Origin: Solitalea canadensis DSM 3403 | Lineage (GTDB): Bacteria > Bacteroidota > Bacteroidia > Sphingobacteriales > Sphingobacteriaceae | Assembly: GCF_000242635.2 (NCBI RefSeq) | Contig: NC_017770.1 | Span: forward strand, 4,910,669-4,974,668 | Length of the DNA: 64,000 bases | Reading direction: 5' to 3' | Shown here: positions 1-64,000 of the stretch, in pieces | How positions within the stretch are numbered: position 1 is the stretch's first letter | Layout: every line of letters begins with the position of its first letter | Notes under the pieces: generated by a model | What the model was told of the DNA's origin: nothing | What the model saw: the letters and a program-made list of their open reading frames with translations, nothing else | Database searches by the model: none | Program-made: the position numbers and the translations under genes

Positions 1-182
1 AAAAAATAACTCAATTGATAAAATCCTTTATGGAAAGCCCTTTTAAGGGGATTGGGAAACCTGAGCCGTTAAAATATGGACTTGCCGGTTATTGGAGCCG
101 TAGAATTACAGCGGAGCACCGATTAGTTTACAAAGTTGACAATGATAAACTGATAATCATTGCACTTCGATTTCATTATTAG
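1..182 (+). CDS. yoeB: YoeB-type mRNA interferase toxin (3' end only)
   Basis: Partial gene cut by the window edge; the reading frame enters at base 3 and stops at TAG 180-182, leaving 59 codons. The visible part carries the YoeB C-terminal signature: GKPEPLK, then WSRRI, EHRLVY, and the terminal RFHY. In E. coli YoeB the WSRRI arginine and the last His-Tyr pair form the RNase active site, and both are present here. YoeB cleaves mRNA at the ribosome and is normally neutralised by a YefM antitoxin encoded just upstream, which would lie outside the window. A bidirectional hairpin follows before the convergent aldehyde dehydrogenase gene. Family assignment is firm; whether the missing 5' half is intact cannot be seen. 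Confidence 0.88.
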   Translation, partial: KITQLIKSFMESPFKGIGKPEPLKYGLAGYWSRRITAEHRLVYKVDNDKLIIIALRFHY

Positions 183-189
183 AAAAAAG

Positions 190-226
190 AATGCTAGCAA
201 AGAGTTTTTCTCCTTGCCAGCATTTT
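190..226. terminator. Bidirectional terminator hairpin between yoeB and the aldehyde dehydrogenase
   Basis: Imperfect dyad AATGCT.GCAA.GAG / CTC.TTGC.AGCATT around a T-rich loop. It has a T-rich tail on the plus strand and a run of A at 183-188 that reads as T on the minus strand. It sits between two convergent genes, 7 bases from each stop. Confidence 0.7.
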
Positions 227-231
227 AATAG

Positions 232-1776
232 CTACAAATCAAACTTAATTCCTTGTGCCAACGGCAAATCATCACCGTAATTTATGGTGTTAGTCTGGCG
301 TCGCATGTATACTTTCCATGCATCTGAGCCTGACTCACGACCTCCACCGGTTTCTTTTTCTCCTCCAAAAGCTCCTCCGATTTCTGCACCTGAAGTTCCA
401 ATATTGACGTTCGCAATTCCACAATCTGAACCTCCGTGCGATAAGAACTTTTCAGCTTCTCTCAGATGGGTAGTCATGATTGCTGATGATAGACCTTGAG
501 GAACACCATTTTGTAGTTCGATAGCTTCTTCAATGTTTTTATATTTCATTATGTACAAGATCGGAGCAAAAGTCTCATGCTGAACGATCTCATAATGGTT
601 TTCGGCTTCAAAAATAGCTGGTTTAACATAGCAACCCGATTCAAATCCGTTACCCGCTAAAACGCCACCCTCTACTACAATAGTTGCACCTTCACTTTTT
701 GCCTTTTCGATAGCATTTAGATATTGCTGAACCGCATCTTTGTCAATCAGCGGTCCAACATGGTTTGTTTCATCCAATGGGTTTCCGAAACGTAGTTGAG
801 TGTAGGCATTCGCTAGTTTGGTTTTAAATGCTTCGTAAACCGATTCATGAATAATTAAACGACGGGTTGTAGTACAACGTTGTCCGGCAGTACCAACTGC
901 ACCGAACACCACACCCGGTAATGCCATATTCAGATCTGCATGCTCAGAGATAATGATGGAGTTATTTCCTCCTAATTCCAACAAGCTTCTGCCCAAACGT
1001 TGACCAACAGCAGCTCCAACGGCTTTTCCCATACGAGTTGACCCAGTTGCCGACACCAATGGAACGCGGGTGTCATTCGACATTAATTCACCAATAGTGC
1101 GGTCGCCGATAATTAAGCAGGAAACGCCTTCTGCAATCCCATTTTTCTCAAAAACTTGTGCAGCAATTTTTTGACAAGCAATGGCTGTTAAAGGAGTTTT
1201 TTCTGACGGTTTCCAGATACAGACATCGCCACAAACCCAAGCTAAAGCTGCGTTCCAAGACCAAACGGCCACCGGAAAATTGAACGCTGAAATAATTCCT
1301 ACGATACCAAGTGGATGGTACTGTTCATACATACGATGGCGCGAACGCTCCGAGTGCATTGTTAGTCCATATAACTGACGAGATAGCCCTACCGCAAAGT
1401 CACAGATATCGATCATTTCTTGTACTTCACCATAACCCTCTTGCAAGCTTTTTCCCATTTCGTAAGAAACAAGCGCTCCCAATGCTTTTTTCTTAGCACG
1501 TAATTCCTCTCCGATTTGTCTCACGATTTCCCCTCTCTTAGGCGCAGGAACTAATCGCCATGTTTTGAATGCTTGTTGAGCTGTTTTAACCACGTGGTCA
1601 TAATCTCCGGCAGATGCAAAAGAGGCAGTAGCTATCGTTTTTCCATCAACAGGAGATACTATCGTTTTTGAGGTTTCACCGTCACCAGTAGCCCAGTTCA
1701 AACCAGTGCTCCAAGCCGGATTATGCGCAGTAATTTTTAATTCTTCCAGAATGGAAGGGATATCAATAAGGTTCAT
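232..1776 (-). CDS. ALDH7-family aldehyde dehydrogenase (probable L-aminoadipate-semialdehyde dehydrogenase)
   Basis: A 514-residue NAD(P)-dependent aldehyde dehydrogenase, full length for the family. The catalytic cysteine is Cys301 in GTAGQRCTTTRR, the general base is Glu267 in LLELGG, and the cofactor-site motif FNFP is at 165-168. The overall sequence resembles ALDH7/antiquitin, which oxidises alpha-aminoadipate semialdehyde in lysine degradation. That substrate is inferred from family resemblance, not seen here. It stands alone on the minus strand, convergent with yoeB, with about 370 bp of repeat-rich DNA upstream. It could act on other semialdehydes (betaine aldehyde is a known side activity). 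Cytoplasmic; no signal peptide. Confidence 0.87.
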   Translation of the reverse strand: MNLIDIPSILEELKITAHNPAWSTGLNWATGDGETSKTIVSPVDGKTIATASFASAGDYDHVVKTAQQAFKTWRLVPAPKRGEIVRQIGEELRAKKKALGALVSYEMGKSLQEGYGEVQEMIDICDFAVGLSRQLYGLTMHSERSRHRMYEQYHPLGIVGIISAFNFPVAVWSWNAALAWVCGDVCIWKPSEKTPLTAIACQKIAAQVFEKNGIAEGVSCLIIGDRTIGELMSNDTRVPLVSATGSTRMGKAVGAAVGQRLGRSLLELGGNNSIIISEHADLNMALPGVVFGAVGTAGQRCTTTRRLIIHESVYEAFKTKLANAYTQLRFGNPLDETNHVGPLIDKDAVQQYLNAIEKAKSEGATIVVEGGVLAGNGFESGCYVKPAIFEAENHYEIVQHETFAPILYIMKYKNIEEAIELQNGVPQGLSSAIMTTHLREAEKFLSHGGSDCGIANVNIGTSGAEIGGAFGGEKETGGGRESGSDAWKVYMRRQTNTINYGDDLPLAQGIKFDL

Positions 1777-1814
1777 AAAATTCTATCGGTTTAGGGTAAA
1801 AATATCAATATTAG

Positions 1815-2112
1815 TTCATAGTTCATAGATCATGGATCATGGATTTGGTTGATAGTCCATAGTCAATAGTCAATAGTCAATAGTCCATAGTCCATGGTTT
1901 CTTGTATAATTGAAATAAAGGTTGAATAAAAAATATGCAAAGGCTCCTGGTTCATGACTGTCGACTCAAGACTGTTAACACGGTTTCTTGTAAAATTGAA
2001 ATAAAGGTTGATTAAAAATTATGCAAAGACTCCAGGCTCATGACTCAAGACTGTCTACTATGGACCATGGTCCAATTTCCCCCCATGATCTATGAACTAT
2101 GATCCATGAACT
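1815..2112. repeat. Compound intergenic repeat cluster (CCATAGTC and GACTCAAGACT families)
   Basis: This gap between the aldehyde dehydrogenase and the phosphatase holds no gene. From 1815 to 1895 it is a near-tandem run of 9-10 bp units of the type CATAGTC/CATGGATC. From 2058 to 2112 the same family returns in the opposite sense (ATGGACCATGG, CTATGAACTATG), so the two ends can pair. Between them lie two copies of an approximately 75-80 bp unit carrying GACTCAAGACT. There is no spacer/repeat regularity of a CRISPR kind. Confidence 0.75.
1896..2054. repeat. Tandem duplication of a 75-80 bp unit
   Basis: Copy 1 (1896-1975) and copy 2 (1982-2054) both begin GGTTTCTTGTA, continue ATTGAAATAAAGGTTGA, then ATGCAAAG.CTCC, and end CTCAAGACTGT. 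By eye they agree at most positions, with a few substitutions and a short deletion in copy 2. The unit ends in the GACTCAAGACT motif found elsewhere in the window. Confidence 0.75.
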
Positions 2113-2137
2113 ATTAACCATAATCTCAACATTCTAC

Positions 2138-2145
2138 TATCTTTG
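2138..2145 (+). promoter_or_regulatory. Bacteroidota -7 promoter box (TATCTTTG)
   Basis: Exact match to TAnnTTTG, ending 4 bases before the ATG of the phosphatase gene. No clear -33 TTTG at the usual spacing. If used, the transcript would be leaderless or nearly so. Confidence 0.5.
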
Positions 2146-2149
2146 CAGC

Positions 2150-2602
2150 ATGAAAATTTTGATGGTTTGTTTGGGCAATATTTGCCGATCGCCGATGGCA
2201 GAAGGCATTATGCGTGATCTGATCAGGAAGAATAATTTAAATTGGGAAGTTGATTCTTGTGGTACGGGAAGCTGGCACATTGGCGAAGCTCCAGATAAAC
2301 GTGCTCAACGCACAGCACAAAGCTTTGGCGTGGATATAACCAGTTTGCGGGCGCGACAATTTTCGATAGCTGATTTTAATGAGTTCGACCGTATTTATGT
2401 AATGGATACATCTAACCATCAAAATGTATTAAAAATGGCTCCAGACGAGCAAAGTAGGCAGAAAGTTGATCTTTTGCTAAACTCATGTATGCCCGGAGAA
2501 AATTGTGAAGTGGCTGATCCTTGGTTTGATGAATCGTTGTTTATTCCGGTTTATAAGCAAATTGAGCAGGCCTGCCAGAAAATAATAGAAAGTAATAGAT
2601 AA
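2150..2602 (+). CDS. Low-molecular-weight protein-tyrosine phosphatase
   Basis: A 150-residue cytoplasmic phosphatase, standard length. The P-loop CX5R is Cys7-LGNIC-Arg13-Ser14 at the N-terminus, and the general-acid Asp is Asp123 in VADPWFD. The ATG at 2150 was chosen over the in-frame ATG at 2099 because the family begins directly before the P-loop strand, and the extra 17 codons read through repeat DNA and the -7 box. Family members dephosphorylate phosphotyrosine, often on bacterial tyrosine kinases that control polysaccharide export. No kinase gene is visible nearby, so the substrate is unknown. hisS follows 20 bp downstream and may be co-transcribed. Confidence 0.92.
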   Translation: MKILMVCLGNICRSPMAEGIMRDLIRKNNLNWEVDSCGTGSWHIGEAPDKRAQRTAQSFGVDITSLRARQFSIADFNEFDRIYVMDTSNHQNVLKMAPDEQSRQKVDLLLNSCMPGENCEVADPWFDESLFIPVYKQIEQACQKIIESNR

Positions 2603-2622
2603 GCTAATAAGTAATACAGATA

Positions 2623-3984
2623 ATGAAACCAAGTATCCCAAAAGGAACACGTGATTTTTCCCCGATTGAAGTAGCTCGCAGAACCTATATATTCGATACC
2701 ATTAAGAGAGTGTTTCAAAAATACGGCTATCAGCCTATTGAAACTCCTGTAATGGAAAACCTTAGCACCCTTACCGGAAAGTATGGGGAAGAAGGTGATC
2801 AGTTGATCTTTAAAGTGTTGAACTCAGGTGACTTTTTGTCGAAGGTTGATGCTCAAAAATTAGAAGCAAAGAATTCAAAGTCAGTTACCTTTGATATTTC
2901 TGAAAAAGCCCTTCGCTATGATTTAACAGTTCCATTTGCTAGGTATGTGGTAATGCATCAGAACGAAATCGCAATGCCATTTAAACGTTACCAGGTTCAG
3001 CCTGTTTGGCGTGCTGATAGGCCTCAGAAAGGACGCTATCGCGAGTTTTACCAATGCGATGCCGATGTGGTTGGGTCTGAGTCATTATTGAATGAAGCAG
3101 AGTTTGTTTGTATTTACGATGAAGCCCTTTCAAACCTTGGCCTGCAAGATTTTTCCATCAAGATCAATAATCGTAAAATCTTAACTGGTATAGCTGAGAT
3201 TATTGGTAAACCAGAGTTAATCGTTGATATGACAGTTGCCATCGATAAACTGGATAAGATCGGTTATGATGGTGTGGTGAAAGAGTTAATAGAGCGAGGA
3301 TTTACCGAAAGTGATGTAGAAGTTCTTCGACCGTTTATTGAGCTGAAAGGATCTAATGAAGAAAAATTAGCCGTTTTAAAGCAAAGCCTCGCAAACTCTC
3401 CAACCGGAAAAAAAGGTATTGAAGAGCTGGAAACCATATTTTCCTATTTAACATCTTTTAAGCTAAATAAAGCAACTGTTGAGTTGGATATTACCTTAGC
3501 CCGTGGATTGAATTACTATACAGGAGCCATTTTTGAGGTAAAATCTAACGAAGTTCAGATGGGGTCAATCGGTGGCGGTGGTCGCTACGATGATCTTACA
3601 GGTATGTTTGGTCTAAAAGGAGTAACAGGCGCAGGTATTTCATTTGGAGCTGACCGTATTTACGACGTGATGCTTGAGTTAAATTTGTTCCCTGAAAGTG
3701 CAGTTACTTCAACCAAGGTGTTATTAACCAATTTTGATGCCGCAGCAGAGAAATATGCACTTCCTATACTGGTGCAACTAAGGACTAATGATATTAATAC
3801 TGAATTGTATCCGGCTTCAGCGAAATTGCAAAAGCAAATGAAATATGCTGATGCCAAACAAATTCCGTTTGTTGTTTTAATCGGAGAGGAAGAAATGCAA
3901 TCAGGTAAGCTTACCTTAAAAAATATGCAAAGCGGTGAGCAGGAGAAGCTAAGTGTAGAAGAGATAATTAAAAAACTAAAATAA
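2623..3984 (+). CDS. hisS: Histidyl-tRNA synthetase
   Basis: A 453-residue class II aminoacyl-tRNA synthetase that charges tRNA-His. Motif 1 region is near residues 30-45. Motif 2 spans about 128-146 and contains the [14 protein letters not shown] signature. The histidine-A peptide ARGLNYYTG is at 293-301, and the motif 3 region GGGGRYDDL follows at about 317, later [10 protein letters not shown]. The C-terminal anticodon-binding domain is complete. The gene lies 20 bp after the tyrosine phosphatase gene and is followed within 7 bp by a long dyad repeat that could act as a terminator. No anomaly seen. Confidence 0.96.
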
Positions 3985-3990
3985 AGGATC

Positions 3991-4046
3991 ACGCAAAGCC
4001 GCGAAGGAGCAAAGTATTATTCTTTGTGCCTTCGCGGCTTTGCGGT
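3991..4046. repeat. CGCAAAG-family dyad, 23-bp arms, between convergent hisS and DUF58 gene
   Basis: The left arm at 3992-4014 begins CGCAAAGCCGCGAAGG and the right arm at 4022-4044 ends CCTTCGCGGCTTTGCG. The two arms pair over 23 bp except for a short internal mismatch. It starts 7 bp after the hisS stop. Related copies are at 12047, 16655, 53463 and, as a single arm, 63165. It may double as a bidirectional terminator. Confidence 0.8.
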
Positions 4047-4054
4047 TAAAACCC

Positions 4055-5386
4055 TTATATCAGGCCTCTTGATTTAAATTCAAGGTATTTATTCAGCGTA
4101 TTTACTGTCAGTTTTGACGGAGGTGTTAACACTGTATGAATTCCGTGTTGATTAAGCTCTTTAACGATTAATTTCTTGTCGTAAGAGAACTTTTCAGCAA
4201 TTGTTTTAAGGTAAATATCCTCTGTGTTTTCCGGTTTAGAGTCGAGTAATTCCTCCAATTCTGTATTTTCAAAGAATACCACTAACAACAAGTGATGTTT
4301 AGCCAGGCGTTGTAAGTAAGGCAATTGTCTGCGCATTCCTGCCCGACTTTCAAAGTTCGTAAACAGCACCAGTAAACTGCGCTGATTAATATTTAACCGG
4401 ATATTGGCAAACAAAGACTCATAATCAGACTCCTGGTAATTGGTACGCTGGTTATAAAGTAATTCCAAGATATGCTGTAGATGCACCGGCTTTTTGTCGG
4501 CTTTCAATACACTGCTGATTCTGCTTGAGAAGGTGATGATTCCGGCTTTATCTCCCTTTATCATTGCCGAATTAGCAAGTACCAGCGATGCATTGATAGA
4601 ATAATCCAATAAGCTCAATCCCTCAAAAGGCATCTTCATTGCACGCCCTTTGTCAATGATGCAATACACCTGTTGCGATTTTTCATCCTGATAGTTATTA
4701 ACCATCAGAGACGATTTGCGCGCAGTGGCCTTCCAGTTAATAGTTCGGGTGTCATCGCCTGGTACATAAGCTTTGATTTGCTCAAACTCCGAACTATGAC
4801 CTATTCTACGAATCCGTTTAATACCTATTTCCTGTAACCGGTTGGAGATAGCCAATAATTCATACTTCCGCATTTGAATGAATGACGGATAAACTGGTAC
4901 TGTTTTCCCTTGTTCAAAGCGGAATCGGCGACGAGCCAATCCAATTATCGAAGAAATGAAAATGTTAATGGCCCCAAATTCATATTCGCCCCGTTTTACA
5001 GGTCGAAGTAGATATTTTAATTTTTTTGTCTGCCCCTTTTTTAATGATTCTTTAAAAAGAGCGTCCCTTTTCTGAAACTGATGAGGGATCTCATCAATCA
5101 CCTTTACGTTTACACTGAAATTGTATTTGTTTTCTAAATACAGAATGATCTCATTTTCGCTTCCATTTGACAACTTTTCAGCCATGAAACGACGACTGAA
5201 AAAAGCCTCTTTAATGCTGAATAAGGAGATGAAATCAATGGCTGTTAAAAGGATGAAAATGGCAAAAAGAAGCTTTGCCGGTATAAATAATACCGGGATA
5301 AAAAAAGCAATAACAAACAATAATCCGCAGGCTATTAAGGCGGCGAAAAATCTATTGCTCAAGTATAAATCCTTGATAAAACGCAC
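4055..5386 (-). CDS. DUF58 domain protein
   Basis: A 443-residue membrane-associated protein. Two N-terminal membrane segments (about residues 11-29 and 31-55) are followed by a beta-rich region. The DUF58 core has the signature YVPGDDTRTINWKATARK at about 207-224, and a vWA-like C-terminal part follows. It starts with GTG at 5386-5384, sharing one base with the TAG stop of the upstream MoxR gene (TAGTG), which points to translational coupling. DUF58/MoxR pairs are thought to work as chaperone-like units for maturation or insertion of partner proteins. The client here is not known. It ends the minus-strand cluster that begins at 10185. Confidence 0.88.
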   Translation of the reverse strand: MRFIKDLYLSNRFFAALIACGLLFVIAFFIPVLFIPAKLLFAIFILLTAIDFISLFSIKEAFFSRRFMAEKLSNGSENEIILYLENKYNFSVNVKVIDEIPHQFQKRDALFKESLKKGQTKKLKYLLRPVKRGEYEFGAINIFISSIIGLARRRFRFEQGKTVPVYPSFIQMRKYELLAISNRLQEIGIKRIRRIGHSSEFEQIKAYVPGDDTRTINWKATARKSSLMVNNYQDEKSQQVYCIIDKGRAMKMPFEGLSLLDYSINASLVLANSAMIKGDKAGIITFSSRISSVLKADKKPVHLQHILELLYNQRTNYQESDYESLFANIRLNINQRSLLVLFTNFESRAGMRRQLPYLQRLAKHHLLLVVFFENTELEELLDSKPENTEDIYLKTIAEKFSYDKKLIVKELNQHGIHTVLTPPSKLTVNTLNKYLEFKSRGLI

Positions 5387-6360
5387 TATCTCGGAACTTC
5401 AAGTTTTTGAACAATGAGTTTAATAATATCATCAGCGGTGGCGCCCTCCATTTCTTTTTCTGGAGAAAGAATGATGCGGTGGCGCAAAACCGGATAAGCC
5501 AATTCCTGAATATCTTCAGGTGTTACGAAATCCCTTCCTCTGATTGCTGCTAATGCTTTTGATGCATTTAGGATAGCGACAGAAGCTCTTGGTGAAGCTC
5601 CCAGGTACAGAAATTTGTTATCACGTGTACTGTTAACGATTTGAGCAATATACTCGATCAATTTTGGTTCAACGTGCACCTGACGGATCTTCTCTCGCAA
5701 AAAGGCAATCGTATTTGAGTCTAAAACCGAAGAAATTTCATCCAGTTTATTGGCAAAACCTGTGTGATGACCATTTAAAATTAGGATCTCTTCAGCTAAA
5801 GAAGGGTATTTTACCTCGATCTTAAAAATAAAACGATCCAATTGTGCTTCTGGTAAACGATATGTTCCTTCCTGGTCAATTGGGTTTTGGGTTGCCATTA
5901 CCAAAAAAGGAAATGCCATCGGATAGGTTATGCCGTCATTTGTTACCTGACGCTCCTCCATTACTTCAAATAATGCAGCTTGAGTTTTTGCAGGTGAACG
6001 GTTGATCTCGTCAATTAGAATAATATTAGAGAATATTGGACCTTGCTTAAACTCAAAATTAGAGGCTGACGGATTAAAAACGGATGTTCCTAAGACATCA
6101 GATGGCATTAAATCAGGAGTAAATTGAATACGGCTGAAATTAGATTTAATGGTTTTAGCCATCAATTTAGCTGTAAGCGTTTTAGCTACTCCCGGAACAC
6201 CTTCAATAAGTACGTGTCCATCAGCAAAAATTGCTGTAATGAGTAATTCGATGAACTTTTCTTGGCCAACAATTACCTTGGCTAGTTCTTCTTTTATTTT
6301 AGAAACGCTTTGATTCAATTGTTCAAAGTCGATGCGATTTTGAAATGTTGTTTCTTCCAT
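5386..6360 (-). CDS. MoxR-type AAA+ ATPase
   Basis: A 324-residue AAA+ ATPase of the MoxR class. Walker A is GVPGVAKT at 54-61 and Walker B is IILIDEIN at 113-120; sensor and C-terminal lid regions follow. Proteins of this class are found next to DUF58/vWA proteins and are believed to drive metal insertion or remodelling of partner complexes. It lies 53 bp downstream of the DUF4350 gene and is fused by a one-base overlap to the DUF58 gene. The genomic signature RDD-SpoIIM-DUF4129-DUF4350-MoxR-DUF58 recurs in several phyla; its physiological role remains undefined. Cytoplasmic. Confidence 0.93.
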
Positions 6361-6413
6361 TGGTCTTTATGTCTCTACTAACTGCAGAATCAGCTTTCAC
6401 CTTTTCGCGGTTG

Positions 6414-7589
6414 TTATTTCTTTACAAATTCGAAAAATTCTTCAATTAAATCGTTTAGCAAAAGCAGATCAGCTTCTGATAATAGGTATTCTTCGGGACG
6501 CGATTTGATCCAGCGGATCATTTCAAATAACTGTTTGGTTTTAACTTTGTCCCAACCAGTTTTTTCAGCAATATGCTCAATAAATTCATCATCAATTACA
6601 TTGGTTCTCTCAAAAAACTTGGTTCTTATAAATTCAAGCAAATAATTGATCTTTTTTAAAGCAGCATCATGATGGTCGCCTTTGTTAAAGTATAAGGCTC
6701 CAACAACCTTGGTAAATTCTAAGGTATTATTAGGTAAAGGTGTAATAATGGGAATAATCCGCTGGCGACGTTTACTTTCAAAAATAATGAAGATAATAAT
6801 CCCCAATATCATGATGTAGTAAGCCCATTTTAGCGATGGATGTTCCATTAAAACTCTGAAGACATCATCTTCTCCAACTCGTCCTTGTTTGGTGTATTCA
6901 TCCCAGATCACCTGTTTTATCGGCAAATAAGAAAGGCATTGGAAAGCGTAATCCTTGGTCGCATTGTCGAGTACAAAGTAATTGGAGAAAGCGGTAGAAT
7001 TAACATTCAAGTAAACATGACCTTTTCCATGTTTTATTTTCACAAAGTCGGGTTTGCCGGATGATTTTCTACCCAAAACGACTGTTGTTTTGTGATTTAA
7101 CGAGTCAAAAAAACTATTTTCTCTGGGCGAGATAAACTTAAAATTTCTTCCTTTGCCAACATTTAATAGTTTGGTTACGTATTGTTTTTCCTCAAAATCG
7201 GCGCCGGTATGAACTTTTAAGGTGTCAGCAAAAGGGCCATTAAAGGTTGTTGCTGCAATAAATAAATCATTCCCTTTAGCAACGAATTTTAAAAGTTCTT
7301 TGGTGTCATTTTCATCGGCAGCAAAATAACTGGTAACGAAAATGTAATTTCCCTTGTTGTTATTGGTTTCTGTAAGTTGGTTAAATGCAGGCAAGCGACT
7401 TGAAGAAATGGATTGTTTCGGAAACACATCCTTCAACAGCTCAAAAGTTGCATAGGAGCCAAACGGTATCTTATCCTTATTTGATAAGGTAATTCTCCAA
7501 TCGATTGGTTTCGGACGATAATATTCAATTAGCCCAAACGCAATAATCATGGCCGCAAGAATGGCAATATATTTACGGTTTCCTTTCAT
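6414..7589 (-). CDS. DUF4350 domain membrane protein
   Basis: A 391-residue protein with an N-terminal membrane segment (about residues 7-23), a long extracytoplasmic region resembling the glutamine-amidotransferase-like DUF4350 fold, and a second membrane segment near 255-272 (YYIMILGIIIFIIF). A basic, helical cytoplasmic tail follows. It lies 2 bp downstream of the DUF4129 gene and 53 bp upstream of moxR, so it is part of the same transcription unit. No catalytic residues can be assigned. Function unknown; assignment rests on architecture and gene order. Confidence 0.8.
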   Translation of the reverse strand: MKGNRKYIAILAAMIIAFGLIEYYRPKPIDWRITLSNKDKIPFGSYATFELLKDVFPKQSISSSRLPAFNQLTETNNNKGNYIFVTSYFAADENDTKELLKFVAKGNDLFIAATTFNGPFADTLKVHTGADFEEKQYVTKLLNVGKGRNFKFISPRENSFFDSLNHKTTVVLGRKSSGKPDFVKIKHGKGHVYLNVNSTAFSNYFVLDNATKDYAFQCLSYLPIKQVIWDEYTKQGRVGEDDVFRVLMEHPSLKWAYYIMILGIIIFIIFESKRRQRIIPIITPLPNNTLEFTKVVGALYFNKGDHHDAALKKINYLLEFIRTKFFERTNVIDDEFIEHIAEKTGWDKVKTKQLFEMIRWIKSRPEEYLLSEADLLLLNDLIEEFFEFVKK

Positions 7590-7591
7590 AG

Positions 7592-8323
7592 TCAGATGAT
7601 TTGTTGATGAAAGGATAAAAACGATTGTCGAATAGCGTTAAATTCATTTTCAGCCAGATCGAACTCTCCGTACCAAACAAATTCGAATTGATGTGTCATT
7701 TGCTGAAAACCCTCTTTCAGATGCAATGCAGATAGCTCTGTGATATAATTATGGTTAGTTTTTTCAGGCTTCCAGGTAATCATGGAACGGTTGTTCAATT
7801 CTTTTAATGTTTTTAGGTAGTACAAACGAACTGCCAAGCGGAAGTTTCTGTTATCAATGGCATCGGCAATTAATTTGTCAAAATCCATTATCCTTACATC
7901 TTCATGTAGGGTTTCATAAGGAAGATCGATATCTGCACTCCTTCTGCTAAATAATGCAGTCAGGTTAATTCCCAGCAATTTTAAAATAACAAAAGTAGCT
8001 GTACCGGCAATAATAAGAATGAAAACATATTGCCAGAAGTTACCGTAATTTAGTCCTGAAAATAATCTATCAAACAATCTGTAAACCCATTGCCAGAATT
8101 TCCCCCACCAATCGGTTTGAGGTGCAATGTCTTTTTTATACTGAAACTCGGGGTCAGAGTTGAACTTCTCAATACTTGAGTTTAAAGGCAACCGTGTTAA
8201 AACCCGAGTTGTATCGTTGGGGCATGAAATAGCCGGAGAGGCCGATGCGAATCCGGCACTGGTTCTTACTGCTGTTAAAAGAATTAAAAGAAATAATACT
8301 CTAAAAGTCGCCTTCATTATCAT
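7592..8323 (-). CDS. DUF4129 domain protein
   Basis: A 243-residue protein with an N-terminal signal or membrane segment (about residues 3-25), a tryptophan-rich juxtamembrane stretch, and a membrane segment at about 96-117. A cytoplasmic C-terminal DUF4129 domain follows, in which RLAVRLYYLKTL and the YGEF region are recognisable. Its start overlaps the end of the upstream membrane gene by 23 bp; a second ATG two codons in is equally plausible. Function is not established for the family; it co-occurs with MoxR/DUF58 and transglutaminase-like proteins. Confidence 0.8.
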   Translation of the reverse strand: MIMKATFRVLFLLILLTAVRTSAGFASASPAISCPNDTTRVLTRLPLNSSIEKFNSDPEFQYKKDIAPQTDWWGKFWQWVYRLFDRLFSGLNYGNFWQYVFILIIAGTATFVILKLLGINLTALFSRRSADIDLPYETLHEDVRIMDFDKLIADAIDNRNFRLAVRLYYLKTLKELNNRSMITWKPEKTNHNYITELSALHLKEGFQQMTHQFEFVWYGEFDLAENEFNAIRQSFLSFHQQII

Positions 8324-9191
8324 TAATGGGTTGACTTTTGCCTAATTTATCTACTTCTTCCAATAACCCAACACCTTCTTTACGTTCAACAAGGTTGAAA
8401 TATTGAAAAGCCATTGCCAAAGCTGAGAGTGAGTATAGCAGTACTGTTCCGACAGTGGAAATGACTGTGCTGATAATAAAAAAGAAATTGTTAGAATCAT
8501 TTACCTCACCAACATGGAAAGCTTTTGCAAATGTGATAATATAAAGTGGAACATTAAAAACCACACCCATCATTCCTTGTATCATTGAAATAATGAAAAT
8601 GAGACCAAATGTCGACCACCATTTTCCACGGATCAAGTAAATACATCGCGATATTAATTCGAAAACGTCGATTTTTTCCATCGCAATAATGATCAAGGCT
8701 AGTTGAAATGCAACGGCGAGGTAAATACCTGGAATAAGGAACACCAAGGAGGCAAGCATCATAGTGATACCAAGTACAATTATCGCAAAGAATGAAAAGA
8801 AAAACTTCTGTTTTACATGCTCCCAAACCATATCCGTAGTAATAGGTCTGTTTTTATCTTCTAAATAAGCGACCAAATAGCCATAAACCGACTGGAAAAC
8901 AAGGATAAATGAAATGATCAGAAACAAAATCGCGAGGAAATAGTTCGGATTAAAAAGGTCTCTGAAGATATTATAGTTGCCAATTGTTTCTGATGGATTT
9001 TCATTCAAAGCAAAGTCCATAAACCTTGACTGATGTAATCCCATGAAAATTCCACCTAATAAGGAGGTAGGTCCGGCTATAAACAACAGACTTCTGAACA
9101 ATGGTTTAAAGTTCTGTTGGAGAAAAGTAAAGACCGCATTTATCTTCTGCCCAAAATCACGTTCCTCTCTTAAATTAATCTTGTACTGCAT
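8301..9191 (-). CDS. Multi-pass membrane protein of the RDD/SpoIIM/MoxR cluster
   Basis: A 296-residue integral membrane protein with about six hydrophobic segments (for example FRSLLFIAGPTSLLGGIF, YFLAILFLIISFILVF and FFAIIVLGITMMLASLVFLIPGIYL). It resembles the glycerophosphodiester-phosphodiesterase membrane-domain type found at this position in similar clusters. It has no enzymatic motif. It overlaps the SpoIIM-like gene upstream by 17 bp and the DUF4129 gene downstream by 23 bp, which indicates tight co-translation. Function unknown. Confidence 0.72.
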   Translation of the reverse strand: MQYKINLREERDFGQKINAVFTFLQQNFKPLFRSLLFIAGPTSLLGGIFMGLHQSRFMDFALNENPSETIGNYNIFRDLFNPNYFLAILFLIISFILVFQSVYGYLVAYLEDKNRPITTDMVWEHVKQKFFFSFFAIIVLGITMMLASLVFLIPGIYLAVAFQLALIIIAMEKIDVFELISRCIYLIRGKWWSTFGLIFIISMIQGMMGVVFNVPLYIITFAKAFHVGEVNDSNNFFFIISTVISTVGTVLLYSLSALAMAFQYFNLVERKEGVGLLEEVDKLGKSQPINDNEGDF

Positions 9192-10185
9192 TTAGTGGTT
9201 TAGTTAAACGATATGGATATATGATGAAATAATAAATTACAAAGCTTAAAGAGGCAAGTATAATAAATAAACTTAACGCCATTGGCATTTGTGTATAGCG
9301 GGTAATAAAGCTTTCGAGAAAGCCAGCCATAATAAATACTGGAACCAGTCCGATTACTATTTTAAGGCCGTTTCTTGCACCTTGTTTAAAGGATTCTAAC
9401 CGCGAATAGGTTTTAGGGAATAAAATGCTGTTACCCATTACCAAACCGGCACAACCAGCCAAAATAATTGCCGAAATTTCTAGCGTTCCGTGTATCCAGA
9501 TCGACAAAACGGAGGTGAGTAATAATCCTTTTTGATAAAAGAAGAATTGAAAAGCGCCAAGCATAACGCCATTTGAGAATAAGATCCACGCGGTACCAAG
9601 CGAAAACAACACCCCTGCAACAAATGCCATAAACGATACTTTTATGTTGTTGATGGTAATACCCATAAACATATCCGCTTGTCCCTGGCTTTTGTAGATA
9701 GCCATTGGGTCTCCTTTTTCAATATTGGCGATTGTTTGGTTTACATAAGTATCTCCAAGAATCAATCGTACAAAGGTCTCGTCTTTAGCTGCAGAAAGTA
9801 CTCCAATAGACATTCCTATCATAAATAGCAGGAACGAATAGAGTAGTTGCTTGCGGTGTGTGGCAAGCGTTAATGGAAGCTCATATTTCCAAAACGTAAC
9901 AAAACGGTTTTTACTTTCCTTTTTGTTTTTGTAGATATTTAGATAGAACTTTGATGTAACCGCGTTTAGGTAGCGAGTGGTCGCAGAATCAGCATAAAAC
10001 GTACGTGAATAAGCTAAGTCGTCTGTAAGTTCTATAAAATTCTCAGCAATTTCATCAGGACTTCCATCTTTGTTGTTCTCAAAGTTTTTCCACTTTTGTT
10101 CGTTCTTTTGTACAAAAACTACTTCTCGCATATCAGACTCGCTCTCGTTAAGGTAAATGCTATGAAACTTTAAAGTATCAGCCAA
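9175..10185 (-). CDS. Stage II sporulation protein M (SpoIIM)-like membrane protein
   Basis: A 336-residue protein. A hydrophilic N-terminal 100 residues is followed by about five membrane segments with the SpoIIM-family hallmarks GTLEISAIILAG and HG in the middle of the membrane domain. The name comes from Bacillus, where SpoIIM helps septal peptidoglycan degradation, but this organism shows no other sporulation gene and the homologue likely works with the neighbouring MoxR system. It is the first gene of the minus-strand cluster. It is divergent from the RDD gene with only 46 bp between starts, so both promoters must lie in or near that gap. Confidence 0.87.
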   Translation of the reverse strand: MADTLKFHSIYLNESESDMREVVFVQKNEQKWKNFENNKDGSPDEIAENFIELTDDLAYSRTFYADSATTRYLNAVTSKFYLNIYKNKKESKNRFVTFWKYELPLTLATHRKQLLYSFLLFMIGMSIGVLSAAKDETFVRLILGDTYVNQTIANIEKGDPMAIYKSQGQADMFMGITINNIKVSFMAFVAGVLFSLGTAWILFSNGVMLGAFQFFFYQKGLLLTSVLSIWIHGTLEISAIILAGCAGLVMGNSILFPKTYSRLESFKQGARNGLKIVIGLVPVFIMAGFLESFITRYTQMPMALSLFIILASLSFVIYYFIIYPYRLTKPLNAVQD

Positions 10186-10231
10186 ATATATTTATTTTCG
10201 CTTCAGAAAAAATTTTTGCAACAAAATCTTT

Positions 10232-10957
10232 ATGAGTACCAACATCTCAGTACAAACCGCACAAAATGTTTACCTCGACTATGAATTAGCGAGTGTTGGA
10301 GACCGAATATTGTCAACCTTAATTGATTGGCTGATCATTGTAGTTTATTTTCTGTTTTGGGTTGTTGTTTTTTCAACGATTAGTCAGGAGCCTGGTTTTG
10401 CATTTTTATCACTGCTATCATTACCGGTTCTGTTCTATCATTTATTGATGGAAATTTTCTTCAATGGACAGTCAATTGGTAAGCGGGCAATGAAAATCCA
10501 AGTGGTTAAACTAGATGGAAGCACCCCTTCAATTGGAGATTATTTGCTGCGTTGGTTATTAAGAATTATCGATATCAGTACTTTTTATGGTGTAATAGGC
10601 TTGGTTACCATTGTTGCAAATGGAAAAGGTCAGCGAATTGGTGACCTTGCTGCCGGAACCACGGTAGTTAAGTTAAATAGTAATAAAGATTATCACGACA
10701 TCCCGGTTACGCGTATTGATCCAAGTTATAAAGTTAATTTCCCAGAGGTTACTTTGTTAAATGATGCAGATATCAACCTTATTAAGAAGATCATTAATCG
10801 AAGTTTAAAAGCAAATAGAGAAGATATGCTTGGCCCTGTTGCCAATAAAGTGAAAGAGATTACAGGGGTTCAATCACCTTTGAGTGATTATGTTTTCCTA
10901 CAAATCGTGATTAGCGATTATAATCATTTGGCAGGTATTACAGAATCGGTTGGATAG
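10232..10957 (+). CDS. RDD family membrane protein
   Basis: A 241-residue protein with the RDD domain: the family's Arg-Asp positions appear as VGDRILSTLIDW near residue 22 and again as GQRIGDLAAGTTVV after the third hydrophobic segment. Three membrane segments occupy the first 140 residues; the C-terminal 90 residues are soluble and helical. RDD proteins are implicated in ion or solute transport in some bacteria but mostly lack a known role. Divergent from the SpoIIM-like gene, it completes the cluster. Ten bases after its stop the first GACTCAAGACT-type repeat arm begins. Confidence 0.87.
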   Translation: MSTNISVQTAQNVYLDYELASVGDRILSTLIDWLIIVVYFLFWVVVFSTISQEPGFAFLSLLSLPVLFYHLLMEIFFNGQSIGKRAMKIQVVKLDGSTPSIGDYLLRWLLRIIDISTFYGVIGLVTIVANGKGQRIGDLAAGTTVVKLNSNKDYHDIPVTRIDPSYKVNFPEVTLLNDADINLIKKIINRSLKANREDMLGPVANKVKEITGVQSPLSDYVFLQIVISDYNHLAGITESVG

Positions 10958-10968
10958 TTTTTTAGTAC

Positions 10969-11002
10969 AGAGTCCAGAGTGCTGAGTCTTCACTTTACAC
11001 TC
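10969..11002. repeat. GACTCAAGACT-family repeat, left arm upstream of the S23 gene
   Basis: Reads AGAGTCCAGAGTGCTGAGTC followed by TTCACTTTACACTCGG. It is in inverted orientation relative to the copies at 11424-11490. It also matches the family at 30561-30592 (AGTCTTGAGTC). Confidence 0.65.
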
Positions 11003-11017
11003 GGTGTTGAATTTTCG

Positions 11018-11025
11018 TATGTTTG
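11018..11025 (+). promoter_or_regulatory. -7 promoter box (TATGTTTG) for the four-helix-bundle gene
   Basis: Exact TAnnTTTG match 26 bp upstream of the ATG at 11052. A TTTA at 10994-10997, 20 bp upstream, is a one-mismatch -33 element that lies within the left repeat. Confidence 0.5.
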
Positions 11026-11051
11026 GGATATTTATACTCTCAAAATCTACC

Positions 11052-11414
11052 ATGGGTACGTTCAGACAACTGCTTGTTTATAAGAAAGGCTTTGAATTAG
11101 CACAAGAAATTTATAGCATAACTAAAAATTTTCCTAAAGAAGAGTTATACAGCCTAACGGATCAGATCAGAAGAAGTTCTCGATCTGTTTGTGCGAATAT
11201 TGGGGAAGGTTATAGGAAAAGAAAATATCCAAAACATTTTATTTCTAAATTATCCGATTCTGATATGGAAAATTCAGAAACCCAGGTTTGGCTTGATTTC
11301 GCATTAGCAAACCATTACATTTCTCAACAGATATATTTAGAACTCGATAATAAAGCGGACGAAATCGCTCGTTTGCTAAATTATATGATGAATAATGTCG
11401 AAAAGTTTCAATAA
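11052..11414 (+). CDS. Four-helix-bundle protein (S23 / 23S rRNA intervening-sequence family)
   Basis: A 120-residue helical protein of the S23/bAvd-like family. It begins FRQLLVYKKGFELAQEIY and has the family hallmark SLTDQIRRSSRSVCANIGEGYRK at about residues 34-56. The rest predicts as two more long helices. The ATG at 11052 was chosen over the in-frame ATG at 11004 because the family starts here and the upstream codons read repeat DNA. Relatives are encoded in intervening sequences of 23S rRNA genes (Leptospira, Coxiella) or act as accessory proteins of diversity-generating retroelements, but many occur alone. This gene is flanked by inverted repeats, and its TAA stop overlaps the ATG of tag (TAATG). 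Confidence 0.88.
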   Translation: MGTFRQLLVYKKGFELAQEIYSITKNFPKEELYSLTDQIRRSSRSVCANIGEGYRKRKYPKHFISKLSDSDMENSETQVWLDFALANHYISQQIYLELDNKADEIARLLNYMMNNVEKFQ

Positions 11415-12040
11415 TGGAAAAAAGACTCAAAACTCAAGACTCAGAACTCGAGACTAAAAAAAACGGACTCAAAGCTCAAGACTCAGAACTAACAAGATGT
11501 GCCTGGTGCGGTACAGATCCTATTTATCAGAAATACCATGATGAAGAATGGGGTAAGGAAGTAAGGGATGATAAAACAATGTTTGAATTCTTGATTCTTG
11601 AAGGAGCTCAGGCAGGTTTAAGCTGGATAACAATTTTGAGGAGAAGAGATAACTATCGAAAAGCATTTGCCAATTTTGATGTTAAAAAAGTAGCCGCTTT
11701 TACAGAGAAAGATGTTGAGCGATTGATGCAGGATGAGGGAATTATAAGAAACCGACTCAAAATTAATGCAGCAGTAACCAATGCAAAGCTTTTTATTGAT
11801 ATTCAGAAAGAATTTGGCAGCTTTTGCGATTATATCTGGGGTTTTGTTCCGGAAGGAAAACCTATCATAAATAACAGAGCATCAACTAAAGAGGTGCCTG
11901 CCCGTACTGAAATTTCAGATGCCATAAGTAAAGACATGAAAAAAAGAGGATTTAAGTTCTTTGGAACCACAATCTGTTATGCACATATGCAAGCTACAGG
12001 TATGGTAAACGATCATACCAATGATTGTTTTGCTAAATAA
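11414..12040 (+). CDS. tag: DNA-3-methyladenine glycosylase I with a repeat-derived N-terminal extension
   Basis: Base-excision-repair glycosylase removing 3-methyladenine. The zinc-snap residues are all present: Cys in RCAWCG, His in YHDEEWG, and the C-terminal His and Cys in NDHTNDCF. The family normally begins one or two residues before RCAWCG. Here the only in-frame ATG lies 27 codons earlier, and the extension (KTQDSELETKK, KAQDSEL) is encoded by two 25-bp direct repeats 42 bp, that is 14 codons, apart. The start codon overlaps the stop of the four-helix-bundle gene, so translation is probably coupled to it. The extension is likely disordered and non-catalytic. The enzyme core is intact. 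Confidence 0.92.
   Translation: MEKRLKTQDSELETKKNGLKAQDSELTRCAWCGTDPIYQKYHDEEWGKEVRDDKTMFEFLILEGAQAGLSWITILRRRDNYRKAFANFDVKKVAAFTEKDVERLMQDEGIIRNRLKINAAVTNAKLFIDIQKEFGSFCDYIWGFVPEGKPIINNRASTKEVPARTEISDAISKDMKKRGFKFFGTTICYAHMQATGMVNDHTNDCFAK
11424..11490. repeat. GACTCAAGACT-family direct repeats inside the 5' end of tag
   Basis: Two 25-bp copies, 11424-11448 and 11466-11490, of GACTCAAA.CTCAAGACT plus CAGAACT. They differ at one base and are spaced 42 bp apart, so they keep the tag reading frame. They are inverted relative to the arm at 10969-11002. Confidence 0.85.
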
Positions 12041-12046
12041 AAATCT

Positions 12047-12115
12047 CGCAAAACCGCTAAGTCACAAAGTTTTTCAAATTATATAATGAACTCTTTGCGT
12101 CTTAGCGGCTTTGCT
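12047..12115. repeat. CGCAAAG-family dyad between convergent tag and the ceramidase-like gene
   Basis: The left arm 12047-12069 (CGCAAAACCGCTAAG...) pairs with the right arm 12093-12115 (...CTTAGCGGCTTTGC) around an AT-rich loop. It begins 7 bases after the tag stop and ends 9 bases before the convergent gene's stop, so it fills the whole gap and may terminate both transcripts. Confidence 0.78.
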
Positions 12116-12123
12116 TGATTTAT

Positions 12124-12840
12124 TTATATTCCAATCATTCTGTTTTCCCATTCATCTAAGCGATGTTCATTGCGGTCTACTTTATACACATACATGAACA
12201 TGAAGTTGGCTGCGAGAGCCCCGAATGTATGCCATAAAAAATGAGTGCCCATCGGCAAAATACCCCAACTGTCACTTATTCTGAAGAATAAAGCTAAACC
12301 AAAAGCCCCTAAGGCAAAGACAACCAATTTCCATTTATAGAAATTATTTACCAGTAAATGCGAAAATGTAGGACCTACTACAATTGCAGCCATAAATGCA
12401 TAGTTGATATTAATGGCGAAATGCGAATGCTCAGAAATGCTGAACTTCCATACAATACTTTGAATGATTAAGGCTCCTATAATTACTGATACGGCATAAT
12501 ATCTTTTTCGGGTAACTTTATACAAAAGATAAACACCTGCCATAAAACATAGAATAAGAATCGGAACCCAATCCATCAGTAGGAATGTATGAGACTCTCT
12601 GAAGGCGTGATAAAATGTACCGCCTACGGAGCCGATACCAAGAAAAATTATACAGGTAGTCAGAAACCAAAATTCCTTATATCGACCTTTTAATTTTAGG
12701 ACCCAATACACCGTCATTCCGACAAAAAATAAGCAGGAAAGTGCATTGAATGGTTCAACAATGAAGTGATCAAGGTTGGTTTCAGTGTAAACAGGTCCAC
12801 CGTCGGGCAGCAGCTGTAGTAAGGTAGAAAAGAGTGGCAT
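12124..12840 (-). CDS. Alkaline-ceramidase-like membrane hydrolase (CREST superfamily)
   Basis: A 238-residue integral membrane protein with about seven hydrophobic segments. CREST-family catalytic positions are visible: Ser and His in GIGSVGGTFYHAF near residue 75, an Asp in LLMDW, and the HxxxH pair in GTHFLWHTFG near residue 200. Family members hydrolyse amide bonds in ceramides or act as related metal-dependent membrane hydrolases. Many Bacteroidota make sphingolipids, so a ceramide-like substrate is plausible but not shown. Stands alone, convergent with tag and divergent from the PhzF gene. Confidence 0.72.
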   Translation of the reverse strand: MPLFSTLLQLLPDGGPVYTETNLDHFIVEPFNALSCLFFVGMTVYWVLKLKGRYKEFWFLTTCIIFLGIGSVGGTFYHAFRESHTFLLMDWVPILILCFMAGVYLLYKVTRKRYYAVSVIIGALIIQSIVWKFSISEHSHFAININYAFMAAIVVGPTFSHLLVNNFYKWKLVVFALGAFGLALFFRISDSWGILPMGTHFLWHTFGALAANFMFMYVYKVDRNEHRLDEWENRMIGI

Positions 12841-12972
12841 ATAATCCTCCTTTTTTAATGATTTTAACCTAAGTAGAGACGAATTGTTTGGGATTATTTA
12901 ATATACGAAAAATTTACATGCTTAAACTGTACCAATAATTAAATTGCAGCTTTTTAAAGCCAAATCTTTGAT

Positions 12973-13761
12973 ATGAACATCAAAATATACCAGATTGATG
13001 CTTTTGCATCGCAACTTTTCAAAGGTAACCCAGCAGCGGTGTGTCCTTTAAGTGAGTGGTTACCAGATGAGAAGATGAGGTTAATTGCAGCTGAAAATAA
13101 TTTGTCGGAAACGGCCTTCTTTGTTCAAAAAAATGGACAGGTAGAACTACGTTGGTTTACCCCAAAAATAGAGGTTAATTTATGCGGGCATGCAACTCTT
13201 GCTACTGCCTATGTTTTCTTTGAAGAAATGGGCTATCCGGAGGATGTAATCAGGTTTCAGACTAAAAGTGGAGAGTTAACAGTTGAAAAGAGGAACCACA
13301 TGTATATGCTAAATTTTCCGGCAAAGCATGCTGAACCCACATCTGCATACCCTCAACAAATGTTAGATGCACTCAAGTGCAATCCAGTAGAGATACTTAA
13401 ACATACAAACGACTTTATTGTTGTGGTAAGGACGCAACAGGAAGTGGCGCAATTGAGTCCTGATCATACTTTATTAAAAAACTCAGGCATTAGGGCCGTG
13501 GGGGTTACTGCTGTGGGAGATGAAGTTGATTTTGTTTCCCGGTTTTTTGCTCCGGGTTCTGGAGTTGATGAAGATCCTGTTACAGGTTCTGTGCACACCA
13601 TGTTAATTCCTTATTGGGCTAAAAAACTTAATAAAGAAGTTTTTTATGCAAAACAACTCTCAGAACGCGGAGGCACGTTGAAATGCAAACTAATTGGTGA
13701 TCGTGTAGAAATAGGTGGCGCTGCTAAACTGTTTCTTAAAGGAGAAATTTACCTGCATTAA
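12973..13761 (+). CDS. PhzF family isomerase/epimerase
   Basis: A 262-residue protein of the PhzF/diaminopimelate-epimerase fold. The N-terminus KIYQIDAFASQLFKGNPAAVCPL and the Glu in AAENNLSETAF (the PhzF general acid/base position, about residue 45) are clear. The C-terminal half has SRFFAPGSGVDEDPVTGSVH. In phenazine producers PhzF isomerises a dihydro-hydroxyanthranilate, but no phenazine genes are present, and stand-alone homologues are of unknown substrate. It is a single-gene unit upstream of the thr leader, with about 450 bp of non-coding DNA after it. Confidence 0.88.
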   Translation: MNIKIYQIDAFASQLFKGNPAAVCPLSEWLPDEKMRLIAAENNLSETAFFVQKNGQVELRWFTPKIEVNLCGHATLATAYVFFEEMGYPEDVIRFQTKSGELTVEKRNHMYMLNFPAKHAEPTSAYPQQMLDALKCNPVEILKHTNDFIVVVRTQQEVAQLSPDHTLLKNSGIRAVGVTAVGDEVDFVSRFFAPGSGVDEDPVTGSVHTMLIPYWAKKLNKEVFYAKQLSERGGTLKCKLIGDRVEIGGAAKLFLKGEIYLH

Positions 13762-13811
13762 CAAAAAGGCCGTTTTGGGTAACTGTACTAAGGTCATAAG
13801 GACTTGAGGAT

Positions 13812-13830
13812 CACTAAAAGGAAATTAGTG
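13812..13830 (+). terminator. Small hairpin after the PhzF gene
   Basis: Dyad CACTAA / TTAGTG with a 7-base loop, 51 bp after the stop. There is no real T-run, so it is a weak terminator candidate. Confidence 0.3.
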
Positions 13831-13862
13831 TTGGACATCGTAAAAGTGCATATAGTAGTTTT

Positions 13863-13877
13863 GTGTAAACTTTACAC
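13863..13877. promoter_or_regulatory. Perfect dyad GTGTAAA-c-TTTACAC (possible operator)
   Basis: A 7-1-7 palindrome about 70 bp upstream of the -33 box of the thr promoter. Symmetry of this size fits a dimeric DNA-binding protein. No identity can be given. Confidence 0.35.
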
Positions 13878-13948
13878 TTAGAATATCTTCGATCCGAACA
13901 AAAAAGAGAACTTAATACTTTTTAACAAGGTCTTTTTAACAAAAAAAT

Positions 13949-13978
13949 TTTGAGATTTTGTTAAAAGTCATAAGTTTG
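13949..13978 (+). promoter_or_regulatory. Promoter of the thr leader/operon
   Basis: The -33 TTTG at 13949-13952 and -7 TAAGTTTG at 13971-13978 are separated by 18 bp, close to the Bacteroidota consensus. The predicted transcript would begin just before the leader peptide's TTG at 13989. Confidence 0.62.
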
Positions 13979-13988
13979 CAATTAATAA

Positions 13989-14108
13989 TTGAAAAAATTG
14001 AAACCAGCGCAATTACATATTGAAAGTTTAGCAACCACTACCCCAGTGGCTGTCTGCGCTATTTCTACAATTATTACAACCACAATTATTACCCCTTGGG
14101 GGGTATAG
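13989..14108 (+). CDS. Putative thr operon leader peptide (39 aa, Thr/Ile-rich)
   Basis: A short frame opening at TTG 13989 (in-frame alternative TTG 13998; no ATG) and closing at TAG 14106-14108. The peptide starts LKKLKPAQLH, contains ATTTPVAVCAIS, then a run TIITTTIIT, and ends PWGV. Ten of 39 residues are not random: Thr codons occur in clusters of three, and Ile codons alternate with them. Thr and Ile are the two end products of this pathway, exactly the pattern of attenuator leaders such as enterobacterial thrL. It lies 105 bp upstream of thrA and immediately downstream of a good promoter. The non-ATG start is the main doubt. Confidence 0.62.
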   Translation: MKKLKPAQLHIESLATTTPVAVCAISTIITTTIITPWGV

Positions 14109-14212
14109 CTATATAATTCCGCGCCTACGGGCATTCTGTAAATCAATCAATCTTTTTAAATCTTTAGAAGCCAAACGTTTAAGTTTTAGGCATAACCCGT
14201 TTATACACATTT
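14006..14212 (+). promoter_or_regulatory. Candidate thr attenuator region
   Basis: Several dyads overlap the leader peptide: AGCGCA 14006-14011 with TGCGCT 14055-14060, CCACT 14035-14039 with AGTGG 14045-14049, and TACCCC 14090-14095 with GGGGTA 14100-14105. GCGC at 14121-14124 could compete for pairing. A clean GC hairpin plus U-tract is not evident; the T-rich stretch 14151-14156 lies about 20 bp past the last GC element. The region to thrA is otherwise empty. Leader-peptide control is inferred; the exact mechanism is unresolved. Confidence 0.42.
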
Positions 14213-16651
14213 ATGAGAGTTTTAAAATTTGGAGGGTCATCAGTAGCATCAGCAGAGAATATAGAAAAAGTGTATGCTATTGTAAAAGACAAATCAGAAG
14301 AGGGAAAGTTGGCCGTGGTTGTTTCGGCATTGGGAGGGGTAACGGATAAATTAATTGCTGCCGGAAAAGCAGCTGCTGAAGGGAATGAATCTTACAAAGA
14401 TATTTTAGCTGAGCTCGAAGAGCGTCATTTGGCAGAGGTACGTAAATTAATACCAATTGCCAATCAAAGTGCGGTTCTTAGTCAGGTGAAAAAGTTGTTA
14501 AACAATTTAGAAAGCACCTGTGAAGGCGTTTTCCTGATTGGTGAATTATCTAAGAAGACGCTGGATCGTATAATGTCAAATGGTGAATTATTATCATCTT
14601 ACATTATCAGTGAACGAATGAAGGTTGATGGGTTAAATGTGTCGCTAAAGGATTCACGTGAACTAATAAAATCAGATTCGAGCTTTGGCAAAGCAGTTGT
14701 TGATTTTGAAACTTCTAATCTTCGGATATGGCAATATTTCAATCAGGCAACTAACGTCACTATTTTACCAGGTTTTGTGGCGTCAAATGATATAGGAGAA
14801 ACTACTACGCTTGGCAGAGGTGGTTCTGATTATACTGCTGCAATAATAGCAGGAGCATTAAATGCTGAAACATTGGAAATATGGACTGATGTAAGCGGAA
14901 TGATGACTGCAGATCCTCGTGTAGTTAGCCAAGCCTATCCAATTCAAAAAATATCATACGGAGAGGCTTTTGAACTGTCGCACTTTGGCGCAAAAGTGAT
15001 CTATCCACCAACTATTCAACCGGTTTTAGAAAAGAAAATTCCAGTATGGGTAAAAAATACTTTTGCCCCTAATGACATAGGAACCCTTATCCAGGAAAAT
15101 GGAAATGGATCTGATGTAATGGTAAAAGGAATTTCAAGCATTAATAAGATCGCATTGCTTAGCTTGGAAGGAAGTGGAATGGTGGGTGTTCCCGGATTTT
15201 CAAAACGTTTATTTGAGGCACTTGCACAAGAGTCGGTAAACGTTATTCTTATAACTCAAAGCTCTTCTGAACATTCTATTTGCGTGGCAATTAATGAAGC
15301 GGATGTAATAAAAGCCAAAACCGCTATCGACAGTGAGTTTGCTTATGAGATCAGCGTTAAAAAAGTTGATCCATTGTCGATAGAACGTGAACTTTCAATT
15401 GTTGCATTAATTGGCGATAAAATGAAAAACCACGCGGGTGTGAGCGGTAAAATGTTCAGTGCTTTGGGACGAAATGGGGTAAATATCCGAGCAATTGCTC
15501 AGGGTTCATCAGAGAAAAATATCTCCACAGTAATTAATGAAAAGGATGTAAAAAAAGCACTGAATGTACTGCACGAAGAATTTTTTGAAACACCTACCAA
15601 ACAGTTGAACTTGTTTATTGCCGGAGTTGGAAATGTAGGCGGGAAATTATTAGAGCAGCTTCAAAAACAACAACAATTCTTAAATGAGGAGTTGGGCTTG
15701 AATGTTCGCGTGGTGGGTTTGGCTAATTCTAAGAAGATGGCTTTTAATGAGGAAGGTTTTGATCTTTCCAATTGGAAAGCTGAATTAGATAAAGGAGAAG
15801 CAATGCAATTAGCGGCTTTTGCTAAACACGCGAAAGCAAAAAATATGCGTAACAGTGTGTTTGTGGATAACTCTGCCAGTGAAGAAGTGGCTAAAATTTA
15901 CAGTGAGTTTTTAAGAGGAAATATTTCTGTTGTAACCTGTAATAAAATTGCGGCTGCTTCTGAATATGAGAATTACCGCAAGCTTAAGCTCGAAGCTCGT
16001 GCTCACAATGTTTCTTTCTTATTTGAAACCAATGTAGGAGCCGGATTACCAATCATTGGTACTTTAAACGATATGGTTCGCAGTGGAGATCGTGTTCGTA
16101 AGATCGAAGCGGTTCTTTCCGGTAGTTTGAACTTTATCTTTAATAATTTTAAAACCGGGGTTTCGTTTGAAGAAATTGTTCGTCAGGCGCAAACCGAAGG
16201 CTATACCGAACCAGATCCACGTATCGACCTTACAGGCACTGATGTCAAGCGTAAGATATTAATCCTGATCAGAGAAAGCGGAGTGGCTATGGAGATGAAT
16301 GATATAGCATCTGAGCCGTTTATGCCTGCTGATTGTTTGGACGGAACCGTAGATAATTTCTTCTTGAAACTGAAAGAGCACAAGCTGGTATTTGATGACA
16401 TTTATAAAGAGGCAGCAGCCAAGGGAGAGAAATTAAAGTTTGTAGCCACCTATGATAATGGCAAAGCCTCTGTCGGATTAAAATCAGTAGCTCCCGATCA
16501 CCCACTATATAAATTAGATGGAAAAGACAATATTGTTTTGTTTACAACAGATCGCTACCCTGATCAGCCGTTAATTGTAAAAGGTGCCGGTGCCGGGGCG
16601 GAAGTAACAGCTTCTGGAATTTTTGCAGATATAATTAAAACTGTTTTATAA
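14213..16651 (+). CDS. thrA: Bifunctional aspartokinase / homoserine dehydrogenase
   Basis: An 812-residue fusion catalysing the first and third steps from aspartate to homoserine. The aspartokinase domain starts with KFGGSSVA at residues 5-12 and includes the TTLGRGGSDYTA segment. Two ACT-type regulatory repeats lie in the middle (around residues 310-460). The homoserine dehydrogenase domain begins with the nucleotide-binding AGVGNVGG near residue 470 and includes LSGSLNFIFN and the EPDPRIDLTGTDVKRK active-site stretch. The length equals ThrA/MetL of enterobacteria. It is first in thrABC, preceded by a Thr/Ile-rich leader peptide, so feedback by threonine is likely both allosteric and transcriptional. 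Confidence 0.96.
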   Translation: MRVLKFGGSSVASAENIEKVYAIVKDKSEEGKLAVVVSALGGVTDKLIAAGKAAAEGNESYKDILAELEERHLAEVRKLIPIANQSAVLSQVKKLLNNLESTCEGVFLIGELSKKTLDRIMSNGELLSSYIISERMKVDGLNVSLKDSRELIKSDSSFGKAVVDFETSNLRIWQYFNQATNVTILPGFVASNDIGETTTLGRGGSDYTAAIIAGALNAETLEIWTDVSGMMTADPRVVSQAYPIQKISYGEAFELSHFGAKVIYPPTIQPVLEKKIPVWVKNTFAPNDIGTLIQENGNGSDVMVKGISSINKIALLSLEGSGMVGVPGFSKRLFEALAQESVNVILITQSSSEHSICVAINEADVIKAKTAIDSEFAYEISVKKVDPLSIERELSIVALIGDKMKNHAGVSGKMFSALGRNGVNIRAIAQGSSEKNISTVINEKDVKKALNVLHEEFFETPTKQLNLFIAGVGNVGGKLLEQLQKQQQFLNEELGLNVRVVGLANSKKMAFNEEGFDLSNWKAELDKGEAMQLAAFAKHAKAKNMRNSVFVDNSASEEVAKIYSEFLRGNISVVTCNKIAAASEYENYRKLKLEARAHNVSFLFETNVGAGLPIIGTLNDMVRSGDRVRKIEAVLSGSLNFIFNNFKTGVSFEEIVRQAQTEGYTEPDPRIDLTGTDVKRKILILIRESGVAMEMNDIASEPFMPADCLDGTVDNFFLKLKEHKLVFDDIYKEAAAKGEKLKFVATYDNGKASVGLKSVAPDHPLYKLDGKDNIVLFTTDRYPDQPLIVKGAGAGAEVTASGIFADIIKTVL

Positions 16652-16654
16652 ATA

Positions 16655-16731
16655 ACCGTAAAGGCACAAAGGCGCTAAGGATTGATTGCAAAAACTATAA
16701 GAAAACTTAGTGTCTCTGCGTCTTAGCGGTA
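16655..16731. repeat. CGCAAAG-family dyad between thrA and thrB
   Basis: The left arm 16655-16680 (ACCGTAAAGGCACAAAGGCG...) and right arm 16706-16730 (...CTGCGTCTTAGCGGT) are degenerate members of the same repeat, in inverted orientation. It begins 4 bases after the thrA stop and ends 13 bases before the thrB start. A hairpin here could tune thrB expression within the operon. Confidence 0.7.
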
Positions 16732-16743
16732 AAACAAATCAGA

Positions 16744-17670
16744 ATGAACGAAATAAGAGTATTTACTCCCGGAACTGTTGCAAATGTTGCATGTGGTTTT
16801 GATGTTATGGGATTTGCATTAGACAGTCCGGGCGATGAAATGGTCGTAAGGAAAATAACAGAGAAAACAGTTCGTATCTTAAAAATGGAAGGTTTCAATC
16901 TTCCCTTAGAAGCCCATAAAAACGTTGCCGGTGTTGCCCTGCTGTCAATGTTAAATGAGTTAAATGACAATGTTGGTTTTGAAGTTGAGATCTATAAAAA
17001 GATAAAACCAGGGAGTGGTATTGGTTCAAGTGCGGCCAGTTCTGCAGGAGCAGTGGTTGCAGCCAACAAACTCTTAGGTGAACCATACTCCAACACTGAT
17101 CTTGCCCGTTTTGCAATGGAGGGTGAACGTTTGGCTTCTGGTACAGCTCATGCTGATAATGTTGCTCCGGCAATTTTTGGTGGTTTTACCTTGGTTAGAA
17201 GTTATCACCCACTTGATATCATTAGCATTGATACTCCTGATGAGCTTTATGCAACAGTAATTCATCCGCAGATTGAAGTAAAGACTTCGGACGCTCGTGA
17301 GATATTGAAAAGAAATCTCTTACTGAAAGATGCAATTCGTCAATGGGGCAATGTAGGAGGACTTGTAGCGGGATTAATGCGTTCGGATTATGAGCTAATA
17401 GGTCGTTCATTGGAAGATGTTATTGTTGAACCAATACGCTCTATATTGATTCCGGCATTTCAGGAGGTGAAATTACGGTCAAAAGAAGTTGGTGCTTTAG
17501 GTGGTGGAATATCAGGATCAGGCCCTTCCATATTTATGCTCAGCCGTGGACAAGAAACGGCCGAAAAGGTGAAAGCTGTTATGGCCGAAACATATGATAA
17601 GGTCGGAATCGATTATGATATTCATTTATCGAAAGTAAATAAACAAGGAGTCAAAATATTAGGTCGATAG
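16744..17670 (+). CDS. thrB: Homoserine kinase
   Basis: A 308-residue GHMP kinase that phosphorylates homoserine. The ATP-binding motif KPGSGIGSSAASSAGA is at about residues 88-103, and a C-terminal GGGISGSGPSIFML glycine-rich motif is near 256-269. It starts VFTPGTVANVACGFDVMGFAL, typical of the family. Second gene of thrABC; its TAG stop at 17668-17670 coincides with the first bases of a CCATAG-type repeat. Full length. Confidence 0.95.
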   Translation: MNEIRVFTPGTVANVACGFDVMGFALDSPGDEMVVRKITEKTVRILKMEGFNLPLEAHKNVAGVALLSMLNELNDNVGFEVEIYKKIKPGSGIGSSAASSAGAVVAANKLLGEPYSNTDLARFAMEGERLASGTAHADNVAPAIFGGFTLVRSYHPLDIISIDTPDELYATVIHPQIEVKTSDAREILKRNLLLKDAIRQWGNVGGLVAGLMRSDYELIGRSLEDVIVEPIRSILIPAFQEVKLRSKEVGALGGGISGSGPSIFMLSRGQETAEKVKAVMAETYDKVGIDYDIHLSKVNKQGVKILGR

Positions 17671-17749
17671 TCGATGGACCATAGACCATAGTAAAAATTA
17701 AACGATAAAATTTTAGACCATGGTCTATGGACTATCCACCATGGTCTAG
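17668..17749. repeat. CCATAGTC-family repeat between thrB and thrC
   Basis: The left part 17668-17691 (TAGTCGATGGACCATAGACC...) and right part 17714-17749 (TAGACCATGGTCTATGGAC...CCATGGTCTAG) are mutually complementary in several registers. The left arm's TAG is the thrB stop codon. Confidence 0.78.
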
Positions 17750-17763
17750 AAAACCCAAAAACT

Positions 17764-19080
17764 ATGAACTATTTCAGTCTAAACCACAACACGCCAAATG
17801 TGAAATTCAGCGAAGCGGTGATTCGCGGATTAGCACCCGATAAGGGGCTGTATTTTCCGGAGTCAATAACACCTTTGCCTAAAGAGTTGATCGATAACAT
17901 TGATAGCTATAGTAAGGAAGAAATTGCATTTCAAGCGGTTCGTCAGTTTGTAGGGGATGAAATAAGCGAAAATGAGTTGCGTCGGATCGTTGCTGAAACT
18001 ATCAATTTTGACTTTCCATTAGTAGAAGTAGAGCCTGATATTTATTCGCTTGAGTTATTTCACGGTCCAACATTAGCGTTTAAAGATGTTGGAGCCCGCT
18101 TTATGGCTCGTTGCTTGAGTACATTTTCGAAATTTGATGAAAAGAAAGTAACCGTTTTGGTAGCAACTTCGGGCGATACAGGAGGAGCTGTTGCTGATGG
18201 ATTTTTAGGTGTTGCAGGAGTAGATGTGGTAATTCTTTATCCAAGTGGTAAGGTTAGTGATATTCAGGAAAGACAGTTAACAACTTTAGGGCAAAATATT
18301 AAAGCGTTCGAAGTGAAAGGAACTTTTGATGATTGCCAGCGAATGGTAAAAACAGCGTTTCTGGATGAGGATTTGAACAAAGTGTTAAATCTTACTTCGG
18401 CGAACTCGATAAACGTTGCCAGATGGTTGCCTCAAATGTTTTATTACTTTTTTGCCTACCAGCAGCTTAAAGACAAGAGCAAAAAGCTGGTTGTTTCAGT
18501 GCCAAGTGGTAATTTCGGAAATATCTGCGCCGGAATGGTTGCTGCAAAACTAGGATTACCTGTTAGTTTATTTGTGGCATCTACTAATGCTAATAAAGTG
18601 GTAACTGAATATTTATCAACCGGTGCTTATGAGCCTAAGCCTTCGGTTCAAACGATATCCAATGCAATGGATGTTGGTGATCCAAGTAATTTTGTGCGTA
18701 TAAAACAACTACATAATGCTGATTTCAATTTGTTGAAGTCTAACTTGTTAAGTTATAGTTATTCTGATTTTACCACCCGTGAAGTAATGGCGGAAGTTAG
18801 AGAGCGCACAGGCTATATTTTGGATCCGCATGGGGCTGTCGGTTACTTAGGTTTAAAAGAGTCCTTAAGAAATAGGCCATATGCTCAGGGAATTTTCCTT
18901 GAAACTGCCCACCCATGTAAGTTCATTGACGTGGTTGAAGAAACGTTAAATGAAAAAGTGGTTATTCCTGAAAAACTTCAGTCATTGATGGAGCGAAAAA
19001 AAGTTTCCATTGTTATTGATAAGGATTACGATGATTTAAAACAAATCCTTCTTCATCAGTCAGATGTTCTTGCAGTTTAG
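17764..19080 (+). CDS. thrC: Threonine synthase
   Basis: A 438-residue PLP-dependent lyase converting O-phosphohomoserine to threonine. The PLP-binding lysine is in HGPTLAFKDVGARFM near residue 107, the cofactor phosphate site TSGDTGGAVA follows, and VSVPSGNFGNICAGM lies further on. The start matches the family (YFSLNHNTPNVKFSEAVIRGL). Third gene of thrABC, 93 bp after thrB with a dyad repeat in between. No strong terminator was found directly after it. Confidence 0.95.
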   Translation: MNYFSLNHNTPNVKFSEAVIRGLAPDKGLYFPESITPLPKELIDNIDSYSKEEIAFQAVRQFVGDEISENELRRIVAETINFDFPLVEVEPDIYSLELFHGPTLAFKDVGARFMARCLSTFSKFDEKKVTVLVATSGDTGGAVADGFLGVAGVDVVILYPSGKVSDIQERQLTTLGQNIKAFEVKGTFDDCQRMVKTAFLDEDLNKVLNLTSANSINVARWLPQMFYYFFAYQQLKDKSKKLVVSVPSGNFGNICAGMVAAKLGLPVSLFVASTNANKVVTEYLSTGAYEPKPSVQTISNAMDVGDPSNFVRIKQLHNADFNLLKSNLLSYSYSDFTTREVMAEVRERTGYILDPHGAVGYLGLKESLRNRPYAQGIFLETAHPCKFIDVVEETLNEKVVIPEKLQSLMERKKVSIVIDKDYDDLKQILLHQSDVLAV

Positions 19081-19191
19081 GAGCGATTTTTGTTAATCTA
19101 TTATCACTAATTGAAACAGAGTGCTTTAGATAAGAATTCTTTTCACATTAGTGATAATATTTTTAACTTAATACTTCTTAACCAAGCGTTC

Positions 19192-20598
19192 ATGAAAATT
19201 AAATCTACTGCCTCAAAATGGCTGTTATTGGCGTTGTTATCACTAACACTCCCAGCTGTTTTAACTACCTCCTGTAAAAAAAGCTCAAACAATAATGATG
19301 ACGTCACCCCCCAGTCGGGCGACGTTCGGGATAGTGTTTACATGGTCGCAGAAGATGTATACCTGTGGACCGATCAGCTTCCAACTTTAGCAGCATTTAA
19401 GCCTACCTCGTATCCGGGACCGGATGAAGTTATTGAGAAGATTAAAACTTACAGTCCACTTTTAAACGGTAAAAATATTGATCATTATAGCTTCGGACTT
19501 CCAAAGGAAGAGTACGAAAATCTAGCAAGTGGAAATGAAACAGATTATGGTTGTGGATTTAAATTCGTAAGAAGTGCTGGTAGCGATTACTCTGATGACC
19601 TTAGGATTTCTTATGTGTATAGCAATTCTTCTGCTGGTACACAAGGAGTAGCGAGAGGTTGGAGAGTAATGTCAATTAATGGAATTGCCGCCAATACTAA
19701 TAATGTTAATAGTTTAAACACCGCCTTAAATACCGGAACTGTTTCAGTGCAGTTTAAAACTCCGGCCAACGACACAAAAACGCTAACATTAGCCGCAGGA
19801 CTATATACTGCAAATACAGTTGTTAAGTGCACTACTTTAACAGTTGGCACTAAAAAAGTCGGCTATATTATGTTCAATACATTTTTCGGCACTGCGATTC
19901 CTGAAATTAATACTGCCTTTGCTGATTTTGCTAGCAAAAATGTAACAGATGTAGTGGTGGATTTGAGGTATAATGGTGGTGGCCAGGTAAATATCGCTGA
20001 ACATTTTGCAAATTTGTTAGCTCCTGCTTCTGCTAAGGGTAAACAAATGTATACTGATCAGCATAATGCACTTTTAACAAGCTTAGGGTGGAATGAAACC
20101 AAAAACTACGACAATGAAGCCCGTAGATTACCATTGTTAGAAAAGGTAGCATTTATTGGCACTGCAGGAACGGCTTCTGCCAGCGAGTTATTGATCAATG
20201 TGTTAAAACCTTATCTGGGAACCAATCAGGCTTTGTTTGGAAGTACAACCTATGGAAAACCTGTGGGCTTTTATCCAATTCCTGTTAATAGAAATAAGCA
20301 AGATGAATATTATACCTTGATTGTTGCTGTAAAAACTACTAATTCAGCGGGTAATAGCGATTATTACCAAGGGTTCACTCCAGATGTGCCAGCAGTTGAT
20401 GATCTGACTCACGATTTTGGTGATCCTGAAGAAGCTTCATTGAAAAGCGCTTTGGCATGGATTGAGAGTGGAACATTGTCGGCCTCTACCCGCGCTATTG
20501 AATCAGTTACACGTCAAAGTCCGATGATTGACGCTGCCAATATAAAGTTTGACCGTTCATTTAAGGGAACCATTTTTAAAGAGAAAACGAAAAAGTAG
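19192..20598 (+). CDS. S41-family C-terminal processing peptidase (lipoprotein)
   Basis: A 468-residue secreted protease. The signal peptide ends in a lipobox (VLTTSC), so the mature protein is probably lipid-anchored. A PDZ-like segment (RGWRVMSINGIAA) precedes the peptidase domain, where VVVDLRYNGGGQVN and the Ser motif GTAGTASASELLI give the S41 Ser/Lys-type site; YGKPVG follows. The ATG at 19192 was chosen over an upstream in-frame TTG because the signal peptide starts there. It stands alone between thrC and fumC. Similar Bacteroidota lipoproteins are annotated as S41 peptidases; the substrate is unknown. Confidence 0.85.
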   Translation: MKIKSTASKWLLLALLSLTLPAVLTTSCKKSSNNNDDVTPQSGDVRDSVYMVAEDVYLWTDQLPTLAAFKPTSYPGPDEVIEKIKTYSPLLNGKNIDHYSFGLPKEEYENLASGNETDYGCGFKFVRSAGSDYSDDLRISYVYSNSSAGTQGVARGWRVMSINGIAANTNNVNSLNTALNTGTVSVQFKTPANDTKTLTLAAGLYTANTVVKCTTLTVGTKKVGYIMFNTFFGTAIPEINTAFADFASKNVTDVVVDLRYNGGGQVNIAEHFANLLAPASAKGKQMYTDQHNALLTSLGWNETKNYDNEARRLPLLEKVAFIGTAGTASASELLINVLKPYLGTNQALFGSTTYGKPVGFYPIPVNRNKQDEYYTLIVAVKTTNSAGNSDYYQGFTPDVPAVDDLTHDFGDPEEASLKSALAWIESGTLSASTRAIESVTRQSPMIDAANIKFDRSFKGTIFKEKTKK

Positions 20599-20619
20599 TT
20601 TAGTTTGATCAATATACCC

Positions 20620-20650
20620 GGGCGCCAGAATAAGGCGCCTGATTTATTTT
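20620..20650 (+). terminator. Terminator-like hairpin after the S41 peptidase gene
   Basis: GGCGCC / GGCGCC dyad with a 7-base AT-rich loop, followed by GATTTATTTT. Confidence 0.55.
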
Positions 20651-20708
20651 CTGGCAAATACTTTTAATATAAAATGATAAAATACATGCCATTGGCTGAT
20701 AAAAAAAC

Positions 20709-20716
20709 TAAATTTG
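20709..20716 (+). promoter_or_regulatory. -7 promoter box (TAAATTTG) for fumC
   Basis: Exact TAnnTTTG match 40 bp upstream of the fumC ATG. The -33 region is not clear (TTGG at 20692-20695 is too close). Confidence 0.5.
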
Positions 20717-20756
20717 CCCGCTAAGAAAAACGATCTTTTTATTCAATATACTTCAC

Positions 20757-22157
20757 ATGGAATATCGCATAGAAAAAGACACTATGGGCGAAGTGCAGGT
20801 ACCTGCAGATAAATTTTGGGGGGCTCAAACCCAACGCTCAATTGAAAACTTTCAAATTGCACAAGACATTAATAAAATGCCTAAAGAAATTGTAAAGGCA
20901 TTTGCATACCTGAAAAAAGCTGCTGCATTAACCAATTTAGATGCAGGTGTTTTGCCTAAAGAAAAGTCAGACTTGATCGGTAAAGTTTGCGATGAAATTT
21001 TGGAAGGCAAGTTGGATGACCAGTTTCCATTGGTTGTTTGGCAAACCGGCTCAGGAACACAATCAAACATGAACGTAAATGAAGTAGTTGCTTACCGTGC
21101 TCATGTATTAAACGGTGGTAAACTTACTGATAAGGATAAAGTATTAAATCCTAATGATGATGTGAATAAATCACAATCATCAAATGATACTTTTCCAACA
21201 GCAATGCATATTGCTGCTTATAAAATGCTGATTGAAACCACTATTCCGGGTATTACAAAGTTGAGAGATACTTTGGCCACAAAAGCGGAAGCATTTAAGC
21301 ATGTGGTTAAAATTGGCCGTACGCACTTTATGGACGCTACGCCATTAACCTTAGGTCAGGAGTTTTCAGGATATGTGTCGCAATTAAATCATGGTTTAAA
21401 GGCAATCAACAATACATTAGCTCATTTATCTGAATTAGCATTAGGGGGTACGGCTGTTGGTACCGGTATCAACACTCCTAAAGGTTATTCTGAAAATGTA
21501 GCTAAGCATATAGCTAATTTAACAGGACTACCATTCGTTACTGCAGAGAATAAATTTGAAGCATTAGCTGCTCATGATGCAATTGTGGAAGCTCACGGTG
21601 CTTTAAAAACTGTAGCAGTTAGCTTGATGAAAATCGGTAATGATATCCGTATGCTTTCGTCTGGTCCTCGTTCTGGTATCGGTGAAATTCATATTCCAGA
21701 TAATGAACCAGGTTCATCAATTATGCCAGGTAAAGTAAATCCTACTCAATGTGAGGCGATGACCATGGTCGCCGCTCAGGTATTAGGTAATGATGTAGCG
21801 ATCAATATCGGTGGTTCAAACGGTCATTTTGAGTTAAACGTGTTTAAACCAATGATGATCTATAACTTCCTGCATTCTGCACGTTTAATTGGCGATGTAT
21901 GTGTATCATTCAATGATAAATGTGCTACCGGAATTGAACCAATTGAGAAGAATATCTCTAATCACCTTAATAATTCGCTAATGTTAGTAACCTCTTTGAA
22001 CACAAAGATTGGTTATTACAAAGCGGCTGAAATTGCTCAAACAGCACACAAACAAGGTAAAACCTTGAAAGAAACAGCTGTTGAATTAGGTTATGTAACC
22101 GCTGAGCAGTTTGACGAGTGGGTAAATCCACTTGATATGGTTGGTGAGATCAAATAA
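20757..22157 (+). CDS. fumC: Class II fumarate hydratase
   Basis: A 466-residue, oxygen-stable, iron-independent fumarase interconverting fumarate and malate in the TCA cycle. The superfamily signature [17 protein letters not shown] near residue 320 carries the catalytic serine. Substrate-site motifs [14 protein letters not shown] (about 100-113) and [20 protein letters not shown] (about 185-204) are intact. It stands alone with its own -7 box, and its terminator overlaps the promoter of the next gene. No anomaly in the protein. Confidence 0.96.
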
Positions 22158-22192
22158 AGTTCGTTAACTAAAAAGAACTTAACAATTTATTA

Positions 22193-22226
22193 ATGCCTTC
22201 ATCAGTTTGGTGAAGGCATTTTTTCA
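22193..22226 (+). terminator. fumC terminator, overlapping the next promoter
   Basis: Perfect 9-bp stem ATGCCTTCA 22193-22201 / TGAAGGCAT 22211-22219, then a run of T. The loop contains the TTTG (22206-22209) that serves as the -33 element of the nuclease promoter. Confidence 0.82.
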
Positions 22227-22236
22227 TTTACTTTTG
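22206..22236 (+). promoter_or_regulatory. Promoter of the S1/P1 nuclease gene
   Basis: The -33 TTTG 22206-22209, an exact 19-bp spacer, and -7 TACTTTTG 22229-22236, a close match to the Bacteroidota consensus. The ATG follows 23 bp later. Confidence 0.7.
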
Positions 22237-22259
22237 TCGCCAACTGAAAAATATAATTC

Positions 22260-23060
22260 ATGAAGTTTTCTAAAGTATCTCTGCTAATTATTTCCGCTCT
22301 TTTTCTCTTTCTTACAGGTAATCCATTAATCAGTAGTGCATGGGGTAAAACCGGACACCGGATTGTGGGTGAAATTGCAGATCGCCATTTATCCAAAAAA
22401 GCAAAAAAAGCCATTAAACAACTATTGGGTGCTGAGTCAGTAGCGATGGTAAGTGACTGGCCCGACTTTATTAAGTCTGATCGTAAGTACGATAGCACAC
22501 AGGTTTGGCATTATATTAATTTTGAGGATGGCTTAAATTGTGAGCAGATCAAACATAAGTGTGAAAATGATTCTACAAACCTTGCTTATGGAATTCGTAA
22601 AATGATCAGTATTCTTAAAGATAAAAACAGTTCAGCTTCTCTTAAAAAAGATGCAATGAAGTTTTTGATCCATTTAATAGGAGATGCAAACCAACCAATG
22701 CATATTGGTCGTCCTACTGATAAAGGAGGGAATGATGTAAAGATGACTTGGTTTAAACGTACTACCAATCTTCATAGGATCTGGGATGATGATTTTATCG
22801 AGTTTCAGGATTTAAGTTATACTGAATATGCAATAGCTTTGAATCATCCGACTGCGGAGCAGATTGAAGCTTGTAAATCAACGGATCCTGCAGCGTGGTT
22901 CTGTGAAACTTATGGTTTAAGCCGTAAACTATATGCAGACGCTGAAAAGGAAACCGATGTTGGATACAAATATAATTATGTCTTCTTGTCGGCTATGAAT
23001 GAGCAGTTGCTGAAGGGCGGTTTACGCTTAGCTAATGTGCTGAATGAGATCTACAAGTAA
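22260..23060 (+). CDS. S1/P1-type zinc nuclease, secreted
   Basis: A 266-residue single-strand-specific nuclease. The signal peptide ends at SSA, leaving Trp28 as the mature N-terminus (WGKTGHRI); in P1 nuclease this terminal Trp and the following His are zinc ligands. Other trinuclear zinc ligands are visible in SDWPDFIKSD, QVWHYINFED, FLIHLIGDANQPMHIG and NLHRIWDDDFI. It probably degrades extracellular or periplasmic RNA/ssDNA for nutrient recovery. It has its own promoter in the fumC terminator and its own strong terminator. Confidence 0.92.
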   Translation: MKFSKVSLLIISALFLFLTGNPLISSAWGKTGHRIVGEIADRHLSKKAKKAIKQLLGAESVAMVSDWPDFIKSDRKYDSTQVWHYINFEDGLNCEQIKHKCENDSTNLAYGIRKMISILKDKNSSASLKKDAMKFLIHLIGDANQPMHIGRPTDKGGNDVKMTWFKRTTNLHRIWDDDFIEFQDLSYTEYAIALNHPTAEQIEACKSTDPAAWFCETYGLSRKLYADAEKETDVGYKYNYVFLSAMNEQLLKGGLRLANVLNEIYK

Positions 23061-23081
23061 CCAAAGAAAATAAGTGAGAAA

Positions 23082-23110
23082 AATGCGAAACCGACAAGTT
23101 TCGCATTTTT
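23082..23110 (+). terminator. Terminator of the S1/P1 nuclease gene
   Basis: Perfect 10-bp stem AATGCGAAAC / GTTTCGCATT with a 6-base loop and a T-run. Confidence 0.88.
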
Positions 23111-23143
23111 GTTAATTCTATATCTACTTCTGAATTATAAAAA

Positions 23144-23151
23144 TATTTTTG
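23144..23151 (+). promoter_or_regulatory. -7 promoter box (TATTTTTG)
   Basis: TAnnTTTG match 25 bp before the lipoprotein ATG at 23177. No -33 element at standard spacing. Confidence 0.4.
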
Positions 23152-23176
23152 CTAAAAACTTTTTAAACTATTTTTA

Positions 23177-24184
23177 ATGAAATTTAAAGGATTTTTAATT
23201 CTTTCTACCCTCTCTATCTGCCTGTTTTCTTGTTCTAAGTTTGAATATGCAGACATTATTACTAAAGTTGATAATAAAGGGGAAGTGAAAAAGATTAAGG
23301 ATAAGAACGGAACCTTGTCGAGTGAGTTTTTCTACGATGAATATGGACGTTTAGAAAAATTTGAAAGCTATCAGATGGCAAATGGTAATTCACAATTTAA
23401 TAGTAAGAGAAAAGTATTGCAAGCTATTGAAGCAAAGAAAAATGCAGTAAAAGGAATCGAAAGTTCTACCAAAATAACGGATGCACTTGCTACAGGAAGC
23501 ATATCGTACTATCGCAGATTCCGTTACTCATCATCCGGAACATTAGCTTCAATTGTCTCTTATTATTATGACAACTCAACTAATAAGTTAATGATTGGTG
23601 ACTCAACAGTTTATGTGGCAAACAAAGATGGAAAGCTTGTTTCAGGAAAGCTATGGAATTTTTATGATTATGCACCTGATGAGCCTGAGTTTGTTAATAA
23701 TGAAACTTATTATTATGATGCCATCGGTCAATTAATAAAAATTAAATACGATTTCATTGATTACCCTGAAGAAAACTATGAAGATGTATTTACATACGAT
23801 GCAAGGGGAAATGTTGTGCCGAAGGCTTTAGTGGCAGATAAGGTGGGTGATGAAAGGCACGAAATAACGCGGGTTGTAAAGTATGATAACAGTCCAAATG
23901 TTGTCGGATCGAATGGTATCCTGTTATTACTTGGCTCGCAATCTGATAATGGAGTTTTGTACCTGTCAAAAAACAATGTGCTCGAAAATATCGATGAAGA
24001 GAAATTTATAGCAACTAACGGTTCATCTCGTTCATTGACCGCTAAGGCAAAATCTGTTTTTGTTTATGGCGCTAATGGTAAACCAACTTCACAGGAAGTG
24101 GTAATTACTAATACTGCTAACATCTATGGCAATATTAATTCCTCCACAGTTTCATATAAACACTTCTTTGAATATGTGCAGTAA
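23177..24184 (+). CDS. Uncharacterised lipoprotein with YD/RHS-like strand repeats
   Basis: A 335-residue protein with a signal peptide ending in a lipobox (ICLFSC), so it is a predicted lipoprotein. The body repeats short motifs of the type FFYDEYGRLEKFESY, YYYDAIGQLIKIKYDF and FTYDARGNVV, which resemble YD/RHS-type beta repeats. No catalytic motif is visible. A likely surface or periplasmic protein of unknown function. It is flanked by terminators on both sides and so is probably monocistronic. Confidence 0.7.
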   Translation: MKFKGFLILSTLSICLFSCSKFEYADIITKVDNKGEVKKIKDKNGTLSSEFFYDEYGRLEKFESYQMANGNSQFNSKRKVLQAIEAKKNAVKGIESSTKITDALATGSISYYRRFRYSSSGTLASIVSYYYDNSTNKLMIGDSTVYVANKDGKLVSGKLWNFYDYAPDEPEFVNNETYYYDAIGQLIKIKYDFIDYPEENYEDVFTYDARGNVVPKALVADKVGDERHEITRVVKYDNSPNVVGSNGILLLLGSQSDNGVLYLSKNNVLENIDEEKFIATNGSSRSLTAKAKSVFVYGANGKPTSQEVVITNTANIYGNINSSTVSYKHFFEYVQ

Positions 24185-24187
24185 TAG

Positions 24188-24218
24188 CAAAGCCGTTCCA
24201 AATCGAACGGCTTTGTTG
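24188..24218 (+). terminator. Terminator of the lipoprotein gene
   Basis: Perfect 11-bp stem CAAAGCCGTTC / GAACGGCTTTG with a 6-base loop. Only a short T-run follows. Confidence 0.72.
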
Positions 24219-24276
24219 ATTATGTCTCTATTAGACTGGCCTGAGTGTTAATTAACAACATCAAACTAAAAAAGTA

Positions 24277-24284
24277 TATCTTTG
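24277..24284 (+). promoter_or_regulatory. -7 promoter box (TATCTTTG) upstream of the TPR gene
   Basis: Exact TAnnTTTG match 191 bp before the TPR ATG. If this is the promoter, the transcript has a leader of about 180 nt. I see no recognisable RNA motif in that leader. Confidence 0.45.
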
Positions 24285-24475
24285 TTATAATTAGTGCTTA
24301 AACACAGGAGTTTTAGCATTAATAGTGGATATGTGGAAAAAAAGGACCGCTGTGGTTGGAAGATAAATTCTATCTTTTCAATAATTTAAAAAACCAGCAC
24401 GATAATTGGAGGTATCTGTCTGTTCAGTGCGCTGATTTTACACGTTTCGTTCTTTTTAACCTTTGAGGAATAATC

Positions 24476-25885
24476 ATGTTTGACGACGATTTTGAATTCG
24501 ACAACCCAGAAGAGGCACGTTCTTCGGTTGAGCGATACGAGGAGATGATTCGAAACAAGGATCAGTACTTTTTTGATGCTGATGCGTTTGAGAAAATTAT
24601 CGATTATTATATCGAGAAAAATGACCCAATCAAGGCAATGCAGGTGGTGGAGTATGCATTAAGCCAGCATCCTTATGCTTCTAACTTTTTTATAAAACAG
24701 GCTCAGTTATATATGATGACGAGCCAAACAGCTAAAGCTTATAAGCTTTTGGAAAAAGCAGAAAGCCTGGAGCCTTCGAATGGAGATATTTATATTTTAA
24801 GGGGTAACCTGCTTGAAAACCAGGAACGCCATCAGGAAGCGCTCGAGAATTACCAGAAAGCATTATTGTTTGCCGAAGATTCTGATGAGATATGTTTGCA
24901 GATTGCTTACGTTTATCAGAACCTGGGTGCTTATGAAGATGCTATTGTGTATTTAAAGAGATGTCTTGAGGCCAATATGGAACATCAGGATGCTTTATAT
25001 GAATTGGCTTTTTGTTACGACGTTTTAGATAAGCAGGAAGAAAGCATTCATTTTTATGAACAGTATATAGATGAAGAGCCTTATTCTTACGCTGCCTGGT
25101 ATAATTTAGGTAACGCCTATATAAAACTCGAAATGTATGAAAAGGCTATTGATGCTTATGATTACGCTATCCTGATAAAGGAAAACTTTGCTGCTGCTTA
25201 TTTCAACAAAGGAAATGCACTGGTGGGTTTGGAGCGTTACATGGAAGCTATCAATGTTTATCGCCAGACTTTTGAGTATGAGCAACCGGATGCAGAAACT
25301 TATTGCTGCATGGGTGAGTGTTACGAAAAACTGGAAATGATGGATGAAGCCCGTTCTTTCTATAAAAAAGCAGTAAAACTAGATGCCCGCTTGTCTGAAG
25401 GCTGGTTTGGTATCGGCGTTACACTTGATTTCGAAGAGCGCTGGTTTGAATCGCTGCATTTTTATAAAAAAGCATTGGAGCTAGATGCTTCTAACCCGGA
25501 ATACTGGTTTGCTTTAGGTGATTCACATTCTAAACTTGGGAATGTGGAGGAGGCTGAAGAAGCTTATGAAAAGGTAATGGAATTGGCGCCGGATGATATA
25601 GAAATATGGCTGGATTATTCTTCACTAATGTTTGAGGAGGGTAAAAATGAGGAAGCAATTGCTATCATTTCAGAAGGTATAAAAAACAATACGGGAGCAG
25701 CTGAGCTTTATTACCGTATGGTTGCTTATTTGTTTGCGAATGGGCAGTATAAAGAAGCAATCAGTTACCTTGAGCAGGCACTGATAGCTGATCCAGAAAA
25801 ATATGAGTTACTTTTTGAGTACTTACCGCAGCTTCAGAATAACAAAGTGATCATTGATATTGTTAATCGTTACATCGGTGAATAA
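24476..25885 (+). CDS. Tetratricopeptide-repeat protein
   Basis: A 469-residue cytoplasmic protein built almost wholly of about a dozen TPR units of roughly 34 residues, for example AAWYNLGNAYIKLEMYEKAIDAY and similar helices with the W/L/G/Y/A/P pattern. It has no signal peptide or membrane segment. TPR superhelices are protein-binding scaffolds and the partner is not evident from the neighbours. An acidic N-terminus (MFDDDFEFDNPEEA) precedes the first repeat. It is followed by a strong terminator, so probably a single-gene unit. Confidence 0.92.
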   Translation: MFDDDFEFDNPEEARSSVERYEEMIRNKDQYFFDADAFEKIIDYYIEKNDPIKAMQVVEYALSQHPYASNFFIKQAQLYMMTSQTAKAYKLLEKAESLEPSNGDIYILRGNLLENQERHQEALENYQKALLFAEDSDEICLQIAYVYQNLGAYEDAIVYLKRCLEANMEHQDALYELAFCYDVLDKQEESIHFYEQYIDEEPYSYAAWYNLGNAYIKLEMYEKAIDAYDYAILIKENFAAAYFNKGNALVGLERYMEAINVYRQTFEYEQPDAETYCCMGECYEKLEMMDEARSFYKKAVKLDARLSEGWFGIGVTLDFEERWFESLHFYKKALELDASNPEYWFALGDSHSKLGNVEEAEEAYEKVMELAPDDIEIWLDYSSLMFEEGKNEEAIAIISEGIKNNTGAAELYYRMVAYLFANGQYKEAISYLEQALIADPEKYELLFEYLPQLQNNKVIIDIVNRYIGE

Positions 25886-25913
25886 CATCACGATGTTAAT
25901 AAGATAATTTTAG

Positions 25914-25945
25914 TCCCCGGAAAGGAAAAGCCCGGGGATTTTTTA
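25914..25945 (+). terminator. Terminator of the TPR gene
   Basis: Stem TCCCCGG / CCGGGGA with an A-rich loop, followed by a run of T. Confidence 0.87.
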
Positions 25946-26053
25946 GTTTAAAAGCATTAAATAATACAATCTAATCTGTTTTTAGTCAGTGTTTTAAATT
26001 GATATAATGGGCTAAAAATAATTTTTTTAACAGTTTATCGTTGGCAAAAAAAC

Positions 26054-26061
26054 TAAGTTTG
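26054..26061 (+). promoter_or_regulatory. -7 promoter box (TAAGTTTG) for the phosphosulfolactate synthase gene
   Basis: Exact TAnnTTTG match, 109 bp upstream of the ATG. A TTTA 16 bp upstream is only a weak -33 candidate. Confidence 0.42.
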
Positions 26062-26169
26062 GATTGTTAAAACATTTGGTATTTTAAACACTTAGGCTTT
26101 ATTTTGCGAAGCCTTATTAAAAGGGAGTGTTATTGAGAACAATTCCCATAAGGATTTAGTTAATTTGAA

Positions 26170-26949
26170 ATGAATTATAGTTTGAAATACGTTCCAGAGA
26201 GAGAAGCCAAGCCCCGCGATAAAGGCATTACCATGGTAATGGATAAAGGGCTTAGTGTTAATGAAATAGAAAACTTTCTTTCTGTTGCCGGCAATCATAC
26301 CGACTTGGTTAAATTAGGATGGGCAACATCATTCGTTACCCCAAACTTACAGGATAAGTTAAATGTTTATAAAGATGCCGGCATACCAGTTTATTTTGGA
26401 GGTACTCTTTTTGAGGCATTTATCATCCGTGGTCAGTTTGATGATTATTGTCGCATTTTAGAGAAGTATAAAATGGAGTATGCAGAGGTTTCTGACGGCT
26501 CTATTACGATTCCTCATGATGTTAAATGTGAGTACATCCATAAACTTAAAAAGAATGTAACAGTTATTTCTGAAGTAGGTTCAAAAGATGATACTGTTAT
26601 TATTCCTCCTTACAAGTGGATTCAATTGATGCAGGCGGAGATTGATGCCGGATCATGGAAAGTTATTGCTGAAGCACGTGAAAGCGGTAACGTAGGTTTA
26701 TTCCGTGGTAATGGTGAAGTTCGTTCGGGCTTAGTTGAAGAAATCCTGACTAAAATTCCTCAGGAAACAATTATCTGGGAAGCACCACAAAAATCACAGC
26801 AAGTTTGGTTCGTTAAACTAATCGGAGCAAACGTAAACCTGGGAAATATTGCACCTGCCGAAGTTATTCCATTAGAAACAGTTCGTTTAGGTTTACGTGG
26901 TGATACTTTTAATCATTTCCTAAAGGATTTTGATATCCCAGTGATGTAA
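26170..26949 (+). CDS. Phosphosulfolactate synthase family protein (ComA-like)
   Basis: A 259-residue TIM-barrel enzyme of the ComA family, which adds sulfite to phosphoenolpyruvate to give phosphosulfolactate. Family features include the N-terminal KPRDKGITMVMDKGL, the DLVKLGWATSF strand, VYFGGTLFEAF, and the C-terminal GLRGDTF. In methanogens the pathway leads to coenzyme M; no comB/comC gene is visible here. In Bacteroidota a role in sulfolactate or sulfonolipid-type metabolism is possible, but this is inference. Own promoter box upstream and a strong terminator downstream. Confidence 0.87.
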   Translation: MNYSLKYVPEREAKPRDKGITMVMDKGLSVNEIENFLSVAGNHTDLVKLGWATSFVTPNLQDKLNVYKDAGIPVYFGGTLFEAFIIRGQFDDYCRILEKYKMEYAEVSDGSITIPHDVKCEYIHKLKKNVTVISEVGSKDDTVIIPPYKWIQLMQAEIDAGSWKVIAEARESGNVGLFRGNGEVRSGLVEEILTKIPQETIIWEAPQKSQQVWFVKLIGANVNLGNIAPAEVIPLETVRLGLRGDTFNHFLKDFDIPVM

Positions 26950-26970
26950 TTGACAACTCACTATAGAAAG

Positions 26971-27006
26971 GGCAAAAACGACAGCTAAAGTTTTTGCCTT
27001 TTTTTC
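26971..27006 (+). terminator. Terminator of the phosphosulfolactate synthase gene
   Basis: Perfect 9-bp stem GGCAAAAAC / GTTTTTGCC followed by a run of T. Confidence 0.88.
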
Positions 27007-27127
27007 TTAAGGTTAATTGATCACTAAACATCAATTCCGATAACCGTTTTTGAACTTAGCTTAACTTTCAAGGCTTTGTGAATTGCTACACGGTATTACT
27101 TTTACCATTATCTCTTGTTTTGACAAT

Positions 27128-27874
27128 ATGAAAAAATTCGGACTTATTGGTTTTCCTCTTTCACATTCTTTCTCTCAGAAATATTTTACACAAAAATTTG
27201 AACAGCTCGGCTTAGCCGATCATCAATATAATTTGTATCCTATTGAAGAAGCCAAAATGTTGTTGGATATAATTAATAACGACCATGATTTGGTTGGTAT
27301 TAATGTGACCATTCCGCACAAAATTGCGGTTATGCCTTTGCTTGATACGTTGGATGATGTGGCTAAGGGTGTAGGAGCTGTAAATGTGATTAAAATAACT
27401 CGTAACGAATTTGGAAAGGTAGTGCTAACCGGATCAAATTCTGATGTGGTGGGTTTTAGAGAATCATTGCGGCCATTATTGAAACCGAGCCATAAGAAAG
27501 CATTGATATTAGGTACTGGTGGAGCATCAAAAGCGGTTGAGTATGCGTTAAATGAGCTAGGAATTACTTATAAGTTTGTGTCTAGAACAGCAGCTCAAAA
27601 TAATTATACCTATGAACAGCTCTCAGGGGAATTAATGAAAGAGTATTCAGTAATTATTAACTGTTCTCCATTAGGAACATACCCCAATATAGATGCATGT
27701 CCGACTATTCCGTATGAGTTTTTGACCTCCAATCATCTTTTATATGATTTGGTTTATAATCCGGAGGAAACTCTTTTCATGAAAAAAGGAAAAGAGAAAG
27801 GCGCAATCGTGAAAAATGGATTGGAAATGCTGCACCTGCAAGCCGAAAGATCATGGGAAATCTGGAATAAATAA
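27128..27874 (+). CDS. aroE: Shikimate dehydrogenase
   Basis: A 248-residue NADP-dependent enzyme reducing 3-dehydroshikimate to shikimate in aromatic amino-acid synthesis. The substrate site motif GFPLSHSFS is at about residues 8-16, the catalytic Lys in NVTIPHK is near 65, and the nucleotide-binding loop LGTGGASKAV is near 125. The ATG at 27128 was chosen because the family begins KKFGLIGFPLSHS; an in-frame ATG 45 bp upstream would add an unrelated extension. It is followed after 30 bp by gldD on the same strand. Confidence 0.94.
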   Translation: MKKFGLIGFPLSHSFSQKYFTQKFEQLGLADHQYNLYPIEEAKMLLDIINNDHDLVGINVTIPHKIAVMPLLDTLDDVAKGVGAVNVIKITRNEFGKVVLTGSNSDVVGFRESLRPLLKPSHKKALILGTGGASKAVEYALNELGITYKFVSRTAAQNNYTYEQLSGELMKEYSVIINCSPLGTYPNIDACPTIPYEFLTSNHLLYDLVYNPEETLFMKKGKEKGAIVKNGLEMLHLQAERSWEIWNK

Positions 27875-27904
27875 TTTGGGTACCGAATCGCTATAAATTG
27901 TACC

Positions 27905-28552
27905 TTGCAAACCAAATCAAGAACTTTGAACAGTCATAAATTGTATTCAACAGCGCTAAAGTTATTTATTAACAATTATTTTCTTGCAATTGTTATGGTT
28001 GCAGGTTGTTTTTCAATCGTTTCATGTGAACAGGTTTCTACTCCTAAACCGAGAGGATATCATCGTATAGATTTCCCCAAAAAGATCTATAAGCGTTTTG
28101 ATGAAGGCTGTAAATTCTCATTTGATATTCCCGTATATGCAAATGTGAGCAATGATAAGAATTCTGATGCTCAACCTTGTTGGATCAATGTAAATTATCC
28201 TCAATTTAACGGCAAACTTCATATCAGTTACCATAATATTAATGGTGACAAAAGGAAATTAGTGAAGCTTACGGAAGAAAGCAGAGGACTTGTTTTTAAA
28301 CATACCATTAAAGCAACAGCCATCGATGAAAGTATTATAAGTGATAAAGCAGATAATGTCTATGGTACTTATTATTCTATTGATGGAAATGCTGCATCGG
28401 CAATTCAGTTTTATCTAACAGACAGCACTCAACATTTTTTAAGGGCTGCATTGTATTTTAGTTCCGAACCGAAGCTAGATTCTATACAGCCGGTACTCAA
28501 CTACATCAAAAAGGATGTAGATGTAATGATAAAAAGTTTTAAGTGGAAATAA
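27905..28552 (+). CDS. gldD: Gliding motility lipoprotein GldD
   Basis: Resembles GldD, a lipoprotein required for gliding in Flavobacterium johnsoniae. A signal segment (YFLAIVMVAGCFSIVSC) ends in a lipobox, and the characteristic KPRGYHRIDFPKKIY follows directly. The body contains FDIPVYANV, CWINVNYPQFNGKLHISYH and a C-terminal DVMIKSFKW. The start is uncertain: no ATG precedes the signal peptide, and TTG at 27905 or a nearby downstream TTG is likely, giving up to 215 residues. It lies between aroE and an MBL hydrolase; the type IX secretion genes porV and gldJ are about 22 kb away. Confidence 0.87.
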   Translation: MQTKSRTLNSHKLYSTALKLFINNYFLAIVMVAGCFSIVSCEQVSTPKPRGYHRIDFPKKIYKRFDEGCKFSFDIPVYANVSNDKNSDAQPCWINVNYPQFNGKLHISYHNINGDKRKLVKLTEESRGLVFKHTIKATAIDESIISDKADNVYGTYYSIDGNAASAIQFYLTDSTQHFLRAALYFSSEPKLDSIQPVLNYIKKDVDVMIKSFKWK

Positions 28553-28641
28553 ATTCGAAATTAGATCTTTGGATAAATTTGAAGCATTGTGAATTCTTCT
28601 CAAATTAACCAACGTGTAAAATTTCCCAAATTATTAAGAAC

Positions 28642-29277
28642 GTGATTCAGGTACATTATCTTACTTTCAATCCCTATCAGGAAAACACTTATATCTTATT
28701 TGATGAAACACAGGAATGTGTAATTATTGATCCAGGATGTTATAATGCATCGGAACAGAATGCACTAAGTGATTTTGTTACTTCAAATGGACTTAAACCG
28801 GTTTTATTATTAAATACTCATTGCCATATAGATCATGTACTGGGCAACAAGTTTGTGTTTGATAATTATGGATTAAAACCTTATTTCCACAAAGAAGAGC
28901 AATTTATTTTGGATGCAATTCCCGGATATGCGCCTTCAATGGGGATGCATTATGAGCTATCTCCTACTGTTGAACGTTATTTAGAAGACAACGAGGTTAT
29001 TTCCTTTGGCTCATCTTCAGTAGCATGTATTTTTACGCCTGGTCATTCTCCAGGTAGTCTTTCTTTCTACAGTAAGGACGATCAGTTTGTAATAGGTGGT
29101 GATGTGTTGTTTTATCAAAGTGTTGGCCGTACCGATTTACCGGGTGGAAGTTTTCAGGTATTGAAAAATAGTATAGAAGAACGTCTATTTCCATTAGGAG
29201 ATGAAGTGAAGGTTTATCCTGGACATGGTCCTGCCACTTCTATTGGATTTGAACGCCTACATAATCCGTTTTTGTAA
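28642..29277 (+). CDS. MBL-fold hydrolase (glyoxalase II-like)
   Basis: A 211-residue metallo-beta-lactamase-fold protein starting at GTG 28642. The metal motif THCHIDHVLG is near residue 60; further ligands are in TPGHSPGSLSFY, IGGDVLFYQSVGR and YPGHGP. The arrangement is that of the short bacterial glyoxalase II-like hydrolases, which cleave thioesters of glutathione or related thiols, though Bacteroidota generally lack glutathione so the substrate is open. The LolE-like permease follows 43 bp downstream. Confidence 0.9.
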   Translation: MIQVHYLTFNPYQENTYILFDETQECVIIDPGCYNASEQNALSDFVTSNGLKPVLLLNTHCHIDHVLGNKFVFDNYGLKPYFHKEEQFILDAIPGYAPSMGMHYELSPTVERYLEDNEVISFGSSSVACIFTPGHSPGSLSFYSKDDQFVIGGDVLFYQSVGRTDLPGGSFQVLKNSIEERLFPLGDEVKVYPGHGPATSIGFERLHNPFL

Positions 29278-29320
29278 CGGTAAGTTTTACGTATAATTTA
29301 TTAGCGATAAAGACTCATTA

Positions 29321-30559
29321 ATGAATCTGGCACTATATTTTGCTAAGCGATACTTATTTTCTAAGAAATCAACTAATGCCATTAATATCATTTCTGCCAT
29401 TTCGATGGTGGGTGTTTTAATTGGTACAGCCGCGTTGATCATTATTTTATCAGTATTCAATGGCTTTGAAGTTATAGTCCTTTCGTTGTACAATAAGTTT
29501 ACCCCTGATATTAAAGTTGAAATTGCAAAGGGAAAAACATTTGATCCTACGAATAAAGCATTTGCAGCTGTAAAAAATAATCCATCCACGGCTTTTTATG
29601 TTGAATCACTGGAAGAAAAGGCGTTGTTACGTTTTGGAAAGAATCAATACATTGCAACCATAAAAGGGGTTAGTAATGATTTTCTTAAAACACACTCCCT
29701 GGATTCAATGATTATTAGAGGGGAAAATGTGTTGAATGAGGCAGGTGCGCCAAGGGCCGTTATTGGTAGTGGTGTTGAATATTTCCTCGCGCTTAACATT
29801 AATTCGGATGAGCCATTAATAGTGTTTTCGCCTAAAAAGAAGATGGGTAATTCAATTGATCCCTCCAATGATTTAAATCGCAATGAAATAATGGTTTCCG
29901 GTGTGTTTCAGGTTCAGCAAGACTTTGACTCGAAGTATGTTTTGGTTCCGTTGGAATTTGCCCGCAATCAAATGGAAGAACCAGTTAACGTGTCTTCTAT
30001 TGAACTGTATACAAAACAGGGAACTGATATTGCTAAGTATAAAAAGGAGATCCGGGAGCAATTAGGTGCCGATTACAGAATACGTGATCGATTTGAGCAG
30101 AATGAATTGCTTTATAAAATACTTAATTCTGAAAAATGGGCTGTGTACCTAATCCTGACCTTTGTTTTAATAATTGCCATCTGTAATATCATTGGCTCTT
30201 TAACCATGCTGGTAATCGATAAGAAGAAAGATATTGCCATCTTGTTTAGTATGGGAGCCAAAGAGAGTATGGTGCGTTACATCTTTTTATTTGAGGGATT
30301 ACTGATATCTATGGTTGGAACCATAGTTGGATTATCACTGGGCGCACTCTTCTGTTATATACAACAACGTTTCGGCTTAATACGAATGGGACAGTCGGGG
30401 TCATTTATTATGGATAATTATCCGGTTGATATGAAATTCCGAGACTTTGTGCTAGTGTTTATTACGGTATTTGCTATTTCTTTCGTCGCCTCCTGGGTTG
30501 CGTCGCGTTTAAGCGTCCGCAACTTCACTAATGTAAGAGAAGAGTTGACTGAACAATAG
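29321..30559 (+). CDS. FtsX-like ABC transporter permease (LolC/LolE type)
   Basis: A 412-residue permease with the classic MacB/FtsX/LolE topology: one N-terminal membrane segment (about residues 20-48), a large periplasmic domain, and three C-terminal membrane segments (about 275-300, 325-355, 380-400). The start MNLALYFAKRYLFSKKSTNAINIIS is typical of lipoprotein-releasing permeases, which extract lipoproteins from the inner membrane for the LolA chaperone. The partner ATPase (LolD) is not in the window. It lies 43 bp after the MBL hydrolase gene, and a GACTCAAGACT repeat begins 1 bp after its stop. Confidence 0.9.
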   Translation: MNLALYFAKRYLFSKKSTNAINIISAISMVGVLIGTAALIIILSVFNGFEVIVLSLYNKFTPDIKVEIAKGKTFDPTNKAFAAVKNNPSTAFYVESLEEKALLRFGKNQYIATIKGVSNDFLKTHSLDSMIIRGENVLNEAGAPRAVIGSGVEYFLALNINSDEPLIVFSPKKKMGNSIDPSNDLNRNEIMVSGVFQVQQDFDSKYVLVPLEFARNQMEEPVNVSSIELYTKQGTDIAKYKKEIREQLGADYRIRDRFEQNELLYKILNSEKWAVYLILTFVLIIAICNIIGSLTMLVIDKKKDIAILFSMGAKESMVRYIFLFEGLLISMVGTIVGLSLGALFCYIQQRFGLIRMGQSGSFIMDNYPVDMKFRDFVLVFITVFAISFVASWVASRLSVRNFTNVREELTEQ

Positions 30560-30560
30560 T

Positions 30561-30776
30561 TTAGTCTTGAGTCTTTAGTTCTGAGTCTTGAATCCCTTTT
30601 TAGCCTAAGATTTTTACTTAAAAGTATGAGTTTGGATCCACAAAGTCTGATCTAAAATTCAAAGTGTACGAACTTAGAACTCCTAAGTTTCCTCTTGTCA
30701 ATATTCAAGACTAAACACTCTCGACTCAAGACTGAATACTCTCGACTCTTAACTCAAGACTTCAGACTCCGGACTA
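30561..30776. repeat. GACTCAAGACT-family repeat pair between convergent genes
   Basis: The left arm at 30561-30592 (TTAGTCTTGAGTCTTTAG...) is complementary to a longer right block at 30704-30776 with repeated TCAAGACT and CTCGACTCAAGACTGAA units. The roughly 110 bp between them have no gene. The right block overlaps the last codons and stop of the flippase gene. Confidence 0.8.
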
Positions 30777-32235
30777 AAAACTTATCAATTAATTCGTTCA
30801 TTTCAGGAGATAATTTAAGCCAGTAAATTGCTCCAACATAAAGAATTGTTATTAATGTTGAACGAACAATAATATCTGCGATGAAATTAGGTAAGGCAGG
30901 TAGTAAGTAGTTTAGGGCAAGCACAGCCATGCCAATAATAAGAATAGCCAGGTTTTTCCAGCTGTAGGGTTGTAAGCCAAATTTTACCCAAACAAAAATA
31001 TACCTGAATAAATTAAACAAGAATGTTCCCGATGCTGCAGCAATTGCAGCCCCGGCTAATCCGTAGCGTGGAATAAATAGATAATTGGCGCCAATTATAA
31101 CTCCGATAAGTGCTACAAAGAAATAGGTATCAAACCTGAAGTATTTTGATGTGGCGAGTATAACCCCATTTACCCCGGTAACCATATCAAATAAGCTCCC
31201 TAGGCCCATAAATAAAATCACATATTTGCCTGCTGCATATTGTGGAGGTAATAAATGAAAAACATTGTTAATGTTAGCCCAAATACCAATAAATAATAAA
31301 AGTCCTATCAGTAATTGGTTGATACAGCTTTTACGGTAAACGGATAATATACCGGCCATGTCATTGTCTTTCCATTTATCAGCTAAAACAGTACCTGCAA
31401 TTCGGTACATTACACGTGCCGGCATAGCAATTACCGTTGCAAAATACACAGTAATGCCGTATGTTCCAGTTTCGCTTAAACCCAGCAAATTACCAATCAT
31501 GATTTTATCAATGTATTGAATGATCATGGTAGTAAAACCACTAATTACTGCAAAAGAACTGAAGCTTACCATTCCTTTTACCAATCCCTTATCAGGAAAG
31601 TTGAGGTCTGGAGTAAAATTAAGCTGTTTGTCTCTCGCCAGTTTTATGGTTAAAATGAGCGTAGGCAGCATATTGGCAATTAGCCAGATGTAGATGAAAT
31701 GGTTAAAGTCAACGGTAAATACGATTAGTAAAACCATTGAAAGTGCAACAAAAAATTTTTGATAAAATTCTCTTAGTGCTGTTCCTGTAACGGTATCGTA
31801 TAAAGCTCTGTTATAGTTGTCTAAAACGCCAAAAAACAAAAGAAAAAAGGCTAATCCCCAAAGTGTTATTCCATAGTTAGAGAATATAATTGAATAGCTT
31901 TCGCTAGTACCCCAGAAAAAATTGCCGAATAAAGTAATGCCGATTAGGCAAACAGAAAAACCAACCAATGAAACAGCACTGGAAAGGAATAAGAATCCGT
32001 GATGATTTTTATGGTCACTTCTGAAATAAGGAAAAAAGCGAACCGAAGCTGCCTGAAAGCCTAAACTGGCTACCTGAACAATAATGGCCGAATAAGAAAG
32101 CAATAGTTCAAGAATACCATTCTCTTCGGTCGATAAACAGCGAGGTCGTAGGAAAATTGTTGTTACAAATCCAACGACCACGCCTAAATATGAATAAATA
32201 GTGCCTTTTATTGTTTGTTTCTGGATTATTCCCAT
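30754..32235 (-). CDS. Polysaccharide flippase (Wzx-like, MOP superfamily)
   Basis: A 493-residue polytopic membrane protein with about 12-14 hydrophobic segments, starting KGTIYSYLGVVVGFVTTIFLRPRCLS. It has the spacing of oligosaccharide flippases (Wzx/RfbX), which move lipid-linked O-units across the inner membrane. The last codons (VRSLKS and the TGA stop) are encoded by the terminal GACTCAAGACT repeat, so the C-terminus appears to have been set by repeat DNA. Neighbouring glycosyltransferase, acetyltransferase and methyltransferase genes support a surface-polysaccharide role. Confidence 0.88.
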   Translation of the reverse strand: MGIIQKQTIKGTIYSYLGVVVGFVTTIFLRPRCLSTEENGILELLLSYSAIIVQVASLGFQAASVRFFPYFRSDHKNHHGFLFLSSAVSLVGFSVCLIGITLFGNFFWGTSESYSIIFSNYGITLWGLAFFLLFFGVLDNYNRALYDTVTGTALREFYQKFFVALSMVLLIVFTVDFNHFIYIWLIANMLPTLILTIKLARDKQLNFTPDLNFPDKGLVKGMVSFSSFAVISGFTTMIIQYIDKIMIGNLLGLSETGTYGITVYFATVIAMPARVMYRIAGTVLADKWKDNDMAGILSVYRKSCINQLLIGLLLFIGIWANINNVFHLLPPQYAAGKYVILFMGLGSLFDMVTGVNGVILATSKYFRFDTYFFVALIGVIIGANYLFIPRYGLAGAAIAAASGTFLFNLFRYIFVWVKFGLQPYSWKNLAILIIGMAVLALNYLLPALPNFIADIIVRSTLITILYVGAIYWLKLSPEMNELIDKFLVRSLKS

Positions 32236-32266
32236 CCCGAATGCTTAATGGATGATAAGGAGTTTG

Positions 32267-32737
32267 TTATGATTTAGTATTAGTAATGGTATAAACAAAA
32301 CTTGGGATGTCATTAACAGTAGTTTCTTTTTCGAAGGTAAAGCCCGAATGCTCAAATGCACGAACAGAAGCCATATTTTCTTTACGAATATAGGCACGTA
32401 CAAGATCTCCCGGAAACAAGCTGAAAAAGTACTCACACGCATCCATAATCATTTGTTTGGCCAATAACCTCCCGCGGAAATCCTTGTCAATCGAAATACG
32501 AATAATAGTGTCACTATTATGACGCTCGAACCTTATTTGACCAATAGCCATTCCTGTTTCATATTCAAACACCAACATAAGTGAGTTTTCATCTTTTAAA
32601 CTCGCATTAAACCAGTTTACATGAGTTTGATAGTCAATTTTTTTCTGGCTATATGAGTTTTTACGAGCTTGATCTTCATTAGCCCATTTAAAATATAAAT
32701 CAACGTCTGTTGGTTTCGCTAAGCGGTGAATAATCAT
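32267..32737 (-). CDS. GNAT-family N-acetyltransferase
   Basis: A 156-residue GNAT acetyltransferase of the RimJ/RimL or PseH-like type. The acetyl-CoA binding region reads ISIDKDFRGRLLAKQMI at about residues 80-96, followed by the beta5-alpha4 segment VRAYIRKENMASVRAFEHSGF. PseH-like enzymes acetylate amino sugars during capsule or glycan synthesis. Given the flippase 32 bp downstream and sugar-related genes upstream, this is the most likely setting, but the acceptor is not determined by sequence. Confidence 0.83.
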   Translation of the reverse strand: MIIHRLAKPTDVDLYFKWANEDQARKNSYSQKKIDYQTHVNWFNASLKDENSLMLVFEYETGMAIGQIRFERHNSDTIIRISIDKDFRGRLLAKQMIMDACEYFFSLFPGDLVRAYIRKENMASVRAFEHSGFTFEKETTVNDIPSFVYTITNTKS

Positions 32738-32850
32738 AAAGATTTTTAAATTGTATTTCTACGCCAATTTGGGAATAAGTAAACTGTGAATGATGTTGCC
32801 TAACAAAATTCAAACCACTAATATAAAAATGCTTATTGGATTTTATTGCA

Positions 32851-33729
32851 TCAAATACGATCAAATGCGTCGATATAGCTTTTTTCGCTTGCATTAAGTA
32901 CTCTCACGTTTCTGAATCGGGCATATCGGGCCAAAATTTTGTAACTATAAAATGCTTTCGACAATGAGTTAAAAAAGCTATGAATGCCATATTCCTCTGA
33001 ATTAAAAGCCCTGCTTTTCATATTTATTGTTTTCCCCTGCTGATTATAGAAATGCTTGTCTTGGGTAATGACATCATTATGTTCATCAACAGAAATTTGT
33101 TCATGCCATGAATGATCTGCTCCTAGAATATAGATTTCCTTGAATTGCATATTCGTCGCTATGAAAATGTTGGCAGCTAATATATTCTGGCATTGAGGCA
33201 TCGCTAAATTGCGCTTAAAGAAGCTGAATTTAATTTTCTCGTAGCCTTCAAAAACAACGTAGTTATAAAAATGAAGTTGGATGTTTTTATTTAGTTGAGG
33301 AAGACTCGTTATAAAGGTGTTTTTTGCCGATGTTGCGGGAACAAACAAGTCCAAAGGCCAATTAACATCTCCTATAAGGTGCTCATATGTTTTTTTAACA
33401 GACTCAATTGGGGTGTCTGTTCCATTATAGTTACTAAAAAAGGGATCCAGGAAAACGTAATTTTCTGGTTTAAGGTCTGTGAAAACTGCTGCACAAGAAA
33501 AGCTATTTATAGCAAACAATACATTTTGGCGATCATGTAGTTCAGTGGTTAATTTCTCAAGCGAGGAGGCTAATGATGGCCCATTACCTAAGATGTAGCA
33601 TTTTTCAGTGCGTGCTTTTGGAGGCTTCAATCCAAATTTTGAGCGAATTAACACTTTACATATAGAACCTATGGTAACAAAGAATAATCTAAGTTGATAA
33701 AAAACAGCATTGACAATTTTTTCAATCAT
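32851..33729 (-). CDS. MptE/DUF115-like or GT42-like nucleotide-binding protein
   Basis: A 292-residue protein with an N-terminal hydrophobic helix (about residues 8-28), then CYILGNGPSLASSLEKL near residue 45 and FKEIYILGADHSWHEQI in the second half. The GNGPSL loop is shared by MptE/DUF115 proteins and by GT42 sialyltransferases, both of which have a second GxDH/GxDF motif as here. In this position between a methyltransferase and an acetyltransferase gene of a polysaccharide cluster, a glycosyltransferase role is reasonable but unproven. The alternative is a phosphotransferase related to MptE. Confidence 0.6.
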   Translation of the reverse strand: MIEKIVNAVFYQLRLFFVTIGSICKVLIRSKFGLKPPKARTEKCYILGNGPSLASSLEKLTTELHDRQNVLFAINSFSCAAVFTDLKPENYVFLDPFFSNYNGTDTPIESVKKTYEHLIGDVNWPLDLFVPATSAKNTFITSLPQLNKNIQLHFYNYVVFEGYEKIKFSFFKRNLAMPQCQNILAANIFIATNMQFKEIYILGADHSWHEQISVDEHNDVITQDKHFYNQQGKTINMKSRAFNSEEYGIHSFFNSLSKAFYSYKILARYARFRNVRVLNASEKSYIDAFDRI

Positions 33730-33735
33730 GATAAT

Positions 33736-34500
33736 TTACTTCTTACTACCCCAGATAAAAATGTAAGGAGATAATAGTCTACTTTCTACCGGAATAATCT
33801 TAGTAAACACCTTTCCGGAGAGCCAGCAAAGTTTAAATAAAAATTTCACAATTGCCGATTGTTCTTTTTTGTTTTCAAGCCAGATAGAGAATTTACCATA
33901 ATATCCATACTCTTTCACTTCTAATCCGAGCTCTTCATAGATACTTTTCAAAAGCTCAGGATTCATAGAATTGATATTATGCTTGTCGTAATTATTACGG
34001 TCGAATTTTCGTTGAAACCATCCATTTACACCGGTAAAGTTGGGTAAGGTTAGGAGAAGAACTCCGTTTTGGTCCATAAAGTCTACATGACGCTTGATAA
34101 TGTCTTTTGTATCCTGAAAATGTTCGATCAATCCACAGGAAAAAACTAAGTCAAACTTTTCTCTTTCTCCTTCATCAAATAAATCACCCTGGATAAAACG
34201 AATGCTATTCTCTGGGATATTGTTAAACTTTTCAAGGTTATTAATAATACCTGAATGAATAAAGAAATCAAGCAATGTTGTTTTCTTTTTCAGGTATTTG
34301 GTAAGAAACAAAGAAAAATAGCCGGGAAAACCACCCAGTTCTATTGCTGATTTAACAGGTTTGGCTTCGCAAACTCTCCCGAAGATTGGAGAGAATACGT
34401 AATTGATATCTATTTCGTGTAAAATATCTGTTTTAGTCTCCCAATAGTTAGACCAGAACGCTTGGTCGGTTAGCTTATTTTCTGCGGTTTCTGCTTCCAT
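33736..34500 (-). CDS. Class I SAM-dependent methyltransferase
   Basis: A 254-residue Rossmann-fold methyltransferase. Motif I is AIELGGFPGYFSLFL near residue 50, an acidic residue follows at the end of beta2 (TTLLDFF), and the post-motif region reads FDLVFSCGLIEHFQD with the next strand GVLLLTLPNF. It has no membrane segment. It lies 6 bp upstream of the GNGPSL-type protein gene and is probably co-transcribed with it; the substrate may be a sugar of the surface glycan. Divergent from the GT4 gene. Confidence 0.85.
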   Translation of the reverse strand: MEAETAENKLTDQAFWSNYWETKTDILHEIDINYVFSPIFGRVCEAKPVKSAIELGGFPGYFSLFLTKYLKKKTTLLDFFIHSGIINNLEKFNNIPENSIRFIQGDLFDEGEREKFDLVFSCGLIEHFQDTKDIIKRHVDFMDQNGVLLLTLPNFTGVNGWFQRKFDRNNYDKHNINSMNPELLKSIYEELGLEVKEYGYYGKFSIWLENKKEQSAIVKFLFKLCWLSGKVFTKIIPVESRLLSPYIFIWGSKK

Positions 34501-34612
34501 TCTCTAACAAGAAAATTAATGGTTCGAATATGTACTTTTGTTTAGATACTTTATAGTTGAAAAGAGCCTGTAAGATTACGGATAATTTGAGAAAAAGCGA
34601 ATCAGATAGTTA

Positions 34613-35863
34613 ATGAAAATACTACATATTAATAGTTATGATGGAAGTGGTGGTGCTGCGCGAGCTGCATTGCGGCTAAATGAGGCATTAAAAATACAAG
34701 GAATACAAAGTGAGTTAATCGTTAACTATAAGTATGGCAATGATCCGGAAATCAAAACCTTTTCGGATAGCAAACTTTCGAAGCTTTACTCCTTATTTCT
34801 TATCGGATTAGAACAGGTTCTTACCAAACTTCAGATCAAGAACATTAAAGTGCCTTTTTCCATTCCATTTATAGGTAAAAGTATTGAGCACCATCCTGCT
34901 GTTCAAAATGCGGATATTCTTCATTTACATTGGACTAATCAAGGTTTTTTGACTGTCTCATCATTGAAAAAACTCTTAGCATCAGGTAAACCGGTAGTGT
35001 GGACATTTCATGATAGTTATGCTTTTACCGGAGGATGTCATGTTCGTTATACGTGCGAAAATTATAAACAGGAGTGTGGCAATTGTCCGGTTGTAAAAAA
35101 TGCCCATGCTAATGATGTATCACACCGCTTTTGGAAGAAGAAGCAAGAAGTGTATTCACAATATCGGTTTTCAATAGTAACTCCAAGCAACTGGCTGGGA
35201 AGGGCTGTAAAATCGAGTTCTCTGTTAAGTGACTTTTCATTAAATGTGATTCCTAATGCGATTAATGCCGAATTGTTTCGTCCCTTGGATAAAAAAGAGG
35301 CACGAAAACTATTAGGATTACCTGAAGATAAGTTTATTATGTTGAGTGGATTCATGCCTTCAAAGGTTGATAAGCATAAAGGAACTTCCTATTTGGCAGA
35401 AGCCATAGAGATTTTGGCTGATCAGATTGATCACGAAAAAATAGAGTTGGTAATTTTCGGAAATAAAACCGGTGCAGAGTTAATCGATTTTAAGCTCAAA
35501 GCATCTTATTTGGGTACAATCAGTAATGATGAGTTATTAACCGTTGTTTATTCTGCAGCCGATGTGTTTTTAACAACTACACTTGAAGATAATTTACCTA
35601 ATACTGTTATGGAGAGTCTTTCTTGTGGAACACCGGTGGTTTCTTTTATTACTGGAGGTGTGCCCGATATGGTAAAGCATAGGGAGAATGGTTATTTGGC
35701 GATATATAAATCTGCAGAAGATTTTGCAAAGGGCATTACGTGGGTAATGGATCATGAAAATAAATCAACATTAAATCATCAGGCCAGGGAAACTGTACTT
35801 GCCAATTTTAGCTTGGAGGTTGTTGCCAAAAAGCATATTGAACTTTATAGAACACTCATTTAA
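34613..35863 (+). CDS. Family 4 glycosyltransferase
   Basis: A 416-residue GT-B fold glycosyltransferase. The N-terminal domain opens LHINSYDGSGGAARAALRLNEAL; the C-terminal domain carries LEDNLPNTVMESLSCGTPVVSF, whose Glu-x7-Glu-like motif binds the nucleotide-sugar donor (retaining GT4). An inserted Cys-rich stretch (YTCENYKQECGNCPVV) resembles a small metal-binding hairpin seen in some GT4 enzymes. Paired with the GT2 gene 9 bp downstream; both likely assemble the same glycan. The specific sugar is unknown. Confidence 0.9.
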   Translation: MKILHINSYDGSGGAARAALRLNEALKIQGIQSELIVNYKYGNDPEIKTFSDSKLSKLYSLFLIGLEQVLTKLQIKNIKVPFSIPFIGKSIEHHPAVQNADILHLHWTNQGFLTVSSLKKLLASGKPVVWTFHDSYAFTGGCHVRYTCENYKQECGNCPVVKNAHANDVSHRFWKKKQEVYSQYRFSIVTPSNWLGRAVKSSSLLSDFSLNVIPNAINAELFRPLDKKEARKLLGLPEDKFIMLSGFMPSKVDKHKGTSYLAEAIEILADQIDHEKIELVIFGNKTGAELIDFKLKASYLGTISNDELLTVVYSAADVFLTTTLEDNLPNTVMESLSCGTPVVSFITGGVPDMVKHRENGYLAIYKSAEDFAKGITWVMDHENKSTLNHQARETVLANFSLEVVAKKHIELYRTLI

Positions 35864-35872
35864 TACTTACAT

Positions 35873-36664
35873 ATGCAGGGCGGATACAGAAATAAGCAAG
35901 ATTTAAATTATGAGGCCAAGCCGGTTTTAAGCGTTATCACGATTGTTTATAACGGATCGGGTTTTATTGAACGAACCATAAAGAGTGTTGTTAATCAATC
36001 TTATAAAAATATTGAATATATAATTATCGATGGGGCTTCAAAAGACAATACACTTGAAATTGTGAAGCGTTACGAGGAAAATATAGCTCTTTGGATCTCT
36101 GAAAAAGATAAAGGCATATATGATGCAATGAATAAAGGATTGCAATTAGCAAAAGGTGATTATGTAATCTTTATGAATGCTGGAGATCAATTTCATAATG
36201 AGACAACAGTTAAACGTATTTTTACCACTAATGCTAATGCTGATATTTATTATGGTGATACATTGATTGTGGATGATGAAGGGAGAAGTTTGGGTCCCAG
36301 ACGTTTACGTCCACCTGAAAAACTTACATGGAAAAGCTTTCGAATGGGAATGCTTGTATGTCATCAATCGTTTATTGTAAAACGAACGCTTGCTCCTTTA
36401 TATGATCTCAATTATAAAATCGCAGCAGATATCGACTGGTGTATAAAATGTATGAAGCAAGCAAAAACACTTGAGAATGTACATTTCTATATTGCTAATT
36501 ACCTATCGGGCGGTGCCTCATGGCAGAACCAAAAGAAAGCATTAAATGAGCGCTTCAATATTATGAAGAAGCACTACGGAATAGTTTCGGTGATTTCATC
36601 GCACATGGCTATTGTAGCCAGATTTGCTGTTCAGAAAATTCAAGGCGGAAAAATGACAAATTAA
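35873..36664 (+). CDS. Family 2 glycosyltransferase
   Basis: A 263-residue GT-A fold glycosyltransferase. LSVITIVYNGSGFIERTIKSV opens the domain, IIDGASKDNTLEIV binds the nucleotide, and the metal-binding acidic motif falls in FMNAGDQFH. The later AADIDWCIKCMKQ supplies the catalytic Asp region. It resembles the short WcaA/colanic-acid-type GT2 enzymes. It starts 9 bp after the GT4 stop, so is translationally close to it. A strong terminator follows. Confidence 0.91.
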   Translation: MQGGYRNKQDLNYEAKPVLSVITIVYNGSGFIERTIKSVVNQSYKNIEYIIIDGASKDNTLEIVKRYEENIALWISEKDKGIYDAMNKGLQLAKGDYVIFMNAGDQFHNETTVKRIFTTNANADIYYGDTLIVDDEGRSLGPRRLRPPEKLTWKSFRMGMLVCHQSFIVKRTLAPLYDLNYKIAADIDWCIKCMKQAKTLENVHFYIANYLSGGASWQNQKKALNERFNIMKKHYGIVSVISSHMAIVARFAVQKIQGGKMTN

Positions 36665-36679
36665 TAGTTCTACTATCAT

Positions 36680-36723
36680 AAAAGCAAAAAGCGGTTTCTG
36701 AATGAAACCGCTCTTTGCTTTTA
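36680..36723 (+). terminator. Terminator of the GT4-GT2 unit
   Basis: Long dyad AAAGCAAAAAGCGGTTTC / GAAACCGCTCTTTGCTTT with a 5-base loop. A/T flanks on both sides would let it act in both directions. Confidence 0.85.
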
Positions 36724-36732
36724 TATAATTTC

Positions 36733-36770
36733 TTAGGAGTGACTCAAGGCTTATAACTCAAGACTCCTTA
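36733..36770. repeat. GACTCAAGACT-family short dyad
   Basis: TTAGGAGTGACTCAAGGC... and ...CTCAAGACTCCTTA: the ends AGGAGT/ACTCCT pair, and the interior carries two CTCAAG motifs. It lies between the GT2 terminator and the YfhO stop. Confidence 0.65.
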
Positions 36771-36776
36771 CTAAAA

Positions 36777-39260
36777 TTAAGCTTCAACTTTCTCGGGAGT
36801 TTCGTTTTTCTTTTTTCTAAGGTTAACAAATATAGCTCCTGCTAAACCTGCAACTAACAAGATTGAAAAAGCTAAAGAGATTTTCTCTCCTGTATAATAA
36901 GATTTAGGCTCAAATCTGAATTCAATTGTATGCTTACCTGGTTCTAATTGCATCCCACGTAATAAGAAATCTACACGGAAATACTTATGTGGTTTTCCAT
37001 CAACAAATGCATCCCATCCTTTTGCATAGTAAATATCTGAGAATACTGCTAGTTGGTTAGTTGATGAATTAGATTCATACACTAATTTTTCAGGATGATA
37101 GCTAACCAATTTAATAGTAGCAGTAGTGTCAAAATCCATTTTGGTAATATCTACATCCTTGCGGAAATCTTCACCAATGATAGCAGACGTTTTGGGATTA
37201 ACATGATCTAAAGCAGCTAACTCTTCGTTTGCATTGTTTGCAAATTTAACACCGCTTACAAACCATGCATTACCCAAAGCTTGGTCATTATGGACTACTC
37301 GGGCTCCTTTTGCACTATCAGGCATTATAATGTATTTAGTGTTAAGCATGTTAAATGCCCAAGGATTACCTTTAACCAATTGACTATCGATCAAGTTTTG
37401 ATAACGTTTCAATTTAGCTGCATGGTAACCTCCAATACTTTTGTGAAATCTTGAAGTTGCAGGGTTCGCAAAAGCATTGCCTATCATATCATAAACACGA
37501 TAGTATGGATCTGGATCTTGTTTAATCTGAAGGTCTACTTCACGAGGTTGAGTTGCTTGAGATAGCATACGTTTCTCTGTAAAATTTTCATCTTTCAGGT
37601 AACGTTTATCAATACCCCACATGTCAATTACTAATGCTAAAACTAATGCTAAAGCAGCATACTGAGCTTTGATCTTTTCTGTAACAAATGCCCAAATTAT
37701 ACCAGCAGCAATAAGAACGAATACTAACGAACGGAATGCGTCAATACGAGCAATATTTAAACGATCTGCCTCAACCGCTGCCATTAGTGAATTACCAACA
37801 TCCTTGCCGCCCATAGCTTGCAACTGAGCTAACAAATTAGCATCGTTAGGCGATTGAGCCGATAAGAATAAGCCCGGCAGTGCAGTAAAGATTAATAAAA
37901 TTCCTCCAACACCATAAACAGTATATTTAAGGTTTTTTAATATCTTTTCTTTAGCAATTTTGCCTTCAAAAATTTGGTTAAGAAGGATCATTGCTAAAAG
38001 AGGAATCATAATTCCTGCAATAACCAATATTGATTCAACAGCGCGGAATTTGCTATAAAGAGGGAAATAGTCAAAGAAAATATCTGAGAACCACTGGAAG
38101 TTTTTGCCCCATGATAATAGGATGCTTAATAAGGTTGCAATAGCAATACCCCATTTTAAGCCACCTTTTACTAAGCTTAAACCCAGGATAAATAAAAAGA
38201 CAACAATAGCCCCGAAGTAATATGGGCCCGATGTAAACGGTTTGTCGCCCCAATAGCGTGCAGCTCCTCCAATTTGGGCTGCTATTTGAGTAGCATCCTG
38301 AGGTGGAACGTTGTTTTTAATAAGTTCAGCGTATACTTTAGATTTAGGAGTAAATGGAATTCCGTTAGCTCCACCATATGCATCGGGAATAAGAAATGTA
38401 ATTGATTCTCCAACTCCCTGACTCCATTGATAAGCATATTCTTTATCAAGCCCTTTAGAAGCTTTTGTAGTAGCTGCTGCCTGCACAAGATCAGATTTGC
38501 CACGAATAGTCTCATTAGCATATTCATAGTTAACCCAAAGTGTGCCGAAGTTTACACCAACACCAATTATAACACCTGCTAATAGGGTAACTCCAGATTT
38601 TACAAAGTCAACGATGCGTTTTTGGTGGATAGCTTCTACTAATTCTGCTATAACAATCACTAAAATACCTATCATTAAATAATAAGTCATTTGTAAGTGA
38701 TTTGAGCGAATTTCCAAGGCTAAAAATAAGGCTAATAATGAGGCTCCTGCCAGGCGTTTGCCTCGGAAGGACATTATCACAGCACCTAAAATAGGGGCAA
38801 AAAAGGCAATAGCTAATGCTTTACCTGTATGTCCTGCCTCAATGATAATAAAGTTATAGGATGCAAAACCAATGGCAATTGCTCCTAAAAAACTCAACCA
38901 AGGTTTAAAGCGAAGCATTCTGAATAAAAAGAAACCTCCGAATAAATACAACAATACAAAGTTGATTGGATTCGGGAATACTTTATTCCAGATATCAATA
39001 ACGTGAGAAGCTATATTGGCCGGATATTGTGTCCATATTTGATAAGATGGCATACCTCCAAACATAGAGTTGGTCCAAAGTGGGCCTTTTCCATCCTTTT
39101 TGTAATCCATTATTTCCTGTTGAACAGAGCCTGCGTTCATAACGTCGCCCTGTATGAGCTTTTTGCCTTGAACAACCGGGCTGAAATAAATGAAACAAAT
39201 TACAACAAACAGCAAGAGGGCCAATAGATTAGGCCAATTTTTCTTAAACCACTGGGTCAT
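36777..39260 (-). CDS. YfhO-family membrane protein
   Basis: An 827-residue polytopic membrane protein with an N-terminal GT-C-like membrane block (about 12 segments), a soluble segment around residues 590-790, and a final membrane helix with a Lys-rich tail. YfhO in Bacillus and Listeria helps glycosylate lipoteichoic acid using lipid-linked sugars. The topology here fits a lipid-linked-sugar glycosyltransferase, but the acceptor in Gram-negative Bacteroidota is not known. It is on the opposite strand to the GT4/GT2 pair, and upstream lies the terminator of the next gene. Confidence 0.88.
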   Translation of the reverse strand: MTQWFKKNWPNLLALLLFVVICFIYFSPVVQGKKLIQGDVMNAGSVQQEIMDYKKDGKGPLWTNSMFGGMPSYQIWTQYPANIASHVIDIWNKVFPNPINFVLLYLFGGFFLFRMLRFKPWLSFLGAIAIGFASYNFIIIEAGHTGKALAIAFFAPILGAVIMSFRGKRLAGASLLALFLALEIRSNHLQMTYYLMIGILVIVIAELVEAIHQKRIVDFVKSGVTLLAGVIIGVGVNFGTLWVNYEYANETIRGKSDLVQAAATTKASKGLDKEYAYQWSQGVGESITFLIPDAYGGANGIPFTPKSKVYAELIKNNVPPQDATQIAAQIGGAARYWGDKPFTSGPYYFGAIVVFLFILGLSLVKGGLKWGIAIATLLSILLSWGKNFQWFSDIFFDYFPLYSKFRAVESILVIAGIMIPLLAMILLNQIFEGKIAKEKILKNLKYTVYGVGGILLIFTALPGLFLSAQSPNDANLLAQLQAMGGKDVGNSLMAAVEADRLNIARIDAFRSLVFVLIAAGIIWAFVTEKIKAQYAALALVLALVIDMWGIDKRYLKDENFTEKRMLSQATQPREVDLQIKQDPDPYYRVYDMIGNAFANPATSRFHKSIGGYHAAKLKRYQNLIDSQLVKGNPWAFNMLNTKYIIMPDSAKGARVVHNDQALGNAWFVSGVKFANNANEELAALDHVNPKTSAIIGEDFRKDVDITKMDFDTTATIKLVSYHPEKLVYESNSSTNQLAVFSDIYYAKGWDAFVDGKPHKYFRVDFLLRGMQLEPGKHTIEFRFEPKSYYTGEKISLAFSILLVAGLAGAIFVNLRKKKNETPEKVEA

Positions 39261-39395
39261 TTTTTTTGGTCTTTAACATGTTAAAACGGCCAAATATAGA
39301 AAAATGAATTAACTGTAAAAGGAATGTTATGCCAACTAAGTTTCGAACATGCGGTTGGCTGCTAAAAAAAGAAAATTATGTAGTATCTAAAAATG

Positions 39396-39430
39396 ACAAA
39401 ACCGTCCTGGCTTAGGCGAGACGGTTTTGT
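39396..39430 (-). terminator. Terminator of the acidic ExoX-C-like gene
   Basis: Perfect 11-bp stem ACAAAACCGTC / GACGGTTTTGT with a 13-base loop, just beyond the stop of the minus-strand gene at 39449. The rest of 39261-39448 holds nothing recognisable. Confidence 0.75.
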
Positions 39431-39448
39431 TATTATATTATAAATTCA

Positions 39449-39994
39449 TTAATTCCATTCGTCTTCTTCATCATAATTTCCATCCCAATCATCTTCTTCC
39501 GAGTCTAATCTCTCAAATGGAAAATCTTCTAGCGCATCGTCGTCTTCAAGCAAGTCGTCATCAACGTTTTCAGCCGACTTAGGTGTATGAGGTTGTTTCG
39601 TTCCTGGAAATTCGCCTTTAACTTCGGCTTCAAGACTTGCAGCCTCAAGACTTAAAATATCGTCTGCATCATCGTCTTCTGGCAAACCAAATTCATCTTT
39701 CCAAGCTTGTTCATCGAAATAATCATAAGTTCCTTCTTCGTCGTCTTCGTCAATATCCATTTCTTGTTTCCATGCAGAATGCTTATCAGCAAGGTTTTGA
39801 AGTGCAATTGCAGAAAGATCCAATTCGGGGTTTAATTTCTTTAAATCTTCAATCACCGGTCCTGCTATGAAAAAATCTTTCTCATTGATAGAGCAGGTAT
39901 TAATATATTCCGGATCGATTTTAACAACGTCTTGTAACGTTTTTCCTTCGTACTTGCCAAATTTAAATTCCGATTCCAGATCGTAAAACTTCAT
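39449..39994 (-). CDS. Acidic protein with an ExoX-like C-terminal domain
   Basis: A 181-residue, strongly acidic protein. The first 60 residues (SEFKFGKYEGKTLQDVVKIDPEYINTC split over residues 8-34) match the small domain found at the C-terminus of exodeoxyribonuclease X and in stand-alone bacterial proteins. The rest is low-complexity, rich in Asp and Glu (for example DIDEDDEEGTYDYFDE and DDDLLEDDDALEDF). No nuclease active site is present. Function unknown; the acidic tail could mimic DNA or bind a basic partner. It follows the DUF4834 gene on the same strand by about 40 bp. Confidence 0.72.
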   Translation of the reverse strand: MKFYDLESEFKFGKYEGKTLQDVVKIDPEYINTCSINEKDFFIAGPVIEDLKKLNPELDLSAIALQNLADKHSAWKQEMDIDEDDEEGTYDYFDEQAWKDEFGLPEDDDADDILSLEAASLEAEVKGEFPGTKQPHTPKSAENVDDDLLEDDDALEDFPFERLDSEEDDWDGNYDEEDEWN

Positions 39995-40036
39995 GTTTGT
40001 TTTATTAGGTGTTTAAATGATTTGAGCGTTATTGAA

Positions 40037-40315
40037 TTATTTCACTTCTTCGTAATCAACAAACTCCCCAGCATTATCTAAATTAGGTTTGCGTTTGGCT
40101 GGTTGTTGAGGTGTTTGGTCCACATACATTTCGCCTTCTCTTTTGTTATTAGTAGCAGCATATTGTTGCTGCTGTTGACGATAGAAATTTTCTGCTTGTT
40201 GACTTGCTTTATTAACAACCTTACGGAAAATAAACGGAGCAGCCAACCTCAATAGCATTCTTAACAACCAAAATATCAGGATAAGTTCAAGTATGAATTT
40301 GAGTATCGTTCCCAT
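40037..40315 (-). CDS. DUF4834 family small membrane protein
   Basis: A 92-residue protein with one N-terminal membrane segment (about residues 4-28, LKFILELILIFWLLRMLLRL) and a Gln-rich, basic cytoplasmic tail ending in DNAGEFVDYEEVK. The conserved hydrophobic start and the C-terminal acidic EFVDYEEVK motif fit DUF4834, a family confined to Bacteroidota with no known role. It is first of a two-gene minus-strand unit, divergent from the L,D-transpeptidase gene at 40612. Confidence 0.78.
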   Translation of the reverse strand: MGTILKFILELILIFWLLRMLLRLAAPFIFRKVVNKASQQAENFYRQQQQQYAATNNKREGEMYVDQTPQQPAKRKPNLDNAGEFVDYEEVK

Positions 40316-40611
40316 TTAAAAGATAATATAAAATACAAAAATACGACTATTAACGATTTTCAACGTCAATTGATTGTAACGATTGGGAAATACTAATTAT
40401 TTGGTCCTGAATTGATTGATGTTGAGGCAATTTTAAATTGTATAATAAGTGTAGAATAATATCTACACTTATTAATTCAATTAAAGGGTTAATAAAATTT
40501 ATTTTTTATTTAGAATAAATTACCATAAATTAACTTTCAATTATTTGTAACCCAGCGCTTTATATTGTCGTAAAAAACATTGTTTGTAAACTTAAAACTG
40601 GAGAACTTATA
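40316..40611. other. Divergent intergenic region upstream of DUF4834 and an L,D-transpeptidase
   Basis: About 296 bp of AT-rich DNA. The only structured element seen is the dyad at 40444-40473. I did not find a convincing TAnnTTTG box. A GGAG-type ribosome site (TGGAGAAC) precedes the transpeptidase ATG by about 12 bp. Confidence 0.55.
40444..40473. promoter_or_regulatory. Perfect 12-bp inverted repeat (possible operator)
   Basis: AATAAGTGTAGA / TCTACACTTATT separated by 6 bp, in a divergent gap, so no transcript should be ending there. There is no T-run. The size and symmetry suit a dimeric regulator site; an RNA hairpin in a long leader is the alternative. Confidence 0.45.
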
Positions 40612-41325
40612 ATGAAAAGTAAAGTAGGGATATCATTATTATTGGTTTTCACACTTTTATCAGGAAATACCTACTCAGAGTATTACCTGAATTCTAAGGT
40701 CAACGCAGCTCTAACAGTAACAGAAAAGAAAGCTGACGAGAGTGCCATTGAGGCCGAATTAATCTACAGTACAGTAGGACTAGACCGCTATATTAATAAA
40801 GATATCTGGAATTATGCACTAATTGGTTTCAGAAAGATAAATCCTCAAAAACAAATATTAGCAATTATAGATTTTAATAAGCCTTCAAATGAAGAGCGTC
40901 TATTTATCGTAGATGTAGCTAAAAAAGTTTTATTGTTCCATACTTTGGTTGCACATGGTAAGAATTCGGGAGGTGAATACGCGACTAACTTTTCCAATAC
41001 TGAGGGGTCATTGAAAAGTAGTTTAGGCTTTTATCTAACCGGTCAAACCATTATTAGCCCTAAACACGGTTATGCAATGTTATTGAATGGTTTGGAAAGA
41101 GGAATTAATGATAATGCTCGTGATCGTGAAATAATTGTACATTCAGCAGATTATGTTTCACAATCATTCATTGCCCGCAATGGCATGTTAGGTCGCAGTT
41201 GGGGATGTCCGGCTTTGCCTAAAGAACTTAATAAGCAAATTATCGATGTGATAAAGGGAGGTGCAGTATTGTTTATTGCTGGAAATAACCAGTCTTATTA
41301 TCAAAAATCAGCTTACTTGCATTAG
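40612..41325 (+). CDS. Murein L,D-transpeptidase catalytic domain protein (YkuD_2 type)
   Basis: A 237-residue exported protein with an N-terminal signal peptide (VGISLLLVFTLLSGNTYS). The catalytic region has LVAHGKNSGG, the His-bearing EIIVHSADY, and the cysteine in GRSWGCPALPKE, the pattern of the YkuD_2 subgroup. These enzymes form 3-3 crosslinks in peptidoglycan or attach proteins. It is followed by a terminator and then a YcbB-type L,D-transpeptidase gene, giving two different transpeptidase types in a row. Confidence 0.86.
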   Translation: MKSKVGISLLLVFTLLSGNTYSEYYLNSKVNAALTVTEKKADESAIEAELIYSTVGLDRYINKDIWNYALIGFRKINPQKQILAIIDFNKPSNEERLFIVDVAKKVLLFHTLVAHGKNSGGEYATNFSNTEGSLKSSLGFYLTGQTIISPKHGYAMLLNGLERGINDNARDREIIVHSADYVSQSFIARNGMLGRSWGCPALPKELNKQIIDVIKGGAVLFIAGNNQSYYQKSAYLH

Positions 41326-41346
41326 TAGATTAAACCATATATTGTT

Positions 41347-41397
41347 AACGAGCCTCCTTTTTGTTAAATTAAACTAAACAGGAGGTTTCGTTTTTTT
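41347..41397 (+). terminator. Terminator between the two L,D-transpeptidase genes
   Basis: AACGA.CCTCCT / AGGAGG.TTCGTT with a 21-base AT loop, then a run of T. Confidence 0.75.
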
Positions 41398-41430
41398 AAC
41401 TTAGCCCCTATCTAAATTTTCTCTCTCAAA

Positions 41431-43047
41431 ATGAAACTGTGGGCAACATTCATTTGGGGTTCTCTATTTTGTTTCACCCTTACCGGTAAATCGTTATCAG
41501 TAGGGCATTCTCTACTTTTGCGCGACTCCCTTTTTACATCAATCGACAGTAGCGTTGTTATAAAACAATTAGAGTTAGACTCCTCCTTAACATCTCTTTC
41601 TTCAGCTATTCTTACTTTTTATCGTAAACGACACTTTGATTATGTATGGTTTACCCCTAAAGGCCTGAATGAGCCGGCCAGAAGTTTCAAGAATATGCTC
41701 CAGAAGTATAATCAGGCAGGCATTATGCAGTATGGAATCTTGTGGCCCTCAGTAAAAGAAGGAATAAGAAAATTTGAAAATGGTACGGTTGATACCAATA
41801 AATTAGATAGTTCACGTTTAGCCCTTGAATTGCAATTAACGGGCAATTTTTGTCAGTTTATCCATAGTAATTTTTTAGCGAATAAGTCCATTGCTGAAGA
41901 ATGGTATATGCCATCGGACACGCTATCAATTGATTCTGCTGTAAAAAGAGTTTACAGTCAAGAATACAGCTTGGATAGTATACTTTTTTCAAAGCAAATC
42001 ATACAACTAACTAATCAACTTCGCAAATATGAAAAGTTAAGGCAAAATCACTCATGGTCTGTTATTACCCTGCCTGGTAAAGCTTATAAAGTTGGAGATA
42101 AAAATAGTGTTTTAAAAGCTATTAAACAGCGCATTGCTGTGTTAACTGATTCAACTTACACGGATACATCTTCTGTTTTTACTCCTCAATTAAAAAGCAT
42201 GGTTTTGCGAATGCAGAAAAATGCAGGAATAGCCTATGATGGAATAATTGGCAGAGAATTTATGGAGCTAATTAATATCTCTCCAGTCGACCGTATTATG
42301 CAAATCCTGGTAAACATTCAGCGATTAAAGTGGATGCCTGATATTAATTACAATGAGAATGTGATCGTAAATATTCCTGAGTTTGCCATGCATGTTTTTC
42401 AAGCGGGAGAGCTTTGCTGGAGCAGTGCGGTAGTTGTTGGTAAGCCCAGTACTTCTACGGCAGTTTTCTCAGGGAATATGAAATATATTGTTTTTAGTCC
42501 ATATTGGAATGTTCCTCCATCCATAATTAAAAAAGAGGTAATTCCGAGTGTAAAGAAAAATGGTAATTACATTTATAAAGAACGACTTGAGTTTTCACAA
42601 AATGGAAAGCCTGTTCCTGCTGTTGCAATTGATTGGAGTAAATATCCTGAAAACCCATTTCCATACAGTATTCGACAGAAGCCAGGCAGAAACAACTCAT
42701 TAGGGTTGATTAAGTTTTTATTCCCCAATGAGTATGATATTTACCTTCATGATACACCTGCTAAAGGATTATTTAATTCGGCATCACGTTCTTTTAGTCA
42801 CGGATGTATCCGAATATCCGAGCCACAGAAATTTGCAGAACATTTGTTAAGAAATGACCCGGCATGGACAAAAGAGAAAATTGCTTCATTGATGAAAAGT
42901 GGTAAGGAAACTTGGGTTACTTTAATACCGCAGATTCCGGTTTCTATAAACTATTTTACCGCCTGGGTGGATAAAAATGGAGAACTTAATTTTAGAAACG
43001 ATATTTATGGTTTAGATAGAGAACTGGGCAAGCTTTACTATAAGTAA
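41431..43047 (+). CDS. YcbB/LdtD-type L,D-transpeptidase
   Basis: A 538-residue exported enzyme. The signal segment is at the N-terminus, then a scaffold with a peptidoglycan-binding-like helical region (MVLRMQKNAGIAYDGIIG), and a large YkuD domain with VVVGKPSTSTAVFSG, YWNVPPSI and the active-site SRSFSHGCIRISEP near residue 455. The Cys-bearing SHGCIR matches the canonical motif. Such enzymes make 3-3 crosslinks and can bypass beta-lactams. A zinc-ribbon membrane gene follows. Full length for the YcbB class. Confidence 0.88.
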   Translation: MKLWATFIWGSLFCFTLTGKSLSVGHSLLLRDSLFTSIDSSVVIKQLELDSSLTSLSSAILTFYRKRHFDYVWFTPKGLNEPARSFKNMLQKYNQAGIMQYGILWPSVKEGIRKFENGTVDTNKLDSSRLALELQLTGNFCQFIHSNFLANKSIAEEWYMPSDTLSIDSAVKRVYSQEYSLDSILFSKQIIQLTNQLRKYEKLRQNHSWSVITLPGKAYKVGDKNSVLKAIKQRIAVLTDSTYTDTSSVFTPQLKSMVLRMQKNAGIAYDGIIGREFMELINISPVDRIMQILVNIQRLKWMPDINYNENVIVNIPEFAMHVFQAGELCWSSAVVVGKPSTSTAVFSGNMKYIVFSPYWNVPPSIIKKEVIPSVKKNGNYIYKERLEFSQNGKPVPAVAIDWSKYPENPFPYSIRQKPGRNNSLGLIKFLFPNEYDIYLHDTPAKGLFNSASRSFSHGCIRISEPQKFAEHLLRNDPAWTKEKIASLMKSGKETWVTLIPQIPVSINYFTAWVDKNGELNFRNDIYGLDRELGKLYYK

Positions 43048-43107
43048 AAAATAGTAACCTTTAGGTGATTGTGGGCGTTTAATGATTAAAACAATTCATT
43101 ACTATTC

Positions 43108-43440
43108 ATGATCATCTTTGGGCAACGATCAAGTCACATCGCCTCATTTACAATTCCTGCTCACAATTGCAACTATTGCAGTACCGAAGGGCAAATGACA
43201 ATGTCTTTTTACGGACGTTACGCACATGTTTATTGGATTCCCATGTTTTCATTGGGAAGGACTGTGGTAACTCAATGTATGCATTGTAAACAAGTACTGG
43301 AAGAAAATCAGTTTTCACCAACAATTAAAGATACAAGGGAATTATTAAGGCCTGAAACCAAAATTCCATTTACACATTTCATTGGATTAGGAATAATTGG
43401 TGCAATTTTGTTATATGTAACAACTGTTGCTGTCTTTTAA
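43108..43440 (+). CDS. Zinc-ribbon membrane protein
   Basis: A 110-residue protein with two Cys pairs, CNYC near residue 22 and CMHC near 55, forming a zinc ribbon, and one C-terminal membrane helix (HFIGLGIIGAILLYVTTVAVF). It begins MIIFGQRSSHIA like other Bacteroidota zinc-ribbon proteins. Function unknown; perhaps a membrane-anchored regulator or scaffold. Convergent with the MutS-like gene, separated by a strong dyad. Confidence 0.78.
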   Translation: MIIFGQRSSHIASFTIPAHNCNYCSTEGQMTMSFYGRYAHVYWIPMFSLGRTVVTQCMHCKQVLEENQFSPTIKDTRELLRPETKIPFTHFIGLGIIGAILLYVTTVAVF

Positions 43441-43478
43441 CAACTATTGCTGGTTGTAATTACAATCAGCAATAGTTG
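43441..43478. terminator. Bidirectional terminator between the zinc-ribbon and MutS-like genes
   Basis: Perfect 12-bp stem CAACTATTGCTG / CAGCAATAGTTG; the loop TTGTAATTACAA is itself a palindrome. It lies between convergent stops. Confidence 0.8.
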
Positions 43479-43486
43479 ATTTAAAT

Positions 43487-45295
43487 TTATTCGACTTCAA
43501 TCCCAATTTGTTTTAACAATAAAGATGCGTTGAACGTTTTACACTCTCCTTTTTTAAATTTATAATCGAAGTGCATCTCGTCATTTTCTACCTGAATGTC
43601 AAAATAAAAATTACGAACGTAGTCTGGGTATTTTTGAATAAGGTGGGCAATTTGCAGATCATGAGTAGCAACAATCCCTACGCCGTTTTGAGCAACCAGT
43701 TTTTCAACTACTGCTTTTGATCCACGGTATTTATCAACAGAGTTAGTTCCGCGCAACATTTCATCTATCAGGAAAAATGTTTGAGGCTGATCTTTTACAA
43801 CTTCAAGAATCATCTGTAAACGATCTAGCTCAGCTTTGAATGTTGATGTGCTTTCATTCAACGAATCTCTGATTCGCATATAGCTGACCAGATTAATTGG
43901 GGAGAGTTTCATTGTCTTGGCAACGACAGAAGCGCCGCTAAGAGCCAGTACGGCATTAACACCTAAAGTACGCAAGAAAGTGCTTTTTCCTGCCATATTA
44001 GAGCCTGTAATTATATCTATCTTGTTTTCATTACTGAGTTCGTAGTCGTTAGCAACCCGAATGTTCTGGTCAATTAATGGATGTGAAATGCCTTCGGCAA
44101 CATATAAGTACTTTTCACTCTCCACAACTTCGGGGTAACAATTTTCCGGATGATTTACCTCGAATGCTGCAAGACTGTTTAATGCTTCAAAAACGGCTAG
44201 ATGTTCAAAAGCTTCGCCAATGGCTGCTTTATTTTGGGTTTTCCAATCTTCAATAGCGAAAACCTGTCGAAGGTCCCAAAGGAATATGGAGTTTAATACA
44301 ATGCCAACATATATATTTAAACGATAATCAAGCTTTTTAATTAAAGCTGAAAGTTGATTGATAGCACCTGAAATCCTATGGTTTTCTTTTCCATTTACGT
44401 TGTTTGATAGTTCAGTACAAAGTGCTGTATTCCATTTTTCATCCTCAATCGCTTTAAATGCGGCGGAAAAAAGGCCCAATGTTTTACCTGTTTTTCCTAT
44501 AAGCGCATCAGTTTTGTTTACATACAACTGGTGACGAAAAACAATCGCCAAGTGAATTAACGAAAGAATAATTAATAACCCGCTGACAGAAGGATTTAAA
44601 GAGGAGAAGATCAGAACGCCTAAAAACAAAAACGGAGCAATACTTATGACATAAAATCTCAGTATACGCATGGGAACCACGGGTTGATTAATATAATTTA
44701 CAAGCTTATCTATTAAGCTATTGTCGGCCTTATTGTTAAATAATAAGACTGCTTGAAAATGGGTTCGCCATTCATCCTTGCTGGCAATTTCTTTAATGGC
44801 GCTTTGTCTTTCGGTTACAGTGGCAGTCGCTGTTGGTGCCTTAAACCAGTTCGCAAGAGTATTATTTCCTAAGAAAGTTGAGCACCTGTTAATAAAATGA
44901 AATAATGAACGATTGCCGAAAATATCCAGATCGGATGTGTAATGATGATGGTCATCCATAAACCGTTCTCCATCATCATAAATATTCGTTCTAAAGATTT
45001 TATTGGCAACTTCGTTTTCAATGATCGACTTTAGATTATGTAGGTAATCTTTTTGTCCTTCATATTTACTTTGCTTTGAAACTAACCAGGCAAATAAGAA
45101 GATAATAGTAAACGCAATCAAGCTGCTTATCCATGGATTGCCATACTGTAGTGAAAGAAAGAAGAAAAGAAACCCTCCAATAATTGTTGCCAATCGTGCT
45201 AATGAATAGTTGTTTACCAGTTTGCTGTAGCGCTGAATTTCATTCGTTAAGTAGGTAATGCGATTATTGTATTGGTCCATTAAACCAGTAGCCAT
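43487..45295 (-). CDS. MutS-family ATPase with N-terminal membrane segments
   Basis: A 602-residue protein. Two hydrophobic hairpins (about residues 22-67 and 205-250) precede a MutS-type core. The ATPase domain has Walker A GSNMAGKSTFLR, the Walker B/signature region FFLIDEMLRGTNSVDKYRGS, and ATHDL at the end. The ATG at 45295 was chosen over one 60 bp upstream because of the AAAGAG ribosome site before it. Lacking the mismatch-recognition domain, it is not classical MutS; the membrane anchoring suggests a different job. Family members in Bacteroidota are often called simply 'MutS-like' without tested function. Confidence 0.82.
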   Translation of the reverse strand: MATGLMDQYNNRITYLTNEIQRYSKLVNNYSLARLATIIGGFLFFFLSLQYGNPWISSLIAFTIIFLFAWLVSKQSKYEGQKDYLHNLKSIIENEVANKIFRTNIYDDGERFMDDHHHYTSDLDIFGNRSLFHFINRCSTFLGNNTLANWFKAPTATATVTERQSAIKEIASKDEWRTHFQAVLLFNNKADNSLIDKLVNYINQPVVPMRILRFYVISIAPFLFLGVLIFSSLNPSVSGLLIILSLIHLAIVFRHQLYVNKTDALIGKTGKTLGLFSAAFKAIEDEKWNTALCTELSNNVNGKENHRISGAINQLSALIKKLDYRLNIYVGIVLNSIFLWDLRQVFAIEDWKTQNKAAIGEAFEHLAVFEALNSLAAFEVNHPENCYPEVVESEKYLYVAEGISHPLIDQNIRVANDYELSNENKIDIITGSNMAGKSTFLRTLGVNAVLALSGASVVAKTMKLSPINLVSYMRIRDSLNESTSTFKAELDRLQMILEVVKDQPQTFFLIDEMLRGTNSVDKYRGSKAVVEKLVAQNGVGIVATHDLQIAHLIQKYPDYVRNFYFDIQVENDEMHFDYKFKKGECKTFNASLLLKQIGIEVE

Positions 45296-45340
45296 AGTAA
45301 TCTCTTTATAGATAAGCTTCAAAAATACGTAATAAATTAA

Positions 45341-45379
45341 AACGCCACCGCCCAATCTTTATGATCGGGCGGTGGCGTT
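45341..45379 (-). terminator. Strong terminator after typA
   Basis: Perfect 13-bp stem AACGCCACCGCCC / GGGCGGTGGCGTT with a 13-base loop. It is read on the minus strand with TTTTAATTT after the stem, so it fits the end of typA. Confidence 0.87.
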
Positions 45380-45422
45380 AGCTATGTTTTTGTTACCTTA
45401 ATTGGTAACTATATTTTGGTAA

Positions 45423-47228
45423 TTATGCTTTTTTCTTAGCAGCAACCAAGCGTTCGTTCTCTTTCAAAATGATTTTACGTAAACGCATGCTTACTGGAGT
45501 TACCTCCACGTATTCGTCAGCCTGAATGTATTCCATTGCTTCTTCTAAAGAGAACTTAGTTGCCGGGGCAATACGAGTTGCATCGTCTTTAGAAGTAGTA
45601 CGGAAGTTGGTTAACTGTTTACCTTCAGTAATGTTTACGGTTAAGTCTGAATCGCGGCTATGTTCACCGATAATCATACCTTCATAAACTTCTTCTCCCG
45701 GATCAACAAAGAAAATACCACGATCTTGCAACTTATCGATACGATATGCTGTTGAAGAACCTTTATCCATAGAAACCAATACTCCAGCCGAACGCTGAGA
45801 GATTTCACCTTTCCAAGGCTCATATGATTTGAAACGGTGCGCCATAATAGCTTCACCGGCAGTAGCAGTTAGTACACTGTTACGTAAACCAATGATACCG
45901 CGAGATGGAATTTCAAACTCAAGGTGTTGTAAGTCGCCTTTAGGCTCCATTACTAATAATTCACCTTTACGCATAGTTGCCAACTCGATTACTTTACCCG
46001 CAGTTTCAGCAGGTACGTCAACGATTAAGGTTTCAATCGGCTCACATTTAACACCGTCAATTTCTTTGATGATTACCTGTGGCTGACCAACTTGTAATTC
46101 ATAGCCTTCGCGACGCATGGTTTCAATTAAAACCGATAAGTGAAGAATACCACGACCGAATACTAAGTAAGAATCATTTGAAGCAGTAGGCTCAACTTTT
46201 AATGCAAGGTTTTTCTCCATTTCCTTCTCCAAACGCTCAATTAAGTGACGAGAAGTAACGAATTTACCTTCTTTACCAAAGAATGGTGAGTTATTGATGG
46301 TGAACAACATGTTCATTGTAGGTTCATCAATGTGCATTACCGGTAATGCTTCAGGATTTTCAAAATCGGCAATAGTATCACCAATGTCAAAACCTTCAAT
46401 ACCAACTACGGCACAAATATCACCTGCTTTTACTGTATCTACCTTTACTTTACCTAAACCTTCAAAAGTGTAAAGTTCTTTTACACGCGATTTAACCAGT
46501 TTGCCATCTTTTTTCATTAATGTAACCGGTTGGTTTTCAGAGATGCTTCCGCGTGCAACACGACCAACTGCAATACGACCTACGAATTTAGAGAAATCTA
46601 AAGAAGTGATTTGCATTTGCAAAGTACCTTCAGAAACGGGAGGTGCTGGAATGTGTTCAATAACAGCATCTAAAAGAGCAGTAAAGTCTTCAGTTTTAAC
46701 TTTATAATCCGTGCTCATCCAGCTGTGCTTAGATGAACCATATAGAGTAGTGAAATCTAACTGTTCCTCTGTAGCTTCAAGGTTGAAGAATAATTCAAAA
46801 ACTTTCTCCTGAACTTCATCAGGACGGCAGTTTTCTTTATCAACCTTATTAATAACTACAATAGGTTTTAAGCCTAAAGCAAGTGCTTTCTGGGTTACGA
46901 AACGAGTTTGAGGCATTGGGCCTTCAAAAGCGTCTACTAATAATAATACACCGTCAGCCATTTTCAATACGCGTTCAACCTCGCCACCAAAGTCGGCGTG
47001 GCCTGGAGTATCAATAATGTTGATTTTGGTCCCTTTATAGTTAACCGAAACGTTTTTTGAAACGATGGTGATACCACGCTCACGCTCCAGGTCGTTATTA
47101 TCAAGGATTAACTCACCTGCATCCTGGTTATCACGGAACAACTGGCAAGTGTGTAAGATTTTGTCAACCGTTGTAGTTTTACCGTGGTCAACGTGTGCGA
47201 TAATCGCAATGTTTCTAATGTTTTGCAT
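45423..47228 (-). CDS. typA: Ribosome-associated GTPase TypA/BipA
   Basis: A 601-residue translational GTPase. G1 is [10 protein letters not shown] at 11-20, followed by [19 protein letters not shown], and the domain II/III/V and C-terminal BipA-specific domain ending [13 protein letters not shown]. It binds the ribosome and aids 50S assembly, especially in cold or stress. The ATG at 47228 was chosen over one 18 bp upstream because the family starts [28 protein letters not shown] promoter box lies 31 bp upstream. Read on the minus strand, it is divergent from the small Cys-rich gene. Confidence 0.95.
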
Positions 47229-47259
47229 CCAACAAATAGCTTTCAAAAAAATCAGGGTG

Positions 47260-47267
47260 CAAAGATA
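47260..47267 (-). promoter_or_regulatory. -7 promoter box (TATCTTTG) for typA
   Basis: Plus-strand CAAAGATA reads as TATCTTTG on the minus strand, an exact TAnnTTTG match ending about 30 bp before the typA ATG. No clear -33 element was found. Confidence 0.5.
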
Positions 47268-47333
47268 CGTATATTAATTTGAATATTTTTAGGATGAATG
47301 AAATTGAAAATGACTTGTTTATGATTTTTTAAC

Positions 47334-47365
47334 ATTGCATATAGGGTAGGTAATAGATAACTTTG
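47334..47365 (+). promoter_or_regulatory. Promoter of the small Cys-rich membrane protein gene
   Basis: The -7 TAACTTTG 47358-47365 is an exact consensus match; an ATTG at 47334-47337, 20 bp upstream, is a one-mismatch -33. The ATG follows 5 bp after the -7 box, so the message would be leaderless. Confidence 0.5.
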
Positions 47366-47370
47366 TAAAT

Positions 47371-47532
47371 ATGATTCAACAAATTTTAGTAGGATTAGTA
47401 TTCCTGATCGCTGTTTGGTATGTTGGCCGGATGGTCTATAGGCAGGTAAAACCAAAGAATAATAGTTGTGGTTCAAACTGTAAATGTGGTGTAGATTTTA
47501 GTGATATAGAGAAGAATATATCTAAACAATAA
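47371..47532 (+). CDS. Small Cys-rich membrane protein (FeoB-associated type)
   Basis: A 53-residue protein: an N-terminal membrane helix (residues 3-19, QQILVGLVFLIAVWYVG), a basic stretch, then the Cys cluster NNSCGSNCKCG at 31-40 and a short polar tail. This matches the small FeoB-associated Cys-rich membrane proteins in layout, which are linked to ferrous iron uptake in some bacteria, although no feoB gene is in the window. The three cysteines could bind a metal. It has its own candidate promoter and lies between divergent typA and the RNA methyltransferase gene. Confidence 0.68.
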   Translation: MIQQILVGLVFLIAVWYVGRMVYRQVKPKNNSCGSNCKCGVDFSDIEKNISKQ

Positions 47533-47596
47533 TAGCATCTTCCTAAATCTTAAATAAATCATCAATTTTGCGCTTCAACTTTGATTACTATTATTC

Positions 47597-48382
47597 ATGC
47601 TTGATATAATATCCTCAACCCAAAATCCTAAAATAAAAAACGTATTAAAGCTGCAGGAAAAGTCATCCGAACGCCGTAAGCAACACCTGATTGTTTTTGA
47701 AGGAAATCGGGAGTTGGATTTGGCATTAAATGCAGGATTTAACATAAAGACGCTTTTTGTATGTAAGGATGTTTGGGGTGATGAGCGGATTGAAGGGGTG
47801 AGCCAGCGGGATATTTTTTATATAAGTAAAGATGTTTTTGATAAGATCGCTTACCGCGAAGGCTCTGACGGTTTAATTATTGTTGCTGAACCCAAATACT
47901 TAACGCTTGAAACCTTAGCGCTTTCTCCAAATCCCTTCCTGATCATTTTAGAAGCGGTTGAAAAGCCGGGTAATCTGGGTGCTATTTTAAGAACAGCAGA
48001 CGCTTCACAAGCAGATGCAGTTATTGTTTGTGATCCTCGTACAGACATCTATAATCCCAATGCAATACGGTCAAGTGTTGGTTGTGTGTTTACAACACAG
48101 ATTGTCGCCTCAACTAATGAAGAAGTATTAGCCTGGTTAAGAAGTAAAGGAATAACAAGTTACGCAGCAGCATTAACAGCAACTGAATTTTACCATGAAA
48201 CAGATATGGCCAAACCTTGCGCCATTGTGATGGGTACTGAGGCTACGGGTTTAACCGATCATTGGTTAAGCGGGGCCAATAAGCAGATTAAAATTCCGAT
48301 GAGGGGAAAAATCGATTCTCTAAATGTTTCTACAAGTACTGCAATTTTAGCTTTTGAAGCCATGCGCCAAAGAGGTTTTTGA
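47597..48382 (+). CDS. TrmH/SpoU-family RNA 2'-O-methyltransferase
   Basis: A 261-residue SPOUT methyltransferase. An N-terminal RNA-binding region (STQNPKIKNVLKLQEKSSERRK) precedes the knotted core with motif 1 KPGNLGAILRTADASQADAV, motif 2 VMGTEATGL, and motif 3 IPMRGKIDSLNVSTSTAI. Members methylate ribose in tRNA or rRNA; the specific target cannot be read from sequence. The TGA stop is made by the first bases of the CCATAG-type dyad that follows. Confidence 0.92.
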   Translation: MLDIISSTQNPKIKNVLKLQEKSSERRKQHLIVFEGNRELDLALNAGFNIKTLFVCKDVWGDERIEGVSQRDIFYISKDVFDKIAYREGSDGLIIVAEPKYLTLETLALSPNPFLIILEAVEKPGNLGAILRTADASQADAVIVCDPRTDIYNPNAIRSSVGCVFTTQIVASTNEEVLAWLRSKGITSYAAALTATEFYHETDMAKPCAIVMGTEATGLTDHWLSGANKQIKIPMRGKIDSLNVSTSTAILAFEAMRQRGF

Positions 48383-48444
48383 CCATAGTCAATAGATTAA
48401 TGATAAAATAAAAACTATTGACTATGGATTATAATCTATGGTCA
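48379..48444. repeat. CCATAGTC-family dyad that supplies both convergent stop codons
   Basis: Outer arms TGACCATAG and CTATGGTCA plus an inner perfect 13-bp pair CCATAGTCAATAG / CTATTGACTATGG. The TGA at the left end is the stop of the RNA methyltransferase gene, and the TCA at the right end is the TGA stop of ispF on the other strand. Likely also a bidirectional terminator. Confidence 0.85.
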
Positions 48445-48924
48445 AATTTTATAAATCAGGGCAACAGCAGAAGCTGTAACTCCTTCATGTCTTCCAATAA
48501 ATCCCAACGTTTCATTGGTAGTTGCTTTAATCGAAACAGCATCTTCATCGATTCCCATTTTCTCTGCTATTGCTTTTTGCATGGCAGGAATGTGCGGATT
48601 GATTTTTGGTGCTTCTAAACAAACAGTACAATCAATATTGCCGACTTTATATCCTTTTTCGCCGATGATCTTCATGGTTTCTTCCAATAAGATTAAACTG
48701 CTGATACCTTTCCAGCGAGCATCGGTATTTTTAAAATGAAAGCCAATGTCGCGTAAGTTTGCAGCGCCAAGTAAAGCGTCACAGATAGCGTGTAAGAGCA
48801 CATCGGCATCAGAATGTCCGAATGCACCTTTTTTAGCTTCCTCTAAATATACTCCTCCTAAATAAAAAGGGTGTCCATCGGCAAGTTGATGAACATCAAA
48901 ACCAAAACCTATTCTAAAATTCAT
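48442..48924 (-). CDS. ispF: 2-C-methyl-D-erythritol 2,4-cyclodiphosphate synthase
   Basis: A 160-residue MEP-pathway enzyme converting the CDP-ME 2-phosphate to the cyclic diphosphate for isoprenoid synthesis. Metal ligands are in GFGFDVHQL (Asp10, His12) and the second His in the HSDADVLLHAICDALLGA segment near 45. The ATG at 48924 was selected because the family starts a few residues before GFGFDVH; an ATG 57 bp upstream adds an unrelated extension. Its stop is supplied by the end of the repeat shared with the convergent methyltransferase gene. Confidence 0.95.
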   Translation of the reverse strand: MNFRIGFGFDVHQLADGHPFYLGGVYLEEAKKGAFGHSDADVLLHAICDALLGAANLRDIGFHFKNTDARWKGISSLILLEETMKIIGEKGYKVGNIDCTVCLEAPKINPHIPAMQKAIAEKMGIDEDAVSIKATTNETLGFIGRHEGVTASAVALIYKI

Positions 48925-49037
48925 TATAATGATGCTAAAGTTTTTCCTGAGTGGCAAAGATGCAAAATTTAAACTAGGCACCTAAAATTAAGCCCGCTTT
49001 CGGGTGGGTATTTGGTCTTAACCGGATAAGATTTTTC

Positions 49038-49065
49038 ATAAAAAAAGCCCACCATCAAGTGAGTT
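49038..49065 (-). terminator. Terminator of porV
   Basis: On the minus strand a short stem (CTCAC paired with GTGGG, including one G-T pair, around TTGATG) is followed by a run of T (plus-strand AAAAAA at 49040-49046). It lies 30 bp past the porV stop. Confidence 0.65.
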
Positions 49066-49092
49066 TTATCTTATAAGAATCTTTTTAAAAGC

Positions 49093-50265
49093 CTAAAGTG
49101 AGTTGGATTTCTTGCCAAAATTAAAAAGCAATGAAAAACGTAATGTCTTTTCCATCGGATTGTTTTGTTTTCCAGGAATCAGGTAAGAGAAATCAAAACT
49201 GATATCGTCATACTTTAGACCTGCTCCAACTGTAAAATACTGGCGATTGCCTTTGTTTGGATTTTCATAAAAGTAGCCTGTGCGTAAAGCAATCAGGTTG
49301 CTGTACCAATATTCTAAGCCACTAGCAAAGTTGATTTCCTGCATTTCTTCCTTAAAGCCGCCCGGAGCATCGCTAAACGAACCGAAGATGCCTGCCGGAA
49401 CTGTTTTATTAGGATCCTCTCCAGCAATAATATTTCCTTCATCATCATAGATCGGATTAGTAGGTACTAACAATTTGTTAATATCCAGGGTAACTGCTAA
49501 TGAATTGTTCTCATCAAACTTAAAAGTTGAGGCCCCTGATAATCTTAAATTTGTTGGAAGAAAATTTTTACGTGAACCATACTGCATCTTAGTTCCGATG
49601 TTCGAAATGTTAACGCCCCATGCAACATTGCTATTGGTGTTTAAAAAAGTCACATCCTTATTATAGTAGATGGCGACATCGCATGCGAACGCATTTCCCG
49701 GATTAAAATCAATTGTGCTAATATTGCCAGAACCTAGATTGGAGTGAATATAACGTGCAGCTATGGCCATAGAAAAGTATTCACTAAGTTTACGTATGTA
49801 GGCAGCGTCGATAGCATATTCACTCGGATTGTATTGTCCGAAAACCTGCCCTGTATTGTCTGTAAAAGTTAGCTCACCTAATGAAAAGAAACGAACTGAA
49901 GAAGCGATGGTTTGTTGATCATCAATCTTGTAATACCCAGACATATAGGCTAGTATTATATCTTGTATACCTAAAGAACGCAACCAAGGACTATAGTCTA
50001 AGCCAATTCCAGCTTTAGATTCTGCAAAAGCATATTTAGCAGGATTCCAGTGCATAGAACTAACATCAGCAGTTGTTGAACCACCTGCATCTCCCATCCC
50101 TCCGGCACGCGAATCAGGGCCAATTAACAAGAATGGCACAGCTGTTGTAATAGAATTACCCGATCGGCCATCTGTTTGTACATCTTGAGCCGATGCCTTT
50201 GAACCTGCTAAAATGGATATTGAGAGTGAGAGCGCTACTGCAAAATGCTTGTTTATAGGCTTCAT
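49093..50265 (-). CDS. porV: Type IX secretion outer-membrane protein PorV
   Basis: A 390-residue outer-membrane beta-barrel protein of the PorV/LptO family. The signal peptide is followed by NSITTAVPFLLIGPDSRAGGMGDAGGSTTADVSSMHWNPAKYAF split over residues 36-80, a typical PorV plug/start. A long barrel of alternating strands follows, ending ISFDFSYLIPGK and SLLFNFGKK. PorV shuttles type IX cargo proteins to the cell surface. It is divergent from gldJ with 323 bp between starts, the usual neighbourhood of these genes. Confidence 0.93.
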   Translation of the reverse strand: MKPINKHFAVALSLSISILAGSKASAQDVQTDGRSGNSITTAVPFLLIGPDSRAGGMGDAGGSTTADVSSMHWNPAKYAFAESKAGIGLDYSPWLRSLGIQDIILAYMSGYYKIDDQQTIASSVRFFSLGELTFTDNTGQVFGQYNPSEYAIDAAYIRKLSEYFSMAIAARYIHSNLGSGNISTIDFNPGNAFACDVAIYYNKDVTFLNTNSNVAWGVNISNIGTKMQYGSRKNFLPTNLRLSGASTFKFDENNSLAVTLDINKLLVPTNPIYDDEGNIIAGEDPNKTVPAGIFGSFSDAPGGFKEEMQEINFASGLEYWYSNLIALRTGYFYENPNKGNRQYFTVGAGLKYDDISFDFSYLIPGKQNNPMEKTLRFSLLFNFGKKSNSL

Positions 50266-50588
50266 AATAGCTTTAAAGTTAATGATTTTCTTTTGGTTTT
50301 TGTTTTAGTTTTGTGTACTAAAGTCTGCATATTAATACCGTACTGCAAGACTTTTAACATATTTGTTAATAACTAAATGAATAGTTTTAATTTTTTGCAA
50401 AATCTACAATAAATTAAATGAAATGCAATAAATATTTTATGAAAAAAAATCCTTATATTAATTTGCAACAATTTAGCCTCTCGTGCGTATAATTGGTTTG
50501 GAACAGTTTTTAAACTATAAAATAAAATTTATAGCTTTGAATTAAAATTAAATCAAAACCTACATAACCACAACTATTCTCAAGCAGA
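50266..50588. other. Divergent porV/gldJ intergenic region
   Basis: A 323-bp AT-rich gap. I looked for TAnnTTTG boxes and found only near-misses (for example TTAATTTG near 50459). No strong dyad or small gene was seen. The gap likely holds both promoters but I cannot place them. Confidence 0.6.
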
Positions 50589-52034
50589 ATGAAAAGAACT
50601 ACGAGATATCTGATATTGGCCTTTGCATTTGGTTTGCCGATGTCGTTCATTGCGTGTAACAAAAAAGAACGATCATCTACAACCGGATGGAATTACAACG
50701 ACCCTAAGAATGGCGGTTTTCAAAAAATAAGTTTGAAAAAGGATCCGGTAGGCCCTGGTTTAGTCCCTATTGAGGGAGGAACTTTTGTAATGGGTTCATT
50801 GGAGCAAGATCTTGCTTATGAAAACGATAATACAGAAAGACGTGTAACTGTTACATCTTTTTATATGGATGAAACAGAGGTTCGTAATATTGACTGGTTA
50901 GAATATTTATACTGGTTAGGTCGTGTATATAAAGGTATGCCTGAAGTTTACGAACGTGCATTACCTGACTCACTGGTTTGGAGAAAACCATTGGCTTACA
51001 ACGAGCCTTATGTAGATAACTATTTGCGTCACCCTGCTTTTGCTGATTATCCGGTTGTTGGTGTTAGCTGGAGCCAGGCAAGTGAATATTGTATTTGGAG
51101 AACTGACCGTGCTAATGAGTCTATCTTGGTTAATAAAGGCATTTTAAAGTCTGATCCTAATCAAACTGATGCTAACAACTTTAATACTGATTCTTATTAT
51201 GCAGGACAGTATGAAGGGGTTGTTAAGAAGAACGTTAAGAACCTTGATCCAACTGCAACGAATAAAACTCGTTCGGTTCGTTACTCAGACGGTATTTTAT
51301 TACCAGGTTCATACCGTTTACCGTCAGAAGCTGAATGGGAATATGCAGCGTTGGCATTAAAAGGAAATGTTAAATACGAAAACATTACACAGAAAAAAAT
51401 CTATCCTTGGAACGGTTTAACATTACGTAGTTCTGAAGGTAAAACTCAAGGTTTATTCTTAGCTAACTTTAAGCGTGGCCGTGGTGATAATGCCGGTATT
51501 GCAGGTTACCTGAACGATAATGCAGATATTACCTCTCCTGCAAAAAGCTATTTGCCTAACGATTACGGATTGTATTGTATGGCTGGTAACGTAAATGAGT
51601 GGGTACAAGATGTATATCGTCCACTTTCATTTGAAGATATCAGCGATCAGAATCCATTCCGTGGTAATCAGTTTACTGTTAAGCAAAAAGACAGTAAGGG
51701 TGTGTATGCTAAAAAAGACAGTTTAGGCCGTATTCCTCGTGTTCCTGATACAGTAGGTCGTTTAGTAGACGGTACTAAGATCATCAAGAAATACGATGTT
51801 AGAGATCAGGATGACGAAGCAACGTTGTATGGTTATGGTAAAACATCGTTGGTTAACAACCGTTCACGTGTTTACAAAGGTGGTTCATGGAATGATCGTG
51901 CATACTGGTTAACTCCTGGAGCTCGTCGCTTTATGGATCAGGATTCATCATCTGCTGAAGTTGGTTTCCGTTGTGCAATGGGTCGTGTAGGTGCACCTGG
52001 TGTAGGAAAAACAAAACGTCCAAATTTCAAATAA
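50589..52034 (+). CDS. gldJ: Gliding motility lipoprotein GldJ
   Basis: A 481-residue lipoprotein (lipobox FIAC at about residue 23) with a formylglycine-generating-enzyme-like fold typical of GldJ/GldK: IEGGTFVMGSLEQD near residue 58, YMDETEVRN, VGVSWSQASEYCIWRT, LPSEAEWEYAA, MAGNVNEWVQDV and the C-terminal YKGGSWNDRAYWLTPGARRF. In Flavobacterium GldJ stabilises GldK and is needed for gliding and type IX secretion. It is next to porV here. A strong terminator follows. Confidence 0.92.
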   Translation: MKRTTRYLILAFAFGLPMSFIACNKKERSSTTGWNYNDPKNGGFQKISLKKDPVGPGLVPIEGGTFVMGSLEQDLAYENDNTERRVTVTSFYMDETEVRNIDWLEYLYWLGRVYKGMPEVYERALPDSLVWRKPLAYNEPYVDNYLRHPAFADYPVVGVSWSQASEYCIWRTDRANESILVNKGILKSDPNQTDANNFNTDSYYAGQYEGVVKKNVKNLDPTATNKTRSVRYSDGILLPGSYRLPSEAEWEYAALALKGNVKYENITQKKIYPWNGLTLRSSEGKTQGLFLANFKRGRGDNAGIAGYLNDNADITSPAKSYLPNDYGLYCMAGNVNEWVQDVYRPLSFEDISDQNPFRGNQFTVKQKDSKGVYAKKDSLGRIPRVPDTVGRLVDGTKIIKKYDVRDQDDEATLYGYGKTSLVNNRSRVYKGGSWNDRAYWLTPGARRFMDQDSSSAEVGFRCAMGRVGAPGVGKTKRPNFK

Positions 52035-52053
52035 TAATTAACATTATATTGTC

Positions 52054-52088
52054 AAAAGGCTTTTCCTTAGTTGGAGAAGCCTTTTTTT
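52054..52088 (+). terminator. Terminator of gldJ
   Basis: Stem GGCTTTTCC / GGAGAAGCC with a 6-base loop, then a run of T. Confidence 0.87.
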
Positions 52089-52155
52089 ATTAGCCGATTT
52101 TTTGAATTGGATTCGTATCAAAACGGTGTTTTAGTATCTTAGCGCAAAATAGATT

Positions 52156-53457
52156 ATGAATATTCAATCACTATATAATATTTACAAAGAATATCCGGTA
52201 ATAAGCACTGATACTCGAAAGATTGCTCCTAACAGTATTTTCTTTGCTTTAAAAGGGGATAATTTCAATGCGAATCAGTTTGCGAAGCAAGCGCTGGAGA
52301 GTGGCGCTGCTTATGCTGTTATTGATGAGGAGCAATACGTGCAAGGGGATCGTTATATTTTGGTAGATAATGTTCTGGAAGCATTACAACAATTAGCAAA
52401 GTTTCATCGCAGTGGGCTCAACATACCTGTATTGGGTATAACTGGGTCAAACGGTAAGACTACATCTAAAGAATTAATCAATGCGGTGCTTTCTCAGAAA
52501 TTTAAGACCTATGCAACCATTGGTAATCTGAATAATCATATTGGGGTTCCTTTAACACTTTTGGCAATCGATGGTAGTGTTGATTTTGCTATCATTGAAA
52601 TGGGGGCAAATCATCAAAAAGAGATTCAATCGTTGTCGTCCATTGCCGATCCGGATTTTGGCATTATTACCAATGTAGGAAGAGCACATTTAGAGGGCTT
52701 TGGTGGATTTGAAGGGGTTAAAAAAGGGAAGAAAGAACTGTACGATCATATTCTTCAAAGAAATGGAGTGATTTTCGTTAATCAGGACAATGAATTTTTG
52801 GTAGAAATGTCTGTCGCTCATCCGCAAATTGTTTTCTATGGAACAGGTACAAATAATGCTGTTATAGGAAGAAGATTGGAAAGAGGTGAAAATGTTTCAC
52901 TAGAGTGGACCGTTCCGGGTGAAAAGCAATGGCATGAAGTAAATGCTAACCTGGTTGGTTCCTACAACTTTGAAAATGTACTGGCATCAATATGTATAGG
53001 ACATTACTTTGGATTGACTGTAGATCAGATTCGTAAAGGTGTTGAAGGGTATGTGCCTACAAATAACCGATCTCAGGCAATGAAAACGGTTAAGAACGCC
53101 CTCATTTGCGATTATTATAACGCTAATCCTAGCAGTATGGCAGCTGCGATTGACAACTTTGCACGTACAATGTATGATAATAAGATTGCAATTTTGGCTG
53201 ATATGTTTGAATTAGGAGATTATAGTAAAGACGAGCATGTTAAAGTAATTGATCAGTTAAAAAATAAAGGTGTTAAAAAGGCTATCCTTATTGGTAAGCA
53301 TTTTTATAATGCAGACGATCAATCGACAGATTACACTTTTTTCGAAACAACTGAACAAGCAGCTAATTATTTAAAGGAGCATCCGATTGAAAATGGATTT
53401 GTTTTGGTAAAAGGTTCAAGGGGAATGAAGCTTGAAGGGCTGATAAGCTTGTTATAA
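52156..53457 (+). CDS. murF: UDP-N-acetylmuramoyl-tripeptide-D-alanyl-D-alanine ligase
   Basis: A 433-residue Mur ligase adding D-Ala-D-Ala to the peptidoglycan precursor. The ATP-binding loop GITGSNGKTTSKE is at 94-106, followed by FAIIEMGANHQKEI and NVGRAHLEGFGG. The central ATPase domain and the C-terminal domain (NPSSMAAAIDNF, ILADMFELGDYSKDEH) are complete. The start is MNIQSLYNIYKEYP, short at the N-terminal domain as in other Bacteroidota MurF. A CGCAAAG dyad follows its stop by 6 bp. Confidence 0.94.
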   Translation: MNIQSLYNIYKEYPVISTDTRKIAPNSIFFALKGDNFNANQFAKQALESGAAYAVIDEEQYVQGDRYILVDNVLEALQQLAKFHRSGLNIPVLGITGSNGKTTSKELINAVLSQKFKTYATIGNLNNHIGVPLTLLAIDGSVDFAIIEMGANHQKEIQSLSSIADPDFGIITNVGRAHLEGFGGFEGVKKGKKELYDHILQRNGVIFVNQDNEFLVEMSVAHPQIVFYGTGTNNAVIGRRLERGENVSLEWTVPGEKQWHEVNANLVGSYNFENVLASICIGHYFGLTVDQIRKGVEGYVPTNNRSQAMKTVKNALICDYYNANPSSMAAAIDNFARTMYDNKIAILADMFELGDYSKDEHVKVIDQLKNKGVKKAILIGKHFYNADDQSTDYTFFETTEQAANYLKEHPIENGFVLVKGSRGMKLEGLISLL

Positions 53458-53462
53458 AAATT

Positions 53463-53503
53463 ACGCAAAGCCGCTAAATAAGTTTGTGTTAACGGCTTTG
53501 CGT
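53463..53503. repeat. CGCAAAG-family dyad between convergent murF and the DUF6263 gene
   Basis: ACGCAAAGCCGCTAA / TTAACGGCTTTGCGT: 15-bp arms with a single mismatch and a short loop. It starts 6 bp after the murF stop and ends 11 bp before the convergent gene's stop. Confidence 0.82.
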
Positions 53504-53513
53504 GGTTAATATT

Positions 53514-54410
53514 TTATAATTCTTTGCCGGCAATTTTATTCTGGCCGTCAATTTTCATTTTAATATCCTGTCCCATGGCACTCATCGTTCCACCGATATT
53601 GATTTTCATATCGCTGTTTAGTGCTAAGCCAGATTTAATATCGATAATCATATCTCCATTATTAGTACCGCTCAAATTGGTTTGCATGGTAAAGCCCATT
53701 ACTTCTACAGGACCAACTGCACTAATAGTACCAACTACCCCAACAAAAGCTTTATTTTCTTTTACTTCTTTTAGCGTATAAGTGGTTTTCATTTTTAATG
53801 GAAGAATGTTCTTTAGTTCAGTTTCTACCACCCATGATTCACCTTGTTTGATAGGTTTTTCAGGATAGATTTTTAAAGCTGCTTCCATGCTAGCTTTTAC
53901 AGCTTCTGAACCAAATTGTTTATTAAGAGCATCTTTAATTGTTGCAGTAGTTGCTGAGTCTTTTGAGCTTTTTTGAGCCATTGCGTCCAGCATTTTATCA
54001 ACTCCTGAAACTGATTTTACATCACCCTTTGGGGTGATAACCATATTAAAGCTGGCTCCCTTTAAAGCGCTTAATGGATTGTTTTCAGTGCCGTTATCTT
54101 TTTCAGAATCGTATTCACTAGTTGCTCCCATTGCATCCGATAATGAGTAGATTTTATTGTACGTAACCTTTACATTTTTATCAGGAGCACTGGCCGTAGT
54201 AATATCAAAAGAATAGTCAATTTTCATGAGCTGTTTCATCGTGATATCTTGTCCCATAATATTCTGACCAATGTTTTGGTCATAGCTCATGGCATATCCG
54301 TATTTTTTGCCAGGTTGAAAATTTTGTTGTAGGGTTATTGCTTTTTGAGCATAAGTTGCTTGAAATGTCAATATGCCCAAAGAAATAAGCGCGAATGTTC
54401 TTTTTAACAT
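53514..54410 (-). CDS. DUF6263-like secreted protein
   Basis: A 298-residue exported protein. The signal peptide (ALISLGILTFQATYAQ) is followed by a beta-rich domain (LQQNFQPGKKYGYAMSYDQNI, MVITPKGDVKSVSGVDKML, GESWVVETELKNILPLKMK). This arrangement resembles DUF6263 proteins of Bacteroidota, which have no known role. Predicted periplasmic or surface-exposed. It opens a run of minus-strand uncharacterised secreted genes up to about 57.9 kb. Confidence 0.72.
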   Translation of the reverse strand: MLKRTFALISLGILTFQATYAQKAITLQQNFQPGKKYGYAMSYDQNIGQNIMGQDITMKQLMKIDYSFDITTASAPDKNVKVTYNKIYSLSDAMGATSEYDSEKDNGTENNPLSALKGASFNMVITPKGDVKSVSGVDKMLDAMAQKSSKDSATTATIKDALNKQFGSEAVKASMEAALKIYPEKPIKQGESWVVETELKNILPLKMKTTYTLKEVKENKAFVGVVGTISAVGPVEVMGFTMQTNLSGTNNGDMIIDIKSGLALNSDMKINIGGTMSAMGQDIKMKIDGQNKIAGKEL

Positions 54411-54465
54411 GTGTGATTTTTTTGACGAAAGTAATAAAATTGCCAGCTAGTTTGAGTTCTAATCA

Positions 54466-55743
54466 TTAATTCTCAAAAGCTATGTAACTTTCTTTAAAGT
54501 TAATGACCATGGTTTTAAACTGCTTGATAACATCTTGTCCTATATTTCCGTAATAAACATCCTGATTAGTATCCAACATTTCTTTACTTACCATGCAATT
54601 TTTAAGTATAATGGCAGAAGCTCCGCAGAAAAGTTTAATTTCTGGAATTTTTACTGCGGATAAGGTTTTCTGACCCGAAGCACCTCCAATTGTATAGGGT
54701 GTAGGTACTCCTTTACTGTCTAAATCAGATTGATATTTTTTATAGAATACATCGCTTAAAAGAGAACTTTGCGCTCCTGAGTCAAAAGTAAAAGGTAAGA
54801 GTTCATTCCTATAGGTAAGGTAAATGACTGGTTTAAGTTGATCAAGGGTCATGTTTTTTATAGAAGTTTTAGGAGTACTGTCTTTGGTAATTAACAGCTG
54901 ATTTTCCGTAAAATGTAAAGTGCCTAATTCTTTTATAACAGGAAATCCGATGATACCCTTGATTTTATAGACACCACTTGCGAAACTTAAAGCAGAGTCT
55001 GGAAAAATAAGGAAGATGCAATTGCTAACCTCAATATTGTTGAAATTCAATTTAGCTGCTACACCCAATTTGGCGTAAGTAGTATTTCCTGTTAGCCCGC
55101 TATTGATTCCAACTGTTGAATCAGATACGATCTTTAAGTTTAGTTTCCTTGCATAGGAGTCAGTAATTGTTGAAATACCAGCTCCGGAGTCAAAAACGAA
55201 ATCGTATACACTGTCAGCTTGTTTAACCGGGATATTCCATAATTGAGCAAGATCTTTCTTTAATTGAATAGTTTCGGCTTTTGGTTGTGTTATCTTTTGA
55301 ACCGGAATATCTTTCAGTAATTCCCAGATTTTTAATGCCTCCTTTTCATCCTTTAGATTATTTGCAGTGTAATAAGAAGCATAGTTTTTCAATAAAATGG
55401 AGCCACTGATCGCCGCTTCTCTGTAATTAAATAGTTTTACATAATTGTCATACAACGTTTGGTGGAAAAGAAAGCCCAAGCTGTCTGTTGTTGGTCTTTT
55501 GTTCTTGGAAATAGAAAGTAAAGTGTCATTGGATTTCTGTGCCATTCCAAATGCATTCAAAATAACTGCATTGTAAATCGCTTTTACCTCCGGAGTCATT
55601 TCTTTCTCTGAATTTGCCAATACTTGCTGAGCTGCAAAGAAGTTCTTTGTTCTTATGAGTTCATTCAAAGAGCTTTGTTGTCCGAATATATTTTGAACAA
55701 ACAGGAAAAATATTAGACAGATTGTATATGTTTTTTTCAGCAT
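54466..55743 (-). CDS. Secreted retropepsin-like aspartyl protease with two DSGA motifs
   Basis: A 425-residue exported protein. After the signal peptide, an N-terminal helical part spans about residues 25-170. Two retropepsin-type half-domains follow, with DSGA at residues 185-188 (FVFDSGAGIST) and 321-324 (FTFDSGAQSSLL). Each half would supply an active-site Asp, so this looks like a fused dimer of the family. The later GNIGQDVIKQF matches the flap-following strand. Possibly a periplasmic or lipid-anchored protease; substrate unknown. It lies 12 bp after a small uncharacterised gene. Confidence 0.78.
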   Translation of the reverse strand: MLKKTYTICLIFFLFVQNIFGQQSSLNELIRTKNFFAAQQVLANSEKEMTPEVKAIYNAVILNAFGMAQKSNDTLLSISKNKRPTTDSLGFLFHQTLYDNYVKLFNYREAAISGSILLKNYASYYTANNLKDEKEALKIWELLKDIPVQKITQPKAETIQLKKDLAQLWNIPVKQADSVYDFVFDSGAGISTITDSYARKLNLKIVSDSTVGINSGLTGNTTYAKLGVAAKLNFNNIEVSNCIFLIFPDSALSFASGVYKIKGIIGFPVIKELGTLHFTENQLLITKDSTPKTSIKNMTLDQLKPVIYLTYRNELLPFTFDSGAQSSLLSDVFYKKYQSDLDSKGVPTPYTIGGASGQKTLSAVKIPEIKLFCGASAIILKNCMVSKEMLDTNQDVYYGNIGQDVIKQFKTMVINFKESYIAFEN

Positions 55744-55755
55744 TGCCAGGTCAAT

Positions 55756-55974
55756 TTAAATATCGTTTTTGCGCTTATGTGCTTCAACTATAATTTCTTT
55801 TTTGGTTATTTTGGTTTCTCCAACCATTAATAAGCGAAGATCGTTCACAATATAATTGGCTAATTCCTCGTCGCTAATTTCGTCCCCTTCAATATCCAGT
55901 CTAAAATCTTCACCTTTTAAGTTGCCACCATTGGTGAAATAGATCTCAAAATCAAATTTTACTCTTTTATCCAT
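55756..55974 (-). CDS. Small conserved protein of unknown function
   Basis: A 72-residue soluble protein with no signal peptide: KFDFEIYFTNGGNLKGEDFRLDI, then a helix with EEISDEELANYIV-like acidic positions, RLLMVGETKITKKEIIVEAHK. It looks like a small alpha/beta fold. It lies 12 bp upstream of the aspartyl protease gene and 5 bp downstream of a lipoprotein gene. Not recognised as a named family. Confidence 0.65.
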   Translation of the reverse strand: MDKRVKFDFEIYFTNGGNLKGEDFRLDIEGDEISDEELANYIVNDLRLLMVGETKITKKEIIVEAHKRKNDI

Positions 55975-55979
55975 TGGAG

Positions 55980-56495
55980 TTATTTATTGATAGCAATAAT
56001 GTAATAGTTATTGTTCGATTCAGAAAACCAAATAACACCATTCCCAATCATTGCTCCATCTGTATTTCTGAAAATCCGGTCAAGTCGTTGCTCTTCAATT
56101 GTTTTCTTAAGAGTTGTATCAAATAAGTCAACGTATTTATGTTTAAATGCTGCTACTGAATTAACATTTTTAAGTGGAAATTTGATATGCGCTGCAATAC
56201 TATCCTGATTGTCTGTCTTTACCCAATCTTTAAATTTAATGAGAAAGTGCTTGAAGTCAGTACTATTATTGAAGCCTGCATTTGCCCATGAAGTTGGAAT
56301 ACTTCCATCATCAAACAGGCTGTCTTGCGCAGAAATTTGTGTTGTATTTTCATCTACTGGCTGTGATAATGATTTTGTTGATGAATCAGTTTTAGTAGCG
56401 TTGTTTGCTGACTCTTGAGCTTGCTTATTGCCCAGATTTTGGCAAGAGCATGCAATCGCTAATATGCTTACCAGTAATAGTTTTTTATGAGTCAT
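55980..56495 (-). CDS. Uncharacterised lipoprotein
   Basis: A 171-residue protein whose signal peptide ends in a lipobox (LAIACSC). A Ser/Thr/Asn-rich linker precedes a compact domain with DFKHFLIKFKDWVKTDNQDSIAAHI and GNGVIWFSESNNNYYIIAI. No recognised catalytic motif. Function unknown; part of the minus-strand run of exported proteins. Confidence 0.68.
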   Translation of the reverse strand: MTHKKLLLVSILAIACSCQNLGNKQAQESANNATKTDSSTKSLSQPVDENTTQISAQDSLFDDGSIPTSWANAGFNNSTDFKHFLIKFKDWVKTDNQDSIAAHIKFPLKNVNSVAAFKHKYVDLFDTTLKKTIEEQRLDRIFRNTDGAMIGNGVIWFSESNNNYYIIAINK

Positions 56496-56516
56496 AAGTT
56501 AGGGAGTTGGTATTGA

Positions 56517-57263
56517 TTAAGGTTCGTCACATTCGAATTTTACATTCTTGAAAAGCTTTTGAAATTCTTCTTCCATCTTCACATCGCGTGATAGGTAAGG
56601 AATCTGTTGGTTGTTGCAATTCCACCAGCCAAATGCCATTAATCTTATTTTAGCATACTCCATCTTTTGAGAAGAGTTATATAAGTTCATAAAACGATCG
56701 ACACAGTTTTGGGGTGATGCATTTGTTTTACATTGAGTTTCTTCCATTTCTTTCCAAACAGCTAGCATTTTATCTCCCCCTGCAATTAAAGCATCGGCAT
56801 ATTTCTGGCATTCACCCGGCCCTTGCGAATATTCTTTCAATACCTCCGGATGGTTATAGGCTTTTATGGTAACGGCTTTTAGCTTATAACATTCTTCAAT
56901 TTCTTTTATGGTTTCCTCTTTGAGTTTTTCCCAACAGGGAAGCTTTACAATATCCAGTTCCTTTAACTTATTAACATTAGTTGTGTATTCCTTATTCAGT
57001 CTATCTAAACTCAAGTTAGGAAGCTCCTCCGGTTTCCAGACTGTTGCATCTGTTTGTAGTGTATAAGCGTTGTTAAACCATAGGTCATACGTGTTTTTTA
57101 ATTGTTGTTCAGTAACTTTTGATACATCATAGACACCCTCGTAATTACAAAGTTCTGTGGTCCACTTGAATGTTTTTGTTTGAGCGAATGTTAAGGAGCT
57201 GGTAATGAAGCAACATATAAAAACTACGCTACCACGCAAAAACGGATAAGAGATTTTTATCAT
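56517..57263 (-). CDS. Uncharacterised secreted protein
   Basis: A 248-residue exported protein with a signal peptide (VVFICCFITSSLTFAQ). The mature part is helical with several cysteines (ELCNYEG, KLPCWEKL, EECYKL, GECQKYAD, ETQCKTN, NCVDRF, WNCNNQQ, FECDEP) that may form disulphides in the periplasm. No family assignment. It lies 22 bp upstream of the lipoprotein gene at 55980. Confidence 0.62.
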   Translation of the reverse strand: MIKISYPFLRGSVVFICCFITSSLTFAQTKTFKWTTELCNYEGVYDVSKVTEQQLKNTYDLWFNNAYTLQTDATVWKPEELPNLSLDRLNKEYTTNVNKLKELDIVKLPCWEKLKEETIKEIEECYKLKAVTIKAYNHPEVLKEYSQGPGECQKYADALIAGGDKMLAVWKEMEETQCKTNASPQNCVDRFMNLYNSSQKMEYAKIRLMAFGWWNCNNQQIPYLSRDVKMEEEFQKLFKNVKFECDEP

Positions 57264-57300
57264 AATGTATTTGTTTACTATAAAGATAACGGGCTAATAA

Positions 57301-57870
57301 TTAAGATTGGTATTTTGTGATAAAGGAGCTCAACTTTTCTTTGAGTTCTGTTGGCGACCAACGTTCGTAAACTAATAACACTTCATACGGATTACTGCCA
57401 AATTCTAGCAATGCTCCAAAGGCAGGCTCTGTTTTTAATCCCTTACTTTTTAAGTTTCGGATTTCACTTCTGAATTTATTGCCCAATAGCTGTAGTATGC
57501 GGTCTTCTATAAGCATATGGCGATAAGCCGGCTGGGCTTCGGTTGGCTGATTGGTTGCGAAAATTTCAATGTCGAAAGCCCCGTATTTAAAATTAGCAAG
57601 GAATCTGTTTTCGTTTTGATTAGTGGTAAAATTGTCGAAGTTGCCGAAATGAAATTGAACTAACTTGCCAAAATCTGCATAATCATGGGCCTGACATATA
57701 ATATCCAGGTCACTTTTTGGGATATCTATATCAATAGGAATTGTGCCTACTAAAATTGGATGATAATCCTTAAGCTTTTCCATTAATGCAATTTCATTCA
57801 AGGCGTAATAAGCATCTTTTTGACGTTTAGTGCCATTTAATAAGTATTCGAGTGATCTCCAATCCGGCAT
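57301..57870 (-). CDS. DUF4269 family (nucleotidyltransferase-like) protein
   Basis: A 189-residue cytoplasmic protein. The core TIPIDIDIPKSDLDIICQA has the GxD-type spacing of nucleotidyltransferase folds, followed by GAFDIEIFATNQPTEAQPAYRHM. The whole resembles DUF4269. Some members are suspected nucleotidyltransferases, but activity is not established. Upstream of the secreted protein genes on the minus strand; separated from the SHOCT gene by a terminator. Confidence 0.78.
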   Translation of the reverse strand: MPDWRSLEYLLNGTKRQKDAYYALNEIALMEKLKDYHPILVGTIPIDIDIPKSDLDIICQAHDYADFGKLVQFHFGNFDNFTTNQNENRFLANFKYGAFDIEIFATNQPTEAQPAYRHMLIEDRILQLLGNKFRSEIRNLKSKGLKTEPAFGALLEFGSNPYEVLLVYERWSPTELKEKLSSFITKYQS

Positions 57871-57946
57871 TTCAATAAAACAGAGATATAAAGTTAACGC
57901 ATTAATGGGAGGTACTGATAATGCATCAGGAAGAAAGTCGCAAAGA

Positions 57947-57979
57947 AAAAGCGCTTAAGTATTGAACTTAAGCGCTTTT
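57947..57979 (-). terminator. Terminator of the PH/SHOCT gene
   Basis: Perfect 14-bp stem AAAAGCGCTTAAGT / ACTTAAGCGCTTTT with a 5-base loop. It lies just past the stop of the minus-strand gene at 57986 and has T-rich flanks in both directions. Confidence 0.85.
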
Positions 57980-57985
57980 GTTTAT

Positions 57986-58720
57986 CTACATTCTGGAAAG
58001 AATTTCAGCTTTTTTAGAGTCGTATTCGGCCTTTGTAATAAGATCATTGTCAAACATCGCCTTCAGTTTCTTTAATACAGCTACCGGATCTTCTTGTTGA
58101 GTTGACGGAGCAACAGGAGCAGATGGAGTTGATTCTGCAGGAGTTGGTTTTACCGGTTCTGGCGGAATAGGAGCTGATATTGGCTCAATTTTAGGAACGC
58201 CAGGCTGCACCGACTCAATTGGAGCTGCTGGTTGTTGTGGCAACTCAGGAGTAGATGCACTGTTTACAACCACACCACCTCCGGCGCTTGCCCTTTTGTT
58301 TTCCAGTTCAATTTGTCTTCTGTAGTCCTGCATTTCTTCAGATTTATGTTGAGCAAATTGATACAATTTTCGGGCCTGAACCTTCGGGAGGTAATCCATT
58401 GTAACAGTTGTTCCAATAATTGTTTTTATCATGAACTCGGCGCCTAAGAATCCTTCTTTGAAATGGCAATCTTCAATGTCTTTCCATAAATAATCCTGAA
58501 ATTCCATAGAAAGTCCCAGGTTTTTAGGATGGAAGAAAATAATCCGTTTACTGGTAAGTGCGATACAATCAGGGGAAATGTTGACAGCAGGCTTTTTCTG
58601 AACCGCAATATATTCCAGCGATTCACCAGGGGTTAACATATCAACCACTTTGCCGTATATTTTTTCAACCACTTTAACGTCCTGTTCTTCGGCCAAAAAT
58701 TTATGAATGTTATCAGTCAT
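57986..58720 (-). CDS. PH-like and SHOCT domain protein
   Basis: A 244-residue cytoplasmic protein. Residues 1-125 form a bacterial PH-like domain (LTPGESLEYIAVQKKPAV, KRIIFFHPKNLGLS, VTMDYLPKVQARKLYQFA). A Pro-rich linker (about 150-205) connects to a C-terminal SHOCT motif (DPVAVLKKLKAMFDNDLITKAEYDSKKAEIL). The ATG at 58720 was chosen over one 33 bp upstream that would add a hydrophobic segment unusual for the family. SHOCT helices promote oligomerisation. Function not known. Confidence 0.83.
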   Translation of the reverse strand: MTDNIHKFLAEEQDVKVVEKIYGKVVDMLTPGESLEYIAVQKKPAVNISPDCIALTSKRIIFFHPKNLGLSMEFQDYLWKDIEDCHFKEGFLGAEFMIKTIIGTTVTMDYLPKVQARKLYQFAQHKSEEMQDYRRQIELENKRASAGGGVVVNSASTPELPQQPAAPIESVQPGVPKIEPISAPIPPEPVKPTPAESTPSAPVAPSTQQEDPVAVLKKLKAMFDNDLITKAEYDSKKAEILSRM

Positions 58721-58881
58721 ACTTAGAGCTAATTTATATAGACAAATTTGCAATTAAAACTTCAGTAAATGCAATAACTGCCTGTTATTTAACTTTAGTT
58801 TGATATAAATGTTGCATTGCCAGGAGAATTAAACGTGATTGTTGTTGCTTTGCCTGGAACGTGATGGGAAACAGTCAACGG

Positions 58882-59427
58882 TTAAGGTTTTATTTCTATA
58901 GGAATACCAGTTTCAACATGTTTATAGAGTTCGTCAATCTCTTTGTTTGTAACAGCAATACATCCCCATGTCCAATCATAAAGAGGATCGGGGGTATTGA
59001 TATCGCCGCCTGTTCCGTGTATTTTAATATCTCCTCCTGTTTTCTTACCTAAACGCTTTGCTCTTTTCCGATCAGCATTATTAGGATAGGAAACTCCCAA
59101 ATTTTTATAATAACGACTGTTAGGGTTTTTACCATCGATTAAGTAAATACCTTCTGGTGTCTTCATGTCTCCTTCAAATTCTTTTGCTCCAATCGGATTT
59201 CTACCTAAGCAAATCCGGTAGGTTTTAATCCGTTTGTTTCCGGAAAAGGCAATTAATTGCCTTTTGGATTTTAACACCAGTAAGCGATCTATTTTTACAT
59301 GTTCAGGTATTTTTAAGGTATCTGACAGACCAATTATTACAACTTCTGATTTCTTCTGTTTTTTAGTGGGTGAATTTGCACAGGCAAGTAATCCTATGGC
59401 CAGGCAGATTACAAGTACGGTTTTCAT
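58882..59427 (-). CDS. L,D-transpeptidase (YafK-like), tandem paralogue 2
   Basis: A 181-residue predicted lipoprotein (signal LAIGLLACAN). The catalytic part has FEGDMKTPEGIYLIDGKNP, DIKIHGTGGDIN and the Cys motif WTWGCIAVTNKEIDELY. The HG-x-GCxxxTN spacing is like YafK/DpaA-type murein L,D-transpeptidases rather than the SHGCIR type. It lies 26 bp downstream of a paralogue with the same order of motifs, so the pair probably arose by duplication. Predicted periplasmic. Confidence 0.84.
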   Translation of the reverse strand: MKTVLVICLAIGLLACANSPTKKQKKSEVVIIGLSDTLKIPEHVKIDRLLVLKSKRQLIAFSGNKRIKTYRICLGRNPIGAKEFEGDMKTPEGIYLIDGKNPNSRYYKNLGVSYPNNADRKRAKRLGKKTGGDIKIHGTGGDINTPDPLYDWTWGCIAVTNKEIDELYKHVETGIPIEIKP

Positions 59428-59453
59428 GAACGGATGAGATAGATTTAGAAAGA

Positions 59454-59969
59454 TTAGGGTTTTATTTCAATCACCGTTCCGATAGGCACATGTTGATATA
59501 GTTCTTCAACTTCCTTGTTTGTCAATGCCATGCAGCCGTAGGTCCAATCGAAGAATCGTTGAAACTTGTTAAGAAATCCCATTCCGTTTCGCAATCCATG
59601 GATTTTGATGTCACCACCAGTAGGTTTTCCTAAGGTTGCTGCATGTTTAATGTCATGATCATTGGGGTAAGACACACCTAAGTTTTTATAATAACCGCTG
59701 TTCGGATTTTTATCATTAATCGTATAAATTCCCTCGGGAGTTTTCATGTCCCCCTCAAACTCTTTTGCTCCTATAGGATTTATGCCTAATGAAATCGTAT
59801 AAGTTTTAATAAGGACCCCATTTTCATAAGCAAGGAGTTTTCTTTTTGATTTTAAAACCACCAATTTGTCAATTTTGACGTTAGGAACAATTGATTTTTC
59901 GGGAAAATAGTTGAAAGCAATAAGACAAGCAGAAGCAAAAACTACAGCACGGATGATGTTTTTTTTCAT
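59454..59969 (-). CDS. L,D-transpeptidase (YafK-like), tandem paralogue 1
   Basis: A 171-residue exported protein with an N-terminal signal or anchor segment. Motifs mirror the downstream paralogue: FEGDMKTPEGIYTINDKNP, DIKIHGLRNGM and the Cys motif WTYGCMALTNKEVEELY. The two proteins are clearly homologous over their full length. Murein L,D-transpeptidases either make 3-3 crosslinks or remove bound lipoproteins; which applies is not known. It is first of the pair and follows a secreted protein gene by 19 bp. Confidence 0.84.
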   Translation of the reverse strand: MKKNIIRAVVFASACLIAFNYFPEKSIVPNVKIDKLVVLKSKRKLLAYENGVLIKTYTISLGINPIGAKEFEGDMKTPEGIYTINDKNPNSGYYKNLGVSYPNDHDIKHAATLGKPTGGDIKIHGLRNGMGFLNKFQRFFDWTYGCMALTNKEVEELYQHVPIGTVIEIKP

Positions 59970-59988
59970 TAATTAAAAAGTAGTTGTA

Positions 59989-60618
59989 TTAAGGGGTGTT
60001 AATTTTTTCGACATTGATCCATACCATAAAAGGTACCTGGATTATTTCATTGCCTTTGAATCCATTATTTTTCAGGTCTTTTGGCGAAATGAACCCATGT
60101 TTTTCTGTTGAATAACCTACAATCCTATAGCCATAGCGATGCAATAAACTGTCGAATGGTTTATATACATTACCGGTTAGCATAACATGATTCATAAGTT
60201 TAGGGTTTAGTCTCTTCCCATATTTCCTTACGTAATCATTCCATTCTGTTGATTGGTTAAATGCATTGATATAATTCTTCAATACATCAGCATATTCATA
60301 AGGATATCCGATGGACAGTGATTTGAGATCAGTCCTTATTATTGGGAGTGCTTTATCCCATAATTGCTTTATGGTATGAATTTCAGCTGATAAATTTTTA
60401 GTGCTTTTTGCCGACAAGCCAAATGAGTAATTGAGGCCAGTATAGTCGATAGAATCCTTATCTTTTCTAAAAGTGAGGATTCGATGCTGGCTATTACTTG
60501 CAGTACTTAAAGTTAAATCCCCATAAATAGTATCAACCTCAATTGGAATGTTTTGTGCAGCACCTATTGTTACTAAACACATTAAGGCAGATACAGTAGA
60601 CGAGATTAACTTAATCAT
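59989..60618 (-). CDS. Uncharacterised secreted protein
   Basis: A 209-residue protein with a signal peptide (LISSTVSALMCLVTIGAAQ). The rest is a mixed alpha/beta domain (LRTDLKSLSIGYPYEYADVLKNY-like, RYGYRIVGYSTEKHGFI, EIIQVPFMVWINVEKI). No motif recognised. Predicted periplasmic. It lies 19 bp upstream of the L,D-transpeptidase pair and may be co-transcribed with it. Confidence 0.65.
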   Translation of the reverse strand: MIKLISSTVSALMCLVTIGAAQNIPIEVDTIYGDLTLSTASNSQHRILTFRKDKDSIDYTGLNYSFGLSAKSTKNLSAEIHTIKQLWDKALPIIRTDLKSLSIGYPYEYADVLKNYINAFNQSTEWNDYVRKYGKRLNPKLMNHVMLTGNVYKPFDSLLHRYGYRIVGYSTEKHGFISPKDLKNNGFKGNEIIQVPFMVWINVEKINTP

Positions 60619-60651
60619 GCAAATAATAAAATAAGTTTCTAATCGATTGAT

Positions 60652-61014
60652 TTATTGTGATAACGAAAAAATAAGTGCGATAATTGCAGGGACAGCTTGA
60701 ATGAAAAAGATGGAACGCTGAGCCGTTATCGCTCCGTAAGTTCCCGCAACTATTACGCATACTAAAAAGAAGCAAGAAACATTCACACTCCAAATCGGAT
60801 CCGAAATTAATAGAGACCAAATTAAACCAGCTGCTAAAAATCCATTATATAAACCTTGGTTAGCTGCTAATGCTTTGGTGGGTTCAAATAGATTGGGATC
60901 AAGTGATTTAAAGGTCTTTTTTCCTCTGGTGGTCCAGGCAAACATTTCTAACCATAAAATATAGAGGTGTTCAATAGCAACGAGTCCGATGAACAGTTGC
61001 GAAAGTAGTTTCAT
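60652..61014 (-). CDS. DUF1304 family membrane protein
   Basis: A 120-residue protein with four membrane segments. The start LLSQLFIGLVAIEHLYILWLEMF and the polar stretch FLPNLFEPTKALAANQGLYNGFLA-like region match DUF1304, a small family of unknown function. The rest is hydrophobic to the C-terminus. It stands alone with a terminator after fabD upstream. Confidence 0.83.
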   Translation of the reverse strand: MKLLSQLFIGLVAIEHLYILWLEMFAWTTRGKKTFKSLDPNLFEPTKALAANQGLYNGFLAAGLIWSLLISDPIWSVNVSCFFLVCVIVAGTYGAITAQRSIFFIQAVPAIIALIFSLSQ

Positions 61015-61062
61015 AATTACTCAATTATAGTTGCAAGATAGAGATTGCTACTGTTAAACAAA

Positions 61063-61093
61063 AAAGGACATCAACTAAAAGTTAATGTCCTTT
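61063..61093 (-). terminator. Terminator of fabD
   Basis: Stem AAAGGACAT.AACT / AGTT.ATGTCCTTT with a short loop. Read on the minus strand it is followed by a run of T. It lies 22 bp beyond the fabD stop. Confidence 0.8.
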
Positions 61094-61114
61094 AAAAATA
61101 AGTATAAAATATAA

Positions 61115-61996
61115 TTAGATAGTAGCGCTTTCAGTTGCTATTTCTTTACTTACTTTCTTTACTAAACCTTGTAAAACATTACCTGGTCCTACTTCGGTAA
61201 ATGAACTAGCTCCATCCGCAAGCATAGCCTGTACTGTCTGAGTCCATCTTACGGCACCTGTTAATTGAGCAATAAGGTTTTTCTTAATAGTTTCAGGATC
61301 GCTTGTAGGTTGTGCATTTACGTTTTGGTAAACCGGACAAACTGGTGTGTTAAATTGAGTCGCATTAATTGCGGCTTCTAATTCAACACGGGCAGGTTCC
61401 ATTAACGGAGAGTGGAATGCTCCTCCAACATTTAATACTAAGGCACGCTTTGCTCCAGCTTCTTTTAGTTTCTCACATGCAATGTTTACACCTTCAATAC
61501 TTCCAGAAATAACGAGTTGTCCCGGACAGTTATAATTGGCTGGAACAACAACTTCGTCAATTGAAGCACATATGTCTTCAACTACTTTATCCTCTAAACC
61601 TAAAATTGCAGCCATAGTAGACGGCTGTAATTCACATGCTTTTTGCATAGCATTGGCGCGGGCAATAACTAGTCTGAATGCATCTTCAAAGTTTAACGTA
61701 CCGTTAGCAACCAATGAAGAAAACTCACCTAAAGAGTGTCCGGCAACCATTTCAGGCTTAAAATTATCGCCTAAAACTTTAGCTAATATTACTGAATGTA
61801 AGAAGATAGCAGGTTGAGTAACTTTCGTTTGCTTTAAATCTTCGTCAGTTCCATTAAACATTACATCGGTAATACGGAACCCAATAATTTCATTCGCTTT
61901 CTCAAATAATTCTTTGGCTAAAGCAGAAGTTTCATACAACTCTTTGCCCATTCCTACAAACTGAGCACCCTGGCCCGGGAAAACATAAGCTTTCAT
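61115..61996 (-). CDS. fabD: Malonyl-CoA:ACP transacylase
   Basis: A 293-residue enzyme that loads malonyl units onto acyl carrier protein. The catalytic serine is Ser88 in GHSLGEF; the active-site His is His195 in GGAFHSPLM; Gln9 in FPGQGAQ forms part of the oxyanion site. Full length. On the minus strand after folE, with a terminator following. No other fab gene is visible in the window. Confidence 0.94.
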   Translation of the reverse strand: MKAYVFPGQGAQFVGMGKELYETSALAKELFEKANEIIGFRITDVMFNGTDEDLKQTKVTQPAIFLHSVILAKVLGDNFKPEMVAGHSLGEFSSLVANGTLNFEDAFRLVIARANAMQKACELQPSTMAAILGLEDKVVEDICASIDEVVVPANYNCPGQLVISGSIEGVNIACEKLKEAGAKRALVLNVGGAFHSPLMEPARVELEAAINATQFNTPVCPVYQNVNAQPTSDPETIKKNLIAQLTGAVRWTQTVQAMLADGASSFTEVGPGNVLQGLVKKVSKEIATESATI

Positions 61997-62043
61997 ATAT
62001 AATTTGGATGGTTTTAATTTGTCTTGTTAATGATTTTAGCCGT

Positions 62044-62694
62044 TTAACTTAAATGCGAAGCAATAAGCTGCATAAACTCAAAACGGGTTTTTTCATTGCT
62101 GATAAATTCGCCTGTAAAGGCTGACGTGGTGGTTACTGAGTTTTGTTTTTGAATACCACGCATGCTCATGCACATGTGTTTACATTCAATAACCACAGCG
62201 ACCCCTAATGGGCTCAATGTATCCTGGATACAATCGCGGATTTCATTGGTTAAGCGCTCTTGAACCTGTAATCTGCGCGCATATGCATCCACAACCCGAG
62301 GGATTTTGCTTAACCCAACAACTTTGCCATTGGGAATATAGGCAACATGGGCTTTGCCAAAAAATGGAAGCAGGTGGTGTTCACACATTGAATACACTTC
62401 AATGTCTTTTACTAAGACCATTTGACTGTATTCTTCGGTAAACATTGCCGATTTTAGAATTTCGTCTGGCTTAAGATCATATCCATGCGTTAAGTACTGA
62501 AGTGCTTTGGCTACGCGCTCAGGAGTTTTTAATAAACCTTCGCGATCAGGATCTTCTCCAATATCTTTTAGAATATCATAATACTTTGATGATATATCTT
62601 TGATCTTCTCGGGATTGTAACGGTCTATTTTCTGATAGCCGTCCATTTCATTTTCTTCCATCATTTCAGATGAAAATTTTTTCAATTCTTCCAT
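62044..62694 (-). CDS. folE: GTP cyclohydrolase I
   Basis: A 216-residue enzyme converting GTP to dihydroneopterin triphosphate. The zinc-binding residues are in [12 protein letters not shown] and [13 protein letters not shown], and [27 protein letters not shown] is the family core. The N-terminus contains an acidic extension ([18 protein letters not shown]). It serves folate, queuosine or pterin pathways. It lies 18 bp downstream of a 6-pyruvoyl-tetrahydropterin-synthase-type gene, which suggests the two act in sequence. Confidence 0.93.
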
Positions 62695-62712
62695 AAGGTT
62701 TATTGAGCGTTT

Positions 62713-63123
62713 TTAACCGAAATATTCAACAAAGTTATTTTCAGTTTCGTAAAGTTTAACCGAGTGAAGTAGAGCTCCTTGTTCTGTAATTGGTTGTTTA
62801 AGCTGATTGAAAATTTCAACTGCTAGAACTTCTGTTGATGCCATTTTTCCTTTCATGAAATCAACATCCAGATTTACATTACGATGATCGAGTTTGCTGA
62901 TAACCTGCGTGTTAATAATATCTCGCAAATCCTTTAAGTCGATCACAAATCCTGTAACCGGATTAACTTCGCCCTTAACCGTAACGAATAATTCATAGTT
63001 ATGGCCATGCCAGTTAGGATTGGAGCATTTCCCAAAAACTTCTGCATTTTTTTCTGCACTCCATTCCTCACGAAACAATTTGTGGGCCGCATTAAAACGT
63101 TCCCTGCGTGTTATGTAGATCAT
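62713..63123 (-). CDS. 6-pyruvoyl-tetrahydropterin synthase family protein
   Basis: A 136-residue PTPS/QueD-fold enzyme. Zinc ligands are His14, His39 and His41 (in CSNPNWHGHNY), with the catalytic Cys33 six residues before the first His as in animal PTPS; Asp79-His80 (LDHRNVNLD) complete the site. The C-to-H spacing and the CxNPNxHGHNY context are closer to PTPS than to bacterial QueD (Cx-short-HGH). Paired with folE, so tetrahydropterin synthesis is possible; a queuosine role is the alternative. It is not certain which. Confidence 0.82.
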   Translation of the reverse strand: MIYITRRERFNAAHKLFREEWSAEKNAEVFGKCSNPNWHGHNYELFVTVKGEVNPVTGFVIDLKDLRDIINTQVISKLDHRNVNLDVDFMKGKMASTEVLAVEIFNQLKQPITEQGALLHSVKLYETENNFVEYFG

Positions 63124-63164
63124 AACGGCAAATATCGTAAAAAGGTTTTTAATGTAATTGTTTT

Positions 63165-63190
63165 AACCGCTAAGTCGTGGAAAGGGCTAA
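63165..63190. repeat. Single arm of the CGCAAAG-family repeat
   Basis: ACCGCTAAGTCGTGG...GGGCTAAG matches one arm of the dyads at 12047 and 16655. No pairing arm is seen nearby. It lies between the divergent PTPS and yjjG genes. Confidence 0.5.
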
Positions 63191-63231
63191 GTAAACATAT
63201 CTTTTACTTCGATGCGGACTTTTGAAAAGCG

Positions 63232-63239
63232 TATTTTTG
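63232..63239 (+). promoter_or_regulatory. -7 promoter box (TATTTTTG) for yjjG
   Basis: TAnnTTTG match 4 bp before the ATG at 63244, so the transcript would be leaderless or nearly so. No -33 element at the standard spacing. Confidence 0.42.
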
Positions 63240-63243
63240 TATA

Positions 63244-63939
63244 ATGAAATCTTATCAACACCTTTTCTTTGACCTCGATCATACCATTTGGGATTTTGAT
63301 AGAAATGCAGAAGAAACGCTTCGGGAGTTGTTTGATGTGTATAATCTAAAATCATTAGGACTTAAGTCGGCAGATTTGTTTATCGAAGTGTACACAGAAA
63401 ACAATCATCAACTGTGGGCTGAGTACCATAAGGGGATCATTACAAAAGAGCATTTGCGTCATGAGCGTTTTAGTAAAACGTTCAGGGATTTACATCTCTC
63501 AGAAGATTTAGTCCCTTTAAATTTCGAAAATGATTATGTACGGATTTGTCCGACCAAAACGAATCTGTTTCCGCACGCACATGAAACGCTTTCCTATTTG
63601 CAAGATAAATATCGCTTACACCTGATTTCAAATGGCTTTTATGAAAGTACACTAATAAAAGTTGAAACAACCGGAATCGGTAAGTATTTTGATAATATTA
63701 ACATTTCGGAGAAGATAGGAGTAAACAAACCCGATCCTAAAATATTTCATCACGCCGTAGGTTTAGCAAATGCGACTATTGATGAAAGTATGATGATAGG
63801 CGATAGTTTAGAGGCTGATATATTAGGTGCGATTTCTGTAGGAATGGATTGTGTGTTTTTTAATCCGCGTGCTGTAAAGCATGATGTAATTGTAAATCAT
63901 GAAATACAGAGTCTTGATGAATTGCTTCAAATTTTGTAA
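63244..63939 (+). CDS. yjjG: YjjG-type noncanonical pyrimidine nucleotidase (HAD family)
   Basis: A 231-residue HAD hydrolase. The nucleophile motif FFDLDHTIWDFDRNA has Asp10 and Asp12; motif II is LHLISNGF, motif III Lys in KIGVNKPDPKIFHHAV, and motif IV MIGDSLEADILGA. The WDFD cap features match YjjG, which hydrolyses noncanonical pyrimidine nucleotides such as those with modified bases. It is the first gene of a plus-strand unit; another gene starts 9 bp after its stop. Confidence 0.91.
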   Translation: MKSYQHLFFDLDHTIWDFDRNAEETLRELFDVYNLKSLGLKSADLFIEVYTENNHQLWAEYHKGIITKEHLRHERFSKTFRDLHLSEDLVPLNFENDYVRICPTKTNLFPHAHETLSYLQDKYRLHLISNGFYESTLIKVETTGIGKYFDNINISEKIGVNKPDPKIFHHAVGLANATIDESMMIGDSLEADILGAISVGMDCVFFNPRAVKHDVIVNHEIQSLDELLQIL

Positions 63940-63947
63940 CTCGTAAT

Positions 63948-64000
63948 ATGAATACAGCGGAAATAATTGCCAGTTTAAGGGAAACACTTGAAGAATATCA
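63948..64000 (+). CDS. 5' end of an unidentified gene (cut by the window edge)
   Basis: An ATG at 63948 opens a frame of 17 codons to the end of the window (MNTAEIIASLRETLEEY). The helical start resembles the opening of NAD-dependent DNA ligases, but too little is visible for a confident call. It lies 9 bp after yjjG and may be co-transcribed. Confidence 0.4.
   Translation, partial: MNTAEIIASLRETLEEY

Follow-up and report, generated by a model that had tools for sequence, protein, structure and literature searches.

An S23 gene between inverted heptamer arrays in Solitalea canadensis: a candidate small mobile unit

Ralph and McClelland are said to have described S23 in the intervening sequences (IVSs) of rRNA in 1993. 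In Solitalea canadensis DSM 3403, an S23 gene lies between two protein genes and is flanked by repeats, which raises the question of what kind of unit it belongs to and whether that unit moves. The locus is found in a 64,000-nucleotide stretch of DNA, referred to here as the window. A sequence-only reading of the window had proposed that the locus may be a free-standing relative of rRNA IVSs, in which the S23 protein is the partner of a dispersed repeat family, comparable to RAYT/REP systems. Here, this idea is examined through the anatomy of the locus, a survey of S23 genes in other genomes, and the distribution of their repeats.

Anatomy of the window locus

The S23 gene (23S rRNA intervening-sequence-protein gene, four-helix bundle) occupies positions 11052..11414 on the + strand, as do all features of this locus. 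Its left neighbour is an RDD-family gene (10232..10957, an open reading frame matching PF06271 at 68.9 bits, stop at 10955-10957), and its right neighbour is tag (11414..12040), encoding 3-methyladenine DNA glycosylase (PF03352, 279.4 bits). The left arm (10958..11008) is made of G-rich heptamers that read inward (GAGTCCA GAGTGCT GAGTCTT at 10970-10990). The right arm consists of two blocks, GACTCAAAACTCAAGACTCAGAACTCGAGACT (11424..11455) and GGACTCAAAGCTCAAGACTCAGAACT (11465..11490, within the tag reading frame), both of which take part in direct repeat D1. The first block pairs with the left arm in inverted pair I1 (10958-10990 / 11429-11461, 33 nt, 76% complementary) and the second in I2 (10978-11008 / 11460-11490, 31 nt, 71% complementary). 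The proposed bracketing of the gene by inverted repeats was confirmed, as the arm score, which compares the left flank with the reverse-complemented right flank, is 17 and was reached by 0 of 2000 dinucleotide shuffles (largest 15). Both arms are arrays of heptamers, which resemble GAGTCTT in the left arm and GACTCAA/GACTCAG in the right; the 7-nt self-match is 19/28 in the left arm (reached by 0/2000 shuffles) and 20/28 in the right arm (7/2000).

The boundaries required one correction. The left end had been placed at 10969, 11 bp past the RDD stop, whereas the similarity of the left arm starts directly after that stop, at 10958. The right end does lie inside the start of tag, as had been suggested. 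The S23 stop codon TAA (11412-11414) and the ATG of tag (11414-11416) share one letter in the sequence TAATG, which places the right arm within the tag reading frame; tag residues ~4 to 26 are translated right-arm heptamers, and the tag domain starts only at residue 31. The −7 box assigned to the S23 gene, TATGTTTG at 11018..11025, is at chance level, with 67 occurrences of TANNTTTG in the window against 88.75 expected, and the promoter argument fails. A prediction of the RNA fold of the arms had been proposed as a check; the RNA of the unit folds slightly better than shuffles (z −2.14; 2/100 shuffles). No recombinase or nuclease of known type was found in the window unit.

The S23 protein matches PF05635 at 117.6 bits (3.6e-34) and TIGR02436 (4.8e-32), and has solved relatives in 2rld and 2gsc; by the title of its paper, the 2gsc structure reportedly consists of five four-helix bundles. 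To our knowledge, S23 has no catalytic motif. S23 is under purifying selection, with dN/dS of 0.061/0.717, 0.019/0.912 and 0.312/2.23 in three pairs, while three further pairs yielded no dS. The protein also matches bAvd (PF22296, 45.4 bits, 1.3e-11) and, at 32.1 bits and under that profile's cut-off, DivGenRetAVD. S23 is homologous to Avd, the four-helix-bundle protein of diversity-generating retroelements, and an earlier study likewise states that PF05635 resembles Avd (PMC10053308).

Arms of S23 genes within and beyond the lineage

PF05635 matches five genes in the genome of S. canadensis (G000, a single contig of 5.2 Mb), and inverted heptamer-like arrays were found by reading at 5/5 of them. 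Each S23 sits in the gap between two genes, with arm scores of 15 to 23, and the heptamers all differ: GACTCAA in the window, and GTTACGG, ATGGACT, GTTAGCC and GTTAATG elsewhere, the GTTAGCC arrays adjoining a broken S23. The prediction that S23 genes are flanked by repeats thus stands for the arrangement, and not for the repeat word, as GACTCAAGACT itself is not common to the five. Since each S23 lineage has its own heptamer, a search of relatives for GACTCAAGACT would fail even though the idea holds.

Among the matches listed, S23 occurs in 34 of 41 genomes of relatives (G000 included), with up to 12 per genome. The 95 loci scored omit most of the weaker-scoring listed matches, as well as L060 and L084, which were incomplete. 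Their own pairs of flanks have a median score of 17, compared with 10 for a mismatched control of 285 pairs taken from different loci (95th percentile 13), 10 for the direct orientation (95th percentile 17) and 9 for shuffled left flanks; 70/95 loci score above 13. A period of seven (at least 20/28 self-matches at lag 7) is found in 36 left and 23 right flanks of the 95, and in none of the shuffles. Lag 14 follows with 21 left and 12 right flanks, then lag 8 with 6 and 4, and the rest of lags 3 to 15 have at most one. These comparisons show that the two arms of one S23 locus match each other in a locus-specific manner.

The same pattern extends to distant groups. From 575 S23 loci in GTDB genomes the best 80 were taken, 72 of which were usable. 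Own pairs again have a median of 17, and mismatched pairs and distal flanks (66 loci) each have a median of 10; the inverted score exceeds 17, the 95th percentile of mismatched pairs, in 30/72 loci and in 0 distal pairs, with 11/72 also exceeding it in the direct orientation. Lag 7 is found in 39/72 loci, lag 8 in 4 and lag 12 in 1, with none at the remaining lags from 4 to 11. As a control, tag genes were scored at 24 of 30 loci (L149 and L150 were left out as adjacent to S23, and four as short), and no own pair above 13 was found among these 24, with 2/24 left flanks reaching lag 7. In twelve other genomes, which by their contig names include Proteobacteria, a cyanobacterium, Clostridia, Opitutae, Fibrobacter, Planctomycetaceae, Lentisphaerota, Ignavibacteriae, Gracilibacteria and an archaeon, arms of at least 15 are present in 18 of 29 usable loci (best matches, 30 retrieved) and in 1/145 mismatched pairs; nine of these loci duplicate, by their arms, loci of the 80-locus GTDB set, and contamination of metagenome-assembled genomes (MAGs) is possible. 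In the class of G049, labelled Betaproteobacteria and belonging to Gammaproteobacteria in GTDB, S23 matches occur in 77/369 genomes (71 above cut-off), and arms in 24/29 scored best-matching loci against 10/145 mismatched pairs. Four short 23S rRNA motifs were absent from all 29 of these loci and, among the other retrieved loci, were present only in L184. Heptamer arms also accompany S23 loci on cyanobacterial plasmids (plain in L178, L180 and L182), an S23 locus on a Gemmatirosa plasmid, and one S23 inside a 23S rRNA gene of Azospirillum. Pooled without the twelve-genome and G049-class sets, 121/180 loci have arms at a score of 15, compared with 17/540 mismatched pairs; the other 59/180 have none at this threshold. 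Inverted heptamer arms therefore surround most scored S23 genes, across phyla.

The arms share a polarity. In the 121 armed loci the G-C skew of the left arm is positive in 112, negative in 5 and zero in 4, and the ratio is 17:1 in the twelve-genome set and 22:1 in the G049 class. Given the symmetry of an inverted repeat, the G-rich strand is the one read inward, from whichever side. The choice of heptamer, in turn, follows the S23 protein. Among pairs of loci without blastp similarity between neighbouring frames (flanks of up to ~1.5 kb a side), the fraction with matching arms is 0.003-0.010 below 40% S23 identity, 0.034 at 40-50%, 0.095 at 50-60% and 0.556 at 60-75%, the last bin holding 45 pairs with one locus counted twice (L088/L223). 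S23 identity and arm similarity are correlated (Mantel r 0.204; 0/999 permutations), the pairs behind this correlation representing few lineages and not independent events. One S23 clade with GAGATTT/GAGATAT arms spans Mucilaginibacter, Daejeonella, Pedobacter and Sphingobacterium records, with some members at a common place and others elsewhere. S23 lineages thus tend to have a particular heptamer, even at different places.

Several further properties of the arms were considered and rejected. Concerted evolution of the two arms, apparent in 35/49 pairs, was a biased result, as these arms had been preselected for mutual match; in a fair test, similarity within a locus exceeded that between species in 2/9 pairs at S23 identities of at least 70%, in 20/40 at 60-70% and in 95/150 at 50-60%, which is unsupportive. 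Once composition is taken into account, the sign of selection for stop codons in the left arm is weak (0.103 per nt against 0.082 in shuffles; 0.054 against 0.044 in the right arm). As read from the sequence, T runs are placed beyond the left arm and A runs beyond the right one, an order that does not suit intrinsic terminators.

Dispersed arrays and occupied gaps

Arrays of the same kind also occur without an S23 gene. In the window, arrays of the TAGTTCA/TAGTCCA type at 1811..1899 (1811-1845 and 1848-1899, + strand), detected by a de novo lag-7 scan, use the heptamer of the S23 at 780808-781122 of the same genome (match to the arms of L003), and inverted GACTCAA arrays lie between convergent genes at 30563..30786 (no strand assigned; L037). 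S23-less GACTCAA arrays outnumber S23-bearing ones in G000, and 9 of 12 examined lie between convergent genes. Some of them hold a second, nested heptamer (L045). In a sample of G000 comprising 0.8 Mb at even steps and the window, nine lag-7 arrays were found, and the remaining lags between 4 and 12 gave a single array (lag 5). Together, the nine fit the genome's own five S23 loci to a degree reached by 0/5000 draws of five foreign S23 loci; one of them (L294) has no clear match to the genome's own S23 arms, and for several of the nine some foreign S23 locus scores equally or higher. The dispersed repeat partner envisaged for S23 is therefore upheld in that arrays largely share the heptamer of a resident S23, but not as a single GACTCAAGACT family, each S23 lineage having its own heptamer.

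Searches for single words extend this observation to other genomes. The doubled heptamers GGGAATM, GAGTTCT and GTGATGG, which came from S23 arms of G299/G128, G188 and G260, respectively, so that matches at those S23 genes are built in, were searched across 30 genomes. GGGAATM occurs twice in a row only in G299 (60 matches) and G128 (4), GAGTTCT in G176 (67), G188 (5) and G092 (1), and GTGATGG in G260 (39), G136 (39) and G092 (1). All six genomes with more than one match of a word carry that word at an S23 gene. G176 and G136, from which no word had been chosen, are independent cases, and both have an exact match beside an S23: the word at G176:C2:310116 adjoins an S23, and words at G136:C1:820067-820178 and 820640 bracket the S23 at 820291. 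G299, G176, G260 and G136 also carry the word dispersed away from their S23 gene, and in G188 all 5/5 matches, and in G128 3/4, are at the S23 gene. With reversed control words, most genomes had 0 matches, the exceptions being G136 (39), G089 (5), G260 (5), G314 (1), G293 (1) and G000 (5), where the reversed word is the genome's own GAGTCTT heptamer. TATGGAC, searched as a doubled word with one mismatch permitted in 29 genomes, has 98 matches in G000, 30 and 27 in the congeners G001 and G003, 12 in G016, 11 in G027, 3 in the S23-free congener G002 and at most 2 in the remaining genomes. The reversed word has 198 matches in G023, and the S23 locus L087 of that genome carries this word. In G003, with its 27 matches, no TATGGAC-type S23 is present among the 5 of 7 S23 loci retrieved. 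Lag-7 arrays number one per 400 kb scanned in the S23-free G002, one in 400 kb of five S23-rich relatives (strict scan) and one in 400 kb of three S23-free relatives, giving no clear relation between array density and S23 number in these small samples. Several of the genomes thus contain dispersed S23-less arrays with the heptamer of an S23 unit, and such arrays largely use heptamers of the same genome's S23 loci.

Gaps between genes that hold the unit in one genome can be compared with the same gaps in relatives. In Anabaena sp. 90 the order is cas6-arm-S23-arm-cas4, and on two cyanobacterial plasmids S23 separates cas6 from cas4. In Anabaena, the stop of cas6 is within a heptamer, and the annotated start of cas4 is inside the unit, with the right arm in the cas4 reading frame. 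The corresponding gap in Dolichospermum UHCC 0315A has no S23 and instead a different palindromic repeat, the flanking pieces being 96.5% (114 nt) and 99.6% (237 nt) identical. Similarly, Nostoc edaphicum has nrdB-S23-nrdA, with S23 opposite in direction to both genes, while Calothrix NIES-4105 (85.3% identical) lacks the unit in this gap, annotated as 40 nt long. By reading, no heptamer array was found in either S23-less gap, and no target-site duplication was recognised at the cas6-cas4 and nrdB-nrdA sites, where boundaries are blurred by divergence. In the two gaps compared at closest range, the unit is thus absent from a close plasmid relative in each, and units occupy narrow gaps between genes, often inside operons.

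At the tag junction, by reading, S23 is present in G000 and G023, broken in G003 and reduced to a C-terminal relic in G001. G002 has no PF05635 match among the matches listed, and its tag N-terminus is still heptamer-like. An S23-less inverted array takes this place in G016, and the junction is short in G013 and G022. Heptamer-like N-termini were also seen in some other tag genes.

Interpretation of the S23 unit

The window unit shares features with several known systems. As in rRNA IVSs, an S23-family frame is encoded between terminal inverted repeats able to pair in RNA, and heptamers also occur 5' of Coxiella S23p and as arms of the Azospirillum 23S unit; the window unit differs in sitting between RDD and tag, and not inside an rRNA gene, in its lineage-specific heptamer and in the dispersed S23-less arrays. 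The Coxiella IVS has a 28-bp inverted-repeat stem that is cleaved by RNase III in vitro, and its GACAGAT heptamers vary among strains; that paper also records an older suggestion that the IVS is mobile and that its ORF is required for mobility, and its authors consider that S23p is probably not expressed and that the RNA matters more than the protein (PMC4990558). In rRNA genes of the CPR, both S23 ORFs and ORF-less inserts are described (PMC11270868).

STRR is the name for cyanobacterial heptamer repeats. With these and similar simple repeats the S. canadensis arrays share tandem arrangement with a 7-nt period, intergenic position and dispersal in the genome. Comparable heptamers are GGGAATC in Xanthomonas, often in convergent inverted pairs (70 and 75 of them), and GGGGA(C/T)T in Nostoc (PMC4692102), and TAACTGA in Beggiatoaceae (PMC4679880). 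Here, by contrast, an array shares its word with an S23 gene of the genome that holds it; neither 'S23' nor 'four helix' occurs in the main text of these two papers. The accessible part of another source mentions four-helix-bundle genes, without heptamer repeats (PMC8700078). In the open PMC literature, to which our search was confined, no link of non-rRNA S23 genes to heptamer arrays was found.

REP/REPIN and RAYT systems, too, combine short dispersed repeats with a gene flanked by them, and one repeat family both flanks the partner gene and is dispersed in G000. The flanked gene is S23 and not a Y1 transposase, and the repeats are tandem heptamers in contrast to the single REP hairpin of RAYTs. 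Diversity-generating retroelements share with the unit the homologous Avd family, and differ in their reverse transcriptase, as G000 has no PF00078 match. Finally, 18 S23-family genes are reported at cas loci, frequently accompanied by cas4 or cas6 (PMC3936711), and a figure legend names the 23S rRNA IVP among CRISPR adaptation associations (PMC10910872); S23 likewise lies between these two cas genes on the two cyanobacterial plasmids. These two plasmid loci differ in having heptamer arms and S23-less relatives, so that the association can be explained by insertion into a gap of the operon, with no role in CRISPR.

With a probability of roughly 0.6, we regard the window feature as one copy of a small mobile-type unit, composed of an inward-reading G-rich heptamer array, an S23 gene and the same array inverted; we infer its movement from the comparison of genomes. 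The original proposal of a free-standing IVS relative with a RAYT/REP-like partnership is supported by the arms, the lineage-heptamer link, the dispersed arrays and the empty sites. In the best reading, the unit would be a free-standing form of the rRNA IVS, able to move between genes, whose S23 protein recognises the repeat of its own unit, and the classic IVS would be its rRNA-resident form. In a transcript, the two arms may form a long stem that carries the S23 frame in its loop, and a cut of the RNase III type could then remove the unit from rRNA or polycistronic mRNA; a unit that is cut out of the transcript would be tolerated between the genes of an operon. S23 would bind the heptamer of its own arms as RNA or hairpin DNA and promote copying or insertion of whatever the arms bracket, with S23-less arrays as putative non-autonomous derivatives, as REPs are for RAYTs. 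On its 3' side, the unit may provide the following gene with a start codon and, through an arm poor in stop codons, with a new N-terminus, as at tag in the window and at cas4 in Anabaena.

The arrays could instead arise by slippage in intergenic gaps and serve as landing pads, S23 being moved otherwise and tolerated or captured inside them. The excess of S23-less arrays in G000 and the ease with which the number of units in an array changes, Coxiella strains differing in this respect (PMC4990558), are what this explanation expects. It is nevertheless unlikely, as S23 lineage predicts the heptamer at places without common neighbours, the arms within a locus match each other, and no such array was read in the S23-less Calothrix and Dolichospermum gaps. 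Nor do the S23 gene and its arms readily pass for a vertically inherited, non-mobile device of the operon, autoregulated and acting in RNA processing or translation coupling. The unit does occupy the same junction in two genera, at tag in the congeners G000 and G003 and in G023. The next gene after the 121 units is co-directional in 83, opposite in 21 and undecided in 17, that is, co-directional in 83/104 decided cases, raw counts without a baseline, and in 18/83 the first ATG of the downstream frame is inside the unit, several of these frames also having a later, probably native start. The neighbours are functionally varied, though, the unit is missing from the same gap in relatives, and S23 decays in congeners (broken in G003, a C-terminal relic in G001, without a PF05635 match in G002), which makes such a device quite unlikely.

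Two further explanations assign the movement to an enzyme acting in trans. Single-strand transposition by a Y1 transposase (IS200/IS605 or RAYT-type) that recognises heptamer hairpins, with S23 as an accessory, would suit the inverted ends and the REP-like dispersal, and Y1_Tnp is present in 24/34 S23-positive and 1/7 S23-free genomes (matches listed; genome size and kinship confound this comparison). G001, with ten listed S23 matches, has no Y1_Tnp, and nine further S23-positive genomes are likewise without it. With so uneven a distribution, absent from ten S23-positive genomes, a Y1 transposase was rejected as a required partner, and we consider the model very unlikely. Slightly less credible still is an Avd-like retroelement that moves through an RNA intermediate, with a reverse transcriptase in trans and S23 in the role of Avd. 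Its appeal lies in the homology of S23 to Avd, seen in the bAvd match and stated in PMC10053308, and in the slightly favourable RNA fold. PF00078 is, however, absent from the S23-rich G000, G001 and G003 (5, 10 and 7 S23 matches listed), while the S23-free G002 has 16 matches, so that a reverse transcriptase was rejected as a present requirement; past transposition via one since lost is still conceivable.

The preferred reading, that of a mobile-type S23 unit with its own heptamer, has consequences beyond S. canadensis. The occurrence of the arrangement across many bacterial groups suggests a widespread and largely overlooked kind of tiny mobile element. More tentatively, and at somewhat less than even odds, S23s may head a very widespread class of enzyme-less replicators, in which a lineage-specific heptamer array is recognised and any DNA or RNA that it brackets is spread. 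A single system would then exist in three states, as rRNA IVSs, as free-standing S23 genes between the genes of operons, and as a large part of the intergenic heptamer arrays so far unexplained in cyanobacteria, Bacteroidota and Proteobacteria. In the literature, the function of S23 is still called unknown and the origin of heptamer arrays is left open; linking the two provides a testable partner for each. It could also explain the presence of S23 in cas and other operons, which surveys took as functional association, and tag and cas4 would be cases in which a small element has replaced the start of a host protein.

Nested, dispersed and clustered heptamer units

Two heptamer types, both of which accompany S23 genes in Solitalea canadensis, are concentrically nested within one gap of locus L045 (3890-4190), with GACTCAA as the outer and TAGTCCA/TAGTTCA as the inner heptamer. 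The genome G136 harbors four S23 genes, and a search there for two successive copies of MTAAGGG, the reversed word used as a control in scans for dispersed arrays, returned 39 matches; MTAAGGG is another dispersed heptamer in this genome. Among the matches listed, three S23 genes fall inside 3.8 kb in one relative (G033:C2:45151-48915), and pairs lie approximately 1.6 kb apart in other relatives (G006, G014 and G023), as if a single region were gathering units.

Repeats and multi-copy genes in other genomes

Arrays with an 11-nt period are present in G019 (L336-L343) at 25 per Mb (4 in the 160 kb sampled), and this genome yielded no S23 matches. S23 matches are likewise absent from the congener G002, where 16 matches to reverse transcriptase, several of them equal in score, perhaps represent group II introns. 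In the 1.5 Mb genome G377 (C1), a multi-copy gene with a distant likeness to S23 accounts for 11 weak matches, many of which score identically.

S23 units within cas operons

On cyanobacterial plasmids, the cas6-cas4 gap of two different type I-D operons (L179 and L180) is the site of S23 units. Where Anabaena sp. 90 carries an S23 unit, the corresponding gap of a Dolichospermum plasmid (L366, 1117-1341) contains a palindromic repeat that is unrelated to it, TAGGTTGGGTT...AACCCAACCTA. Insertions such as those in L179 and L180 may be the source of published lists of CRISPR-associated S23 genes.
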